DNA of 51,722 bases, taken from the NCBI GenBank assembly GCA_001994995.1, contig MDJM01000080.1, positions 1-51,722 on the forward strand, read 5' to 3'. The position numbers and the translations under genes are program-made. This stretch comes from Candidatus Parepulonipiscium sp. PG-Nuni2H_MBin01. GTDB taxonomy: Bacteria > Bacillota > Clostridia > Lachnospirales > Cellulosilyticaceae. Under the pieces are notes generated by a model that searched no databases, was not told the DNA's origin, and saw only the letters and a list, made by a program, of their open reading frames with translations. Positions 1 to 51,722 of the stretch are shown here, one piece after another. Numbering within the stretch: the stretch's first letter is position 1; each line of letters begins with the position of its first letter.

Positions 1-293
1 ATAGACTGAATAGAAAGCTCTCTCATACGCGCCAGCATTTCTTGCGTCTCACCAAGCGCGCCCTCAGCCGTTTGAATAAGCGAAATACCATCTTGGGCAT
101 TACGGCTAGCTTGTTGCAATCCATTAATTTGGTTACGCATTTTTTCTGAAATGGCAAGCCCTGCTGCATCATCACCTGCTCTATTAATACGCATACCTGA
201 AGAGAGTTTTTCCATAGACTTCGATTGAGCTTTTGTATTAATACCTAATTGTCGGTTAGCATTTTCTGCCATCAAGTTATTATTAATTACCAT
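1..293 (-). CDS. fliC: Flagellin, N-terminal part (cut by window edge)
   Basis: This is the first of three flagellin paralogues; its 3' part lies outside the window. The visible 97 residues are the conserved D0/D1 N-terminus that packs into the filament core: [12 protein letters not shown], then [20 protein letters not shown], then a [13 protein letters not shown] helix. The start at 293 follows an AGGAGG eight bases upstream. Window bases 1-77 are identical to 3028-3104 in the third flagellin, whereas the middle paralogue has many synonymous differences there, which suggests gene conversion between the outer two copies. Export would be by the flagellar type III system, so no signal peptide is expected. 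The flagellin call is secure; its full length cannot be judged. Confidence 0.95.
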
Positions 294-577
294 ATAACAT
301 CCTCCTTGAATTGTACTCGTGACTTCCATGTCATTTTAGTAAACGATTTACAATAGTAAATCTTTAAAGTGAAGTGTTTATTTCTCTTCAATATATATAT
401 CGTCGTAAAAATTTTTTATTACAGTCTTTTTTAAAATTTTATTAAAAAAATTTTCGTTTTGTAGCATAACTTGTCTTGTTTCTTATCCATTGTTAGACAA
501 GCTATTGCTATTTTAGACAAGCTATTACTATCGTGTTCCTTCATTATAATGGTTATATCTTCAATAATAATCTGCAT
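294..577. other. Intergenic region upstream of the first flagellin
   Basis: No gene is seen. On the minus strand it carries the AGGAGG of the flagellin at 293 and, about 100 bases upstream of that start, a box reading ACGATATATA that resembles the -10 of a motility sigma factor (sigma-28 type, consensus GCCGATAA). Related CGATATA boxes precede the other two flagellins. No clear -35 was found. Confidence 0.4.
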
Positions 578-606
578 AAAAAAAAGACAAGCTACATTAG
601 CTTGCC
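578..606 (-). terminator. Rho-independent terminator of second flagellin
   Basis: On the minus strand a 7-bp stem (CAAGCTA/TAGCTTG, extended by flanking G/C pairs) with a 3-nt loop is followed by eight T. It lies just after the stop of the flagellin at 615-1838. Confidence 0.85.
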
Positions 607-614
607 TAAAAGTT

Positions 615-1838
615 TTAATTTAATAATTGCAACACTTGCTGTGGCGATTGATTAGCCTGCGACAACATAGATTGCGATGCTTGAGTTAAAATATTTAACT
701 TAGTTAACTCCACCATCTCCTCGGCCATATCCGTATCTCGAATATTAGACTCCGCCGATTGCAAATTCTCCGCTATATTATCCACGTTTTTAATCGTATG
801 CTCCAGCCTATTTTGCACTGCACCAAGCACTGCACGTTGTTGTGAAATCTGCTCCACCGCCGCATCAATCATCTCCAATGCTGCACTCGCAGTCTCCTTA
901 GTTCCCACATTTACAGTAGCCAATCCTAGCGAATTAACGCCAACTGCATCTATAGATATACTAATCTTCTGGTCTTGATTTGCACCCACCTGGAACTCAA
1001 ACACTCTCACTCCAGATATATCATAGTCAAACCCTTCAAATTCTTCAGCCGTTTTTACAGCCGACGTTAAACTATCCACTTCATTTGTAAACTCTTCTAT
1101 AGTATATGTCGTACTACCAGCTAGAGCAGTTTGTACTGCTGAAAAGGTATCAGTAGCTAAAGGATCAGGTTCTTTAACTTTATCATATAGAGCTAATTGG
1201 TCCTCTAAAGATAAATCGTAATAAGGCGTACCATCATCAGCTACAAACTCATCAGGATTGTTTGCCATATCTGATAAATATTGTGCCAGCTGAGTAGCGC
1301 TATTAGGATCACTAAGACCTAAATCTGAATCCAATTGACCTGCTAAATTTGTTAAAGTATCTACTGCATCACTAACAGCCGCTGCATACTCCTCATTAAT
1401 ATTAGTTAAATCGCCCGTGCCATCTCCATATAAAATCTGTTGTTCATTAAACTCAGTTTTTGCAGCAATCCCATCAATCTCCTCTAACAACTGATTAACC
1501 TCTAGCTGCAACTTATCACGGTCAGAATCAGTATAAGTATCATTCATGGATTGAATAGAAAGTTCTCTCATGCGCGCAAGCATCTCTTGAGATTCACCTA
1601 GAGCGCCCTCCGCAGTTTGAATAAGCGAAATACCATCCTGTGCATTACGGCTAGCCTGATGTAATCCATTAATCTGATTACGCATCTTTTCAGAAATAGC
1701 AAGACCAGCCGCATCATCGCCCGCCCTGTTAATACGCATACCAGAAGATAACTTCTCCATAGACTTAGATTGAGCTTTAGAATTAATACCTAACTGCCTA
1801 TTAGCATTCTCTGCCATTAAGTTATTATAAATTATCAT
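615..1838 (-). CDS. fliC: Flagellin, second paralogue
   Basis: A complete flagellin of about 407 residues. The N-terminal D0/D1 block ([27 protein letters not shown]) and the C-terminal block (RAVLGAVQNRLEHTI, then LTKLNILTQASQSMLSQANQ) form the filament core; residues of roughly 160-300 form a variable surface domain rich in Asp, Thr and Ala. The start is placed at 1838 (MIIYNNLM) because an AGGAGG lies eight bases upstream; the reading frame also runs 15 codons further up. Each paralogue has its own terminator and upstream box, so they look like separate transcription units rather than an operon. The middle region differs from its neighbour's, as expected for antigenically distinct filament subunits. 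Confidence 0.96.
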   Translation of the reverse strand: MIIYNNLMAENANRQLGINSKAQSKSMEKLSSGMRINRAGDDAAGLAISEKMRNQINGLHQASRNAQDGISLIQTAEGALGESQEMLARMRELSIQSMNDTYTDSDRDKLQLEVNQLLEEIDGIAAKTEFNEQQILYGDGTGDLTNINEEYAAAVSDAVDTLTNLAGQLDSDLGLSDPNSATQLAQYLSDMANNPDEFVADDGTPYYDLSLEDQLALYDKVKEPDPLATDTFSAVQTALAGSTTYTIEEFTNEVDSLTSAVKTAEEFEGFDYDISGVRVFEFQVGANQDQKISISIDAVGVNSLGLATVNVGTKETASAALEMIDAAVEQISQQRAVLGAVQNRLEHTIKNVDNIAENLQSAESNIRDTDMAEEMVELTKLNILTQASQSMLSQANQSPQQVLQLLN

Positions 1839-2014
1839 ATAAAATCCTCCTTGAAAATTCAATTTGACATCCATGTCAAGCATAGAAAAAAATTGAGAAA
1901 ATAAATTATCTTCCCTTCTAAATTATATATCGTTATATTTAAGTTAATATTAATACTTTAGTCAAAAAATATTTTACTTTTTTTGTATGGACTGGCACTA
2001 TTTTATGCTATTTG

Positions 2015-2037
2015 AAAAAAAACGAGCCGAAGCTCGT
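2015..2037 (-). terminator. Terminator of third flagellin
   Basis: On the minus strand, ACGAGC, a TTCG tetraloop, GCTCGT and then a T-run: a compact rho-independent terminator right after the flagellin stop at 2046. Confidence 0.85.
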
Positions 2038-2045
2038 GTATGTAA

Positions 2046-3320
2046 CTAGCTTAACAATTGCAATACTTGTTGTGGCGTTTGATTAGCTTGCGCTAGCATA
2101 GACTGCGATGCTTGTGATAATATATTATACTTCGTAAGCTCCACCATCTCTTCTGCCATATCGGTATCGCGAATGTTAGATTCAGCCGATTGCAAATTCT
2201 CAGCTGTGTTATCCACATTTTTAATCGTATGCTCAAGCCTATTTTGCACTGCACCAAGTAATGCTCGCTGTTGTGATATTTGCTCAATAGCCGCATCTAT
2301 CATTTCTAACGATGCACTAGCCTCAGCTTTAGTCCCTACGTTTACTTCCTCTAATCCTAACGAAAATACTCCCATTGCATCTATCGTTACATTGATTTTC
2401 TGATCTTGATTTGCTCCAACTTGAAACTCAAACGTTCTAGAACCTGATATTGATGTATCATAGCTTTGCTCACTCATCGCTGCTAATGCTGTTTTCATTT
2501 CATTTAATGATTCTATTGTAGTTGTAAATGCATCAGTGTCAAAAGTGGAGGTGGTTGCAAGGCCTATTTCGGTAGATATAGAACTTTCCACAGAAGCCCA
2601 GCTGGCATAGTTTAGCATATTAGCTAGTTGATCTAACTCCAGTTCGTAATAAGCAGTGCCATCGTCATTAGTTGCATTAGTATCACTTAAATTCTGTAAC
2701 GCCGCTTTAAGATCTACCAATTCACTAGCACCAAACAATGAACCCATAGTTGTATCCCATGCAGCTATATGAGCATCCATATCAGCATACATAGCAGCTT
2801 CGGTTTGCGCTATTAGCGCATTTAAATCGGTTTTAGACATTGCAGCATATTCGGCGTTAATGTTAGAAGTGCCAACAGTGTTGTTAGTGTAAGTAACAGA
2901 GCCATCTCCATATAATAGTAGTTGCTCATTAAATTCAGTTTTTGCAGCAATTCCATCAATCTCTTGAAGCAACTGATTAACTTCAAGATTAAGTTTATCG
3001 CGGTCAGAATCAGTATAAGTATCATTCATAGACTGAATAGAAAGCTCTCTCATACGCGCCAGCATTTCTTGCGTCTCACCAAGCGCGCCCTCAGCCGTTT
3101 GAATTAGCGAAATACCATCTTGAGCATTACGGCTTGCCTGATTTAACCCATTAATCTGATTACGCATCTTTTCAGAAATAGCAAGTCCAGCCGCGTCATC
3201 ACCTGCTCTATTAATACGCATACCAGAAGACAGTTTTTCCATAGAACCAGCTTGGGCTTTATTATTAATACCTAATTGCCTATTAGCATTATCAGCCATT
3301 AAATTATTATAAATTATCAT
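2046..3320 (-). CDS. fliC: Flagellin, third paralogue
   Basis: A complete flagellin of about 424 residues with the same conserved ends as its neighbours (NLMADNANRQLG at the N-terminus; LTKYNILSQASQSMLAQANQ at the C-terminus) and a different central domain of about 150 residues. The start at 3320 is set by an AGGAGG upstream; the longer frame (to 3353) begins before that site. Its N-terminal coding stretch shares a 77-bp perfect block with the flagellin at 1-293. Helix residues such as RMRELSIQS and the C-terminal coiled coil are intact, so the product should polymerise. Confidence 0.96.
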   Translation of the reverse strand: MIIYNNLMADNANRQLGINNKAQAGSMEKLSSGMRINRAGDDAAGLAISEKMRNQINGLNQASRNAQDGISLIQTAEGALGETQEMLARMRELSIQSMNDTYTDSDRDKLNLEVNQLLQEIDGIAAKTEFNEQLLLYGDGSVTYTNNTVGTSNINAEYAAMSKTDLNALIAQTEAAMYADMDAHIAAWDTTMGSLFGASELVDLKAALQNLSDTNATNDDGTAYYELELDQLANMLNYASWASVESSISTEIGLATTSTFDTDAFTTTIESLNEMKTALAAMSEQSYDTSISGSRTFEFQVGANQDQKINVTIDAMGVFSLGLEEVNVGTKAEASASLEMIDAAIEQISQQRALLGAVQNRLEHTIKNVDNTAENLQSAESNIRDTDMAEEMVELTKYNILSQASQSMLAQANQTPQQVLQLLS

Positions 3321-3672
3321 ATTAAATCCTCCTTGAAATTTAGCATCTGACATCCTTGTCAGAATAATATTAGCAAGAAGACAGCAGTAGCCCTCTTCTC
3401 CATATATATTATATCGTTATATTACAGTATAAATTAATACTAAATACAAATATTTTTTATTTTTGTCCTCGTGCTATTTCCATTACCTTATAATACATTC
3501 CGCCGTTCTCGGCTATAATATTATTATACCTAACTAAGCAGAATAATTGTGGATTTAATCCATCAACAATAAAAAAATAAGCAAACTACTACAAATCGAT
3601 AAAAAAAAGTGCAAGTAATATAAATTAATAACATCAAAGATTAAAAATTAACAGCAGTTTAGTAATTAATAG
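3321..3672. other. Divergent intergenic region, flagellin / xerD
   Basis: No gene is seen. On the minus strand, about 95 bases upstream of the flagellin start, the segment TATAACGATATA (near 3412-3423) is shared with the region upstream of the second flagellin (near 1926-1937), where AGTATTAAT also occurs a little farther up. This is the best candidate for a motility sigma-factor promoter. The rest is AT-rich, without repeats or hairpins of note. Confidence 0.35.
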
Positions 3673-3701
3673 TAGACACTTCTTTAGAAGTTATGTATAA
3701 T
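3673..3701 (+). promoter_or_regulatory. Vegetative promoter of xerD with palindrome in spacer
   Basis: TAGACA (3673-3678) and TATAAT (3696-3701) are 17 bases apart. The spacer is largely occupied by a dyad, ACTTCT-TT-AGAAGT (3678-3691), placed where a repressor would block RNA polymerase. The TATAAT lies 22 bases before the start codon at 3724. Confidence 0.6.
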
Positions 3702-3723
3702 ACACTATAGAAGGGGGAGAAAA

Positions 3724-4566
3724 ATGAAACAGCATTTGCAAGATTTTATTCACTATCTTAAAGTTGACAAAATGTCAGCAAATAACACAATTCAATCATA
3801 CGAACGGGATTTAAACTGCTTTATTAGGTACGCTAACAGTATTGAGGTAAAAGATATTGCCAACGTAGACACTGACATAATTAAGTCTTATCTTCTATAT
3901 CTCGAGGAAAACGATAAATCGGTTGCCACTGTGACTAGAAATTTGGCTTCTATCAAATCTTTTTTTAGATATCTATTTACGACAGACAAAATTGAAACTA
4001 ATGCGTCGGCTGAAATATCTTTAAAAAAAGTTGAGAGAAAAACTCCTAGAGTGTTAACGGAAGATGAAATCCGTTTATTACTTCTGCAACCTGACCTAGA
4101 TACTAACAAAGGTATTAGGGATAAAGCTATGATTGAACTGCTGTACGCCACCGGCATAAGAGTGTCGGAACTTATAACGTTAAACATTTGTGACGTTAAT
4201 TTAAAACAAGGATTTATTGTATGCCGCGAGAACTCAAAGGAAAGACGTATTCCTATAGGACCTAGTGCAATCGACGCAATAGAGCTCTACATAAAGAATA
4301 CGAGGACTGACTTGTTAGTTGATGCTTCAGAAGGTGTATTATTTTTAAACTTTAATGGTAAAGGTTTAACACGTCAGGGATTTTGGAAAATTCTCAAAAA
4401 ATATGTAGACAAAGCAGGTATTGATGGTGATGTTACGCCGCATACTTTAAGACATTCTTTTGCAAACCATTTATTAAAACATGGTGCAAGCCTAAAATCC
4501 GTGCAGCAAATGCTTGGCCATGTAGATATTAATACCACTCAGCTATATTTAGAAATCGATAGATAA
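3724..4566 (+). CDS. xerD: Tyrosine recombinase XerD-like
   Basis: A 280-residue site-specific tyrosine recombinase. The N-terminal core-binding domain covers roughly residues 1-90. The catalytic domain carries all active-site residues of the family: Arg146 (ATGIRVSEL), Lys172, His240 and Arg243 (HTLRHSFANHLL), His266 (LGHVDINTT) and the nucleophile Tyr275. The length and the phosphopentomutase neighbour downstream fit the chromosomal XerD that resolves dimers at dif with XerC. The C-terminus stops five residues after the nucleophile, shorter than usual for XerD, which normally has a tail contacting its partner. The start has GGGGGAG eight bases upstream. It is unrelated to the serine recombinase of the prophage and so is unlikely to serve it. 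Confidence 0.9.
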   Translation: MKQHLQDFIHYLKVDKMSANNTIQSYERDLNCFIRYANSIEVKDIANVDTDIIKSYLLYLEENDKSVATVTRNLASIKSFFRYLFTTDKIETNASAEISLKKVERKTPRVLTEDEIRLLLLQPDLDTNKGIRDKAMIELLYATGIRVSELITLNICDVNLKQGFIVCRENSKERRIPIGPSAIDAIELYIKNTRTDLLVDASEGVLFLNFNGKGLTRQGFWKILKKYVDKAGIDGDVTPHTLRHSFANHLLKHGASLKSVQQMLGHVDINTTQLYLEIDR

Positions 4567-4576
4567 CCAAACACAA

Positions 4577-4603
4577 GCCCTAACGTACTCAGTATGTTAG
4601 GGC
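4577..4603 (+). terminator. Hairpin after xerD
   Basis: GCCCTAAC and GTTAGGGC form an 8-bp stem with an 11-nt loop. The following T-run is weak (an ATTTTT eight bases on), so termination may be partial. Confidence 0.55.
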
Positions 4604-4727
4604 AATTACTATTTTTGGCAATGTGCACAGCCTTGTAGATAATTTAATTACTATGGTACCATGTTGTTGTTGAATTATTATATCAACAGAATTTATCATA
4701 TTTATCATAATGAGAGGCGGGAGATTT

Positions 4728-5894
4728 ATGAAAAAAGTAATTTGGATTGTTCTTGATAGCGTTGGTATTGGGGCGTTGCCAGATGCGGCTGATTATGGTG
4801 ATGGCGATGTGGATACGCTAGGCAATGTTTACTCAGCTAATCATGGCTTAAGGTTGCCCACTTTGCGCAAACTAGGCCTTTTTAATATTGACGGTGTTAG
4901 TGTTGATGAAAAGTTTGATAATCCAATTGGTAGTTATGGTAGATTAAATGAATTGTCTAAGGGAAAAGATACAACTACTGGCCACTGGGAGATGGTGGGA
5001 ATTCACACTGAAGTTCCGTTCCCCACTTATCCTTATGGATTTCCAGAAGAAATTATTCGAGAGTTTGAGGCGCGCACTGGCCACTGTGTAATAGGTAACA
5101 TTCCTGCTTCTGGTACTCAGATTATTGAGGAGCTTGGCGAGCAGCATATGTGTACTAAAAATTTAATTGTTTACACTTCAGCAGATAGCGTGTTGCAAAT
5201 TGCAGCTCATGAAAAAATTATACCTATTGATGACCTATATAAATACTGCGAGATTGCGCGTGAGATTATGCGCGGAGAACATGAGGTTTCTAGAGTTATT
5301 GCTAGACCGTTTGAAGGCGATGTAGGTAAATTCACTAGAACTGCTAACCGCCATGATTATGCAGTTGCTCCAACAGAAGAGAATTTGCTATGCTATGCCA
5401 AAAACGCCGATATTCCTGTTATTGGTATAGGCAAAATTGAAGACATTTTTGCTGGCAGTGGTATTAGTGCTGCTGTTCATACTAAAGGCAATGATGAAGG
5501 GATGGACCTTACTATTAAATATACGAAAGAACTTGATAGCGGTATTATATTTACTAATTTAGTGGATTTTGATATGAAATGGGGACATCGCAATGACCCT
5601 ATAGGTTATGGCAGAGGGCTTGAAGTGGTGGATGGTCAAATCGGTAAGTTGCTTGAAGTTATGGATAAGGATGATATTTTATTTATAACTGCTGACCATG
5701 GTTGCGACCCAACTGCACAAGGCACTGACCATACGCGCGAATATGTACCGCTATTAATCTACAGCCCTGCTTTTACCGGCGGAGTTAATCTAGGTACTAG
5801 AAATTCTTTTGCAGACATAGGACAAACCGTATCAGAAATTTTTGGGCTTAGAAAATTAGCTATTGGCAAAAGCTTTTTAAATGAACTAAACTAG
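4728..5894 (+). CDS. deoB: Phosphopentomutase
   Basis: A 388-residue metalloenzyme of the alkaline-phosphatase superfamily that interconverts ribose-1-phosphate and ribose-5-phosphate (and the deoxy forms) in nucleoside salvage. Seen directly: the N-terminal metal site VLDSVGIGALPDA, the substrate-site motif GKDTTTGHWEM, and the C-terminal metal ligands in TADHGCDPT with GTDHTREYVP. The length matches the family (about 390). The start at 4728 (MKKVIWIVLDS) is preferred over the frame's earlier ATG because GGCGGGAG lies just upstream. XerD followed by deoB is a common pairing in Firmicutes. No other salvage gene is adjacent. Confidence 0.97.
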   Translation: MKKVIWIVLDSVGIGALPDAADYGDGDVDTLGNVYSANHGLRLPTLRKLGLFNIDGVSVDEKFDNPIGSYGRLNELSKGKDTTTGHWEMVGIHTEVPFPTYPYGFPEEIIREFEARTGHCVIGNIPASGTQIIEELGEQHMCTKNLIVYTSADSVLQIAAHEKIIPIDDLYKYCEIAREIMRGEHEVSRVIARPFEGDVGKFTRTANRHDYAVAPTEENLLCYAKNADIPVIGIGKIEDIFAGSGISAAVHTKGNDEGMDLTIKYTKELDSGIIFTNLVDFDMKWGHRNDPIGYGRGLEVVDGQIGKLLEVMDKDDILFITADHGCDPTAQGTDHTREYVPLLIYSPAFTGGVNLGTRNSFADIGQTVSEIFGLRKLAIGKSFLNELN

Positions 5895-5979
5895 CTATAA
5901 CAATAGCTTTTTCATCTAAGAATTAACAAAAAACTAGCTATTATCAACCAATTTTTAATTGAATTTACCTAATCATAAG

Positions 5980-6005
5980 GCTGCAACTTTTGTTGCAGTC
6001 TGTTT
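5980..6005 (+). terminator. Terminator-like hairpin upstream of secG
   Basis: CTGCAAC-TTTT-GTTGCAG (7-bp stem) is followed by TCTGTTT. It probably ends the deoB transcript and insulates secG. Confidence 0.55.
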
Positions 6006-6096
6006 AAATTTCCCTACTTTAGGCAATACTCAAATAATCCCCGTTGAAAAGACGTGTATTGTCATGTTATTATCATATAAGATAGGAGGTATAACT

Positions 6097-6333
6097 ATGG
6101 CGACGTTGAGGCTAATCATTACTATAATATTTGTCATTGCTGCACTAGCTATAATAATCATTGTGCTTATGCAAGAAGGTAAGGGTTCTGGATTAAGCGG
6201 AATGACTGGGGAAAATTCAGATACGTTCTGGGCACAAAATAAAAAGAACTCACTCGAAGGCCGGTTTGAATTGTTCACTAAGTTAATAGCTGCAGTTTTT
6301 ATAATTTCGGCTGCCTTGTTGGGTATGATTTAA
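6097..6333 (+). CDS. secG: SecG subunit of the Sec translocase
   Basis: A 78-residue membrane protein with two transmembrane helices: residues 4-25 (IITIIFVIAALAIIIIVLMQ) and 57-76 near the C-terminus. Between them lies the family's conserved cytoplasmic loop, EGKGSGLSGMTGENSDTFW. SecG associates with SecYE and assists SecA-driven export. The start at 6097 is fixed by AGGAGGT seven bases upstream; the open frame extends 46 codons further up but without a ribosome site. The order secG-rnr is typical of Firmicutes, where smpB and ssrA often follow; here neither was found after rnr. Confidence 0.95.
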   Translation: MATLRLIITIIFVIAALAIIIIVLMQEGKGSGLSGMTGENSDTFWAQNKKNSLEGRFELFTKLIAAVFIISAALLGMI

Positions 6334-6343
6334 TTTGTATAAA

Positions 6344-6372
6344 GAGATTGTAGTCCTACAGTCTCTTTTTTT
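6344..6372 (+). terminator. Terminator after secG
   Basis: GAGATTGTAG pairs with CTACAGTCTC (one G-U) and is followed by seven T. It lies 10 bases after the secG stop and upstream of rnr. Confidence 0.8.
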
Positions 6373-6406
6373 GTATATAACATATACTATAGTAGAGGTG
6401 ATGATT

Positions 6407-8536
6407 TTGAATAATAAACGCAAAGAAACAATAATGAAGTTAGTCTCTGACCCAATGTATACTCCTATGCGTATAAAAGAGTTAGCTACAGTACTACAAG
6501 TTCCAGCTAATGAGCGTTTGACCCTTGAGCAGCTGCTTAAGGAGCTTATTGATGAAGGAAAGCTAATGTGTACTAAACGTGGTAAATATAAAGCCTTATC
6601 TAGCGCTGATATGGTAGTCGGCATTTTTAGCGGCCACTCTAAAGGCTTTGGCTTTGTTACTGCTGAAGATGGAGCGCAAGATATTTTTATCCCAGCCGAC
6701 AGCGTTAACGGTGCTTTACACAAAGATAAAGTGCTATGTAAACTAATTAAAAAGGCGCGCCCTGATAAACGGTGTGAAGGTAAAATTATAGACATTTTAG
6801 AGCGAGGCGCTACAACAATAGTTGGCACGTATGAGGAAAGTAAGCAATTTGGATTTGTAGTTCCAGACGAAAAGAAAATTGGTCATGATATATATATTCC
6901 TAAAAAAATGAAATTTGGTGCTGTTAGTGGCCATAAAGTTTTAGTGGAGCTTACTGAATGGAAAGATAAAACTAAAAATCCTGAAGGTAAAGTAGTTGCT
7001 ATACTCGGTCACATTAATGACCCAGGAGTTGATATACTATCAATTTGCTATCAACTTGAACTGCCGATGGAGTTTCCAAAACAAGTTATTGCTGAAGTGG
7101 CGGCTGTAGATGATACAGTGGCTGATAAAGATAAAAGAGGCCGAATGGACTTACGAGATATTGTAATGGTTACAATTGATGGCGAGGATGCTAAAGACTT
7201 AGATGATGCGGTGTCTTTAGAAATATTACCAGATGGTAACTATCGCCTAGGAGTTCACATCGCCGATGTAACTCATTATGTAAAAGAAAAAAGTCCGCTT
7301 GACTTAGAAGCTTATGAGCGAGGCACAAGTGTTTATTTAGCGGATAGAGTTATTCCTATGTTACCTCACAAACTAAGTAATGGGCTATGCTCATTAAATG
7401 CAGGCGTTGACAGACTTGCGCTTAGTTGCATTATGGACATTGATACAAGTGGTAATGTTTATAATCACAAAATTGTGGAGTCAGTTATCCTTATCGAGGA
7501 GCGCATGTCTTACACTAACGTTAAAAAAATTCTTGAAGATAAAGATGAAGAGCTTATGGAGCGTTATAAACAATTAGTTCCTATGTTTTTAGATATGGAG
7601 AAATTAGCAGCGATACTGCGAGGCAAAAGACAACGCCGTGGCGCAATTGACTTTGATTTCCCTGAAACTAAAGTTATTCTAGATGCACAAGGCCATCCAG
7701 TGGAACTAAAACCATATGATAGAAACGTAGCTACTAAACTAATCGAAGAATTTATGCTAATATGCAACGAAACAGTGGCTCAAGACTACTTTTGGCAAGA
7801 GAAGCCATTTGTATATCGTACACATGAAAACCCCGATCCAGAAAGAATAATGTCCTTACTAGATGTGCTAACAAGCTTTGGTCACACATTAAAAACGGGC
7901 CAAAAAGTGCATCCTAAAGAATTGCAAAAACTGCTAGAGACAATAAAAGACACACCAGAAGAGAGCATAATAAGCCAGTTAATGCTCCGCTCTATGAAAC
8001 AAGCGCGTTACAGTGAAGAATGTATAGGACATTTTGGTTTAAGTGCCAAATATTATTGTCATTTTACTTCTCCAATTCGTCGTTACCCAGACCTTCAAAT
8101 TCACCGTATAATAAAAATGAACTTAAAAGGCAAGTTAGTTGGAAAAAAAGAAGCTGAATTATTTGAAAGATTACCTCAGATTGCAAAACAGTGTTCCTTA
8201 AGAGAGCGCAGAGCAGAAGAAGCAGAGAGAGAAACTATTAAGCTAAAGAAAATTGAATATATGGAAGATAAGCTAGGCCAAGAGTTTGAAGGAGTAATAA
8301 ATGGCGTAACTTCATGGGGAATATATGTAGAATTGCCAAACACAGTCGAAGGACTAGTACATGTAACATCGTTGACTGATGACTACTACGTATATGAAGA
8401 AGATAAATTTAGATTTGTGGGCGAGAGGTATGGGAAAGTGTATCAGCTAGGCGATGTAGTTAAAGTTAGAATGACAGCCTTAAGCAAAGCAAACCGTACA
8501 ATCGATTTTACAATAATAGCAGGCGATAAACTATAG
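6407..8536 (+). CDS. rnr: Ribonuclease R
   Basis: A processive 3'-5' exoribonuclease of about 709 residues that degrades structured RNA. In order: an N-terminal winged helix, two cold-shock OB folds (GFGFVTAEDG and FGFVVPDEK), the RNB catalytic domain with the metal-binding block GEDAKDLDDAVS and the later RNB motifs HYCHFTSPIRRYPDL, and a C-terminal S1 domain (GVINGVTSWGIYVEL). TTG at 6407 (MNNKRKETIM) is the likeliest start because GAGGTG sits seven bases before it; ATG 6401 is too close to that site. The lysine-rich tail seen in many RNase R is missing, so the protein ends soon after S1. It probably forms its own transcription unit between two terminators. Confidence 0.96.
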   Translation: MNNKRKETIMKLVSDPMYTPMRIKELATVLQVPANERLTLEQLLKELIDEGKLMCTKRGKYKALSSADMVVGIFSGHSKGFGFVTAEDGAQDIFIPADSVNGALHKDKVLCKLIKKARPDKRCEGKIIDILERGATTIVGTYEESKQFGFVVPDEKKIGHDIYIPKKMKFGAVSGHKVLVELTEWKDKTKNPEGKVVAILGHINDPGVDILSICYQLELPMEFPKQVIAEVAAVDDTVADKDKRGRMDLRDIVMVTIDGEDAKDLDDAVSLEILPDGNYRLGVHIADVTHYVKEKSPLDLEAYERGTSVYLADRVIPMLPHKLSNGLCSLNAGVDRLALSCIMDIDTSGNVYNHKIVESVILIEERMSYTNVKKILEDKDEELMERYKQLVPMFLDMEKLAAILRGKRQRRGAIDFDFPETKVILDAQGHPVELKPYDRNVATKLIEEFMLICNETVAQDYFWQEKPFVYRTHENPDPERIMSLLDVLTSFGHTLKTGQKVHPKELQKLLETIKDTPEESIISQLMLRSMKQARYSEECIGHFGLSAKYYCHFTSPIRRYPDLQIHRIIKMNLKGKLVGKKEAELFERLPQIAKQCSLRERRAEEAERETIKLKKIEYMEDKLGQEFEGVINGVTSWGIYVELPNTVEGLVHVTSLTDDYYVYEEDKFRFVGERYGKVYQLGDVVKVRMTALSKANRTIDFTIIAGDKL

Positions 8537-8560
8537 GATATTACGATATCCTATTTTTTT
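8533..8560 (+). terminator. Terminator after rnr
   Basis: TAGGATAT-TACG-ATATCCTA with a following run of seven T. It overlaps the rnr stop codon. Confidence 0.85.
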
Positions 8561-8605
8561 ACGCGCATAATGGACAAGCTCTAATACATATATATTAGAA
8601 ATTTA

Positions 8606-8700
8606 GGAGGTCCGACGGAAACGTCTGTGACTGACTTTAGCTAAAAGGTTAAGACGGAAATATGTTAAATTAACAAGACCGAAGTTTATTATAGGTGGTG
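8606..8700 (+). ncRNA. Possible structured leader RNA, class unknown
   Basis: Upstream of the 44-residue ORF is a non-coding stretch with a GACG-GAAA-CGTC hairpin (8614-8625, GNRA-type tetraloop), a second GACGGAAA at 8653, a possible pairing GTTAA/TTAAC and an outer pairing GGTC/GACC (8609-8612 with about 8676-8679). An AGGAGG at 8606 has no usable ORF after it. It matches no riboswitch class that I recognise, and it is not tmRNA although it follows rnr. Confidence 0.3.
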
Positions 8701-8705
8701 AATAA

Positions 8706-8840
8706 ATGACGCTATCAAACTGGAAATTTCTCGTTAAAGAAATGGGAATACTAGTGTGGGGCTTGTACGAGCTAATACTAATCATAACAGCATTTAAAGC
8801 GGTTAGAAAATATGGATTTACAGAGATATGGAAAAAGTAG
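8706..8840 (+). CDS. Small membrane peptide, unknown function
   Basis: A 44-residue ORF starting MTLSNWKFLVKEMG, with one hydrophobic segment (ILVWGLYELILIITAF, about residues 15-30) and a basic C-terminal end (KAVRKYGFTEIWKK). AGGTGGTGA lies eight bases upstream and a strong terminator directly follows the stop, so the unit has all signals of a real gene. The topology (short polar N-terminus, single helix, positive tail) suggests a one-pass inner-membrane peptide. I do not recognise the family. The position behind a possible structured leader hints at conditional expression; no function is proposed. Confidence 0.6.
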   Translation: MTLSNWKFLVKEMGILVWGLYELILIITAFKAVRKYGFTEIWKK

Positions 8841-8864
8841 GGGCTATTGAAAAATAGCCCCTTT
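8840..8864 (+). terminator. Terminator of the small membrane-peptide gene
   Basis: GGGGCTATT pairs with AATAGCCCC around a short loop, followed by TTTAGTTT. The opposite strand also has a short T-run, so it may work both ways and end the spoVFB transcript. Confidence 0.75.
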
Positions 8865-8869
8865 AGTTT

Positions 8870-8944
8870 ACTACATTGTTTATTTGTAGTCTAATGTCAG
8901 AGTTTACTGTAATCACTACATTGTTTATTTGTAGTCTAATGTCA
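8870..8944. repeat. Two identical 30-bp direct repeats with internal dyads
   Basis: Bases 8870-8899 and 8915-8944 are identical (30 bp, 45-bp period). Each contains ACTACA and TGTAGT separated by nine bases, so each can form a small hairpin or bind a dimeric protein. They lie between a terminator and the 3' end of spoVFB. With two copies and a 15-base gap they are not a CRISPR array. Confidence 0.85.
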
Positions 8945-8995
8945 AGCTCTACTAATATAATAGTACAAAACAATCAAAAAGTCTAGTAGTTTATT

Positions 8996-9577
8996 TTAAT
9001 ACTTAGTAATTATTGGCTGAATTTGTTTAAATTCCAGTGCAGCCTCAAGAGTGGCAGGCACTAAGCTTAAGTCTGAAATAAGAGAAAAAGGCTTATTAAT
9101 ATGGTCATCTTGAGCAAAAGGTACAAAAAACACACTTTGATTAGTAATAAGAGTGCCAATATTTTGCAAATTAATACCTAAACCATCATTAGTAGAAATA
9201 GCTATAATAACAGGCTTAGCATTTCTAAGCAAAGATTTAGCTGAAAGAGTTACAGCAGTGTCGGTAAGCCCGTGAGCTAATTTTGATAGAGTGTTGCCAG
9301 TGCAAGGAGCGATTAAAATAGCATCAATGATACCACGTGGGCCTAAAGGCTCTGCTCCAGGAATAGTGTGAATAATAGATTTACCAGTAATAGTCTCAAT
9401 CTTAGCGATAAAATCCTCGCTTTTACCAAATCTAGTAGAAATTTCGTAAGCATTATTGGACATAATAGGATAAACATCAATCCCAAGGTCCACAACTAAA
9501 TGTTCAATCATCTTAACCGCAGCTGCAAACGTACAAAACGAACCGCAAAGTGCAACGCCTAACTTAAGGTCTTTCAT
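8996..9577 (-). CDS. spoVFB: Dipicolinate synthase subunit B
   Basis: A 193-residue flavoprotein-fold subunit that, with SpoVFA, oxidises the lysine-pathway intermediate to dipicolinic acid in the mother cell during sporulation; dipicolinate is then packed into the spore core. Seen: an N-terminal flavoprotein motif (GVALCGSFCTF), the AEPLGPRGIIDAILIAPCTGNTLSKLAHGLTD block typical of the family, and NDGLG. The ATG overlaps the stop of the spoVFA 3' fragment (ATGA), so the two genes should be translationally coupled. Because the upstream part of spoVFA is 23.6 kb away, the normal operon promoter cannot reach spoVFB while the prophage is in place. Confidence 0.95.
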   Translation of the reverse strand: MKDLKLGVALCGSFCTFAAAVKMIEHLVVDLGIDVYPIMSNNAYEISTRFGKSEDFIAKIETITGKSIIHTIPGAEPLGPRGIIDAILIAPCTGNTLSKLAHGLTDTAVTLSAKSLLRNAKPVIIAISTNDGLGINLQNIGTLITNQSVFFVPFAQDDHINKPFSLISDLSLVPATLEAALEFKQIQPIITKY

Positions 9578-10068
9578 AATCTTTCCCCCCGCTTATGCAT
9601 AATAATTTCAAGTCCTTGATACAAGATTTTCGCGGCAGTTTTTGGAGCTACTTTACCAGGTAAGCTTGGTGCTGGTATACAGTGCATTCCGCGAGTTGCA
9701 CAGTAATTTAAGTCAATCCCTCCTGGTGGTGAGGCAAGCTCAATGTATACACTATCTAATGAACATACATCGATATGCTTAGCATCTAGTATCGGAACTG
9801 GTATAGTGTTAAATATAAAATCAAATTTCCACAAATGCTTTTTTAAATCCTCTAATGGTACTGGAATATAATCATATGCTTCTATAAATGCTAAATCTTT
9901 TGTCGAGCGCGCTTCTACATATACGTTAGCTCCAAGTCCTTTTAACCTGTGCGCTAAAATTTTTCCACATCGGCCAAATCCTAGCACTACACATTTGCTG
10001 TCGTTTATTGTTACTTCACTATTTTGCATAGCATACTGTATCGCGCCTTCAGCAGTCGGTATTGCGTT
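9574..10068 (-). pseudogene. spoVFA: SpoVFA (DpaA) 3' fragment, split by the prophage
   Basis: This stretch encodes the C-terminal 164 residues of dipicolinate synthase subunit A, from NAIPTAEGAIQYAMQ to the end. It includes the Rossmann nucleotide-binding motif VLGFGRCGKILAHRL and the family block ELASPPGGIDLNYC...PSLPGKVAPKTA. The frame stays open for 36 codons into prophage DNA, but those read antisense to the recombinase gene and have no ribosome site. The N-terminal 126 residues are encoded at 33646-34025 in the same orientation. Joining the two at GAA gives a 290-codon gene, close to the 297 residues of the B. subtilis protein. I regard it as a split gene meant to be repaired rather than a decayed one: neither part has a frameshift or internal stop. 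Confidence 0.93.
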
Positions 10069-11779
10069 CGCTATCGCTTTGTAAAGTCGTCTTAACAAGG
10101 GTGCTCTCACCATTGTAAACGCCAGAAATAACTGCTGAATCTCTATAATACAACTCAATAACCATTCGCGTTCCATCCCATACCATTTGCTTTACAACGT
10201 TTTTAACAAGTGTTCGTTGCATATCTATATCATTTAAGGTTACTAAATTTTTTAATTCAACCAAAGCTTTCTGAACTAAAGAAATGGCGAGTTCATCTGC
10301 TTCAGTATTTTTATTAACAATTTCTGCTTCTGTTAATTTCTGCCTAACAGCAGTTGCTTCCTTGTTTAATTTATCTATCTGTGCTATTATAAGGTTGCTA
10401 ATTTCTGTTTGAGTAATATTTAATGTACTGAGTTGCTGGAGTAAATTTTCTATAGCAGTTTCTTTTTCTTCTACTTCGGATTTTAACAATTGGAGTTCAT
10501 TGTTATTAGTCTCCACAGCTTGAGTCGCTAACTGTTTTTTAGAGCATAATATTTGCATCTGCTCTGATGACTCATCTGCTAAGGAGACTAAATAATTCAA
10601 AACATCACTATCAATATCTTTTCCTTGTACATTTTTTTGATTACATAATTGGCGATTAGTAACTTCTTTCGTACTGCAAATATAAACAAATGCTTGAGTC
10701 CCATCTTTTAAAATTTTACCTTTTTTCAATCTCATAGTAGATTGGCAATGCGCGCATTTAATCAGGCCACCTAATATACCACACTTAGATTTTGCCCTAA
10801 CTTTATAGCAATTTTGGGTAGCACTGGCCTTGCGAATCGATTGTGTTAGTACCCACTCAGCGCCTAGAATTACACCATCATGTTTGCCAACTGCTATAAT
10901 CCAATCTGATATATCATTTTTTGGCTGATAACCACCTGAACCTGATGCACTACGAGTTCTGTTATATGCCATCAAACCATGTTTACCATCAAAAGCAGTT
11001 TTAGCACTAGCTATATCACAGTTATTAGATTGTAGATAATCATACATAGCGCTATCTGCAATTGCATATACTGGATTCTCTAAAACTGATAAAACTGTTG
11101 ATGGCAAAAAATTGCAACTACGTTTAGTCTTAATATGATTTAATCGCAAAAATGTTTCTACCGCATGCAAACTTTTTAATTCTAGGTATTTACTAAATAT
11201 AAGCTTTACAGTTTCCAATTCAGACTGGACAGGGGTTAATTTATACATTTTTTTAAGGGTGAAATTTTCATCATAATATTCTATTTTTTCCGACTCAAAA
11301 CCAAGCGGTGTTGTTCCACCCAACCATCTGCCGCTTCTAGCTAACTTATGCATATTGTCCTTTATCCGTTCTGCAATAGTGTCACGTTCCCATTGTGCAA
11401 ACGATGCTATCATATTTAACATCATTCGCCCAGCTGGCGTAGATGTGTCACAATGTTCTTTAACGGATATAAATTCGATATTTTTGTTCGCTAGCGTCGA
11501 CTGAATATTTATAAAATCTTGTAAACTGCGGCTTACCCTATCAAACTTATAACATATTAACATTTCAAATTTATTGCATTGAATATCTTTTAAAAATTGC
11601 TGAAACTGTGGCCGTACGGTATTACTACCACTGTATCCATCATCCACATAAATTTTAAACTCAGGGTTTTGTATCATTGTAAACTTATCAATATACTCTT
11701 TGCAGATATCCACTTGCATTGTTATGGATTCACCTTGTTCGCTTAGCTTTGATTTGCGAGCATATATTGCTATTTTCAT
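10049..11779 (-). CDS. Large serine recombinase of the prophage
   Basis: A 576-residue large serine integrase. The resolvase domain (1-150) has the nucleophile Ser10 (YARKSK) and the conserved YKFDRVSR and GRMMLNMIASFAQWERDTIAER motifs. Then come a recombinase domain (about 180-320), a zinc ribbon (Cys342, Cys345, Cys368, Cys379) and a coiled coil (about 410-490), which in this family controls synapsis and partner choice. An AGGAGG precedes the ATG. The gene runs through the left attachment junction: its last five codons (RNTDC) and stop are spoVFA DNA. After excision the same frame would continue 88 codons and gain a helix-turn-helix, giving 659 residues. Skin-type elements use recombinases of this class for mother-cell excision, and that is its likely job here. 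Confidence 0.95.
   Translation of the reverse strand: MKIAIYARKSKLSEQGESITMQVDICKEYIDKFTMIQNPEFKIYVDDGYSGSNTVRPQFQQFLKDIQCNKFEMLICYKFDRVSRSLQDFINIQSTLANKNIEFISVKEHCDTSTPAGRMMLNMIASFAQWERDTIAERIKDNMHKLARSGRWLGGTTPLGFESEKIEYYDENFTLKKMYKLTPVQSELETVKLIFSKYLELKSLHAVETFLRLNHIKTKRSCNFLPSTVLSVLENPVYAIADSAMYDYLQSNNCDIASAKTAFDGKHGLMAYNRTRSASGSGGYQPKNDISDWIIAVGKHDGVILGAEWVLTQSIRKASATQNCYKVRAKSKCGILGGLIKCAHCQSTMRLKKGKILKDGTQAFVYICSTKEVTNRQLCNQKNVQGKDIDSDVLNYLVSLADESSEQMQILCSKKQLATQAVETNNNELQLLKSEVEEKETAIENLLQQLSTLNITQTEISNLIIAQIDKLNKEATAVRQKLTEAEIVNKNTEADELAISLVQKALVELKNLVTLNDIDMQRTLVKNVVKQMVWDGTRMVIELYYRDSAVISGVYNGESTLVKTTLQSDSERNTDC
10056..10087. other. Left prophage/spoVFA junction (attachment site)
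   Basis: Host DNA (minus strand, codons for AIPTAEG) meets prophage DNA. The sequence shared with the right junction on the minus strand is GAA-N-GC-N-AT (10060-10069 here, 33639-33648 at the right). In the rebuilt phage site CGATAGC-GAAT-GCTATCG is a perfect dyad centred on the AA of GAA (10067-10068), which is therefore the best guess for the two-base crossover. The variable positions fall on wobble bases of spoVFA codons, so the repaired protein reads Asn-Ala-Ile-Pro wherever exchange occurs. Confidence 0.85.
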
Positions 11780-11810
11780 TATTATACCTCCTATGAATTA
11801 TTGGTTATAC

Positions 11811-11819
11811 TATCTTATG
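11811..11819 (-). promoter_or_regulatory. Possible sporulation-type -10 of the recombinase gene
   Basis: On the minus strand CATAAGATA fits CATAnnnTA, the -10 of mother-cell sigma factors (sigma-K; also close to sigma-E CATACANT). It lies 32 bases before the recombinase ATG. No good -35 is visible, and a TATAAT overlaps upstream (TATAATAATCATA), so vegetative use cannot be excluded. Confidence 0.35.
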
Positions 11820-11856
11820 ATTATTATAGCCAAACTTTACCAATTCTTATAGGCCT

Positions 11857-11884
11857 AAAAAAAGCTGTAAGTATTAATTACAGC
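11857..11884 (-). terminator. Terminator between the 56-residue ORF and the recombinase
   Basis: On the minus strand GCTGTAA, a 7-nt loop, TTACAGC, then seven T. It overlaps the stop codon of the ORF at 11874-12044, so recombinase transcription must start downstream of it or read through. Confidence 0.8.
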
Positions 11885-12044
11885 ACAGATAAGATGTTAC
11901 AGCATTGTGTATATCAATATTTAGTTGGGTATAACTGTTAGCTATAAGGCCATTAAGCTCAATTAGTAGTTCTTGGTGAATATCCGTAGCTTTATAAACT
12001 CCCTCAGGCAATGTTCTGTCTATTAACTCTTTTATATCAATCAT
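11874..12044 (-). CDS. Small acidic protein next to the recombinase; possible directionality factor
   Basis: A 56-residue ORF (MIDIKELIDRTLPEGVYK...) with GAGGTGG eight bases upstream of the ATG and a terminator at its stop. It is predicted to be soluble and mostly helical, with Cys-Cys near the end; no known motif is recognised. The recombination directionality factors that make serine integrases excise are small proteins often encoded beside the integrase (SprB beside SprA in SP-beta is the closest known case). Position and size make this the first candidate, but nothing in the sequence proves it. The YHYH-protein cluster lies upstream behind a strong bidirectional terminator. Confidence 0.55.
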   Translation of the reverse strand: MIDIKELIDRTLPEGVYKATDIHQELLIELNGLIANSYTQLNIDIHNAVTSYLCCN

Positions 12045-12120
12045 ATATCCACCTCATCATTTTTGGTACTATTACATAAAATTTTTATTAAGTTAGTAGT
12101 GAAATAATTATAAAATATAT

Positions 12121-12157
12121 AAAAAGCTATCATTAGATTATCTAGTGATAGCTTTTT
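12121..12157. terminator. Bidirectional terminator
   Basis: AAAAAGCTATCA and TGATAGCTTTTT form a 12-bp stem with a 13-nt loop, T-runs on both strands. It ends the YHYH-protein transcript on the minus strand. Confidence 0.85.
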
Positions 12158-12167
12158 ATAATGTTGC

Positions 12168-12791
12168 TTAAATTATTGCAATTGTATTAGTAGCTGAGTC
12201 ATAGTTAACAGTTTGCCCAAGAGTCTCACAGATTATTCTTACAGGCAACATAGTTTTTCCATCAATTAGTTGTGGAGCAAAATCTAATAATTTATGCTCA
12301 TTGTTAACGCGTGCAGCTTGGCTATCAAGTGTCATAATTATTGTTACATCAGCAGATTTACATGTAATAGACTTCGTAGTGGCATCCCATTCTATATCTA
12401 ATCCTAGCGCAGTCGCTAATGGTCTTAGCTCGACAAACGTTGTCCCATCAATTACCACGCCATTAACTGTTGACGTTATGCCGTTTATATTTAAATTGGT
12501 TGATTTATATGTAGGAGCCTGAGTATCTGTATTAAGATGCGTATGCGCTGATAAATCTGGAAATTCTGTTACTGGAGCTACTACTGGTTCTGGAGTATCA
12601 TACGGACATATCCCATTTTCATGTAAGTGAGCAGGATGTCCATAACAATGATAATGATAAGAACCTAATCCACTTACGTTATTATTATCTTTATGTCCAC
12701 TATTCGCATCAGTGCGTCCTACATGTGCAAATGTTGTTGCGGGTATTGTTAGTGCTATAGCTAGCGCTAATGTTTTTTTTGAAATCTTCAT
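12168..12791 (-). CDS. Secreted YHYH-domain / copper amine oxidase-like stalk protein
   Basis: A 207-residue exported protein, probably cargo of the prophage. Its signal peptide has a KISKK basic start and the hydrophobic run TLALAIALTIPATTFA. It is followed by a His/Cys-rich YHYH domain (HVGRTDANSGHKD...YHYHCYGHPAHLHENGIC), a Pro-rich linker, and a C-terminal stalk domain of the copper amine oxidase N-terminal type (VNGVVIDGTTFVELRPLATALG...MLPVRIICETLG). Stalk domains of this kind are common on surface proteins of Clostridia. The histidines suggest metal binding, but no enzyme activity is implied. ATG 12791, with GGGGGAAA upstream, overlaps the stop of the ORF at 12791-12943 (TAATG), which suggests coupled translation. 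Confidence 0.85.
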   Translation of the reverse strand: MKISKKTLALAIALTIPATTFAHVGRTDANSGHKDNNNVSGLGSYHYHCYGHPAHLHENGICPYDTPEPVVAPVTEFPDLSAHTHLNTDTQAPTYKSTNLNINGITSTVNGVVIDGTTFVELRPLATALGLDIEWDATTKSITCKSADVTIIMTLDSQAARVNNEHKLLDFAPQLIDGKTMLPVRIICETLGQTVNYDSATNTIAII

Positions 12792-12943
12792 TATATTTTC
12801 CCCCATTTTTTTATGTATTGTATTTTAAAAATTTTTGAGTACCTTGATTGCGCTACCTCAGATTCTTTATTAAGTATAGTAAAGGCGATACCGATAGCGA
12901 ACCCAATACCGAACCCAATACCGAACGCAATACCGAATGCCAT
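12791..12943 (-). CDS. Putative 50-residue glycine-zipper membrane peptide
   Basis: The minus strand encodes MAFGIAFGIGFGIGFAIGIA followed by FTILNKESE and a basic tail ending KKWGKI. The first 24 residues form one strongly hydrophobic helix with Gly every three or four residues, a glycine-zipper pattern seen in helices that self-associate in membranes; the C-terminus carries many Lys/Arg. The stop overlaps the start of the YHYH gene (TAATG), the best evidence that it is translated. Against it, the Shine-Dalgarno is poor (AAAGG two or three bases before the ATG), and the repeated codons arise from a 12-bp DNA repeat that may have another role. Single-helix toxin, holin-like or accessory functions are all possible. 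Confidence 0.45.
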   Translation of the reverse strand: MAFGIAFGIGFGIGFAIGIAFTILNKESEVAQSRYSKIFKIQYIKKWGKI

Positions 12944-12956
12944 TGCCTTTACTATA
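12875..12956. repeat. 12-bp tandem repeat inside a 12-bp inverted repeat, similar to the attachment junction
   Basis: Four 12-bp units (consensus ACCGAACCCAAT, about 12896-12943) are enclosed by TATAGTAAAGGC (12875-12886) and its complement (12945-12956). Bases 12892-12912 match the left prophage junction (10056-10076) in 20 of 21 positions, in opposite orientation, and 12922-12936 repeats 15 of these exactly. The array codes for the Gly-rich peptide on the minus strand. Confidence 0.8.
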
Positions 12957-13168
12957 ATATATATCGATGTCTTAACTATAAGACTTGATAGTTTCTATAT
13001 TTATGCCATTTTTTTTCTTAATTTACTTATTTTAGGTGAAAGGAGCACAGAAATCAGCTAACTACTAATGCTACTAATGTTTGCGCTCTCCCCCTAGCTT
13101 GGTATTTTAATTTTTTTTATTATAAGATTATATAGTTACCAAAAAACTTAAACTAATAAAAATATAAA

Positions 13169-13549
13169 TTATCTTGATTTATCTATATTATAAAGATAAT
13201 TGACTAGGTCAATAATTACTTTTTGTGCTGGCTTAGATAGACTTCTAGTTTTAGCCATTAAGTGTTTGTAATCTATATCGGGCATCGACAGTAATTGGTT
13301 GTAATCTATATCGGATATCGGTGGGATATTACTAGCTAGTAATCCATCCATAGGGGTACTTAATAATGCCTCCATAGGAACATTTAAACAGTTTGCAATT
13401 TTTTGCAAACTGTTTGCTGATGGTTCACTTTTGCCTGACATATATTTTGATATTATCGCGCCAGTTAAATCTGTGCGACTCGCAAGTTGTTTTTGAGTTA
13501 GATTGTTTTCTTTAAGCAATCTATTTAAATTGCGACTGAAGTTAGACAT
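13169..13549 (-). CDS. XRE-family phage repressor
   Basis: A 126-residue cI-like regulator. Residues 5-60 form a lambda-repressor-type helix-turn-helix: LNRLLKENNLTQKQLASRTDLTGAIISKYMSGKSEPS, followed by the stabilising LQKIANCLNVPMEALL. The C-terminal part (about 65-126) is short and has no LexA-type Ser/Lys peptidase signature, so induction is not by classical RecA-stimulated cleavage. It is transcribed away from the early operon, with a strong opposing promoter at 13585-13612 in the shared upstream region: the usual repressor/early switch layout. AGGAGAG precedes the ATG. The natural target would be the intergenic region 13550-13620. Confidence 0.9.
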   Translation of the reverse strand: MSNFSRNLNRLLKENNLTQKQLASRTDLTGAIISKYMSGKSEPSANSLQKIANCLNVPMEALLSTPMDGLLASNIPPISDIDYNQLLSMPDIDYKHLMAKTRSLSKPAQKVIIDLVNYLYNIDKSR

Positions 13550-13584
13550 TTAATCTCTCCTTTTTTAATTTTTATTAAATATCC

Positions 13585-13612
13585 TTGACAATAAACTATA
13601 TTTGTATATAAT
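13585..13612 (+). promoter_or_regulatory. Strong early phage promoter
   Basis: Consensus TTGACA (13585-13590) and TATAAT (13607-13612) with a 16-base spacer, divergent from the repressor gene. It would drive the early (replication) genes and is the likely repressor target. A weak hairpin plus T-run (13655-13675) follows in the leader. Confidence 0.75.
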
Positions 13613-13728
13613 TAATTTAAGTTAATACAATATATTTTATAGGATTATATCTTTAATGGAGTATTTCCATTTTTTGGGGTTTAATACCTTGAAATAATAA
13701 AAATTTGCAATAACAAAGTATTGTCTAA

Positions 13729-13809
13729 CGAAAAATAAATTTAGAAGATTTTAGAACAGACGCAAAAAATACAAATGATATTGATGAATATGATGAAATA
13801 CCATTTTAG
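13729..13809 (+). pseudogene. ssb: Remnant of a phage ssb gene (C-terminal tail only)
   Basis: The frame ends EDFRTDAKNTNDIDEYDEIPF-stop. This is the acidic tip of single-stranded DNA-binding proteins (DDIPF type), which recruits replication partners. Upstream in frame there is a stop at 13726, no start codon and no OB fold, so the rest of ssb is gone. It lies between the early promoter and the first intact early gene, which suggests a deletion that removed much of the early region. Confidence 0.7.
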
Positions 13810-13831
13810 AATAAATAAACCAAGGAATGAA

Positions 13832-13868
13832 ATGTTATGTCTAGGACAACCCATGCGGGACATAACAT
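13832..13868. repeat. Perfect 10-bp inverted repeat in the early leader
   Basis: ATGTTATGTC (13832-13841) and GACATAACAT (13859-13868) pair perfectly around a 17-nt loop, without a T-run. It lies shortly after the ssb remnant and 38 bases before the next start codon. It could be an operator, an RNA switch or a replication element. Confidence 0.7.
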
Positions 13869-13906
13869 GTAGTAAGATACAAGTAAAGGAAAGGAAATAA
13901 TTTAGA

Positions 13907-14113
13907 ATGGGACAATATGCAGGGTTAATAAGTCATAAATATACTGATGATGCAACAGCTATGACATTTGATGCAGGGTGGGAATATACAAAGCAACTGA
14001 TGTCAAACTCCAGAGCCGCGGAGTTAAAGATAAAGTATTTATCTAAGATGACATCAGAACAACAAAATGATTTTTTACAATTAGCAGCAGATGCTGGGCT
14101 AATTGTAGATTAA
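13907..14113 (+). CDS. Small early phage protein, unknown function
   Basis: A 68-residue ORF (MGQYAGLISHKYTDDATAMTFDAGWEYTKQL...). AGGAAAGGAA lies about ten bases upstream of the ATG. It is the first intact gene after the early promoter. The sequence is soluble and mostly helical with no recognised motif; the middle (NSRAAELKIKYLSKMTSEQQNDFLQLAADAG) may form a helical hairpin. A stem-loop (14123-14150) follows. Position suggests a DNA-metabolism accessory or an early regulator, and nothing more can be claimed. Confidence 0.6.
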   Translation: MGQYAGLISHKYTDDATAMTFDAGWEYTKQLMSNSRAAELKIKYLSKMTSEQQNDFLQLAADAGLIVD

Positions 14114-14122
14114 CAACTTTAC

Positions 14123-14150
14123 TGCGTCAGTTACAATTCCAGCTGACGCA
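14123..14150 (+). terminator. Stem-loop after the small early gene
   Basis: TGCGTCAG and CTGACGCA form a perfect 8-bp stem with a 12-nt loop. Only ATTTGG follows, so it may act as a processing or pause element rather than a strong terminator. Confidence 0.5.
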
Positions 14151-14285
14151 ATTTGGATTAATTAAAATCCTACCCTCATATTACCAGAGTATATTTTAAT
14201 TGCTTCAATTATATGAAGTTTCAGAAATATTGTCAAGTAAATTTCCAAAAACAACAATAAATTTATAATTAAGAAGGGGTAAGAA

Positions 14286-15773
14286 ATGAACGGATTTATA
14301 AAAATACACAAAAAGATGATATATAGTTGGTTATGGGACACGCCTTGCGATGTACAGCGATGGCTGTATTTGGTGTCCAAAGCAAACTGGACACCACGAG
14401 AAATAAAATTATCGGGTAAGATTAAAACAATCCCCCGAGGGACCTTTCATACGTCGTTGGTAAAACTAGCACAGACATGGAAGATAAATGAACGGACAGT
14501 AACAAAATTTCTGAAATTATTATCATCCGCGGACATGATAAAGACTGAAATGTCATCCTGTGGCACAACGATAACTATTACAAACTATAACAGCTATCAA
14601 AGTGAGGATAGTGTAGGATGGGTAAAACTCGATAGGGATATAATAGAAGACAGTTTTAGTAAACATACTAATCTGTTCTATAACTATGTGTGTAAATTAT
14701 TTTCTAAAATTTCAGTGCCTAAAATGGAGCATAATGTACACAGTGATATGCAGAGCGATATACAGAGCGATATACAGAGCGATATACAGAGCGATGTACA
14801 GAGCGGTATGCAGAGCGGTGTACACCGCGGTAGGTCCACAACTAAGATAAAAAAGATAGATAAGATATCCCAAGATAATATAAAAAGTAAAGATAATAAA
14901 AATATAGTAAAGACAAACAAACTAACAAACATGTTGAAAAAACAATTCGTTGTTAATAAAAAGCATACTAACGTAAATAACGATAATACTCTTACTGAGG
15001 ACACTTATACTAATATAAGTAATATATTAAAATTTGAATTAGATATAAAAAAACCATCTAGAGCTATGATTACTAACTTAGTAGACTTTGATACAGAATT
15101 AATAAGCAAAGCCTGTGATGTAACTATGCTTAATCCTAATGTTAATAACACTTATAGTTATATGTTAGGAGTACTAGCTAACTGGAAACAACATGGTGTA
15201 TCTACTACTGATGCTATTGAGCACTATAATAATTCATATGACCAACAGAAGCAAAAAGTTAAAGCAGTTAATAAAATAATATCAAAGACACAGCCTTTCT
15301 ATGCGATGTCAAGTCATAACTTAGATTATGATGAAATTGATAAACTAGAAATGGCTTATCATAATAAGATACGCCAACAAGTTCTTGGCGAAATTACTGA
15401 AACTGCTACTAATTTAGATGATATTAATAACGAATTAGCTAAAGCTATTGATACTGATGCTAGTGATGCTGTTATAGAAGCATTAGCTTATAAAAAAATA
15501 GAAGCATTAGATGCAAAAAAAATAGAAGAGCACAATACTTTTGATTTTAACGACTGGTACAATAAGATTTATGATGACTTATTACTAGTCTATGAAGGGT
15601 ACGAAAGTCATTTAAAGAATACTGACACGTGGGATGAATCCGCAGAAGAGAATCTATACGCTAAATTTTGTGATAAAGTCAATCAATTAAGAGCAACAAG
15701 GGATAGTAGAGATATTGCACTAGTAGAAGCTTTAGCAGTATCAGACTTTTACGATTTAAGCGCAAAATGTTAA
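14286..15773 (+). CDS. DnaD-like phage replication (replisome organiser) protein
   Basis: A 495-residue protein. The first 100 residues form a winged helix of the replisome-organiser type (LSGKIKTIPRGTFHTSLVKLAQTWKINERTVTKFLKLLSSADMIKTE), followed by TNYNSYQ, a common linker motif in these phage proteins. Residues 152-183 are a Ser-Asp-x-Gln repeat encoded by a 12-bp DNA repeat. Residues about 240-310 (KPSRAMITNLVDFDTELISKACDVTML...YSYMLGVLANW) resemble the DnaD C-terminal domain that loads helicase. The remaining 180 residues are acidic and helical with no assignment. AGAAGGGGT precedes the ATG. A separate helicase loader was not seen, so the protein may depend on the host loader. Confidence 0.75.
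   Translation: MNGFIKIHKKMIYSWLWDTPCDVQRWLYLVSKANWTPREIKLSGKIKTIPRGTFHTSLVKLAQTWKINERTVTKFLKLLSSADMIKTEMSSCGTTITITNYNSYQSEDSVGWVKLDRDIIEDSFSKHTNLFYNYVCKLFSKISVPKMEHNVHSDMQSDIQSDIQSDIQSDVQSGMQSGVHRGRSTTKIKKIDKISQDNIKSKDNKNIVKTNKLTNMLKKQFVVNKKHTNVNNDNTLTEDTYTNISNILKFELDIKKPSRAMITNLVDFDTELISKACDVTMLNPNVNNTYSYMLGVLANWKQHGVSTTDAIEHYNNSYDQQKQKVKAVNKIISKTQPFYAMSSHNLDYDEIDKLEMAYHNKIRQQVLGEITETATNLDDINNELAKAIDTDASDAVIEALAYKKIEALDAKKIEEHNTFDFNDWYNKIYDDLLLVYEGYESHLKNTDTWDESAEENLYAKFCDKVNQLRATRDSRDIALVEALAVSDFYDLSAKC
14739..14834. repeat. Eight 12-bp tandem repeats inside the replication gene (possible origin iterons)
   Basis: Units of 12 bp, consensus CAGAGCGATATA, run in phase with codons: three perfect copies (14751-14786) flanked by five variants. 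Replication origins of temperate phages often lie inside the initiator gene as short iterons (lambda O, many Firmicute phages). AT-rich DNA follows directly (about 14840-14970). Simple repeat expansion in a linker is the alternative. Confidence 0.7.
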
Positions 15774-15901
15774 TTACTAAAATTTTGGCTGTAAATTTAC
15801 CAAATCGCTAGTTGTAACTTCCACTTGTATATATGTATATTTACTGATATAATATATATATCGGAAATGAGCGGACCATAGTGGCAAGGGGAGGCGACTA
15901 T

Positions 15902-16252
15902 ATGAAACAAGAGTTAAAAAAATATAGGAAAACGATAGAAGTATTAGAAAGCAAAAAAAAATTACTTGTAGAACTATCATCAGCAGTTACAACTAATATT
16001 ATAAATTGTAACGAGCAACAATTAGTTGCTCAAATAGTAGAGCTGCAGAATTGGGTAGCTCAAATGGATATGCTAATAAATTGTTTAGCGCCAGCATACA
16101 GTGTAATTTTAAAATATAAATATGTAGATGGTCATACTTGGGACTATATTGCTCAAGTAACCAATCAATCTGTATCTAACTGTATCAGATTAGAACAGCA
16201 CGCAATTAATAGTATTTTAGACGTGTTATCAGTGGATACAATCGCTAGTTAA
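15902..16252 (+). CDS. ArpU/RinA-like late transcription regulator
   Basis: A 116-residue protein with an N-terminal coiled coil (ELKKYRKTIEVLESKKKLLVEL) and a C-terminal sigma-region-4-like helix-turn-helix (ILKYKYVDGHTWDYIAQVTNQSVSNCIRLEQHAIN). This is the layout of the small regulators of phage late genes in Firmicutes (ArpU, RinA, XtrA-like). ATG 15902 is chosen because GGGGAGG lies eight bases before it; a longer frame begins at GTG 15881. It is the last gene of the rightward early operon and faces the end of the leftward late operon. It is the best candidate for switching on the structural genes, whose leader begins near 33,350. Confidence 0.8.
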   Translation: MKQELKKYRKTIEVLESKKKLLVELSSAVTTNIINCNEQQLVAQIVELQNWVAQMDMLINCLAPAYSVILKYKYVDGHTWDYIAQVTNQSVSNCIRLEQHAINSILDVLSVDTIAS

Positions 16253-16261
16253 TATAAAAAT

Positions 16262-16297
16262 ATTATATGAGCAGCACCCTTTTGCACTACTCATATA
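16262..16297 (-). terminator. Terminator of the late operon
   Basis: On the minus strand TATATGAGTAGTGC pairs, with G-U steps, with GCTGCTCATATA around an AAAAGGG-type loop and is followed by ATATTTTTAT. It lies just after the amidase stop, between convergent operons. Confidence 0.6.
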
Positions 16298-16303
16298 TAA
16301 AAG

Positions 16304-17023
16304 TTAAATTACTGTAACTGTAGGTAAGTTATTCTCATAAGAAATTTTGATTTTATCGTCTGCTAAGTCTTTCAGGCGGATGTAAGTAACGCCGGACAAA
16401 ATTTGTCCGCTTACTGATTTAACATTACCGTTTACATCTATTTGTATAATGTTCTCAGGGGATGTAGTAATGTTATTGTTATTTAAATTAAACTCACTTT
16501 TCAAGACATCTATTACAGATGAAATTATTTTAAATTTATAATCTGGGGTTAGGATTTTGTTGAGTTCAGCTAAGTTGTCAATAAATCCTACCTCAATTAA
16601 AATGGCTTGCATATTTGAGCATCGTAGCACATGTAAGTCTTGGCGCTGTTTTGCACCGCGATTAGTTGCCCCCGTCGCATCGCAAATTGCGTTACAGATG
16701 AGTTGTGATAGAGTCGCATCTGTGTAATATAATACTTCGACTCCGTCTGCTTTGCCTTTGTAGGCCTCGCCAGCTGCGTTTACATGTATGCTTATATACA
16801 AGTCTGCGCCTAAGGCGTTTGCTCGATTTGTTCGTTCTTGTAGGGTAATTATGTCGTCTTCGCTATTGCGTGACATATATGTTGTTACGCCAAGCGCTTT
16901 TAGAGCGCTTTCTAATTCAATAGCATAATCTAATGCTATTGGTGATTCGTATTGTCCATCGGATGATACTGCACCGCGGTCCCAAGTGGAATTTCGGTGC
17001 CCTGCATCTATATATATCTTCAT
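16304..17023 (-). CDS. N-acetylmuramoyl-L-alanine amidase (endolysin)
   Basis: A 239-residue endolysin that cleaves the amide bond between N-acetylmuramic acid and L-alanine in peptidoglycan. The amidase_3 domain (1-175) has the zinc ligands His8 (IDAGHR), a Glu in the YESPIALDYAIELE helix and the His of ISIHVNA, plus the catalytic Glu of ILIEVGF. The last 45 residues (NVKSVSGQILSGVTYIRLKDLAD...) look like half of a copper amine oxidase-type stalk domain, probably the wall-binding part, and echo the stalk of the YHYH protein. It is the last gene of the late operon. No holin is adjacent, so how it reaches the wall is unclear. Confidence 0.93.
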   Translation of the reverse strand: MKIYIDAGHRNSTWDRGAVSSDGQYESPIALDYAIELESALKALGVTTYMSRNSEDDIITLQERTNRANALGADLYISIHVNAAGEAYKGKADGVEVLYYTDATLSQLICNAICDATGATNRGAKQRQDLHVLRCSNMQAILIEVGFIDNLAELNKILTPDYKFKIISSVIDVLKSEFNLNNNNITTSPENIIQIDVNGNVKSVSGQILSGVTYIRLKDLADDKIKISYENNLPTVTVI

Positions 17024-17044
17024 GTATGTGCTCCTTATATGTTG

Positions 17045-18238
17045 TTATGGGCGACTTACTAGTACGCCATTGATAAATACTGTGTATGCAAAACAATTTG
17101 ATAAATTTGCACTTATAATGCCATTATAAACTCTACAATTATGTACTATGCCTGGGTCTTTGCCTTCAAGGTTGGCTTGGGAACAAATTGCTAATGCCCC
17201 GGTAAATTTGTTATATGCATCAGGTAATTGTAGTAATGTTAAATCAGCACTTTGAGTAAATGCATTACTAAGCGTTGCTATTTGACAATTAATGTATAGT
17301 GTGTTATTTGTCAAATAACAATTTTGCCAAGTTATATGATAGGGACTTGTTAATGTTACCTTATCTTGTGGATATATATCAATGCCACTTAAATTATCAC
17401 TTAAGTTTTTGGCAGTTAGCACTTTATCATCATTGATATAAATATCATGTGTTGTAATAATACCTGCTTGTTTACTATGAGATAATGTTATTTCTGCCGC
17501 GACGCTACCTATTGTACCGTTTGGCAACACAAAAGTACTGTCTTGCATGTTGTTTAATGTTAACTCAAAACTATTAGTAATTTCAATTTGTAAATTTACT
17601 CTGGATTGCTCGTTCGCATTACTGTTCCAGAGAATTTCCACGTAAGAACTATCATATATCCCCCCCTCTATGATGCGGATGGCTTGGATGGGGATTGCAC
17701 TAGTATAGGTACTACAATTTAGCACAGTTATTTTGTTGCTACTATTAGTACCATGCACAGAGCTAACCAAAAATGACAATGTTTGATGACGACTAGGCGT
17801 ACGTTCGTATATTGTAATGGTACCTAGCATGCACTGATTACCTGTTGCTATGCGGTACCATCCAGGCTCTAAATAATCCGTAAATTTTAAATATTGTCTA
17901 TTAGCCTTATGCTCAATATCTATATTACCCATACTATCTTGTATTAGTTGCTCAACAGCTGTAAATTTATTAGACAATTTGTTAGCTGACCAAGTTGCAT
18001 TTAAATTATTAGTAGCACTATCATCAAGTAGAGTATGCCAAATAGCGCCACCATCATTATATGTTAACAATTGACCTGATTTGCCGCCATCTGGTATGTG
18101 TTTCGTAGCTGTTGCTGCATGCGTCGCATTTAGCTGTATTGCATTATCCAACACAGCTGTATTATAATTTTGTTCATCGATATTGTATACATCATCTCCG
18201 CCTGGCATATACAAGTTTAAATAATCCGTTCTGGTCAT
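17045..18238 (-). CDS. Tail fibre / receptor-binding protein
   Basis: A 397-residue protein placed after the baseplate genes, where PBSX-type phages encode tail fibres. The N-terminus (TRTDYLNLYMPGGDDVYNIDEQNYNTAVLDNAI) is a conserved baseplate-attachment segment of such fibres. The rest is a beta-rich, Ser/Thr/Asn-rich region with no recognised enzyme motif. The C-terminal 120 residues (VTLTSPYHITWQNCYLTNNTLYINCQIA...) probably form the receptor-binding tip. GGAG precedes the ATG. No chaperone or second fibre gene is present, so host recognition would rest on this protein alone. Confidence 0.8.
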   Translation of the reverse strand: MTRTDYLNLYMPGGDDVYNIDEQNYNTAVLDNAIQLNATHAATATKHIPDGGKSGQLLTYNDGGAIWHTLLDDSATNNLNATWSANKLSNKFTAVEQLIQDSMGNIDIEHKANRQYLKFTDYLEPGWYRIATGNQCMLGTITIYERTPSRHQTLSFLVSSVHGTNSSNKITVLNCSTYTSAIPIQAIRIIEGGIYDSSYVEILWNSNANEQSRVNLQIEITNSFELTLNNMQDSTFVLPNGTIGSVAAEITLSHSKQAGIITTHDIYINDDKVLTAKNLSDNLSGIDIYPQDKVTLTSPYHITWQNCYLTNNTLYINCQIATLSNAFTQSADLTLLQLPDAYNKFTGALAICSQANLEGKDPGIVHNCRVYNGIISANLSNCFAYTVFINGVLVSRP

Positions 18239-18259
18239 AGCTTTTTTCTCCTGACTTTG

Positions 18260-18802
18260 TTATGTTCTAAACACTACTCGATTATTTTGGATAAATCGAT
18301 GTGAAAACTGCTGTAAATCATTATGTGTACGAGAGCGCAAATCATTATGCATAGTTTGCACAATCGTATAATCAATACCTAAGTGGGCGGGCTTTACCCC
18401 ATCAACTACCGTCATAATAGACGCTATTAAAGACTCTACATTATCAGATGAGTCAAGTTTAACCTCTATCCAATAGTCATTAAAGTGTTCAACAATTTCC
18501 GGATTACAACAATAATCCTCGATGATTTGTTTAATTAATGCTACTGTACTAATACCTTGTCCTTTAAGTCGTGTTAGTATCTGTGCCCTACGTAAGTCAT
18601 AACTTTGGTTTACGTTGGTAGCTAGGCCAACATATTGTTCCCAATTGGTTAAACTCCAAGTTGCTGTGCTAATAAATATTTGCTGAAGCAAATCTTCAAT
18701 GGCATCAGATAATAAATCTTTTGGTGAATTAATAGCATCTTGAATATCGTAAACTTGGTCGCTATCTTGGTAATTTGCAGGTAAATAATCAATTAACTTC
18801 AT
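18260..18802 (-). CDS. Baseplate protein, YmfQ (XkdU-like, DUF2313) family
   Basis: A 180-residue protein of the family that follows baseplate J in contractile-tail phages (XkdU in PBSX, gp48-type in Mu-like phages). Typical motifs are the start LIDYLPANYQDSDQVYDIQ, DLLSDAIEDLLQQIFISTATWSLTNWE, and the LRRAQILTRLKGQGISTVALIKQIIEDY block. Its start overlaps the end of the baseplate J gene by four bases (ATGA), so the two are translated together. It is thought to link wedge and fibre. Length is as expected. Confidence 0.85.
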   Translation of the reverse strand: MKLIDYLPANYQDSDQVYDIQDAINSPKDLLSDAIEDLLQQIFISTATWSLTNWEQYVGLATNVNQSYDLRRAQILTRLKGQGISTVALIKQIIEDYCCNPEIVEHFNDYWIEVKLDSSDNVESLIASIMTVVDGVKPAHLGIDYTIVQTMHNDLRSRTHNDLQQFSHRFIQNNRVVFRT

Positions 18803-19860
18803 AACACACCTAATTCGATTAAATTTATAATACCAGGCACCTGAATATCTTTGTCCCCAATAGTCAAATTGACATTTGAGTCATTTAGTTTAAAATATTG
18901 TACTTGGTCTACTCCGTTGCAATCATACAACAAAGATACACATCGGTAAATATCAATTACATTGGTGCGAAAAACACAATCTTTAATATATTGCTCGAAT
19001 CGTTCGGCGAATTCTGCTTGCACTGCTGATAAATTAGAATTTGGACTAATTGTTAATGCACAATCTACATTAATAAAAACCTCGTTTGGTGCGGCCACTG
19101 AGACACTAGCACCAATAGGTCGTGTGCCTTCAATGTAGTTATAAACTGTATCTAATACATCTTGGTCAAGTGCTCGTTTATCAGACGATATTGGCATAAC
19201 TAATACAGTGCCGTTGCCATTGTGCAAAGGATATACTCTAGCATCCGCTACTCCGTCTACTGCCATTGCCCATAGTCTATAGTGTGCTGCATTACCTGAT
19301 GTAGCGGGCGAACGCAGTTGTAGTAACACTCTGTCTCTTAGTGAATCATCGGACTCTATTCCAGTGCCGCCTAATGTAACAACTTTATTAGTTACAGATG
19401 TCACACCATTGATGGTTATTGGCAGTATACACAGCATTCCGGGCAATACATTATATTCATTTCCGATTGCTTTAGCAATGACAGGTACTGTTACTGTACC
19501 TGTTTCATCAATTGCCGCATCTTCTGTTGTCTCAAATAAAGTTGACGTGATAGTACTTACCAAACTCCCTCGCAAAATAGCTGTACCGCCTTTACCAGCA
19601 AAAGTAACATAACCGCTTGCATAGGTACCACTTTTGCGCTCAATACCATATTCCTTCGCTCTCATTTCAAGATAATTTTTTTCGGTAGTATCTAAAAACA
19701 TTAACTGTATGGATTTCATAATATTTTGATATGCATCTGCTAGTTCTAACGATATTGGACTTACCATGTCATTAGTAAATGACCCTTCTCTCGTATCGAT
19801 TGTATTAATCTTACTCAAAATTTGATGTTTAATTGATTCATAATTCATCTCACTATACAC
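18799..19860 (-). CDS. Baseplate J protein (XkdT-like)
   Basis: A 353-residue baseplate wedge protein of the gpJ/XkdT family. Seen: N-terminal INTIDTREGSFTNDMVSPISLELADAY, the central TAILRGSLVSTITSTLFET block, and SDDSLRDRVLLQLRSPATSGNAAHYRLWAMAVDGVADARVYPL, the family's signature region. GTG at 19860 is chosen as start because GAGGGGGTG lies eight bases upstream; it overlaps the end of the previous gene. It should assemble with the gp25-like and YmfQ-like proteins encoded beside it. Confidence 0.93.
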   Translation of the reverse strand: MYSEMNYESIKHQILSKINTIDTREGSFTNDMVSPISLELADAYQNIMKSIQLMFLDTTEKNYLEMRAKEYGIERKSGTYASGYVTFAGKGGTAILRGSLVSTITSTLFETTEDAAIDETGTVTVPVIAKAIGNEYNVLPGMLCILPITINGVTSVTNKVVTLGGTGIESDDSLRDRVLLQLRSPATSGNAAHYRLWAMAVDGVADARVYPLHNGNGTVLVMPISSDKRALDQDVLDTVYNYIEGTRPIGASVSVAAPNEVFINVDCALTISPNSNLSAVQAEFAERFEQYIKDCVFRTNVIDIYRCVSLLYDCNGVDQVQYFKLNDSNVNLTIGDKDIQVPGIINLIELGVL

Positions 19861-20284
19861 TCAAATTCACCCCCTCTAAACTAGTTGTCCCATACACTGT
19901 AACTAAATTACAATTTATTTCAAGCAGCCCTTTGTTAAAATCCATTGTGACATTTGTAATGGATTTAATATAAGGGTTTATCATTAAGCATTCTTTTACG
20001 TATCTTTCGCATTCTGCTTGCACATAAATTTTACTATAATTTTGTCCAATTAAGCTCTCAATTTCACTACCATAGTTATCACTGTAAATACGCCAGCGAT
20101 ACCTGTTTGTAAGCAAACTTTTGTAGCACCATGTCTGTATAGCATCGTTACCGTAGAGCATTACAATATCACCATTTGTAATAAGTGGTATGTTTTTAGA
20201 TACGTCCCATGCTACTTCTTTGTAAATCGGTAATTCATTGCCTTGTCCAGTACTTATATCGCCAAAAAACGGAAACAAACTCAT
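19853..20284 (-). CDS. Baseplate protein, XkdS-like (DUF2634, gp25-related)
   Basis: A 143-residue protein in the position of PBSX XkdS. Typical features are YKEVAWDVSKNIPLITNGDIVMLYGNDAIQTWCYKSLLTNRYRWRIYSDNYGSEIESLIGQ, which corresponds to the gp25/W baseplate wedge fold, and a C-terminal strand-rich end (GLLEINCNLVTVYG). GGTGGTG precedes the ATG. Proteins of this fold join the inner baseplate to the sheath start. Confidence 0.85.
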   Translation of the reverse strand: MSLFPFFGDISTGQGNELPIYKEVAWDVSKNIPLITNGDIVMLYGNDAIQTWCYKSLLTNRYRWRIYSDNYGSEIESLIGQNYSKIYVQAECERYVKECLMINPYIKSITNVTMDFNKGLLEINCNLVTVYGTTSLEGVNLSV

Positions 20285-20285
20285 A

Positions 20286-20546
20286 TCACACCACCTTACA
20301 TACCATTACAAATCGTTGTTTATCATTACTCATGAGCATTAGTACATCATCATCTACAGCATGACTATCTACTAACTTTTCATTTATAAGTATTTCGTTT
20401 TGTTTTAATACAATCCCCGCTACTTCTACTACGATGGGATTTGCTCCAATAATTTTACCAATAAAAAAAGTAGTCGGGTTGTTAAGTTCTGCTTGTGTAC
20501 GTATGATTTTTGCAAGAGTTATAAATGGATTATCTGCATTAGTCAT
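20286..20546 (-). CDS. Baseplate component, XkdR-like (DUF2577)
   Basis: An 86-residue beta-rich protein (MTNADNPFITLAKIIRTQAELNNPTTFF...). The start at 20546 is preferred over 20579 because GAGGAAA lies nine bases upstream and it overlaps the end of the hub gene (ATGACTAA). DUF2577 proteins sit between the LysM/hub proteins and gp25-like proteins in PBSX-type tails, and the residues GKIIGANPIVVEVAGIVLKQNEILIN fit an OB-like fold. Exact role in the baseplate is not known. Confidence 0.75.
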   Translation of the reverse strand: MTNADNPFITLAKIIRTQAELNNPTTFFIGKIIGANPIVVEVAGIVLKQNEILINEKLVDSHAVDDDVLMLMSNDKQRFVMVCKVV

Positions 20547-21534
20547 CAGCTGTTTCCTCGCTTCCAGCAGTTTTATCATCAGCTATATTGTGGTAATTAA
20601 GTACAAGCTTATTTGTATAGGTCCCGTTTCTAAATGTGTGATAATCTTCATCTATATAAAAAATGCCATTCAGCCCAGTATAATCTTCTTTAACTGTAAT
20701 TTTTTTCCCAGTGACATAACTAATATCTCCAACATTTTCTACAGTAATTTTATGTGTAATACCTTGCAATAGTGACTTAGCAAGAGTTTCGTAGTCTTCA
20801 TCATCTTTATATTTTAAGTACTCACTTAAGGAACCAAAGTGATTATACTCAAAATCATTTATTATTGTTGTTACTAGATTATCGTTAGCATTGTATACAT
20901 TAACAGCATTAATCATACCATCTAGACTTTCAGATGCTTCAGCAGTATATAAATTTACTCCGCCGGATAAAGGCGCTCTGACTTCTGTTGAACCTTTTTT
21001 TATAACATTTAATTGATTATTAGTAAATATTATCATAAATTTGTCTGCTGTAGAGCTTAAATTATAGCTACTGATTATAATATCAGCTAAATTTTGATTA
21101 ATAAAAATGCGGCTTATTGGGTTGCCTGTTGTGATTAAATTACCAATATTTATACCAAAATCGCTACAAATTTTAGTAGTAATAACATCAGGAGTTAAGT
21201 CCTTAAATTTATAACTTACAAAATTTTTCGTAAGATATATGCCAAAATCAGTACAATATACATTAATCTTAGCAGTATTAGTAACTTTTGTCCTGTCCCA
21301 TACTACGCCGTAAAAAATTATTTCTCCATCCACTATTACTTTTATATGCTCTCCTAAATTTACGGCAATTACAAATGTTGATAAATCCTCTATATGTTTT
21401 ATGATATAAAAGTCAAGTCGTCTGGTACAGCATCTATAATCACCAGATATTGTAAGTCCTCCTATAATAGATGTTATATCGACTTGATGGCCAGTGGAAT
21501 CTATTTTAATTATTTGCATATTATGGTCTGGCAT
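20539..21534 (-). CDS. Tail hub protein, XkdQ-like (late control D family)
   Basis: A 331-residue hub protein. The N-terminal region (SIIGGLTISGDYRCCTRRLDFYI...NLGEHIKVIVDGEIIFYGVVWDRTK) and the downstream TDFGIYLTKNFVSYKFKDLTPDVITTKICSDFGI are typical of XkdQ. The C-terminal half has the ISYVTGKKITVKEDYTGLNGIFYIDEDYHTFRNG block. These proteins form the trimeric or hexameric base on which the tube starts, like T4 gp27. AGGAGG precedes the ATG. It shows no lysozyme or peptidase domain. Confidence 0.85.
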   Translation of the reverse strand: MPDHNMQIIKIDSTGHQVDITSIIGGLTISGDYRCCTRRLDFYIIKHIEDLSTFVIAVNLGEHIKVIVDGEIIFYGVVWDRTKVTNTAKINVYCTDFGIYLTKNFVSYKFKDLTPDVITTKICSDFGINIGNLITTGNPISRIFINQNLADIIISSYNLSSTADKFMIIFTNNQLNVIKKGSTEVRAPLSGGVNLYTAEASESLDGMINAVNVYNANDNLVTTIINDFEYNHFGSLSEYLKYKDDEDYETLAKSLLQGITHKITVENVGDISYVTGKKITVKEDYTGLNGIFYIDEDYHTFRNGTYTNKLVLNYHNIADDKTAGSEETADD

Positions 21535-21979
21535 TATTTCCTCCTATTGTAGTTTCAGCAGTATTTACGTTAGGAGCATGCATTTTTACATATTCAGCTA
21601 GGGTTATTTGATATGTAATATCTCCGTTATCATGTTGGCTTTCACCCCATTTGATTGATTGTACTATCATCTGTGCATTTATTTTAGTGATATTTTCATC
21701 TGCGATAATTAATCTAACTATATCTTTATTATCAACATGTGCTTGTATTACTTTAACGTAATATAACGGATTAGCATATAATCTACTAGATGCAAAGTAA
21801 TAATCTCGACAGGGGAATATGCCTGATATAACTATAGTCTTTAGTTTTTTGTACCCTATAACGTGGACGTTGCCTAATCCAACGGATTCTATAGTTTGTA
21901 TATCCCTACTATCATCAATTTCATACGATGAGGGCGTTACTGGCAGTAATAATCCATTTATCCTAAATTCAAATTTCAA
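21521..21979 (-). CDS. Tail protein, XkdP-like, lacking LysM
   Basis: A 152-residue protein located between tape measure and hub, as XkdP is in PBSX. It has the family start FEFRINGLLLPVTPSSYEIDDSRDIQTIESVGLGNVHVIGYKKLKTI and the WGESQHDNGDITYQITLAEY end. PBSX XkdP is longer and carries a C-terminal LysM domain; here the protein stops before it. TTG is the start codon, with GGAGGTG six bases before it, and the start overlaps the tape-measure stop. It probably joins the tube end to the hub. Confidence 0.8.
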   Translation of the reverse strand: MKFEFRINGLLLPVTPSSYEIDDSRDIQTIESVGLGNVHVIGYKKLKTIVISGIFPCRDYYFASSRLYANPLYYVKVIQAHVDNKDIVRLIIADENITKINAQMIVQSIKWGESQHDNGDITYQITLAEYVKMHAPNVNTAETTIGGNNARP

Positions 21980-24174
21980 AAAACACCTCCAATTGCTTTT
22001 TTTAGTTCGGTCACTAATTTGTGAGATATATCAATTATATCCATATCACTAGTTATTGTATTATGTACAGTTAGATTAATAGTTGGATTAAGAGTTGTTT
22101 GTTGATGAAATGCATTAGATTTATTTGTATTACTATTATCATAGCTTACAACCGCATTAGTCGAACTGTTGTCATAGCTAGAAATATTATTTTGCTTCTG
22201 GGCGCGGTATTGTTGAGCCTCAATTGCGGTTAATACCATTTCATCCTGATGAAGCAATGCCGGCATATCATTATATGGCACTCGTTCAATCCCTGTGGCA
22301 TAGCTACCCGTGTATTTTGACATTGCTGCTAGATGGTCTGCATGCTCTAATGTGTCAAGCGCAAAACTGTTTTGCTGATTATTAATTTTATTAGTAATGC
22401 TCCCATGGTCTTCTATTATTTTTGTTTGTACATCTACGGTAAATACATTATTGTCCATAGCTGATTGGATTGCACCAGACCAACCTTTAGTAAATTCGTC
22501 TGCCATTAATTCACCGTATTGGATATATTCGCCGCTTTCTAGTATTGCATTTTGTACATCGTTAATTAATGCTAAATCCGCTTCTAACATAATCCGATAA
22601 CCTTCGCTATTTTTATAATTAGCTTCGGCTTTCGCTCGTGCTTCGGCCATAATTCGGCCCATCTCAGCTCCATTTTCTTCTTCCATGGCTTTTTGATAAT
22701 CAATAGACTCCATAGCATCTTTTGTTGCACTTAATATTGACTGCTGATATTGGTTTTCCAGGTCGGCCTGATATTCGCCTATAACTCGATTTGCTTCGCT
22801 CATCATTTCTAGGTAACCGTCTTGTAATTGAGCAATCTCTGCTGTCATACCTTCTTTGCGCACTTCCGTATATCCTGCACCCATTGCCATGTCTAGTCTT
22901 TGGTAAGTATCTTCCAATGTTGATTCTAAGCCAGCATAAGTTTGGGATTGCTTTTCCATATTTCCTGCAAATTCTTCGCCCATCCGATTAATAATAATTT
23001 CACTAGCTTCTGCCCCTTCTATCATGCCCTTACTTATCATGTCATATACATCGCCAACTGACACCTCATAGGCATCTGCTAAATAGTTAATTGCCGGGAT
23101 TGCACGCTCGGTTAACATGTTCATATATTCTAATGTCGTTTTATTAGTTACGTTCATTCGCCCAAGCGCTGTTACCACCCATTCTTGGCTACTTGAATCT
23201 ATCCCAAGTGCACTGCTAGCATCACCAACTTTTTCTAATATGGGTAAAATATCATCTTGCTCATACCCAAAGCTCAACATGTTTTTCGATAATTTTAATA
23301 AGTTATCAGATGTATAAGGAGTGTATGCGGCAAAGTCTTGTATATCCGTTAATAGTCTACTTGCGTTATCATCACCACCTAGCATTGTACTAAAGCTTAT
23401 CATGTTTTGTTCGCGGTCTGCTGCTAAGTTAATTCCCGTATCTAGAGATTGAGATTGAACTTCTTTGACGAGTGTGTAAATTTCGGACACTTCATTTCTG
23501 AATCTTTCATCGTCGCTTGCTAGTTGAGCGGTCAGTGCTTCTATCGACCCTGCAAGCCCCCCAACTGCTGCTCCAACAGCTGCCCCAATAGGTCCAGCTA
23601 TTGCACCCATCGCAGCCCCTGTTAAAGTGTTACCTACAACAGCAGATATTTCAGTTCCAGTTTCAGCGCCATAAATAGCCGTAAAAGTATTGTTAGCAGC
23701 GTTTGTCAAACTATCTCCAACTAGACTACTAACATTAGATAATGCTGTAGCAGCTGATGTTACAAAATTATTAGGTGTGGTTTGATTATTATCATTGCTA
23801 TTACTACTACTTGATACTACAGTTTTGTTACCGCTATCCGATTCCAATGTTTTTAGTGCGCGCCCTGCGTCGCTAGCATCTTGGCTAACTCGTCTAAGCT
23901 CCATGGCCATTTCGGCTATTTTGTCTACCTGATTTGCATAGGCTTCTATCGCTCCTTCTTCCTGGTTTTCGATTGCTTTTTCAAGTTCGGTGAGAGCTTT
24001 TTTTGCGTTTGAAATATCCATTTGGATTAAGAGCTTTTCCCCGAACGCGCGCTGTTGTTTTGCTCTATAGTCATCAACTGTATTACCAAGAGAGTTTACA
24101 TTAGTTCGCATGTTGCGGATGGTATCGCTTAACTTGTCTTGAGCGCTAAATACTATACTAACGTCTTGCGCCAC
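21976..24174 (-). CDS. Tape measure protein
   Basis: A 732-residue tail length determinant. Features: an N-terminal coiled coil (VSIVFSAQDKLSDTIRNMRTNVNSLG...), a Gly/Ala-rich hydrophobic region (TLTGAAMGAIAGPIGAAVGAAVGGLAGSIEAL, about 185-215) expected to insert into the host membrane at DNA entry, and the conserved tail-module segment NMISFSTMLGGDDNASRLLTDIQDFAAYTPYTSDNLLKLSKNMLSFG. A second coiled coil and a SYATGIERVPYNDMPALLHQDEMVLTAIEA end, common in PBSX-type tape measures, follow. GTG start with GAGAGG upstream. At 732 residues it is short for a contractile phage, which predicts a short tail. Confidence 0.92.
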   Translation of the reverse strand: MAQDVSIVFSAQDKLSDTIRNMRTNVNSLGNTVDDYRAKQQRAFGEKLLIQMDISNAKKALTELEKAIENQEEGAIEAYANQVDKIAEMAMELRRVSQDASDAGRALKTLESDSGNKTVVSSSSNSNDNNQTTPNNFVTSAATALSNVSSLVGDSLTNAANNTFTAIYGAETGTEISAVVGNTLTGAAMGAIAGPIGAAVGAAVGGLAGSIEALTAQLASDDERFRNEVSEIYTLVKEVQSQSLDTGINLAADREQNMISFSTMLGGDDNASRLLTDIQDFAAYTPYTSDNLLKLSKNMLSFGYEQDDILPILEKVGDASSALGIDSSSQEWVVTALGRMNVTNKTTLEYMNMLTERAIPAINYLADAYEVSVGDVYDMISKGMIEGAEASEIIINRMGEEFAGNMEKQSQTYAGLESTLEDTYQRLDMAMGAGYTEVRKEGMTAEIAQLQDGYLEMMSEANRVIGEYQADLENQYQQSILSATKDAMESIDYQKAMEEENGAEMGRIMAEARAKAEANYKNSEGYRIMLEADLALINDVQNAILESGEYIQYGELMADEFTKGWSGAIQSAMDNNVFTVDVQTKIIEDHGSITNKINNQQNSFALDTLEHADHLAAMSKYTGSYATGIERVPYNDMPALLHQDEMVLTAIEAQQYRAQKQNNISSYDNSSTNAVVSYDNSNTNKSNAFHQQTTLNPTINLTVHNTITSDMDIIDISHKLVTELKKAIGGVF

Positions 24175-24180
24175 TTATAA

Positions 24181-24324
24181 TCACAACCTCTCATCAAATT
24201 CGAGTCGATAGAATGCTTCAATTATTTTTAGTTCCGCCGGTGGCATTGCATAAATAGTGGACGGGCTTATGCCGTGCTTACTCCATGCATAATACATTAA
24301 GTTAGCAAGCACATTGCCGTCCAT
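24181..24324 (-). CDS. Frameshift-encoded extension of the tail chaperone
   Basis: This short frame (47 codons from an ATG at 24324: MDGNVLANLMYYAWSKHGIS...) is open in the -1 frame relative to the upstream chaperone gene. It begins right behind an A-AAA-AAC slippery heptamer (24330-24336, minus strand), whose last codon precedes the TAG of the first frame. After slippage the ribosome reads CTA GTA ATG and continues to 24181. A slip product of 176 residues would be the gpGT-type fusion of lambda; the segment has the WSKHGISPSTIYAMPPAEL residues of the T-domain partner of XkdN-like chaperones. It lies just upstream of the tape measure gene, exactly where this arrangement is conserved. Confidence 0.8.
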   Translation of the reverse strand: MDGNVLANLMYYAWSKHGISPSTIYAMPPAELKIIEAFYRLEFDERL

Positions 24325-24326
24325 TA

Positions 24327-24710
24327 CTAGTTTTTTATCTCACGCACCGCATCAACTGTAAAACCTGATATAACTTGTATCTCGTTATAAATTGCTTGTA
24401 TTTCTCCAGCCAAAAATAATTTTTCGATTACATCGAGATTTTTATTTACTGCAAATTTCTCTCGGAATATCGGGTCGCTAAATTTTTTGTTATCTAATTT
24501 TGTTGCTTCTAAGACGGCGTATAATTTTTGCGTGTGATGGTCCTTGGCTACCTCCGATATATATTGTATTTGTGATTGCGATAAAGGCAAACAAGTTAAT
24601 ATAAAAGGTTGTCCAAATAATGCGGATAGTCTAGTAATTTCTATATCTTTGGACATGTTTTGCTCTAAAATGTCTGGGTCTGATTCTAATAATAAATTTA
24701 TAATATTCAT
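24327..24710 (-). CDS. Tail assembly chaperone, XkdN-like
   Basis: A 127-residue chaperone (MNIINLLLESDPDILEQ...) that coats the tape measure protein during tail assembly and is absent from the finished particle. Seen: PDILEQNMSKDIEITRLSALFGQPFILTCLPLSQSQIQYI, typical of XkdN. The start at 24710 has GAAAGGAAAC upstream; the frame also runs to 24764, but inside the tube gene and without a ribosome site. The gene ends ATA AAA AAC TAG, which is a programmed -1 slippery site next to its stop. The gene therefore encodes two products, a short one and a longer frameshifted one. Confidence 0.88.
   Translation of the reverse strand: MNIINLLLESDPDILEQNMSKDIEITRLSALFGQPFILTCLPLSQSQIQYISEVAKDHHTQKLYAVLEATKLDNKKFSDPIFREKFAVNKNLDVIEKLFLAGEIQAIYNEIQVISGFTVDAVREIKN
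24330..24336 (-). promoter_or_regulatory. Programmed -1 frameshift site A-AAA-AAC
   Basis: The heptamer is in the right phase (AT A AAA AAC TAG) at the last sense codon of the chaperone gene. In the -1 frame no stop occurs before 24183. A downstream stimulatory structure was not modelled. Confidence 0.8.
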
Positions 24711-24730
24711 GATAGTTTCCTTTCTATCGA

Positions 24731-25183
24731 TTATTGGGGGGTGATTACGTCTAATAAGTCCCAATCAGTAAATGTAAATGGTGATGTAATAGTTCCAATG
24801 GTATCTGCTGCCCAATCTGCTAATGTAATCGTTGAGAATTGTACATTTTTAAATACAATACGTTCTGCGCCCCAACTGTCTGGGTCTGCTAACTTTGACA
24901 CTATAGTAAAGCTGGGTGTCTTACCTTGTTTGATAAAGTCGGATAATTTTAATGTCATCCTAGAATTTGTTTTAGTCATAGTCACAGACCCTTTACAACT
25001 CATCCCATTAACTTTTTGGGTTTTTGCAAATGTACCGCACATTTTAACATCAGCATATTCTAATGACACTTCTGCCTTTAAGGCTGTAGTTTCACGTACT
25101 ATTTCGCCATCTAGGTACATTTCGCCGAAGGTTCCATTCATGGCTCTGCGTTCATCGTATGGCCTATCTAAAAATTTACTCAT
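24731..25183 (-). CDS. Tail tube protein (XkdM-like)
   Basis: A 150-residue major tube subunit of a contractile tail. It shows the XkdM pattern MSKFLDRPYDERRAMNGTFGEMYLDGE..TALKAEVSLEYADVKMCGTFAKTQKVNGMSCKGSVTMTK. The fold is the hexameric beta-barrel of the gp19/FII class, inferred from the family. AAGGAGAAA precedes the ATG. It follows the sheath gene directly, as in PBSX. Confidence 0.92.
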   Translation of the reverse strand: MSKFLDRPYDERRAMNGTFGEMYLDGEIVRETTALKAEVSLEYADVKMCGTFAKTQKVNGMSCKGSVTMTKTNSRMTLKLSDFIKQGKTPSFTIVSKLADPDSWGAERIVFKNVQFSTITLADWAADTIGTITSPFTFTDWDLLDVITPQ

Positions 25184-25197
25184 ATTATTTCTCCTTA

Positions 25198-26247
25198 TTA
25201 AATGTTAAAGATAACACTAATATCCTCAATCGCATCTAAGATTTTATAACTAGATTTAATAAAAACACTTCTTTTGGTATTAGATTCTTTTATTTCTTGC
25301 TCACTCATGTTATCAACATCGTAACCTGTGGTTTTTAAAAATGCTTTTTGCGATTCAATATCTATTTCTGTTACTATATCGCTATCTAATAATGTATCAT
25401 TTCGGAGGCCCTCTAGGTATGATTGTATCGCAACTACCAAATTAATCTTATTATCATAAGTATTAGCGTACTTACCAACATATTGATTTTCACAGACATT
25501 TTTAATATCGTGATAGATTAAGTCCATAATATCAACAAATTTAGTAGATTTTAAATCCTCGGATTTAACTTCTCCAATTGTTGTAAGACTATTAATCGCT
25601 CGTGCAACTTTACAATTTTCGCCATCATTAAAGATTACAAATTGGCCATCATTTACCATATTATCTAAGATTGATTTTTTAAAGCGAGGCACATCTATAA
25701 TTTCTGGCACAGTATAATACGTACAAGATACTTGTAGCGGAGTCCCCGCCAACAAACTGGCGATTCTAGAACAATATTCAGCAGTTGAATACGTTTTTGT
25801 TGTTGTAACAATGTTATCAGTTGTAAAATTAATAATACCCTCGTGGTCAGCTTTGCAGTTTGGTAACACCGCTTTAACTTTCATATTATCATTATCACGC
25901 ATAGTTTTAATCATAGTAGCAGCAAGTGCTACATCTTCAGCTGTTATCGCTGGGTCAAATGCCACATAATCAAATTTACATGACTGCATCATCTCAAGTC
26001 CGTCTGCAATTGACTCGCATACAATCAATTGCACATAGTTTACTGCGTTCGCGCCGCCCAAAAATGCTAATTTTAAAAAATCTTTATTAGCAACTGTTAA
26101 GTCATCTGGTATATCAAGTACCGTATCAAGCCTTGTTATTAGGGGATTGTCATCTACTAGTACGCACGCTACAATACCGCGGTCACCTCGTTGTATAGCC
26201 GTACTTGCTTTGCTTTTAAACTCAATAAAAATGTTAGGTAACCCCAT
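25198..26247 (-). CDS. Tail sheath protein (XkdK-like)
   Basis: A 349-residue contractile sheath subunit. The N-terminus (GLPNIFIEFKSKASTAIQRGDRGIVACVLVDD) and the middle (ADHEGIINFTTDNIVTT...YSTAEYCSRIASLLAGTPLQVSCTYYTVPEI) are conserved in XkdK. The C-terminal part (NVCENQYVGKYANTYDNKINLVVAIQSYLEGL...) is the region that links neighbouring subunits. The size is that of the shorter class of sheaths. AAAGGATGA precedes the ATG. Its presence makes the tail contractile (myovirus type). Confidence 0.94.
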   Translation of the reverse strand: MGLPNIFIEFKSKASTAIQRGDRGIVACVLVDDNPLITRLDTVLDIPDDLTVANKDFLKLAFLGGANAVNYVQLIVCESIADGLEMMQSCKFDYVAFDPAITAEDVALAATMIKTMRDNDNMKVKAVLPNCKADHEGIINFTTDNIVTTTKTYSTAEYCSRIASLLAGTPLQVSCTYYTVPEIIDVPRFKKSILDNMVNDGQFVIFNDGENCKVARAINSLTTIGEVKSEDLKSTKFVDIMDLIYHDIKNVCENQYVGKYANTYDNKINLVVAIQSYLEGLRNDTLLDSDIVTEIDIESQKAFLKTTGYDVDNMSEQEIKESNTKRSVFIKSSYKILDAIEDISVIFNI

Positions 26248-26248
26248 T

Positions 26249-26701
26249 TTAAGTCATCCTTTCTTTATTTACATAAATTGTTTCAATTAATTCTCTTGCT
26301 CCTTCTTCTATATCTTCTACCAATGCCTCATCATAAAATGTAAAATCCAAATCTATAGTTAATTGCCCATCAGCATCACCATAATTATAAGTAAATTTGA
26401 GTGTCCTATCATTAATTTTAATATAAAACCTATCTAAAAAAGCTGATAATTTATCTATTAGTTCAAATTTTTCTCCATAAGTTGCATTTTCATAAGCATT
26501 TTTCATAAAACAAATGATTTGTATATTTACTATTTTTTTTTGGACAAATTTTGTATATCTACTATTTTTATTAAATGTTACCAAATATAATAAACTAGGG
26601 GACAAATATCCTTCTGGTAAGCTCATAACATAATGTTGTGCATCCACACATTTACTTACCTCTTTAACTGTTGCAATTAGTATATCGCTTATTTTAATCA
26701 T
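26249..26701 (-). CDS. Tail terminator-like protein (DUF6838 type)
   Basis: A 150-residue protein (IKISDILIATVKEVSKC...) located between the neck genes and the sheath, where a tail terminator (tail completion) protein is expected. The pattern SLPEGYLSPSLLYLVTF and the DIEEGARELIETIYVN end fit that family. ATG 26701 overlaps the stop of the small ORF upstream by one base (TGATG), suggesting coupled translation; GTG 26704 is one codon further up. The assignment rests mainly on position and size. Confidence 0.65.
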   Translation of the reverse strand: MIKISDILIATVKEVSKCVDAQHYVMSLPEGYLSPSLLYLVTFNKNSRYTKFVQKKIVNIQIICFMKNAYENATYGEKFELIDKLSAFLDRFYIKINDRTLKFTYNYGDADGQLTIDLDFTFYDEALVEDIEEGARELIETIYVNKERMT

Positions 26702-26793
26702 CACAAAATTACATCTAACATAAATAATAATGCTAGACTACCCCAAGCTAATATATTTAGTAGAGTTAATATATAATCAATTACTTTCCACAT
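26701..26793 (-). CDS. 30-residue single-helix membrane peptide
   Basis: MWKVIDYILTLLNILAWGSLALLFMLDVIL: one hydrophobic helix over nearly the whole length. GGGAGAAG lies nine bases upstream, and the TGA overlaps the next ATG (TGATG), both good signs of translation. It sits inside the head-tail joining cluster, where no membrane protein is usually needed. No holin gene lies beside the amidase, so this could be a displaced minimal holin, but one helix without charged ends is weak evidence. Confidence 0.5.
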   Translation of the reverse strand: MWKVIDYILTLLNILAWGSLALLFMLDVIL

Positions 26794-26817
26794 TACTTCA
26801 CTTCTCCCTAAGCTAAT

Positions 26818-27201
26818 CTAAAAGACCGATTTTATTAAATCGTCATAAACTTTTTGTGATTCATATTGCATTTCATCTGCTAAATCACTTAAAGCGTTAC
26901 GATACATATGCTTGCCTGGCACCCAACCCCCATTACGAGTTTTATGTCCATTTTCCAATAAGTGTGTATGCGGTGCTACTTTATAGTCAGGTCGGATAGC
27001 AGCGTAACCACCGCCAGAACCTATATGTTTTGTTACTCCTCGTTTTAAATTACCTGTTTTTTCACCTACTGCATCAACATTAGCTAGTACTTTTTGATAC
27101 ATTATATCCCCATTTCTTTCAACTAATTTTTGTTTTGTCTGGGGCCAATCATCTAATAATTTATCTAGCTTTTTAGCAAATATATCAACTTCATTACCCA
27201 T
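26818..27201 (-). CDS. Neck protein, HK97 gp10-like
   Basis: A 127-residue head-tail joining protein. The GNEVDIFAKKLDKLLDDWPQTKQKLVERNGDIMYQKVLANVDAVGEKTGNLKRGV start and the VAPHTHLLENGHKTRNGGWVPGKHMYRNAL motif (HxxLxENGHK...G) are the signature of the gp10 family. It probably contacts the tail terminator at the head-tail interface. Its ATG abuts the stop of the preceding gene, with AGGTGA upstream. Confidence 0.9.
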   Translation of the reverse strand: MGNEVDIFAKKLDKLLDDWPQTKQKLVERNGDIMYQKVLANVDAVGEKTGNLKRGVTKHIGSGGGYAAIRPDYKVAPHTHLLENGHKTRNGGWVPGKHMYRNALSDLADEMQYESQKVYDDLIKSVF

Positions 27202-27524
27202 TAAATCACCTCTGTTACTCTTATTTTAATACTCTCATTTTTGTACATAAAATTATCTACTGAGTTAATGTTAAACAATCTATTGTTCCACTTAATCCTA
27301 TCAGTAATTGCAATATCAGGACAAGCGCTATATCTAATGGTAATTTCTAATGTATTTTCAGCACCATAATTTTGGGCATTCCACCATTCTTTTGCTGATA
27401 AATTGTTAATTGTTGCCCAAATTGTTTTATAGCTAATAAAATCTTTAGTAGATATGCCGAATTTATCAGTGATAAATTGTTGTCTTTCTATCATAATCCG
27501 ATTGTTTAGCCTCGCAGGGTTCAT
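27201..27524 (-). CDS. Head closure protein (SPP1 gp16-like)
   Basis: A 107-residue head-completion protein that seals the capsid after DNA packaging. The family pattern MNPARLNNRIMIERQQ and YKTIWATINNLSAKEWWNAQN..ENTLEITIRY is clear, as is the end DRIKWNNRLFNINSVDN. Its start overlaps the stop of the connector gene upstream, so the neck genes form a tightly coupled cluster. Confidence 0.92.
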   Translation of the reverse strand: MNPARLNNRIMIERQQFITDKFGISTKDFISYKTIWATINNLSAKEWWNAQNYGAENTLEITIRYSACPDIAITDRIKWNNRLFNINSVDNFMYKNESIKIRVTEVI

Positions 27525-27811
27525 AAGTGATTCACCCTGTGCATATCTAACGTATTAATAATCATTTTGTTTACACTAAAGCTCGTCTTGCCTGTAGTTT
27601 CGTATAGTCTTTCCTCGTAGTAAGTTGCAGCTAGTACATAAACTACAGGGATTAAGTCCGTAAAATTATCCATCTCATTTTGAGTTAATCCTGTATAGCT
27701 TGATATATAAGCTTTTGCACTAGCTAAACAGATTGGTACATAATTATCATCAAAATCTAATCTTAAGTATTGTGCAATATCATCTGCTGTAATTTCAGAT
27801 ATTCTTTTCAT
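27521..27811 (-). CDS. Head-tail connector protein (HK97 gp6-like)
   Basis: A 96-residue helical connector (MKRISEITADDIAQYLRLDFDDN...). The pattern LASAKAYISSYTGLTQNEMD and VYVLAATYYEERLYETTGK matches gp6-like adaptors, which form a ring below the portal. ATG 27811 is chosen because GAGGATT is about eight bases upstream; the frame extends nine codons into the capsid gene. Confidence 0.9.
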   Translation of the reverse strand: MKRISEITADDIAQYLRLDFDDNYVPICLASAKAYISSYTGLTQNEMDNFTDLIPVVYVLAATYYEERLYETTGKTSFSVNKMIINTLDMHRVNHL

Positions 27812-27816
27812 TGTTC

Positions 27817-28926
27817 TTAATCCTCGCAAGTAATACATACAATAGCATCATCATTTTTGGTAATACCATCTAAATAAATATCTGCTGCATAACCGATTAG
27901 TCCGCGCTTAGTATAAGTACTGTCAGTATAAATATGTAATGCAATATCTTTTTGTAGGTTAGTGTGATATGCATCAGGACAAGCGAAATAAATTGTTGAT
28001 ATATTAATACAGTCACTTACTTCTATTGGTCTGCCTAACAGCATATAACCTGTACCTTTTGCAAGATTAGGTTGCAATAATGGTCTACCCATCTCATCAG
28101 TCATATTATCTAAAACTAAAAACATTTCAGTGTGCATAAACCATTTTGCTTTATTTTGCTGAGATTTTGCCAACGTATGAAATGCTTGCTTCACTACTTT
28201 CATACTAATATCAGTGCAATCTATTTTTTTAGTTAATCCTATACCAATTCCTTTAGGCTGCTTAGTGCCACTCCCGTTAAAAATAGCATCTTCAATTGCA
28301 TTCGCTAAGCCATCACTAATTTCCTCCACAATAAAATTTTCTAAATCAATTTCTTGCGAGTTTATCATTTGTTGAGTAATAGCTGATTCAGCGTACAATC
28401 TATGTTGGCCAAGCTCTATAATTTCTATAGTGGGCGTTGAAGCTTGTGGGTCATTAATAGAATTTTCGGCTTCCCACGTAGCTGTTATCCCTGATAATTT
28501 TTTTGGAAATCTAAGATTTCCGGATATAGAAGTTAAATCGAAAAACTCTATCGCGTTAGAACGAGTTGTAGCAGCTTTAATAATTTTATTTGATAATACT
28601 TGGGTAACTACATAGCCTCCTTGGTTATTTGTAGTAGTATTAAGAGCGCGAAGTTCTGTTAAATTTTCGCCAAAAATAGCGCGAAGTTCTCTATTTATAT
28701 CAACAACATCATCATCTTTAGTATCCAGCGCGCGCTCTTCTACTGCAATTGTAGATTTTAACGTAGTAATAGTTTTGTCTAAATCATCGATTTCTTTTTT
28801 TAATTGCTCATACTTTATTTCTTCATCTTGAGTAAATGCTCTCGTTTCTGTTACTACAGTATCATAAATTACTTCTAATTCTGTTAATTTTGAGTTTCTT
28901 TTTTCGATAATTGCTTTTAGCTTCAT
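27817..28926 (-). CDS. Major capsid protein (HK97 fold)
   Basis: A 369-residue capsid precursor. The first 105 residues are a charged coiled coil (EKRNSKLTELEVIYDTVVTETRAFTQDEEIKYEQLKKEIDDLDKT), the scaffolding delta-domain removed by the protease encoded upstream. The HK97 fold follows: NNQGGYVVTQVLSNKIIKAA, the ITATWEAENSINDPQASTPT E-loop region, and LLGRPIEVSDCINISTIYFACPDAY near the C-terminus. AGGGAGAA precedes the ATG. The order protease-capsid-connector is standard. Confidence 0.95.
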   Translation of the reverse strand: MKLKAIIEKRNSKLTELEVIYDTVVTETRAFTQDEEIKYEQLKKEIDDLDKTITTLKSTIAVEERALDTKDDDVVDINRELRAIFGENLTELRALNTTTNNQGGYVVTQVLSNKIIKAATTRSNAIEFFDLTSISGNLRFPKKLSGITATWEAENSINDPQASTPTIEIIELGQHRLYAESAITQQMINSQEIDLENFIVEEISDGLANAIEDAIFNGSGTKQPKGIGIGLTKKIDCTDISMKVVKQAFHTLAKSQQNKAKWFMHTEMFLVLDNMTDEMGRPLLQPNLAKGTGYMLLGRPIEVSDCINISTIYFACPDAYHTNLQKDIALHIYTDSTYTKRGLIGYAADIYLDGITKNDDAIVCITCED

Positions 28927-28928
28927 AG

Positions 28929-29465
28929 TTACATTCTCCCTTTAAGTTTTAAAATATCGATTTCTTTCGATTTATGGTGGCCAAAATCCATTATAATGCT
29001 ACGTTGCTCAATTACTTCATTATTTGCATTTCTGGTTATAACGCTAGTTGCATTATAGGCTGGGGTAATATCTAATATAGATACTTCAAGTAGTGTAATA
29101 TCTGTTAAAATTCGTTTGCCATTTTTTATCTCAAAATTATTATCTATAAATCCAAATGACCAGCCCTTTAACTTACCCGTTATAGCTATAGATATAATAT
29201 CTGCATTAGTAATAATAGCTTTTGCATATAATCCAATGTTATCTTCTTTTAGGGTTAGAGTACCATCATTTGTATCACCTAAAACTTTATTGTGATTATA
29301 TCTAAGTTCAACCGGAACAGCAGTTTGTAATGCTGAAGCGAAAGTACCAGCTTTAACAATTTCAATATATTTTCCTGCTGCGCCTGGTATAGGATTACTT
29401 TCTCTTTCTACTGCGTTTACATAGCCTTCAACGCTAATTTTATTATTTCTAACTTCTACTTTCAT
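28929..29465 (-). CDS. Prohead protease (HK97 family, S78)
   Basis: A 178-residue serine protease that matures the capsid. The catalytic His lies in ELRYNHNKVLGDTNDG and the catalytic Ser in LKGWSFGF; LTDITLLEVSILDITPAYNAT is the conserved region behind the active site. The length is typical. Its start overlaps the portal gene by 17 bases and has GAGGAG upstream. The capsid delta-domain encoded next is its expected substrate. Confidence 0.94.
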   Translation of the reverse strand: MKVEVRNNKISVEGYVNAVERESNPIPGAAGKYIEIVKAGTFASALQTAVPVELRYNHNKVLGDTNDGTLTLKEDNIGLYAKAIITNADIISIAITGKLKGWSFGFIDNNFEIKNGKRILTDITLLEVSILDITPAYNATSVITRNANNEVIEQRSIIMDFGHHKSKEIDILKLKGRM

Positions 29466-30651
29466 CTATTTCACTCCTCCCATTTATATTAGCTTTAGTC
29501 CCAGTGTTTGGCGTATAAATTTCACCCGATACAGGGTCTAATAACACATCCGCTAAATTAAGTTTCATCCGATTAAAACCCAGGGGCTTTAAGTCTAGCT
29601 CATAACGCACTTCATCTATTTGCATAAAATTAGCGTTGATTGCTACGCGATAAGCATTAAATAACTTTTCCATGTCGCTTTTTAATAGCTCCTTGGGGTC
29701 AAAAGCAAAATAATATGAATCTTTTTCTGATTCTAATAAAAGCATTTTATTTAGTTCGCACACTAAGGCACTGTATATCGGGATAATCGTAGATTTAATA
29801 AAATTGTTATACTCATCAACAGATGCGGTACCAGCTAACACATTCGGAGGAACACAAAATAGTTTACAAATTTCAGCTGAGTTAATAACTTTATTTTCAT
29901 TCAATTGCATTTCAGTGCTAGACAAACTTGCGGACTGAAATTCCATACCAGCATCGAGCACTATAACATTATCATCAGTGTCTGTAAACATTTTGCGCCA
30001 GGCTTCCTTTATTTTATCTTTTGCATCTTGAGTTAAAACTTTTGTGGATTTTAAAAATCCTTTTTCTGCACCGCCTGACTTTACTAAAGCATTTTCATAT
30101 ACCAAGCTATCATATACTACTTTAAGTATTTCACTGCTTGTATTAATGATACCTGCGCCCGACACTCCATTTGTACTGTTTTGAGTTAATTTAATAAAGT
30201 CAAAATCATAATACTTTTTTCCGTTTATTAAAATTTCAGTGCGTTTAAAAATAGGTTCGACATCATTAATGATAGTAACATTGTTGCTATTGACATAATG
30301 TAAGCTTTCAATTTTATTACCTTGCCTGTTGATAAAAATATATCCATTGCCTTTTAACAAATAATCCTTAATAAATACTTCTTTCATCTGTACAGCGTTT
30401 AATAAGTCTCCTGTATCATCATTAAGTAAGTTTGTTCTGTTGTCACTAACTTCTTCTACTGTGTTATCTACTAGTTTAAATAACTTAATTGGACTACTAT
30501 TAATAATACCTGCTATAAACTTTACGCATGCTTTAACGGTAGGGATTTGCATTGCTTTAGCTGCATCAATTACTGTGTCATCAATCATACTGTTAAAAAC
30601 CATATTAATATTAGAATCAGACCTGGTTTCTTTTTGATGAAATGGCCACAT
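29449..30651 (-). CDS. Portal protein (HK97 type)
   Basis: A 400-residue portal that forms the dodecameric DNA gate. Family motifs: the start MWPFHQKETRSD, IPTVKACVKFIAGIINSSPIKLF, LNAVQMKEVFIKDYLLKGNGYIFI, and the C-terminal AEICKLFCVPPNVLAGTASVDEYNNFIKSTIIPIYSALVCELNKMLL. The end (IDEVRYELDLKPLGFN..LLDPVSGEIYTPNTG) is also typical. GGGGAACGG precedes the ATG. Confidence 0.95.
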   Translation of the reverse strand: MWPFHQKETRSDSNINMVFNSMIDDTVIDAAKAMQIPTVKACVKFIAGIINSSPIKLFKLVDNTVEEVSDNRTNLLNDDTGDLLNAVQMKEVFIKDYLLKGNGYIFINRQGNKIESLHYVNSNNVTIINDVEPIFKRTEILINGKKYYDFDFIKLTQNSTNGVSGAGIINTSSEILKVVYDSLVYENALVKSGGAEKGFLKSTKVLTQDAKDKIKEAWRKMFTDTDDNVIVLDAGMEFQSASLSSTEMQLNENKVINSAEICKLFCVPPNVLAGTASVDEYNNFIKSTIIPIYSALVCELNKMLLLESEKDSYYFAFDPKELLKSDMEKLFNAYRVAINANFMQIDEVRYELDLKPLGFNRMKLNLADVLLDPVSGEIYTPNTGTKANINGRSEIDESRS

Positions 30652-30682
30652 TTCCGTTCCCCCTTTCTTATCTTAAGCAATC

Positions 30683-32341
30683 TTAAAATGTTTGAAATAC
30701 AAAGTTGTTACCGTATAACTGCTCCTGCTCTAATAGATATAATGCATTTATTAGTGATACGACTATATCAACCTTGCCGGAACTCTTTTTTTTATTTACA
30801 TACTTATTTTTATTTGTATCTTCTGTACATTGGGCGTTTTGGAAGTTAATTTCTAACATTAAATTATCCTCATACCTAAATTTTTTGCTTAAAATCAATT
30901 CACGCAACCACTTAGTGGGCGAATGCAAAATACTAGAATGTTGCTTAATCTCAACACACTCTAATCCTGCTGCTGTAAGTTTTTGTACAGTGCTAAGGGC
31001 ATTATACCTATCATAACCTACTTGTACAACATTAACGCCATAAACATCTTTAAGATTAATTATTAATTGTTCAACCGCTAAGTAGTCAATAACATAATCA
31101 CCGCACGAGATACAATGACCGAGTTTAATAAGTTTATTATAATCAACTTTTTCTTTTTTTGATTTTATGGCAATTCGTTCTTTTGGAATAAATCCAATAC
31201 TCTTGCTGTATACAATATCATCCTCAATGCATACAAAACTAACTGCTGTATTATCATCCGTAAGAGACAAATCTAAACCAACATAAACATCTTTACCCGC
31301 CCAAAAAAGTTTGCTTTCTGCCACTGAACATTCTTTGAGCTTCTCCATATCGATGTAACTCTCTGTGCCTAACCCTTTATATTTAATATTTAAGTGCTTG
31401 CACAAAAAATTTTCCCTTTTATTATCATATAATATAGCCATATTGCGTTTATCTATTAAGCTACTAAATACATCTTTATTATTAACACTCACTGGATTCG
31501 CCTGATAAATTGCTAAATTATTAGTTTGCCAAGCTTTTTGTAAGGCTGCATCGGGTTCATATAGCAAGCTAAATCGTCTATTATCTGATAAACCGTCTAA
31601 TACTTTTTTACTAATGTCAATTTCATCCACCAATACGCTAGAGTCGTTGGGGTATTGAGTACTTATAATAATACCAAGTTTATTTTTTAACGTAATTTGT
31701 GATGAGCGCATTGATTCAATTGGATAAGAATCCATGGCACCAGCTTCATCCGCCAAAAATACGGTTGCTAGTTTACCGTCCATTTTATCGCTACTATAAG
31801 CCAGTGGTTCATATACACTATCTGTAATTTTACAGCGGATAACAGTAGCATTAATTTTAAAATGCTTTTGGAGCGCAGGACTGCTTTTAATAATTTTTTT
31901 TACTGCTAGGTTTAGCTCGTTGGATAGTTGGTAATTAGGTGCGACCGAAAAAAATCGGCTAAATTTAGACTCGGTCAGCAAGCTTACAATAAAAATTACA
32001 GCCGAATAAAAAGTCTTAAAATTTTTACGCGATATTTCGAGTAAAATTGTTTGATAATATCGCCGATTATCATCTCTGTTTATTGTACAAAATATTGCAA
32101 CGATTAAAAACCAAGCGTAATCTTCCATGCACTCGTATAAATTAAGTTGTAAATCGGGATGTTGTATTAACTTGAGGATTTTTACTAATCTTTTATATTG
32201 ATTTTCAGCAGTGCATACAAATTTATTTTTGCCATCTGCAATATTTAACCAACTTTGAGCTTGTAATTTGACATAAATACCAACTTTGTTTGTGTTTAAA
32301 CACCAAGTCGCATATTGATAAGCTTTACTTTCTTTAATCAT
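30683..32341 (-). CDS. Terminase large subunit
   Basis: A 552-residue packaging motor. The ATPase half carries a Walker A-like LLEISRKNFKTFYSAV and a Walker B AATVFLADEAGAMDSYP-type motif (hydrophobic strand followed by Asp-Glu). The nuclease half starts at VYVGLDLSLTDDNTAVSFV and includes VQVGYDRYNA. It belongs to the phage terminase_1-like group (P27/HK97-type systems). The start overlaps the stop of the small subunit gene. The Walker A has Phe where Gly is usual (NFKT rather than NGKT), a small oddity to keep in mind when judging function. Confidence 0.93.
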   Translation of the reverse strand: MIKESKAYQYATWCLNTNKVGIYVKLQAQSWLNIADGKNKFVCTAENQYKRLVKILKLIQHPDLQLNLYECMEDYAWFLIVAIFCTINRDDNRRYYQTILLEISRKNFKTFYSAVIFIVSLLTESKFSRFFSVAPNYQLSNELNLAVKKIIKSSPALQKHFKINATVIRCKITDSVYEPLAYSSDKMDGKLATVFLADEAGAMDSYPIESMRSSQITLKNKLGIIISTQYPNDSSVLVDEIDISKKVLDGLSDNRRFSLLYEPDAALQKAWQTNNLAIYQANPVSVNNKDVFSSLIDKRNMAILYDNKRENFLCKHLNIKYKGLGTESYIDMEKLKECSVAESKLFWAGKDVYVGLDLSLTDDNTAVSFVCIEDDIVYSKSIGFIPKERIAIKSKKEKVDYNKLIKLGHCISCGDYVIDYLAVEQLIINLKDVYGVNVVQVGYDRYNALSTVQKLTAAGLECVEIKQHSSILHSPTKWLRELILSKKFRYEDNLMLEINFQNAQCTEDTNKNKYVNKKKSSGKVDIVVSLINALYLLEQEQLYGNNFVFQTF

Positions 32342-32786
32342 CTAACATCAGCGCCTTCAATAGGGGGTCATCATCTTGGCTACTCTGTTTGATGTTGGCT
32401 AACTTGGCGCGTGACTGAGGACTTAAACATAATTCATTACAGCAGCGATAAAAATCTTTAGTATACTGAGTTTTAGCTACTTTAACAGCTTTATCAGCCA
32501 CCATGTCAAAATCTTGGTTAATTAAATTTTCAATGTGTATTAATCGGTCGATTGCAATTGCGCATATGGATAAAATGTATACATCTAAATTACCTAGCAC
32601 ACTGCTCTCAGTTAATTCTGTTAATATGTAATTAAAAATCTCTATTTGATTACGGTTTAAAAAAGGAGGGGCAATAAGCTTATCAGTATCCCCTCTTAGG
32701 TTGTCTTCTGTTTGTTTTCGGTTGCTAATTTCATCTTTTGTTAAATTTTTTGACATTAAATCTACACTTTTAGCTGGTCTACCCAT
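32334..32786 (-). CDS. Terminase small subunit (P27 family)
   Basis: A 150-residue DNA-recognition subunit of the packaging enzyme. It has the P27 features GRPAKSVDLMSK, PPFLNRNQIEIFNYILTEL, LGNLDVYILSICAIAIDRLI, and a C-terminal YRCCNELCLSPQSRAKLANIK. GAGGCGATA precedes the ATG. It would bind pac or cos sequence near the HNH gene upstream. Confidence 0.9.
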   Translation of the reverse strand: MGRPAKSVDLMSKNLTKDEISNRKQTEDNLRGDTDKLIAPPFLNRNQIEIFNYILTELTESSVLGNLDVYILSICAIAIDRLIHIENLINQDFDMVADKAVKVAKTQYTKDFYRCCNELCLSPQSRAKLANIKQSSQDDDPLLKALMLDD

Positions 32787-32838
32787 AGCATTATCGCCTC
32801 CTCAAAAAAATATTTCATTTGGGGAATTTTTTTAAAAT

Positions 32839-33261
32839 TTAGGGAGCCACGTGGTGTTCCGCGGCCTCCTCTATGCGGTTGCTTAGCACAGGGGGGGATA
32901 CTAAGTCAAGTAGCAACTGACGAGGAATTGCACCGCATTCGGCCATCTCATGATGGGTGCTACATAACGTAATTAAATTGTTATCCTCTAGTCCAAGTTC
33001 TAAATTTTCAGATAACGGAACAATATGATGCACCTCTAAGTTGCATACATTGTATCTTACTGCTCCATAATCATAGAGCTGCCTGAAACATAGCACACAC
33101 ATAAACTTGTCTCTAGCTCTAATCTCATCTCGCTTATTTTGCCACGCTTTTGATGACCTAAACTTATTATTAACCGTTGGAACTTTTTTACGAGCTGGCT
33201 TGTAACCACAATTTATTTGAGTATCGTGTATTCGCAAGCAATATTTACAACTCTTTAACAT
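32839..33261 (-). CDS. HNH endonuclease
   Basis: A 140-residue HNH nuclease at the head of the packaging genes. Metal or zinc ligands and catalytic core: CKYC at residues 4-7, FMCVLCFRQL, the NLEVHHIVPL motif (catalytic His-His) and LITLCSTHHE. Such enzymes next to terminase genes assist cos cleavage in HK97-type phages. GGGAGG precedes the ATG. The leader upstream carries a terminator (33278-33305), so expression should need antitermination or a late activator. Confidence 0.93.
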   Translation of the reverse strand: MLKSCKYCLRIHDTQINCGYKPARKKVPTVNNKFRSSKAWQNKRDEIRARDKFMCVLCFRQLYDYGAVRYNVCNLEVHHIVPLSENLELGLEDNNLITLCSTHHEMAECGAIPRQLLLDLVSPPVLSNRIEEAAEHHVAP

Positions 33262-33277
33262 ACGCGCCTCCCTTGAT

Positions 33278-33305
33278 AAAAAAGTAGTGCCCTGTAGGAC
33301 TACTA
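33278..33305 (-). terminator. Leader terminator upstream of the late operon
   Basis: On the minus strand AGTAGTCC, TACA and a pairing partner ending ACTACT (one bulge) are followed by six T, 17 bases before the HNH start. It lies after an AT-rich region with TTGACA (33350-33355). In the lysogen it would stop transcription entering from spoVFA. Confidence 0.6.
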
Positions 33306-33378
33306 TATAATATTAACATAGATTATCTACCATTGCATTATCAACATCTTGTCAACATATTTCAAAATGTTTCACCGT

Positions 33379-33570
33379 TTATATACCCCCCCTTTTGTAA
33401 AAAGTTAATAGCTGTTGTTTATAGCCTAATCCTCGTTGCTGATAAGGTACACTAAGTCCCCTTTCGTATCGACTTAAAGTACTTGTAGCGATGCCAAGTT
33501 TAAGCGCTACATATTTAATTGATAAACCTAACGCCTTGCGACGATAGTAAATATAGCTGCCGAAACACAA
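33379..33570 (-). CDS. XRE-type helix-turn-helix segment; C-terminus of the recombinase after excision
   Basis: A 63-residue frame (CFGSYIYYRRKALGLSIKYV ... LGIATSTLSRYERGLSVP) with a complete XRE helix-turn-helix. As annotated it would need a TTG start without a good ribosome site (GCGGA four bases before). Upstream the frame is open for 25 codons without an ATG to the right attachment site at GAA (33646-33648), and in the excised circle it is exactly in frame with residue 571 of the serine recombinase. I therefore think it is chiefly the recombinase's detachable C-terminal domain, 88 residues from the junction to the stop. A small stand-alone regulator translated from TTG is the alternative. 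Confidence 0.65.
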   Translation of the reverse strand: MCFGSYIYYRRKALGLSIKYVALKLGIATSTLSRYERGLSVPYQQRGLGYKQQLLTFYKRGGI

Positions 33571-33626
33571 TTTATCCGCAGGTGGACCCCAGGATTGTTG
33601 TGTAATTGTATGATTACCTAGCGACT

Positions 33627-34025
33627 CTAATTTATACCGATAGCATTCAAAATAGCTATCTCATCCATTTCCATAAGGTCAGTATAACTTAAATTACGGA
33701 AATCAAGTTCGTTTACAAGATCTGGCTTTAGTACAGATAAACACAAATGAGGTGATGTCATATATTCCATAAACATTTCAATAGAAACGTTAATATTACT
33801 CAAAGGAGAAAACAAATTTTTACCATCACGACTAAAAGGTATCGGACCTACAACATAATTGCAGTTAGAAATATCTTCTAGTGACTTTGCCACTCGCACA
33901 CCGATTGGAATATCAGGGTGACTTAGGGCATAAACCCAAGTGTCAAAACCTCGGTCGAAAAGAATTTTGGCAAGCCTTACAAAACGTAAATCCCCACCAA
34001 CAATGGCTATAGAAATTGTATTCAA
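33627..34025 (-). pseudogene. spoVFA: SpoVFA (DpaA) 5' fragment, split by the prophage
   Basis: It encodes the N-terminal part of dipicolinate synthase subunit A: MNTISIAIVGGDLRFVRLAKILFDRG, the GPIPFSRDGKNLFSPLS loop typical of the family and MEMDEIAILNAI. After Asn127-Ala-Ile the frame enters prophage DNA, adds Gly-Ile-Asn and stops. The B. subtilis protein continues at the matching point (DDIAIYNSIPTVEG), as does the fragment at 9574-10068 (NAIPTAEG). TTG is the start codon, with AAGGGGG seven or eight bases upstream. A sporulation-type promoter motif lies 40 bases before it. The truncated protein lacks the Rossmann domain and should be inactive. Confidence 0.93.
33637..33660. other. Right prophage/spoVFA junction (attachment site)
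   Basis: On the minus strand host codons GAT GAG ATA GCT ATT TTG are followed by the shared GAA-N-GC-N-AT and then prophage sequence CGGTATAAATTAG. The GCTATCG next to the core is the complement of CGATAGC at the left end; together they form the dyad of the rebuilt phage site. The predicted crossover dinucleotide is AA at 33646-33647. Confidence 0.85.
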
Positions 34026-34065
34026 AATACGGCCCCCTTACCAAGAAATAAAACAGTCGTTACTA

Positions 34066-34093
34066 TAAAATATGATAGAGAGCCGAATGTGTG
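34066..34093 (-). promoter_or_regulatory. Sporulation-type promoter of spoVFA
   Basis: On the minus strand CATATTTTA (34066-34074) fits the sigma-K -10 consensus CATAnnnTA, and CACA (34090-34093) fits the weak sigma-K -35 (mACm) 15 bases upstream. The spoVF operon is under sigma-K in B. subtilis, so the match is meaningful, although the motif is short. Confidence 0.55.
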
Positions 34094-34274
34094 AGTAAAT
34101 TAATAGTAAGTAAATGATATTTTTTGCTAATTCTGGGTATACTGATTAATACGCCAAAATATTTTTGGTTAGTGCTTGTTATTTAAGCCTATATATGTTA
34201 GTATTATTTCTATTGTAGGCTAATAGCTTATATAAATAAATTAAGTAAGCGAGGTAATTGTTATCGAAAATAAA

Positions 34275-35903
34275 TTGTTTGAGAACCTAGAGTTATCAAA
34301 AGAAATGAAAAGAGCAATCAAGGAAATGGGGTTTAAGGAAACTACTCCTATTCAAGAAGCAGCTATTCCACCAGTTTTGGCTGGTCGTGATATTATAGCT
34401 CAGGCTCCAACTGGTACTGGTAAAACGTGTGCCTTTGGTATCCCTGCTATCGAAAATATCAATGTAAAAAGCTCGGACGTACAAGTTTTAATATTATGTC
34501 CAACGCGTGAGCTAGCGCTTCAAATTGCTACTGAGATGAATAAACTTTGTAGCCATAAACGAGATATAGGCATCTTAGCCATTTACGGCGGAGAATCAAT
34601 AGATAAACAGATGGCAGCTTTACGCAGAATGCCACAAATTATAGTAGGTACACCAGGGCGTGTTATGGACCATATGAGACGTAAGACTTTAAAGCTTGCT
34701 AATCTTAAGATGATGGTTTTAGATGAAGCCGATGAAATGTTAAATATGGGATTTAGAGAAGATATCGACACTATTTTAGAAAACATTCCGGAACATAGAC
34801 AGTTTTTACTATTTTCAGCCACCCTTCCGAAACCTATTATGGACATTGCTAATAAGTATCAGCATGACGCTATTAAATTAAATACTACCTCTAGAATTAT
34901 TACTGTTCCAACTATTTCACAATATTATTTAGAAGTGTATGACAAACGTAAATCTGAAGTTTTAGCCCGACTAATTGATGCTAATCAATTTAAGCTTATG
35001 GTTGTTTTTTGTAATACTAAAAAACGTGTTGATGATTTGTGTAGAGACCTTATGTCACGTGGCTATAGTGTGGAAGCTTTGCATGGTGATATGAAACAAA
35101 TCCACCGTGATAGTGTTATGAATAAGTTCCGTCGTGGTATTGTAGACATTTTGATTGCCACAGATGTTGCGGCTCGTGGAATTGACGTTGATGATGTTGA
35201 CGCAGTGTTTAATTACGACTTGCCTGCTGATGAGGAATATTATGTGCATCGTATAGGTCGTACAGGCCGTGCAAATAGAACTGGTGTATCTTATAGTTTC
35301 ATTTCAGGTCGTGAGATTTATAAATTGCGTGATATTGAAAGATATACTAAATCTAAAATTGAAAAAATGTCCCCACCTTCTATGGAAGCTGTTAGAGATA
35401 ATAAAGTTAAATCCATTGTAGATGAGATTAAAACTGAAATCGAACGCGGAAAAGTGGGTAAAAATATTCCGTTTGTACTTCAAATTGCTGAGGAGCTTAA
35501 TAAAAGTAATCCAGAGCTTGATGTTACTTCAACAGAAGTAGCTGCAGCGTTCTTAAATGTATCTATGAAAAAAATTGTTACAGGTTCTTCTCCTAAGCTA
35601 ACTGTTACTGACTTAGAAGCTCCAATGGATAAGAAGGTGCATTCTGATAAAGGTTATTCTAGATTATTCATTAACCTTGGTAATAAAGATAAGCTAGAGA
35701 GTTCTCAGTTAGTTAAACTACTAGCAAGTAATACGTCGGTTAAAGGCAAGGATATTGGCAAGATTGATATGCTTGATAAATTCTCTTTCCTTGAAGTGCC
35801 TGGTAAGTATGTGGATGAAATCATTCATGTTTTGACTAAGAAAAAATTCAAAGGGCGTAAAATCAATATCGAAGTGGCAAATAAACGTAAACGCGGCGCG
35901 TAG
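34275..35903 (+). CDS. DEAD-box RNA helicase, DbpA/DeaD-like
   Basis: A 542-residue ATP-dependent RNA helicase. Motifs in order: Q motif (GFKETTPIQEAAIP), Walker A (APTGTGKT), PTRELA, DEAD (VLDEADEM), SAT, then ARGIDV and HRIGRTGR in the second RecA domain. The last 80 residues (YSRLFINLGNKDKL...GKIDMLDKFSFLEVPGKYVDEIIHVL) are a DbpA-type RNA-binding domain, linking it to ribosome assembly or cold adaptation. The start is unclear: TTG 34275 is 19 bases from the only good ribosome site (GAGGT at 34251-34255). ATC 34263 has ideal spacing and would give MENKLFENL. A non-AUG start is therefore likely. Confidence 0.93.
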   Translation: MFENLELSKEMKRAIKEMGFKETTPIQEAAIPPVLAGRDIIAQAPTGTGKTCAFGIPAIENINVKSSDVQVLILCPTRELALQIATEMNKLCSHKRDIGILAIYGGESIDKQMAALRRMPQIIVGTPGRVMDHMRRKTLKLANLKMMVLDEADEMLNMGFREDIDTILENIPEHRQFLLFSATLPKPIMDIANKYQHDAIKLNTTSRIITVPTISQYYLEVYDKRKSEVLARLIDANQFKLMVVFCNTKKRVDDLCRDLMSRGYSVEALHGDMKQIHRDSVMNKFRRGIVDILIATDVAARGIDVDDVDAVFNYDLPADEEYYVHRIGRTGRANRTGVSYSFISGREIYKLRDIERYTKSKIEKMSPPSMEAVRDNKVKSIVDEIKTEIERGKVGKNIPFVLQIAEELNKSNPELDVTSTEVAAAFLNVSMKKIVTGSSPKLTVTDLEAPMDKKVHSDKGYSRLFINLGNKDKLESSQLVKLLASNTSVKGKDIGKIDMLDKFSFLEVPGKYVDEIIHVLTKKKFKGRKINIEVANKRKRGA

Positions 35904-35911
35904 CTACTGAA

Positions 35912-35944
35912 AGCGAATTCTCTTGTGGGCATTCGCTTTTTTTG
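35912..35944 (+). terminator. Terminator after the helicase gene
   Basis: AGCGAAT and ATTCGCT form a 7-bp stem with a 12-nt loop and are followed by a T-run. Confidence 0.8.
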
Positions 35945-35948
35945 TTGC

Positions 35949-35979
35949 AAAAAAAAGACCGTAGATAGTATCTACAGTC
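35949..35979 (-). terminator. Terminator of the PFOR gene
   Basis: On the minus strand GACTGTAGATA and TATCTACGGTC pair (11 bp, with one G-U or mismatch) and eight T follow. It lies next to the opposing helicase terminator. Confidence 0.85.
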
Positions 35980-35987
35980 TCAGTAAC

Positions 35988-38900
35988 TTATTGTGCTGCT
36001 AATTTTCTATAGTTTTCATATCTCTCTTTAGCATCATCCTCAGTTTTAGCAAATAAAATTTTGCTCTCTTCTGGATACATTTGCGCTAGAGAAGAGTATC
36101 TAAGCTGGTTCATAATAAAGTCTCTAAAGCTTTCAGTTGGCTCTTTAGAATCTAATACAAACGGATTTTTACCTTGCTCTTTTAAATCTGGGTTATATCT
36201 AAACAAATGCCAGTAACCGCACTTAACTGCATCACCACTATTTTCAATAGAACGAGTCATCCCTTGTTTAATACCTTGGCTAATACATGGTGAATAAGCA
36301 ATTACAATTGATGGCCCATCATATTGCTCAGCCTCTAATAACACCTTAATTAAATGATTTTTATCAGCCCCAATTGAAACTTGAGCCACATATACATTAC
36401 CATAAGACATCATCATCATTCCAAGGTTCTTCTTACCAGTCTTTTTACCCGATGCAGCAAACTTAGCAACAGCTGCTGCTGGAGTTGCTTTAGATGATTG
36501 ACCACCTGTATTAGAATAAATCTCTGTATCAAATACCAATACATTTACATTTTCGCCAGAAGCCATAACATGGTCTAAACCACCATAACCAATATCATAA
36601 GCCCATCCATCTCCACCAACAATCCATTGTGAACGTTTTACTAAATGGTCATTTCTTTGCTTAATCGCATCAACTAAATCTTTAGCTTCACCGCTAAACT
36701 CAGTGTTAGCAAGAACATTTCTAACTTCGTTGCTCGCCACTTTAGAGCCATTAGCATCATCTTTATTGTTTAACCAATTGTTAAATGCATTTTTAGCCGA
36801 CTCATCAATATCCATACTAACAAGTTTAGTCATATCTTGAGCAAGCTTATTTCTCATCTGACGATTTGCAAGATACATACCATAACCGTACTCAGCATTA
36901 TCTTCAAATAATGAATTCGCCCACGCTGGACCTTTACCTTCATGGTTTTTAGTATATGGCGTAGATGGCGCAGAACCACCCCAAATAGATGAGCATCCTG
37001 TTGCATTTGAAATCATCATTCTATCACCAAACAATTGAGTTACCAATTTAATATAAGGAGTTTCGCCACAACCAGCACAAGCGCCTGAGAACTCAATTAA
37101 CGGAGTTTTAAACTGACTGTCTTTAACCGTTGTACCGGCAACTAAATCACCTTTATAGCTAACTCCTTTAACTGCAAAGTCCCAATTAGTATTTTCAGTT
37201 TCAACCAAATCACCAATTGGCTTCATAGCTAACGCTTTAGTTTTAGCAGGACATACATTTACGCAGTTCGCACAACCAGTACAATCTAGCGGACTCACTT
37301 GAATTCTATATGATAATCCAGCAAACGCTTTACCATTAGCTTTTTTAACTTCAAACGTTTGTGGAGCATTTGCTAACTCATCTTCATTAACTAACACAGG
37401 GCGAATACATGCATGAGGGCATACAAACGCACATTGGTTACACTGAATACAATTTGCAGCAATCCAGTCTGGTACATCAATAGCAATACCACGTTTTTCA
37501 TAAGCCGATGTGCCACATGGGAATGTTCCATCTTCATAACCTTTAAATGCTCCTACGCTTAAGCTATCTCCATCTTGGCTGTTCATAGGTCTTACGATAT
37601 TTTTTATAAACTCAGGCGCATCAAAGTGTTGAACATCTTTTTCGGCTGCATCTTTCCACTCATCAGGTACATTCACTTTCACTAAAGCTTCAATACCCTT
37701 ATCAATAGCAGCATAGTTCATATTAACGACCTTATCGCCTTTTTTACCATACGCTTTTACGATAGAAGCTCTTAACTGCTCTCTAGCCTCTTCCACAGGA
37801 ATAATGTTAGCTAACTTAAAGAACGCAGCTTGCATAACCATATTAATTCTTTTGCCAAGACCAGTTTCTTGACCAATTTTCGTACCATTAATAACATAAA
37901 ATTGTACATTATTATTTGCCATATATTGCTTCATCTTAGCAGGAAGGTGCTCCCCAACTTCATCCGCATCCCAAATACAGTTAAGTACAAACGTACCACC
38001 TGGCTTAAGTCCTTTTAACACTTCGTACTCATCTACATATGATTGGTTATGACATGCAATATAATCCGCTTCATCAATTAAATAAGTGGAACGAATTGGA
38101 GAATCACCAAATCTTAAGTGAGACATAGTAACCCCGCCCGATTTTTTAGAATCATACGCAAAATAAGCTTGAACGTACTTATCAGTAGTTTCACCAATAA
38201 TTTTAATAGCTTGCTTATTAGCCCCAACCGTACCATCAGAGCCTAATCCCCAGAATTTGCACCTTACTGTGCCAGGTTGTGCAATGCTAAAGTTATCTGC
38301 TAAAGGTAATGATAAATGAGTAACATCATCTTCAATACCTACAGTGAAACGTTGCTTAGGCTCCGCAGCTCCTAAATTATCAAAAATAGATTTAACATGT
38401 CTTGGAGTAACATCTTTTGAACCTAGCCCATAACGTCCGCCAATTATTTTAACTGGTCTTTGTGCATCAAAAAATGCATTTCTAACATCAAGATACAACG
38501 GTTCTCCTGCTGCTCCTGGCTCTTTAGTTCTATCCATTACGCAAATTCGTTGCGCTGACTGCGGTACAGCTCCTAAAAAGTGTTCAATTGAAAATGGTCT
38601 AAATAAATGAACTTTTACTAAACCATACTTTCCACCTTCTGAATTTAATTTATCAATAGTTTCTTCAATCGCCTCTGTAACAGAACCCATTGCTATAATA
38701 ATATCCGTTGCATCAGAAGCGCCATAATAGTTAAATAATTTATATTCTCTGCCAGTTAACTCGCTAACTTTTTCTAAATATTCCTGCACATAATCTACCA
38801 TATTAATGTAATACTGATTAGATGCCTCTCTAGTTTGGAAGTATATATCAGGGTTTTGAGCAGTACCACGAGTTACAGGATGTTCTGGAGATAGAGATTT

Positions 38901-39515
38901 TGCTCTAAATCTAGCAACAGCTTCATGGTCTAACATACTCGCATAGTCTTCATAATCTAACACTTCAACTTTTTGGATTTCATGTGACGTTCTAAATCCG
39001 TCAAAAAAGTGAAGTACAGGCAAGCTTCCTTTAATAGCCGCTAAATGGGCTACAGGAGCAATATCTGCTGCCTCTTGAACAGAGCCTGATGCTAACATAA
39101 CACATCCAGTTTGTCTCACTGCCATAACGTCTTGATGGTCCCCAAATATAGATAGAGCTTGAGCAGCAAGAGCACGCGCACTAACATGAAATACCCCAGG
39201 TAATAACTCGCCAGCCACTTTGTACATATTAGGTATCATAAGTAACAATCCTTGTGAAGCCGTAAATGTACTAGTTAAAGCTCCGGCTTGCAGTGACCCA
39301 TGGAACGCACCAGCAGCGCCAGCCTCAGATTGCATCTCCACAACGCTTACTCTCTGACCAAATACATTAGTTCTTCCTTGCGCCGCCCACTCATCCATAG
39401 TTTCAGCCATCGCAGTTGAAGGTGTAATAGGATATATAGTAGCAACATCCGTAAATGCATATGCAACGTAAGCCGCCGCGGTATTACCATCAATCGTCAT
39501 TTTTTTCTTAGCCAT
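35988..39515 (-). CDS. nifJ: Pyruvate:ferredoxin (flavodoxin) oxidoreductase
   Basis: A 1175-residue single-chain PFOR that converts pyruvate and CoA to acetyl-CoA, CO2 and reduced ferredoxin, the main pyruvate exit in clostridial fermentation. Domains: N-terminal pyrimidine-binding domain (TIDGNTAAAYVAYAFTDVATIYPITPSTAMAE), the CoA-binding region, EKR domain, two 4Fe-4S clusters (CIQCNQCAFVCPHACIRP and CTGCANCVNVCPAKTK), and the TPP-binding C-terminal domain with CAGCGETPY, NATGCSSIWG and GGDGWAYDIGYGGLDHV. Length and order fit the homodimeric enzymes. AGGAGG precedes the ATG. A strong terminator follows; it appears to be monocistronic. Confidence 0.98.
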   Translation of the reverse strand: MAKKKMTIDGNTAAAYVAYAFTDVATIYPITPSTAMAETMDEWAAQGRTNVFGQRVSVVEMQSEAGAAGAFHGSLQAGALTSTFTASQGLLLMIPNMYKVAGELLPGVFHVSARALAAQALSIFGDHQDVMAVRQTGCVMLASGSVQEAADIAPVAHLAAIKGSLPVLHFFDGFRTSHEIQKVEVLDYEDYASMLDHEAVARFRAKSLSPEHPVTRGTAQNPDIYFQTREASNQYYINMVDYVQEYLEKVSELTGREYKLFNYYGASDATDIIIAMGSVTEAIEETIDKLNSEGGKYGLVKVHLFRPFSIEHFLGAVPQSAQRICVMDRTKEPGAAGEPLYLDVRNAFFDAQRPVKIIGGRYGLGSKDVTPRHVKSIFDNLGAAEPKQRFTVGIEDDVTHLSLPLADNFSIAQPGTVRCKFWGLGSDGTVGANKQAIKIIGETTDKYVQAYFAYDSKKSGGVTMSHLRFGDSPIRSTYLIDEADYIACHNQSYVDEYEVLKGLKPGGTFVLNCIWDADEVGEHLPAKMKQYMANNNVQFYVINGTKIGQETGLGKRINMVMQAAFFKLANIIPVEEAREQLRASIVKAYGKKGDKVVNMNYAAIDKGIEALVKVNVPDEWKDAAEKDVQHFDAPEFIKNIVRPMNSQDGDSLSVGAFKGYEDGTFPCGTSAYEKRGIAIDVPDWIAANCIQCNQCAFVCPHACIRPVLVNEDELANAPQTFEVKKANGKAFAGLSYRIQVSPLDCTGCANCVNVCPAKTKALAMKPIGDLVETENTNWDFAVKGVSYKGDLVAGTTVKDSQFKTPLIEFSGACAGCGETPYIKLVTQLFGDRMMISNATGCSSIWGGSAPSTPYTKNHEGKGPAWANSLFEDNAEYGYGMYLANRQMRNKLAQDMTKLVSMDIDESAKNAFNNWLNNKDDANGSKVASNEVRNVLANTEFSGEAKDLVDAIKQRNDHLVKRSQWIVGGDGWAYDIGYGGLDHVMASGENVNVLVFDTEIYSNTGGQSSKATPAAAVAKFAASGKKTGKKNLGMMMMSYGNVYVAQVSIGADKNHLIKVLLEAEQYDGPSIVIAYSPCISQGIKQGMTRSIENSGDAVKCGYWHLFRYNPDLKEQGKNPFVLDSKEPTESFRDFIMNQLRYSSLAQMYPEESKILFAKTEDDAKERYENYRKLAAQ

Positions 39516-39764
39516 ATATTATGACCTCCTCATTAAAATAATATAACCCTTAAATTATGCATAACATATTTAAGATGACATTTTAAATATATCACATATT
39601 TACTCAAATATCAATTAATTATTATATGATATTTAGTTAACAAAGATAAGAATTCTAATATTTTTAATGCATTTTTATATAATAAATGGTAAATAATTTC
39701 TATATATTTCCATGTTGGTTGTATAAAATTTTAAATTACCAGAAATTAGCAAATTTACCTACTG
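39516..39764. other. Divergent intergenic region, PFOR / fprA
   Basis: No gene is seen in this AT-rich stretch. On the minus strand it carries the PFOR ribosome site (GAGGAGG) and only weak promoter-like boxes. The fprA promoter lies at its right end (next entry). Confidence 0.4.
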
Positions 39765-39793
39765 TTGACATTTAACAAAATTTTGGGTAATAT
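39765..39793 (+). promoter_or_regulatory. Vegetative promoter of fprA
   Basis: TTGACA (39765-39770), 17-base spacer, TAATAT (39788-39793), 28 bases before the start codon. No clear operator was seen. Confidence 0.7.
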
Positions 39794-39821
39794 TTTATCA
39801 TTATCAATTAAGGAGGCAGTT

Positions 39822-41015
39822 ATGATAACACAAAACTTTTTTTGGGTCGGTGAACAAGACCCATCACTACGCGTATTCGATATTATTATGAATACAGAGT
39901 TTGGCACTTCATATAATTCTTACTTATTAAAAGGTCAAAATAATGAATTTATACTATTTGAAACAGTAAAGAACGCATTTGGAGATGAATATATCAACAA
40001 ATTAAAGGACATTGTGGGCGATTTAAGTAACATTACACATGTGGTGGTTAACCATACAGAGCCTGACCATGCTGGGTCGTTGGTGAAGTTAATAACGATG
40101 CTAGATGACATTACTATTATTGCATCTGCTGCGGCAATTAAGTTTTTAGGTGGTATTACTAATTTGCAATTTAAATCTATTAAGGCTAGTGAGCAGAAAC
40201 CTTTAAATTTAGCAGGTTATACGCTACATTTTAAAAGTGTGCCTTTCTTACATTGGCCTGATACTATTTATACCTATATAGAAGAAGAAAAAATATTAGT
40301 TACTTGCGACTCTTTTGGCGCTCACTACTCTAGCGATAGAATTTTATTTAGCGAGCATACTGAGCAAGAGGTTAAAGACTTTAATACGGCTTATGAGTAT
40401 TACTTTAATATGATTATGGGGCCTTTTAAAAGTTATGTGCTTAATGCGTTAGAGAAAATTAAAGATTTGGACATTGACTACGTGTGCCCAGGCCATGGAT
40501 TAGTGTTTGACAAATCTAATTTTGAATATTATAAAAACCTTTATCGCACATGGTCAACTCCTACCTTTACTAAAGAAGGTGTAACTATTGTGTATGTTTC
40601 TGCGTATGGATATACTAAATGTTTAGCGAATAAAATTGCTGAGGGCATTATGCAGCAAGGTATTAATGTGGAACTATTTGACATGGGAACTAGTAAATTT
40701 GAAGATGTTATAGCTAGTATTGGTAAATGTAAAGGTTTATTAGTTGGCTCTCCTACAATTTTAGGCGACGCGCTTCCTCCAATATGGCAACTTTTAATAT
40801 CACTAAACCCTGTTATTCATAAAGGGATTATAGCAGGATGCTTTGGCTCTTCTGGCTGGAGTGGAGAAGCTACTATAAACATTGCGCAGCGACTAAGCCA
40901 ACTTAATTTTAAACAACCGCTAGAACCTTTTAACGTTTATTTTAAACCGTCTGAAACTGATGAAGAAAATGCAGTGCAATTTGGAATAGATTTTGCAAAT
41001 GGCCTTAATTCCTAA
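39822..41015 (+). CDS. fprA: Flavodiiron protein (oxygen/NO reductase)
   Basis: A 397-residue flavoprotein that reduces O2 to water (or NO to N2O) and protects anaerobes. The N-terminal metallo-beta-lactamase domain has the di-iron ligands in HTEPDHAGSL, HWPDTI and CDSFGAHYSS, with CPGHGLV. The C-terminal flavodoxin domain (about 255-397) binds FMN through VSAYGYTKCLANKIAEG, VGSPTILGDALPPIWQLL and FGSSGWSGEA. The start at 39822 has AGGAGG eight bases upstream. Rubredoxin, the usual electron donor, is not encoded nearby. Its place next to PFOR, whose Fe-S centres are oxygen-sensitive, fits a protective role. Confidence 0.96.
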   Translation: MITQNFFWVGEQDPSLRVFDIIMNTEFGTSYNSYLLKGQNNEFILFETVKNAFGDEYINKLKDIVGDLSNITHVVVNHTEPDHAGSLVKLITMLDDITIIASAAAIKFLGGITNLQFKSIKASEQKPLNLAGYTLHFKSVPFLHWPDTIYTYIEEEKILVTCDSFGAHYSSDRILFSEHTEQEVKDFNTAYEYYFNMIMGPFKSYVLNALEKIKDLDIDYVCPGHGLVFDKSNFEYYKNLYRTWSTPTFTKEGVTIVYVSAYGYTKCLANKIAEGIMQQGINVELFDMGTSKFEDVIASIGKCKGLLVGSPTILGDALPPIWQLLISLNPVIHKGIIAGCFGSSGWSGEATINIAQRLSQLNFKQPLEPFNVYFKPSETDEENAVQFGIDFANGLNS

Positions 41016-41110
41016 AAAATTTTAATTAATTTTAAAATAGTCCTAGTAAATTTTGCATAAGTATGATACACTCGGATTGTTATTTTTTCTAAAAATTGGA
41101 GGTATTTAAT

Positions 41111-41479
41111 ATGGCATGCGAATGTAACGAACATGATGAAACAGCAAAATGCGGGAGTGACTGTGACTGTAGCTGTGGCGCAGTAGATGAGGATTTTCCT
41201 AGCATTCATATAACTTTTGAAGATTCAGAAGAAGAAGTTGAATGTGATGTAATTGGTATTTTTGAAGTAAAAGATAAAGAATATATCGCGCTTACACCAA
41301 GAAGCGAAAGAGACGCAGAAGTTCCTGATGTATATATTTATCACTATATGGATGATGGTGAAAATCTTGAGTTAGCTGATATTGAGTCTGATGAAGAATA
41401 TGAATTAATTGTAGAAGAATTTAATTTATTATTTTTCGGTGAAGACGACGGAGTAATCGACATAGAAGAAGAAAAATAA
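41111..41479 (+). CDS. DUF1292 protein with Cys-rich N-terminus
   Basis: A 122-residue acidic cytosolic protein. From about residue 30 it is a DUF1292 domain (ITFEDSEEEVECDVIGIFEVKDKEYIALTP...VYIYHYMDDGENLELADIESDEEYE), a small family of unknown function often found in Clostridia. The first 28 residues hold seven cysteines with His and Asp (CECNEHDETAKCGSDCDCSCG), an arrangement suited to binding zinc, iron or copper and not part of DUF1292 itself. The start at 41111 has GGAGG about nine bases upstream. It is monocistronic with a strong terminator. A metal sensor or metallochaperone role is only a guess. Confidence 0.85.
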   Translation: MACECNEHDETAKCGSDCDCSCGAVDEDFPSIHITFEDSEEEVECDVIGIFEVKDKEYIALTPRSERDAEVPDVYIYHYMDDGENLELADIESDEEYELIVEEFNLLFFGEDDGVIDIEEEK

Positions 41480-41501
41480 GGTGCAGAAATGCACCTTTTT
41501 T
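41480..41501 (+). terminator. Terminator after the DUF1292 gene
   Basis: GGTGCA-GAAA-TGCACC followed by six T, immediately after the stop codon. Confidence 0.88.
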
Positions 41502-41656
41502 GTTGTGCAAAAAAAACGTATATTGTTTTTAATATAAAATTTCTTAAAAATTTACACTAATTTGCTAATTCTAACATCAATTTAACGTTATATTAACAGT
41601 TTATTAATAAACCCACTGTATAATACTGGTAAATTTGAGAGGAGATGGAAATTTTT

Positions 41657-43759
41657 ATGAGACGTAATTTAGTATTAATGGCTACAATGCTTATGAGTGC
41701 ACTAACTGGTAATGTTTATGCAGTTGAATCAGCTGAAACAACTGGCGAAATTGTTATAATTCATACAAATGATATTCACTGTGCTATTGAAGAGAATATG
41801 GGCTATGCAGGACTTGCTGCATATAAGACTGAAATGGAAGGTATTTATGGTGTTGATAACGTTATACTTGTTGATGCTGGCGATGCTGTACAAGGTGGGC
41901 CGATTGGAATACTTTCTACTGGTGAATATATAATTGATATTATGAATGAGGTTGGATATGATATTTTCGTTCCGGGCAATCATGAGTATGACTATGAAAT
42001 GCCTAGATTTATAGAGCTTATGGATATGTTAGAAAGTGAGGTTATTACTAGTAACTTTATTGATATGAGTACTAATGAACCTATGTTTGACACTTATACA
42101 TTAACTAAGCATAATGATACTACTATTGCTTACGTTGGAGTTACTACTCCAGATACGCTTTCAACTACTAGCCCAACTTATTTCCAAGATGAAGATGGCA
42201 ATATTATGTATAGCTTCTGCGAGGATTTTACGGGTGAAGGTGTGTATAACGCAGTTCAAGATGCAATTGATGCAGCAGTTAGTGCTGGGGCTGATTATGT
42301 AATTGGTATTGGTCACTTGGGTGTAAGTGAAGTAAGTTCGCCATGGCGTTCGACTGATGTTATTGCTAATACTTCTGGTTTTGATGTATTTTTAGATGGG
42401 CATTCTCACACTGTAATTGAAGGTGAAATTGTAGAAGATAAAGATGGCAATGAAGTGTTACTTGCTCAAACTGGAGCCAAATTTGAGTCTATAGGTAAAC
42501 TTGTTATTAACCCTGACCTGGGTACTATTACTTCTGAGTTAATCATGGAGTATGATGGCACAGACGACGATGTTCAAGCCTACATAGATAGCATAAATCA
42601 AGAGTTTGAAGTTTTATTAAATGAAGTAGTTGCTAAAACTGATGTTGTTCTTGCAACTGCTGACCCACAGACAGGAAATAGAACTATTAGAAATCAAGAA
42701 ACTAACCTTGGTAATTTAGCGGCTGATGGTTACAGAGCTTTACTTGGCACGGATATTGGTTTAGTTAATGGTGGTGGTATTAGAGCGGATATTAGCATTG
42801 GTGATATTTCTAATAACGATATTATTAACGTTCATCCATTTGGTAATAATGCGATGTCTGTATTAGTTAGCGGTCAAGTTATATTAGATGCGTTAGAGAT
42901 GGGCGCTAGAAGCACTCCGGGGGAAAATGGAGGATTTTTACAAGTTTCTGGTTTAACTTATACAATTGATACTACTGTTGAAAATTCTGTTGTAGTGGAT
43001 GAGTCAGGTGCATTTGTATCAGTGGATGGTGAGTATAGAGTTAAAGATGTTATGATTGGTGAAGAGCCACTTGATTTAGAAAAAGAATATTCAGTTGCTT
43101 CTCATGATTATATGTTAGTTTACTTTGGCGATGGAATGGCAATGTTTAAAGACGCTACAATTTTACGCGAAAAAGTTATGGCAGATAATGAGGTTTTAAT
43201 TAATTATATTGTTAATGATTTAGGCGGAATTGTTGGAGATGAGTATTCTGACATTAATGGCGAAGGTCGTATTACTATTATTAGCGACGAAGATTTAGAA
43301 GAAGAATTAGATGAAGAGTTAGACGAAGAATTAGATGAAGAGTTAGATGAAGAATTAGACACAGAGTTAGATGAAGAATTAGACACAGAGTTAGACGCAG
43401 AGTTAGACGAAAACAATGACTCAATCCTTCAACTTCTTGCAACTGAGATTGTTACTGAAGCAGAGCTTGTTGTTGAAACAGAAACTAACGATGAAGATTT
43501 AATTAACAATTTAATAAACGAACTTTTTGCAACTGCAGAAGAACTTATTTCTGCTGATGATAGCACTGATGCTAGCGAACAAATTCAAGATTACTTTTTC
43601 TATATAATAGAAGATGGTGACAGCTTGTGCTGGTTAGCACAAAAATATCTTGGTAATGGAAACTTATTTTTAGAACTTTATGAGCTTAATAAAGACATTA
43701 TCGAGGATTATAATAAAGTAAAAATAGGAACAACAATTCGTATACCTATAATCGATTAA
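41657..43759 (+). CDS. Secreted 5'-nucleotidase / cyclic phosphodiesterase with LysM
   Basis: A 700-residue exported nucleotidase of the UshA/CpdB type. After a signal peptide ending GNVYA come the metallophosphatase motifs HTNDIHCAIE, DAGDAVQGGP, GNHEYDYE, GIGHLG and DGHSHTVIEG. The 5'-nucleotidase C-terminal domain follows (NQETNLGNLAADGYRALLGTDIGLVNGGGIRADI). Residues about 545-585 are an acidic Leu-Asp-Glu-Glu repeat. The last 50 residues (YFFYIIEDGDSLCWLAQKYLGNGNLFLELYELN) are a LysM domain that should hold the enzyme on peptidoglycan. The start at 41657 is chosen for the signal peptide; ATG 41645 is closer to the ribosome site and would add four residues. Role: scavenging phosphate and nucleosides, with deoB acting downstream on the sugar. 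Confidence 0.93.
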   Translation: MRRNLVLMATMLMSALTGNVYAVESAETTGEIVIIHTNDIHCAIEENMGYAGLAAYKTEMEGIYGVDNVILVDAGDAVQGGPIGILSTGEYIIDIMNEVGYDIFVPGNHEYDYEMPRFIELMDMLESEVITSNFIDMSTNEPMFDTYTLTKHNDTTIAYVGVTTPDTLSTTSPTYFQDEDGNIMYSFCEDFTGEGVYNAVQDAIDAAVSAGADYVIGIGHLGVSEVSSPWRSTDVIANTSGFDVFLDGHSHTVIEGEIVEDKDGNEVLLAQTGAKFESIGKLVINPDLGTITSELIMEYDGTDDDVQAYIDSINQEFEVLLNEVVAKTDVVLATADPQTGNRTIRNQETNLGNLAADGYRALLGTDIGLVNGGGIRADISIGDISNNDIINVHPFGNNAMSVLVSGQVILDALEMGARSTPGENGGFLQVSGLTYTIDTTVENSVVVDESGAFVSVDGEYRVKDVMIGEEPLDLEKEYSVASHDYMLVYFGDGMAMFKDATILREKVMADNEVLINYIVNDLGGIVGDEYSDINGEGRITIISDEDLEEELDEELDEELDEELDEELDTELDEELDTELDAELDENNDSILQLLATEIVTEAELVVETETNDEDLINNLINELFATAEELISADDSTDASEQIQDYFFYIIEDGDSLCWLAQKYLGNGNLFLELYELNKDIIEDYNKVKIGTTIRIPIID
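43295..43411 (+). repeat. 12-bp coding repeat in the nucleotidase gene
   Basis: About ten copies of a 12-bp unit (GAAGAATTAGAT and variants such as GACACAGAGTTA) encode the tetrapeptide Leu-Asp-Glu-Glu. Near-identical units make length change by slippage likely. The resulting acidic rod separates the enzyme from its LysM anchor. Confidence 0.85.
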
Positions 43760-43763
43760 CACT

Positions 43764-43806
43764 AATAGCTGATATAGACCTAGTCTGTATTAGCTATTTT
43801 TTTTAT
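43764..43806 (+). terminator. Terminator after the nucleotidase gene
   Basis: AATAGCT-GATATAGAC pairs with GTCTGTATT-AGCTATT and is followed by a T-run. It may also end transcription from the opposite strand less efficiently. Confidence 0.75.
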
Positions 43807-43883
43807 ATTAAGGACTAGAATAATTTCATAATTTTGGTATAATGTTATTAAGACTAACAAAATATGGACTTGAGGTGGACAAT

Positions 43884-45974
43884 ATGTATACAAATGTAGT
43901 ACCAAAAGCGATAAACTCTTCTTTATCAGCAACTTTACTAGAAGATAATATAGTAGAGTTAACGCTGCCAAATTACTTTTATAACGGCCATGCAGATTGG
44001 GTCGCATTAAGATGCGAAGGCAAACTAACCTATCTAAGAATACTCGCACGTATTGAAGAAACTGACTATAAAATTTATAAATATCAATGTGATGAATATA
44101 TCGATTATACAAAAGACAATACCATCGTTGTTAACAATGGTACTCAAATTCCGCTTAACGTTGAGTGGGTTACAAAATTTAGTTATTTCGATGAGTTATA
44201 TTATTATGATGGCAACGACTTAGGTAACACTTATTCGCCTGAGCGCACTACATTTAAAGTGTGGGCACCTATTGCTACTAAAGTTAAAGTAGAAATTGAA
44301 GTTAATGGACAGTTTGAGACCTATGAGTTATTTAGGCAAGAGCGCGGTGTGTGGACTACTACAGTTGAAAAGAATTTAGATGGCTATTCTTATATATATT
44401 TGCTTAAAATAAATAACGCATGGGAGCAAGCAACTGACCCTTACGCTTATAGCGGTACTGCTAATAGTGAACGTAGTAGTATAATCGACCTATCGAAAAC
44501 AGGAGTTGATAAACCGTATATCGCTAGTGTAAATCCTATTATTTGTGAAATGCATGTACGCGACTTTAGTATGTCAGATACATCTGGGATTTTTGATAAA
44601 GGTAAGTTTCTGGGGGTTGTACAAGAAGGTACAACTACACCAGCCGGCAACAGCAGCGGTTTTGATTACGTTAAAGAGCTAGGTATAACTCATGTGCAAC
44701 TTCAACCTATATACGACTTTGGTTCTGTGGATGAAAATAATCAGAAAGCTTATTACAACTGGGGTTATGACCCTATGCAATATAATGTTCCAGAAGGCAG
44801 TTATAGCTTAAATCCTAATGAGCCTTACAGTAGAGTTAGAGAACTTCAACAAATGGTGTCTAAATTCCACCAAAACGGCATACGAGTAATAATGGATGTT
44901 GTGTATAATCATGTATTTGATATAGGATTAATGGCGTTACAAAAACTTGTACCAAATTATTACTTTAGATACGACAGTGATAAAAACCGCTCTAACGGCT
45001 CCTACTGTGGTAATGATTTGGAGAGCACTGCGCTAATGTGTAGGAAATATATTATTGATTCATGTCTTATGTGGATAAATATTTACGGTATAGATGGTTT
45101 TAGATTTGATTTAATGGGCATTATAGATATTGATACAATGAATGAACTTAAGGCAAAATGTGAGGCTATTGATAGTAATATTCTAATTTATGGAGAAGGG
45201 TGGAACATGCCTACTACTTTAGCTGAAGAGAAGCGTGCTTCTATGAATAATCAAAGCCAGTTACATGGCATAGGGCATTTTAATGATAGATTTAGAAATA
45301 ACATTAAGCAGATAATTGCTGAAAACACTCCTCGAGACGCTTGGATGATGGATACATTTGAGCAAGTGCTAACTGGTACTTTAAAAGACTTTGGTCATGC
45401 TAGCGCTCTATTTAATGATGTACGCAAAAGTATTAACTACGTTGAGTGCCATGACAATTCGTGTTTACAAGATTATCTACTATATGAAAACAATATAACG
45501 AACCGCAACGACAGACAACGCCGTGCAATGTTTGCAATGGTTTTAGTTATGTTATCACAAGGCACGCCATTTTTCCAAATAGGGCAAGAGTTTTTTAGAA
45601 CTAAACAGGGTGTTGAAAACTCATACAAATCGCATGATTATATTAACCAAATAGATTGGACTTTACGTGATGAACATTACGATAGTGTTGAAATGTTTAA
45701 ACACCTTATTCAAATTAGACAACAATATCCTCACTTTAGATTAACCACAGACGAAATTGATAAGTGTGTAAAAATTAAGCAGCTTAAGGATGAATTGTAT
45801 TTGTATAGCATTACTAAAGATGATATTAGTATAGATATTTATATGAACATTGGCAACAAACTATATGACAGTTTCGTTCCAGCAGACAGTACCGTGCTTC
45901 TTGATACGTATCCAAATATCTATAATGAAATTAATAAATGGCAAATCAAAGTCGTAAAAAGAGAAGTTAAGTAA
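43884..45974 (+). CDS. pulA: Type I pullulanase
   Basis: A 696-residue alpha-1,6-glucosidase of family GH13 that debranches glycogen, starch or pullulan. The pullulanase signature YYNWGYDPMQYNVPEGSYS is present. The GH13 regions follow: VIMDVVYNHV, the nucleophile in GFRFDLMG, the acid/base in ILIYGEGWN, and YVECHDN. Before the catalytic barrel lies a CBM48-like N-terminal domain (SPERTTFKVWAPIATKVKVEI). There is no signal peptide, so it acts in the cytoplasm on stored or imported glucan. The start at 43884 has GAGGTGG six bases upstream. The SDR gene follows 12 bases later, probably in the same operon. Confidence 0.96.
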   Translation: MYTNVVPKAINSSLSATLLEDNIVELTLPNYFYNGHADWVALRCEGKLTYLRILARIEETDYKIYKYQCDEYIDYTKDNTIVVNNGTQIPLNVEWVTKFSYFDELYYYDGNDLGNTYSPERTTFKVWAPIATKVKVEIEVNGQFETYELFRQERGVWTTTVEKNLDGYSYIYLLKINNAWEQATDPYAYSGTANSERSSIIDLSKTGVDKPYIASVNPIICEMHVRDFSMSDTSGIFDKGKFLGVVQEGTTTPAGNSSGFDYVKELGITHVQLQPIYDFGSVDENNQKAYYNWGYDPMQYNVPEGSYSLNPNEPYSRVRELQQMVSKFHQNGIRVIMDVVYNHVFDIGLMALQKLVPNYYFRYDSDKNRSNGSYCGNDLESTALMCRKYIIDSCLMWINIYGIDGFRFDLMGIIDIDTMNELKAKCEAIDSNILIYGEGWNMPTTLAEEKRASMNNQSQLHGIGHFNDRFRNNIKQIIAENTPRDAWMMDTFEQVLTGTLKDFGHASALFNDVRKSINYVECHDNSCLQDYLLYENNITNRNDRQRRAMFAMVLVMLSQGTPFFQIGQEFFRTKQGVENSYKSHDYINQIDWTLRDEHYDSVEMFKHLIQIRQQYPHFRLTTDEIDKCVKIKQLKDELYLYSITKDDISIDIYMNIGNKLYDSFVPADSTVLLDTYPNIYNEINKWQIKVVKREVK

Positions 45975-45986
45975 AGGAGCGATGTA

Positions 45987-46736
45987 ATGAGGCAAACAGC
46001 GTTAGTAACAGGAGCGACGAGTGATATTGGGGAGCAGTATGCTATTGAGTTAGCAAAAGAAGGCTATGACCTTATTATTACTGGTCGAAAAGTGAATGCG
46101 ATTACAAAAGTTGCACAAGAGATAATTCGTAACTATAAAGTTAAAGTAGAGGTTTGTATTATAGACTTTGCCGATGATGAGCGTAGACATAGGTTTATGG
46201 AACATATCTCTACTAAAAAAATAACTGTTCTTGTAAATAATGCTGAGAAAGAATTTTTTAGAGATGACTATAAGAAGCAAGAAGATATGATTAAAGTGCA
46301 TGTGCTAACTACGACGGAGCTAATGCACACGGTAATTCCTCATATGATTCATGCACGCGAGGGTGAAATTATTAATGTTAGCTCGCTAGCTGCTTTTTTA
46401 GTGTTACCTAGTTCTATTATGTATGGTGCTACTAAGTCTTACTTAACTAGTTTTTCCATGTCGCTTGGGACTAAGCTTAAGTCTGATAACATTAAGGTAC
46501 AGGCGCTATGTCCGGGATTTGTTAGTAACACTGATTACCACAATATGCAGCAACATTTCTGGATGAGTGCACAAGAGATTGTAAGGATTTCCCGCAAATA
46601 TATCATTAAAGATACTACACTTTGTATTCCAGGAAAAATTAATCGTATATTTTACCATCTGCTGCCCGTTATTCCAAATAGGCTGTATTTATCACAGCTT
46701 AAACGTAAGGAACTAAAGAAATGTGGGATTATTTAA
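45987..46736 (+). CDS. Short-chain dehydrogenase/reductase
   Basis: A 249-residue classical SDR. Cofactor motif TGATSDIGEQYA near the N-terminus, the LVNNAE-type strand, and the catalytic Ser-Tyr-Lys in INVSSLAAF...SIMYGATKSYL; GFVSNT is the C-terminal substrate loop. An Arg in the ITGRK strand end suggests NADP preference. The C-terminal 40 residues are basic. Substrate unknown; YqjQ/DltE-like SDRs are the nearest type. AAAGGAG precedes the ATG. It is closely linked to pulA but no metabolic link is evident. Confidence 0.92.
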   Translation: MRQTALVTGATSDIGEQYAIELAKEGYDLIITGRKVNAITKVAQEIIRNYKVKVEVCIIDFADDERRHRFMEHISTKKITVLVNNAEKEFFRDDYKKQEDMIKVHVLTTTELMHTVIPHMIHAREGEIINVSSLAAFLVLPSSIMYGATKSYLTSFSMSLGTKLKSDNIKVQALCPGFVSNTDYHNMQQHFWMSAQEIVRISRKYIIKDTTLCIPGKINRIFYHLLPVIPNRLYLSQLKRKELKKCGII

Positions 46737-46766
46737 CTGTATTAACATTTAGAGGGATTGAGAATA

Positions 46767-47420
46767 ATGCGTAAATTTTTTATTGCTCTCACACTAGGAT
46801 TACTTTGCTGCAACACTTTATGTTATGCTAATATCATTAAGGATGTTGATATTATTGCTCAACATCCAGAGCTACCTACGGGCTGCGAAGCCACTGCGCT
46901 AACTATGTTGCTTAACTATCATGGCATTATGGTTACTAAGGAAGATGTGGCGAGTATTATGCCTAAGTCAGATGCTCCAGAGCTTAGTTATAAGATGAAG
47001 TATGCTGATAATCCGAATTTTACTTTTATTGGTGACCCATTTTCAGAGGATGGCTATGGGGTGTATGCACCAGTTATTTTAGATATGATTGAATGGTTTT
47101 TACCCGGTAGAAGGGTAGACCTAAGTGGTGGTAGCTTCGATGTAGTGTTTGATTCCATAGACAGAGGTGAGCCAGTTATTATCTGGGCCACTATTAATAT
47201 GATTCCACCCGAGAGGGGTTCTTCATGGGAACTCCCAAACGGAAATACTTTTAATTGGATTAGCCATGAACACGCTATGGTCGTTGTTGGCTATGACGAA
47301 AATTATATTTATATTAACGACCCATATACAGGGGAGCTTGAAGGCTATGATATTGGCCTTGTAATCCTTCGTTGGATTAACTTAGGGAGACAGGCTGTTA
47401 GTATAAAATCTCAATATTGA
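46767..47420 (+). CDS. Secreted C39-like cysteine peptidase
   Basis: A 217-residue exported protein of the peptidase_C39_2 family. A signal peptide (RKFFIALTLGLLCCNTLCYA) with a Leu-Cys-Cys stretch precedes the papain-like domain. The catalytic Cys is in LPTGCEATALTMLLNYHG, the His in SHEHAMVVVGYDE, and the Asp or Asn in INDPYTG. Length and motifs match the YvpB-like group of Firmicutes. The natural substrate is unknown; peptidoglycan-associated or secreted peptides are plausible. ATG 46767 is preferred to the frame's upstream start because AGAGGGATT is seven or eight bases before it. Confidence 0.9.
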   Translation: MRKFFIALTLGLLCCNTLCYANIIKDVDIIAQHPELPTGCEATALTMLLNYHGIMVTKEDVASIMPKSDAPELSYKMKYADNPNFTFIGDPFSEDGYGVYAPVILDMIEWFLPGRRVDLSGGSFDVVFDSIDRGEPVIIWATINMIPPERGSSWELPNGNTFNWISHEHAMVVVGYDENYIYINDPYTGELEGYDIGLVILRWINLGRQAVSIKSQY

Positions 47421-47436
47421 GGGATTATTCCCTCAA
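47417..47436 (+). terminator. Terminator after the C39 peptidase gene
   Basis: TTGAGGGA-TTAT-TCCCTCAA overlaps the stop codon; AT-rich DNA with T-runs follows some bases later. Confidence 0.7.
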
Positions 47437-47547
47437 TTACATATAAAAAAATTTTTTTCCATTAAACTCCTAATGCAAACGGGGTAGGGGTAGTGTATAA
47501 TATGAGTATAGTAGATGTTGCAAATGTTGTGTGAAACGGAGGACTCT

Positions 47548-49263
47548 ATGAATAAAAAGCATACTTTGGTTTATAGTATAATTGCTTTCTTATTAGTCGG
47601 TTTAGCTGTTGTAGGTTTACATCACCAAGAACCAACCCGTGTATCGTATCAAGTGTTTTTAGATGCAACAGAAAAAGGTTACATTAAAGAAGTAACGTTA
47701 AGCGATAACGAATTTATAAGCTTTGAGTTGCATAACGATAAAGCAACTTATGAAACTGAAAATCCTAGAAACGAAAATTTTAAAGAAACTTTACTATTAA
47801 AAGGTATCGAAGTTCATGAAAAAAATAGCACTATGCAAATGGCAATGGTTCAGTATTTATTCAGTACAGTTGTTTTTGTAGGAGTGTTTTTTATTGTGTT
47901 TAAACATGCTAGGAATGGTCAGTCAGGTGGGAAATTAGGATTTAAACCAAATGCAGTGGAAGTGGAAAATCTTAAAATGGATTTTTCAGATATAGCAGGA
48001 AATGTTGAAGCTAAAGAGCAAGTGCAAGACATTGTGGATTTTATTCAAAACCCAGATAAGTATAATAAAGTGGGTGCTAAAATGCCTAGAGGGCTTATTT
48101 TCTACGGACCTCCTGGTACTGGTAAAACTATGATGGCTAAAGCTTTAGCAAAAGAAGCTAACGTACCGTTTTACTCAGTTAACGGTTCTGACTTTATGCA
48201 AATGTACGTTGGAGTTGGTGCTAGTCGTATTAGAGATTTATTTAGCGAGGCACGTAAAAGTGAAAAAGCTGTTATTTTTATAGATGAAATTGACGCAATT
48301 GGAAAAGCTCGTTCTAACTCAGCTGCTTCTAGTAATGAAGAAAAAGACCAAACTTTAAATGCTCTACTTACTGAAATGTCTGGATTTAACAATGGTGAGG
48401 GAATTGTAGTTATAGCTGCGACTAATAGACTAGAGTTATTAGATGAGGCACTGCTTAGACCAGGCCGTTTTGATAGACATATTCAAATTGGTTATCCAGA
48501 CCAAAGTGCTAGAAAGATGATTTTATCATTATATTTAAAAGATAAACCTCTAGATGAGTCAGTTAACGTAAATAGGCTTAGCGAAGATACTATATATTTT
48601 ACTGGAGCTATGCTTGAGAACCTAGTTAATGAAGCGGCGATTTTAGCCGTTAAAGAAGACGTTAGCATTTTAACTGCTGCTCATTTTGACAAAGCTTTTT
48701 ACACAGTTATTGCTGGGTCAGAAAAGAAAGATAGAAGTAAAATCACTTTAGAAGAAAAGAAAATCACAGCTTATCATGAAGCTGGTCATGCCTTAGTGAC
48801 AACTTTAGTTGCACCACAAAATAAAGTAACTAAAGTTACTATTATACCAAGCACAAAAGGCGCAGGTGGTTTTAGTATGAATATCCCTCAAGAGAAAATG
48901 TATCAAACTAAGCAAGATATATTAGCGCAAGTTAAAATTTCGCTTGCTGGGCGTGTTGCTGAAGAGATTATATTTGGCAAAGATTACGTAACTACTGGAG
49001 CTAGTAACGATATTGAAAAGGCTACTAAATATGTGCGTGATTTCATTACTAAATATGGCATGGATGATAGTATGGGTCTTGTTAATATGGATATTTTTGG
49101 TGAGGCTAACAAAACAGAGGTTATAGAGCTTACTAAAAAATTAATGAAAGAATTGTATGATGAGACTAAAATCATTTTAGATGCAAACCATGATAAGCTA
49201 GTTACTTTAGCTGAGGAACTTATTCAAAAAGAAACGTTAAATAATGACCAAATAACACAGTGA
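47548..49263 (+). CDS. ftsH: AAA+ zinc metalloprotease FtsH
   Basis: A 571-residue membrane-bound protease. An N-terminal membrane helix (LVYSIIAFLLVGLAVVGL), a roughly 75-residue extracytoplasmic segment and a second helix (YLFSTVVFVGVFFIVFKHA) precede the AAA domain. That domain has Walker A GPPGTGKT, Walker B VIFIDEIDAIG, the second region of homology (AATNRLELLDEALLRPGRFDRHI) and the pore loop FMQMYVGVGASR. The protease domain has the zinc motif HEAGHALV and the third ligand in TTGASNDIEKAT. It is shorter than most FtsH at the C-terminus. CGGAGG precedes the ATG. It degrades misassembled membrane proteins and regulators; in spore formers FtsH also affects sporulation entry. Confidence 0.96.
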   Translation: MNKKHTLVYSIIAFLLVGLAVVGLHHQEPTRVSYQVFLDATEKGYIKEVTLSDNEFISFELHNDKATYETENPRNENFKETLLLKGIEVHEKNSTMQMAMVQYLFSTVVFVGVFFIVFKHARNGQSGGKLGFKPNAVEVENLKMDFSDIAGNVEAKEQVQDIVDFIQNPDKYNKVGAKMPRGLIFYGPPGTGKTMMAKALAKEANVPFYSVNGSDFMQMYVGVGASRIRDLFSEARKSEKAVIFIDEIDAIGKARSNSAASSNEEKDQTLNALLTEMSGFNNGEGIVVIAATNRLELLDEALLRPGRFDRHIQIGYPDQSARKMILSLYLKDKPLDESVNVNRLSEDTIYFTGAMLENLVNEAAILAVKEDVSILTAAHFDKAFYTVIAGSEKKDRSKITLEEKKITAYHEAGHALVTTLVAPQNKVTKVTIIPSTKGAGGFSMNIPQEKMYQTKQDILAQVKISLAGRVAEEIIFGKDYVTTGASNDIEKATKYVRDFITKYGMDDSMGLVNMDIFGEANKTEVIELTKKLMKELYDETKIILDANHDKLVTLAEELIQKETLNNDQITQ

Positions 49264-49280
49264 TTAGCGTCATAAAAATT

Positions 49281-49313
49281 AGGGCTGTTGCAATGTGCAA
49301 CCGCCCTTTTTAA
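49281..49313 (+). terminator. Terminator after ftsH
   Basis: GGGCTGTTGCA and TGCAACCGCCC pair with one mismatch and are followed by TTTTTA. It reaches the stop codon of the opposing gene. Confidence 0.8.
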
Positions 49314-50134
49314 TATTCATCTAAAAAGTTATAATACTCTCCTTCTTTACGGTACCCAAGCACTGTATCTAAATTAACATTATGAGCGCTTCTAAATATA
49401 TTCATATCTATATGAGGATTAATTTTCCTAAAACTACTTATTAAATTTTTCATTTCCACTCGCTTAGACTCATCTTCCTTTTCCTTATCCTCAGTAAACA
49501 AGCACGCGCATTGCAAAAATCTAAGCTCATTATATACGCGCCAAGCAATTACATCTTTTTCCTTAACCATATACAACGGCCTTATTAACTCCATGCCTTC
49601 AAAGTTTTTGCTATGCAGCTTTGGCATCATAGTTTTAATTTCGCCGCTATACAACATATTCATCAGAGTAGTCTCTATTACATCGTCAAAATGATGACCT
49701 AATGCAATCTTGTTACAGCCTAGCAGCTGAGCCTGCTTGTATAAATAACCTCTACGCATCCTAGCACACAAATAGCAAGGAGTAGTCTCAGTGGTAGCCA
49801 CTATATTAAAAATAGGCGTATCAAAAATAGTGATAGGAATATTAAGCATTTTGGCATTAGCTTCAATAAGCTCCCTATTTATAGAGCTATAACCAGGGTC
49901 CATTACTAAAAACTCAAGTTCAAATTCACTTTTGCCATGTTTTTGTAGCTCTTGCATACACTTTGCTAGCAACATAGAGTCTTTGCCGCCTGAAATACAT
50001 ACAGCGATTTTATCCCCATCACTAACTAGCTCGTACTCATTAATGGCAGAAGTAAACTTAGCCCATATAGTTTTTTTATAAGTTTTAGTAATTGTTCTTT
50101 CTACTTGTTGATGTTTCTCTAATTGTTTATTCAT
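49310..50134 (-). CDS. ttcA: TtcA-like tRNA thiolation protein
   Basis: A 274-residue PP-loop ATPase of the TtcA group, which 2-thiolates cytidine 32 of tRNA using a 4Fe-4S cluster. Seen: the PP-loop CISGGKDSMLL, the Cys pair in TTPCYLCARMRRGYLYKQA, and a third Cys candidate in FLQCACLF; LGHHFDDVIETTLMNMLYSGEIKTM is the conserved central block. Some Clostridial members of this family are uncharacterised, so the exact nucleoside is uncertain. The gene is transcribed leftward; the PBP gene lies upstream on the same strand with a hairpin between them. Confidence 0.88.
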   Translation of the reverse strand: MNKQLEKHQQVERTITKTYKKTIWAKFTSAINEYELVSDGDKIAVCISGGKDSMLLAKCMQELQKHGKSEFELEFLVMDPGYSSINRELIEANAKMLNIPITIFDTPIFNIVATTETTPCYLCARMRRGYLYKQAQLLGCNKIALGHHFDDVIETTLMNMLYSGEIKTMMPKLHSKNFEGMELIRPLYMVKEKDVIAWRVYNELRFLQCACLFTEDKEKEDESKRVEMKNLISSFRKINPHIDMNIFRSAHNVNLDTVLGYRKEGEYYNFLDEY

Positions 50135-50164
50135 TATATTTTCCTTAATTTTTATATTTTGCTT

Positions 50165-50192
50165 AAAAAACAGGGAAGAGTATTACCCTCCC
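50165..50192 (-). terminator. Terminator of the PBP gene
   Basis: On the minus strand GGGAGGGT and ACTCTTCCC pair with G-U steps around a short loop, followed by a T-run; it lies just after the stop at 50197. Confidence 0.6.
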
Positions 50193-50196
50193 CCAA

Positions 50197-51722
50197 TTAT
50201 TGTATTGGAATAAAAAATCCATCATTATTTTCTTCTAGCAACGTAGGTGCTGAATATTCTATAAACGGAGTAGACGAAGCGGGTTCTACTATAGCAGGAG
50301 CTGACTCAACTATAGCAGGAGCTGGTTCTACTATAGACGGAGCTTCTACTACAGGAGCTTCCACTATAGCAGGAGGCTCTACTACAGGAGCTTCCACTAT
50401 AGCAGGAGGCTCTACTACAGGAGCTTCTACTATGGCAGGAGGCTCTACTACAGGAGCTTCTACTATAGCTGGACTTTCTATAAAAGGAATGAAAGCCGTT
50501 GGTTCTTCTACTCCAAAGTCTATTATCACCTCGGGTACTTCATACGCCGGTGCACTTGCTACTATATCATCTGGCGTAATATCGTCTAATACTGTAGGTA
50601 AAACATCCCCTACAATATTTGGTAATACTTCCGTTTCAATTATAGGCAAATCGTTGTCTTCAAAAAAGTCGTTGTTAGAATTGTTATTAAACTCCTGGAA
50701 CAACTCCCCTGTACCATCTGAAAACGGCCATAAGTTGGCAGGTATTTCTGGGAATATCTCTGGTATAATAGACGTAGTCGGAGCAGTGTGCACCGTACAA
50801 TATCCTGTTGGAATAGAGCCAGCAGTTGTTCCTACGTTTACTATTGCACTTGCCGGGCAATATTCATTTGGCAACATATTAGAAACCGAACAAATACGTG
50901 TTGTCATATGTGCACTACAATATAAATCCGATAAATGCTCTGGTCTAAAATAATCTGAATGCGTTGCTGTACATAAACTAGTAGGTATCATTCCCGACGT
51001 AGAACACACAGTTGCCCAAACATAACCAGTCGTTACTTCATCAAAACTTCTATACTCTAGCCCTTCATGAATATCGCTCATTATATGGCCCCAAATTTGC
51101 ATATGCTCATTTGAACCTTGATTTAACTGCTTTGGCTGGTCATGTCCCATCCATATGCCAGCTGTATAATACGGAGTATAACCAACAAAAGTTAAGTCTT
51201 TTTCGTCATTAGTTGTCCCAGTTTTACCTGAAACAGCCTGAGAATTAAACCATCTGTTTAACGAAATACCTGTCCCTCGTGTTATAACGTCTTGCATCAT
51301 ATTAGTTAACATATATGCTGTTGACTCAGATACTACTTGATACGTAGTTGGCGTGTTATCTATTAAAACATCACCATCTTTATCTAATACTTTGGTGTAT
51401 AAAATTGGCTCAATATACGTTCCACCGTTAGCAATAGCTGCATATGCTGCTGTTAGTTCTAACATAGTAACACCGTTAGTAATTCCACCGAGTGCAGTTG
51501 AATACACCTTATCACTATCAACAAGAGTAGTAAAACCAAAGTTGTGTAAATAATTAAATGCTGCATCAAGCCCTACTAAATCTAGAGTTTGAACTGCAAG
51601 AGTATTTACGGAATGCCATATACCACGACGCATTGTGGATGGGCCTATATAGGTAAAGTCCCAGTTTTGCGGAGAATAAGTGCCGGGGTTTAAGTCTATA
51701 GTTATAGGCTGGTCAATTATAA
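50197..51722 (-). CDS. Class A penicillin-binding protein, C-terminal part (cut by window edge)
   Basis: About 508 residues of a bifunctional peptidoglycan synthase; the glycosyltransferase domain and the SxxK motif lie beyond the window. Present: the end of the transpeptidase domain with the SxN motif (HSVNTLAVQTLD) and KTG (VSGKTGTTNDEKDLTFVGYTP). Then follows a Cys-containing repeat region (CSTSGMIPTSLCTATHSDYF; CSVSNMLPNEYCP; TAGSIPTGYC), common in clostridial PBP1-like proteins. A long Pro/Val/Glu tail with an 11-residue repeat ends the protein. The frame is open to the edge of the window. The tail is expected to lie in the wall. Confidence 0.93.
   Translation of the reverse strand, partial: IIDQPITIDLNPGTYSPQNWDFTYIGPSTMRRGIWHSVNTLAVQTLDLVGLDAAFNYLHNFGFTTLVDSDKVYSTALGGITNGVTMLELTAAYAAIANGGTYIEPILYTKVLDKDGDVLIDNTPTTYQVVSESTAYMLTNMMQDVITRGTGISLNRWFNSQAVSGKTGTTNDEKDLTFVGYTPYYTAGIWMGHDQPKQLNQGSNEHMQIWGHIMSDIHEGLEYRSFDEVTTGYVWATVCSTSGMIPTSLCTATHSDYFRPEHLSDLYCSAHMTTRICSVSNMLPNEYCPASAIVNVGTTAGSIPTGYCTVHTAPTTSIIPEIFPEIPANLWPFSDGTGELFQEFNNNSNNDFFEDNDLPIIETEVLPNIVGDVLPTVLDDITPDDIVASAPAYEVPEVIIDFGVEEPTAFIPFIESPAIVEAPVVEPPAIVEAPVVEPPAIVEAPVVEPPAIVEAPVVEAPSIVEPAPAIVESAPAIVEPASSTPFIEYSAPTLLEENNDGFFIPIQ
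50334..50466 (-). repeat. 33-bp coding repeat in the PBP tail
   Basis: About four nearly identical 33-bp units encode PPAIVEAPVVE, with degenerate copies at both ends. The near-perfect DNA identity points to recent expansion. The peptide should be an extended, stiff rod. Confidence 0.85.

Follow-up and report, generated by a model that had tools for sequence, protein, structure and literature searches.

A prophage splits the sporulation gene dpaA and carries a serine integrase gene that appears to span its own attachment site

The junction between a prophage and the sporulation gene dpaA (spoVFA) in Candidatus Parepulonipiscium sp. PG-Nuni2H_MBin01 raises the question of where in a short shared core the two DNAs were exchanged, and what the exchange does to the genes that meet there. 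The window is the whole 51,722-nucleotide contig C80 of a 2.7-Mb genome, and the genomes compared with it include no second member of its genus. The following features define the insertion:

8996-9577, minus strand: dpaB (spoVFB), intact in the window (Pfam Flavoprotein, 3.7e-26)
9574-10069, minus strand: 3′ part of the split dpaA (spoVFA), from the reading of the junction and alignment with intact relatives
10061-10069, minus strand: attL core GAACGCAAT, with the predicted crossover AA at 10067-10068
10067-33647, no strand assigned: prophage of 23.6 kb with a contractile-tail module (endolysin, baseplate, tape measure, sheath, major head, protease, portal and terminase)
33640-33648, minus strand: attR core GAATGCTAT, with the predicted crossover AA at 33646-33647
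33640-34025, minus strand: 5′ part of the split dpaA (spoVFA) (Pfam DpaA_N, 8.5e-19)

Rejoining the flanks at the common core gives an in-frame DpaA of 290 residues (..MDEIAILNAIPTAEGAIQ..), the full length of which can be aligned with intact relatives. The gene is split and its parts rejoin precisely and in frame, as in the intervening prophages of sporulation genes, and the site in the window is the attL of a serine-integrase prophage of the skin or vfbin kind in the mother-cell sporulation gene dpaA. Skin of B. subtilis and C. difficile and the vfbin, SPbeta, gin and yin elements are likewise serine-integrase elements that split a mother-cell sporulation gene, restore it by excision and use a short core. 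The sections of PMC6957869, PMC10747680 and PMC5595907 cited here name sigK, spoVFB (printed as spoIVFB in PMC6957869), spoVR, spsM, gerE and yabG as split genes and do not name dpaA, which appears to be an addition to the spore genes known to be split by prophages. A second prophage, of about 47 kb, occupies the same dpaA codon in genome G018, and its integrase is 48% identical to that of the window. Among 246 genomes of the order, only the window and G018 have an integrase next to a dpaA 3′ half that begins at this codon.

On the minus strand, attL reads ..AAAGCGATAGC GAACGCAAT ACCGACTGC.. on the integrase side (near context GATAGC GAACGCAAT ACCG), and attR reads ..GATAGCTATTTT GAATGCTAT CGGTATAAATT.. 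at the other end (near context TATTTT GAATGCTAT CGGT). The initial annotation had noted that the junctions have GAA-N-GC-N-AT in common, which is the case, as GAANGCNAT, at 10061-10069 and 33640-33648. It had also correctly placed the differing bases at third codon positions of spoVFA, C/T in an Asn codon (AAC/AAT) and A/T in an Ala codon (GCA/GCT). Since both mismatches in the window are third codon bases and silent, the repaired DpaA is identical whichever copy of the core is kept, as had been claimed.

The gene on the phage side of attL is the integrase, and the reading of its frame across the core is based on the following features:

10049-11779, minus strand: large serine integrase, lysogen form of 576 aa (Pfam Resolvase 1.1e-36, Recombinase 2.4e-11, Zn_ribbon_recom 3.7e-10)
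11874-12044, minus strand: ORF of 56 aa just upstream of the integrase gene, a candidate recombination directionality factor (RDF) by position only
33382-33645, minus strand: integrase tail of 88 codons, which shares the integrase frame only when the DNA is circular (attP form) and would then give a fused product of 659 aa
33445-33552, minus strand: Cro/CI (XRE) helix-turn-helix (HTH) within the tail (Pfam HTH_3 2.4e-9, 36 of 55 profile positions)

The catalytic Resolvase, Recombinase and zinc ribbon domains of a large serine recombinase are all matched above the Pfam cut-offs. The position of the 56-aa ORF may be compared with that of skr upstream of spoIVCA, as given in the cited section of PMC6957869. 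The last codons and the stop of the integrase gene lie inside host dpaA DNA. In the rebuilt attP, the integrase frame passes through the core (..LQSDSE-CYRYKLES..) into the tail, for a product of 659 aa as against 576 aa in the lysogen, where the frame across the core reads ..SERNTDC. The attP thus appears to lie inside the integrase gene, which the initial annotation had missed. Because dpaA must rejoin in frame, the reciprocal junction also has only one possible frame, whatever the point of exchange within the core. In the lysogen of the window, a host stop six codons upstream closes the frame of the tail, and the stretch before the HTH holds one weak TTG and no ATG or GTG. The HTH of the window, which covers 36 of 55 profile positions, is possibly eroded.

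The same arrangement recurs. The dpaA phage of G018 would encode 654 aa in the fused form and 566 aa in the lysogen, and its tail contains an HTH_3 domain (6.1e-14). We collected 17 elements in sigK by means of integrase homologues and sigK halves; these have the attP motif and the Asn-codon target in common with the window. In 12 of the 17, host sigK provides the integrase stop, a TGA that ends 5 nt into the core. Of these 12, eight carry an HTH tail in frame, 149-207 aa long (at least 165 aa in G048, where the fetched piece ends), one has a frameshifted tail and three have none; the eight are not all independent, because G045/G037 and G046/G048 are related pairs. Four further sigK elements have no HTH tail. 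All eight tails that were scanned with Pfam (two from dpaA, six from sigK) contain a Cro/CI-type HTH, with E-values from 1.9e-9 to 3.5e-20 in the seven other than the window. A Foldseek comparison of the sigK-element tail of Tyzzerella sp. An114 (G045) with the PDB returned mostly short matches to Cro/CI-like HTH proteins, none with an E-value below 0.001. Over the 75 codons that follow the core, read in the integrase frame, two pairs of elements gave dN/dS values of 0.041/0.525 and 0.127/1.175 (about 0.1), and the other two frames of this linker do not have the pattern. These values indicate purifying selection on the tail in the integrase frame.

The fusion is read by joining attL to attR, and the viral contigs and genomes yielded no free or circular phage record with a contiguous integrase-HTH gene; production of the long form is therefore what we infer from the joined junctions. 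The motif GATAGCRAATGCTATC occurs at 54 loci in viral contigs, only one of which (L280) adjoins a serine integrase, and the integrase gene there stops before attP. At this locus (1886-5453), an intact GATAGCAAATGCTATC is flanked by two convergent serine integrases. The motif RATAGYAAATGCTATV, searched in 391 genomes of the class, gave no integrase-HTH fusion in the 30 loci fetched, and single-sequence scans with the integrase found no relative in viral contigs or genome contigs. The C. difficile-like genome that was examined has an intact sigK and hence no skinCd junctions. Alignment of the tail with viral contigs retrieved L354 and L355, in which the tail stands beside a different, non-sigK left flank. 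At about position 4001, both carry a sigK-type HTH tail and attR arm, and the left flank ..CAACATAGGC-AA-TGCTATCC suggests an insertion at another site than sigK.

Large serine recombinases are directional, and their excision reaction needs an RDF. Serine integrases are widely used as one-way DNA switches, and their natural direction is usually ascribed to this separate factor. We propose, with a probability of about 0.75, that the window contains a dpaA prophage that recombines at the central AA of the attP dyad, that attP is placed within the integrase gene, and that integration switches the gene between a long and a short product. In the circle formed upon infection or excision, the integrase frame would run through the core and produce a long integrase with the HTH. 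Upon integration, the host gene would provide an early stop, so that a short integrase is made and the tail is left untranslated at the other end of the prophage. Because attP lies inside the gene and a host stop follows after integration, the integrase would alternate between the long form in the circle and the short form in the lysogen. Excision would rebuild dpaA in frame. The AA opens a conserved Asn codon. Most probably, the long form would act on the free circle, or repress from it, and the short form together with a directionality factor would perform excision during sporulation. A form-specific change in integrase activity and an action on phage promoters seem about equally likely. In C. 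difficile, the skin integrase together with its RDF excises the element, and the integrase alone integrates it (PMC5025042). If the proposal is correct, an integrase gene that alters its own product by integrating would constitute a second, built-in layer of direction control. More tentatively, and at somewhat less than even odds, we speculate that in many spore-gene prophages the long and short integrases differ in activity, and that the direction or immunity switch is written by the recombination and not by a separate factor alone.

The tail could instead be an independent Cro-like gene whose fusion to the integrase is incidental; integration would then remove the start and promoter of a regulator that is expressed only from the circle. 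Two elements have such a layout. In the sigK element of G015, an HTH ORF starts on the integrase side and crosses attP, and the integrase gene ends earlier. In the Terrisporobacter phage TPELB_ph1, the integrase of which is the closest from an isolated phage (37%), a separate downstream ORF, without a Pfam match, starts inside attP. However, in the lysogens a host stop closes the tail frame upstream, most tails lack a plausible start codon with a ribosome-binding site ahead of the HTH, and the linker is constrained in the integrase frame from the core onward, so that we consider an independent gene unlikely, at perhaps a third of the weight of the switch.

The switch assumes an exchange at AA. 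The initial annotation had predicted an AA/TT crossover dinucleotide from the dyad of the rebuilt attP, which it described exactly as the arms CGATAGC and GCTATCG around GAAT, centred on AA. When the flanks were shuffled 20000 times, a dyad of seven contiguous pairs appeared 86 times, and 0.7% of the positions of the window have one; the dyad of a single site is therefore only modest evidence. Both junctions can be read in 19 elements, namely the two dpaA phages (window and G018) and the 17 sigK elements. Only one step is the same on both sides in every element, namely the AA with which the conserved Asn codon begins. This result is partly built in, because the patterns that anchored the sigK junctions demand AA at that codon; no element was dropped. 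The dyad is an independent measure, and it peaks at the same centre, with an average of 11.7 of 18 pairs at AA and 3.4-6.2 at other centres in the 19 elements. The predicted dinucleotide is thus supported by sequence comparison, and the central AA of this dyad is the most likely place of recombination.

Large serine recombinases make a 2-bp, non-palindromic crossover at the centre of attP. Taken alone, the window is compatible with an exchange not only at AA but also at the shared GC (offset +3), since the third base of the Asn codon is C in attL and T in attR. Exchange at AA implies AAC in the host and GAAT in the phage. If the C came from the phage, attP was GATAGCG-AA-CGCTATC, a perfect dyad of 8+8 bases, the exchange took place at GC, and the host had AAT. 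Such an attP is identical over GATAGCGAACGCTAT to that of the G015 sigK element, which has the same perfect dyad, and AAT is present in 20 of 20 intact dpaA relatives among the matches listed. Against this, GC lies off the centre of the dyad and is not common to attL and attR in the sigK elements, and a host AAC is allowed because AAC makes up 32% of the Asn codons of this host. Exchange at GC is accordingly improbable, more so than an independent tail gene.

The initial annotation had further suggested a core tuned to spoVFA wobble positions. Both core mismatches of the window are indeed silent, which is within chance for two mismatches in one core (about 1 in 9 by our estimate). However, most sigK elements also have the half-site TGCTAT beside AA, and the host codons there (AAT GAA/GAG ATN) do not match it; the half-site is therefore a conserved arm of attP and not one fitted to dpaA codons. 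In the dpaA phage of G018, the core mismatch falls on a second codon position (ACC versus ATC) and exchanges Thr and Ile, so that the position of the crossover matters there. Selection of the core to fit dpaA is thus very unlikely. Least credible is that the open frame into the HTH is a chance by-product of an integrase gene ending at attP: 88 open codons occur in 0.18% of shuffles, which is possible for one element, but the arrangement is found in ten, with an HTH in eight of eight tails scanned and a pattern of purifying selection.

When the arms of a serine integrase site are nearly palindromic, the central dinucleotide alone sets the orientation of integration. Relatives with a different dinucleotide agree with the role assigned to it in the initial annotation. 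In the metagenome-assembled genome G007 (Cellulosilyticum sp.) and in the IMG/VR record 3300037502_004180 (L150), the integrase adjoins and faces the 5′ half of dpaA; these phages are therefore inverted relative to that of the window. On the integrase side, their arms (..GAGGATGGCA and ..GTAGGGATAGCA) are similar to those found in sigK elements and in the dpaA phage of G018, but TT follows them where the latter two have AA. The comparison uses one junction each from G007 and L150, and it suggests that the dinucleotide fixes the orientation in dpaA. Natural AA and TT pairs of this kind provide a clean test case for the dinucleotide rule.

A phage gene that is shortened by integration has a precedent in the mycobacteriophage BPs, in which attP likewise lies inside a regulatory gene and integration trims the C-terminus of the protein (PMC4557955). 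The gene of BPs encodes the repressor, the short form of which is active and stable (PMC4557955), whereas the gene in the window encodes a serine integrase, and the part lost is a Cro/CI-like tail. The reading frames alone indicate truncation on integration here (659 to 576 aa in the window, 654 to 566 aa in G018, and in the sigK elements), and the truncated gene is not an immunity repressor; the element is BPs-like in layout and is not a member of that class, although BPs is the closest known logic. In archaeal viruses of the SSV type, attP lies in the integrase gene and integration splits it; these integrases are tyrosine recombinases and the gene is inactivated, whereas the catalytic part stays intact in the window. 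Engineered fusions of an RDF to the C-terminus of a serine integrase change its preferred reaction (PMC5737554); these are artificial, whereas the tail in the window is a natural HTH that would be attached only in the circle. The cited sections of PMC6957869, PMC10747680 and PMC5595907 do not describe an integrase-HTH gene spanning attP for skin- or vfbin-type elements, though it is present in the sigK elements analysed here, and in the open-access literature we found no published case in which a serine integrase gene extends across its own attP.

A further feature inside the prophage resembles the junction:

12892-12936, plus strand: attL-like array of 12-bp units, the first 21 bp of which equal the hybrid attL (10056-10076) at all but one position

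Another unit of the array contains an exact 15-bp match to attL. The array does not occur elsewhere in the genome, and the attL of G018 has no comparable array. The opposite strand encodes a small, glycine-rich, membrane-like peptide (MAFGIAFGIGFGIGFAIGIAFT..), and coding chance was rejected as the source of the resemblance, since none of 5000 synonymous recodings of this peptide matched as well. The array may be a decoy att site, a product of gene conversion or a coincidence; it is also a possible donor of the Asn third base by later gene conversion.

Other interruptions of the dpa genes were observed in the compared genomes. G007 and G017 contain the 5′ half of dpaA only. In G017 (contig C212, L058), this half is joined, in the same codon region, to one end of an element that lacks an HTH tail there, and the other end is absent from the assembly. 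In G021 (contig C11, L056 and L057 at 417895 and 465477), a different insertion of about 48 kb splits dpaA near residue 262, at another site. A small element of about 4.7 kb splits dpaB in G018 (contig C6, L060, 954-1328, 4387-6063 and 5975-6277) and in G020 (L061, 4498-4887 and 7816-9468), so that sigK, dpaA and dpaB are all interrupted in G018. The dpaB element has its own serine integrase and, apparently, genes of the agr type.
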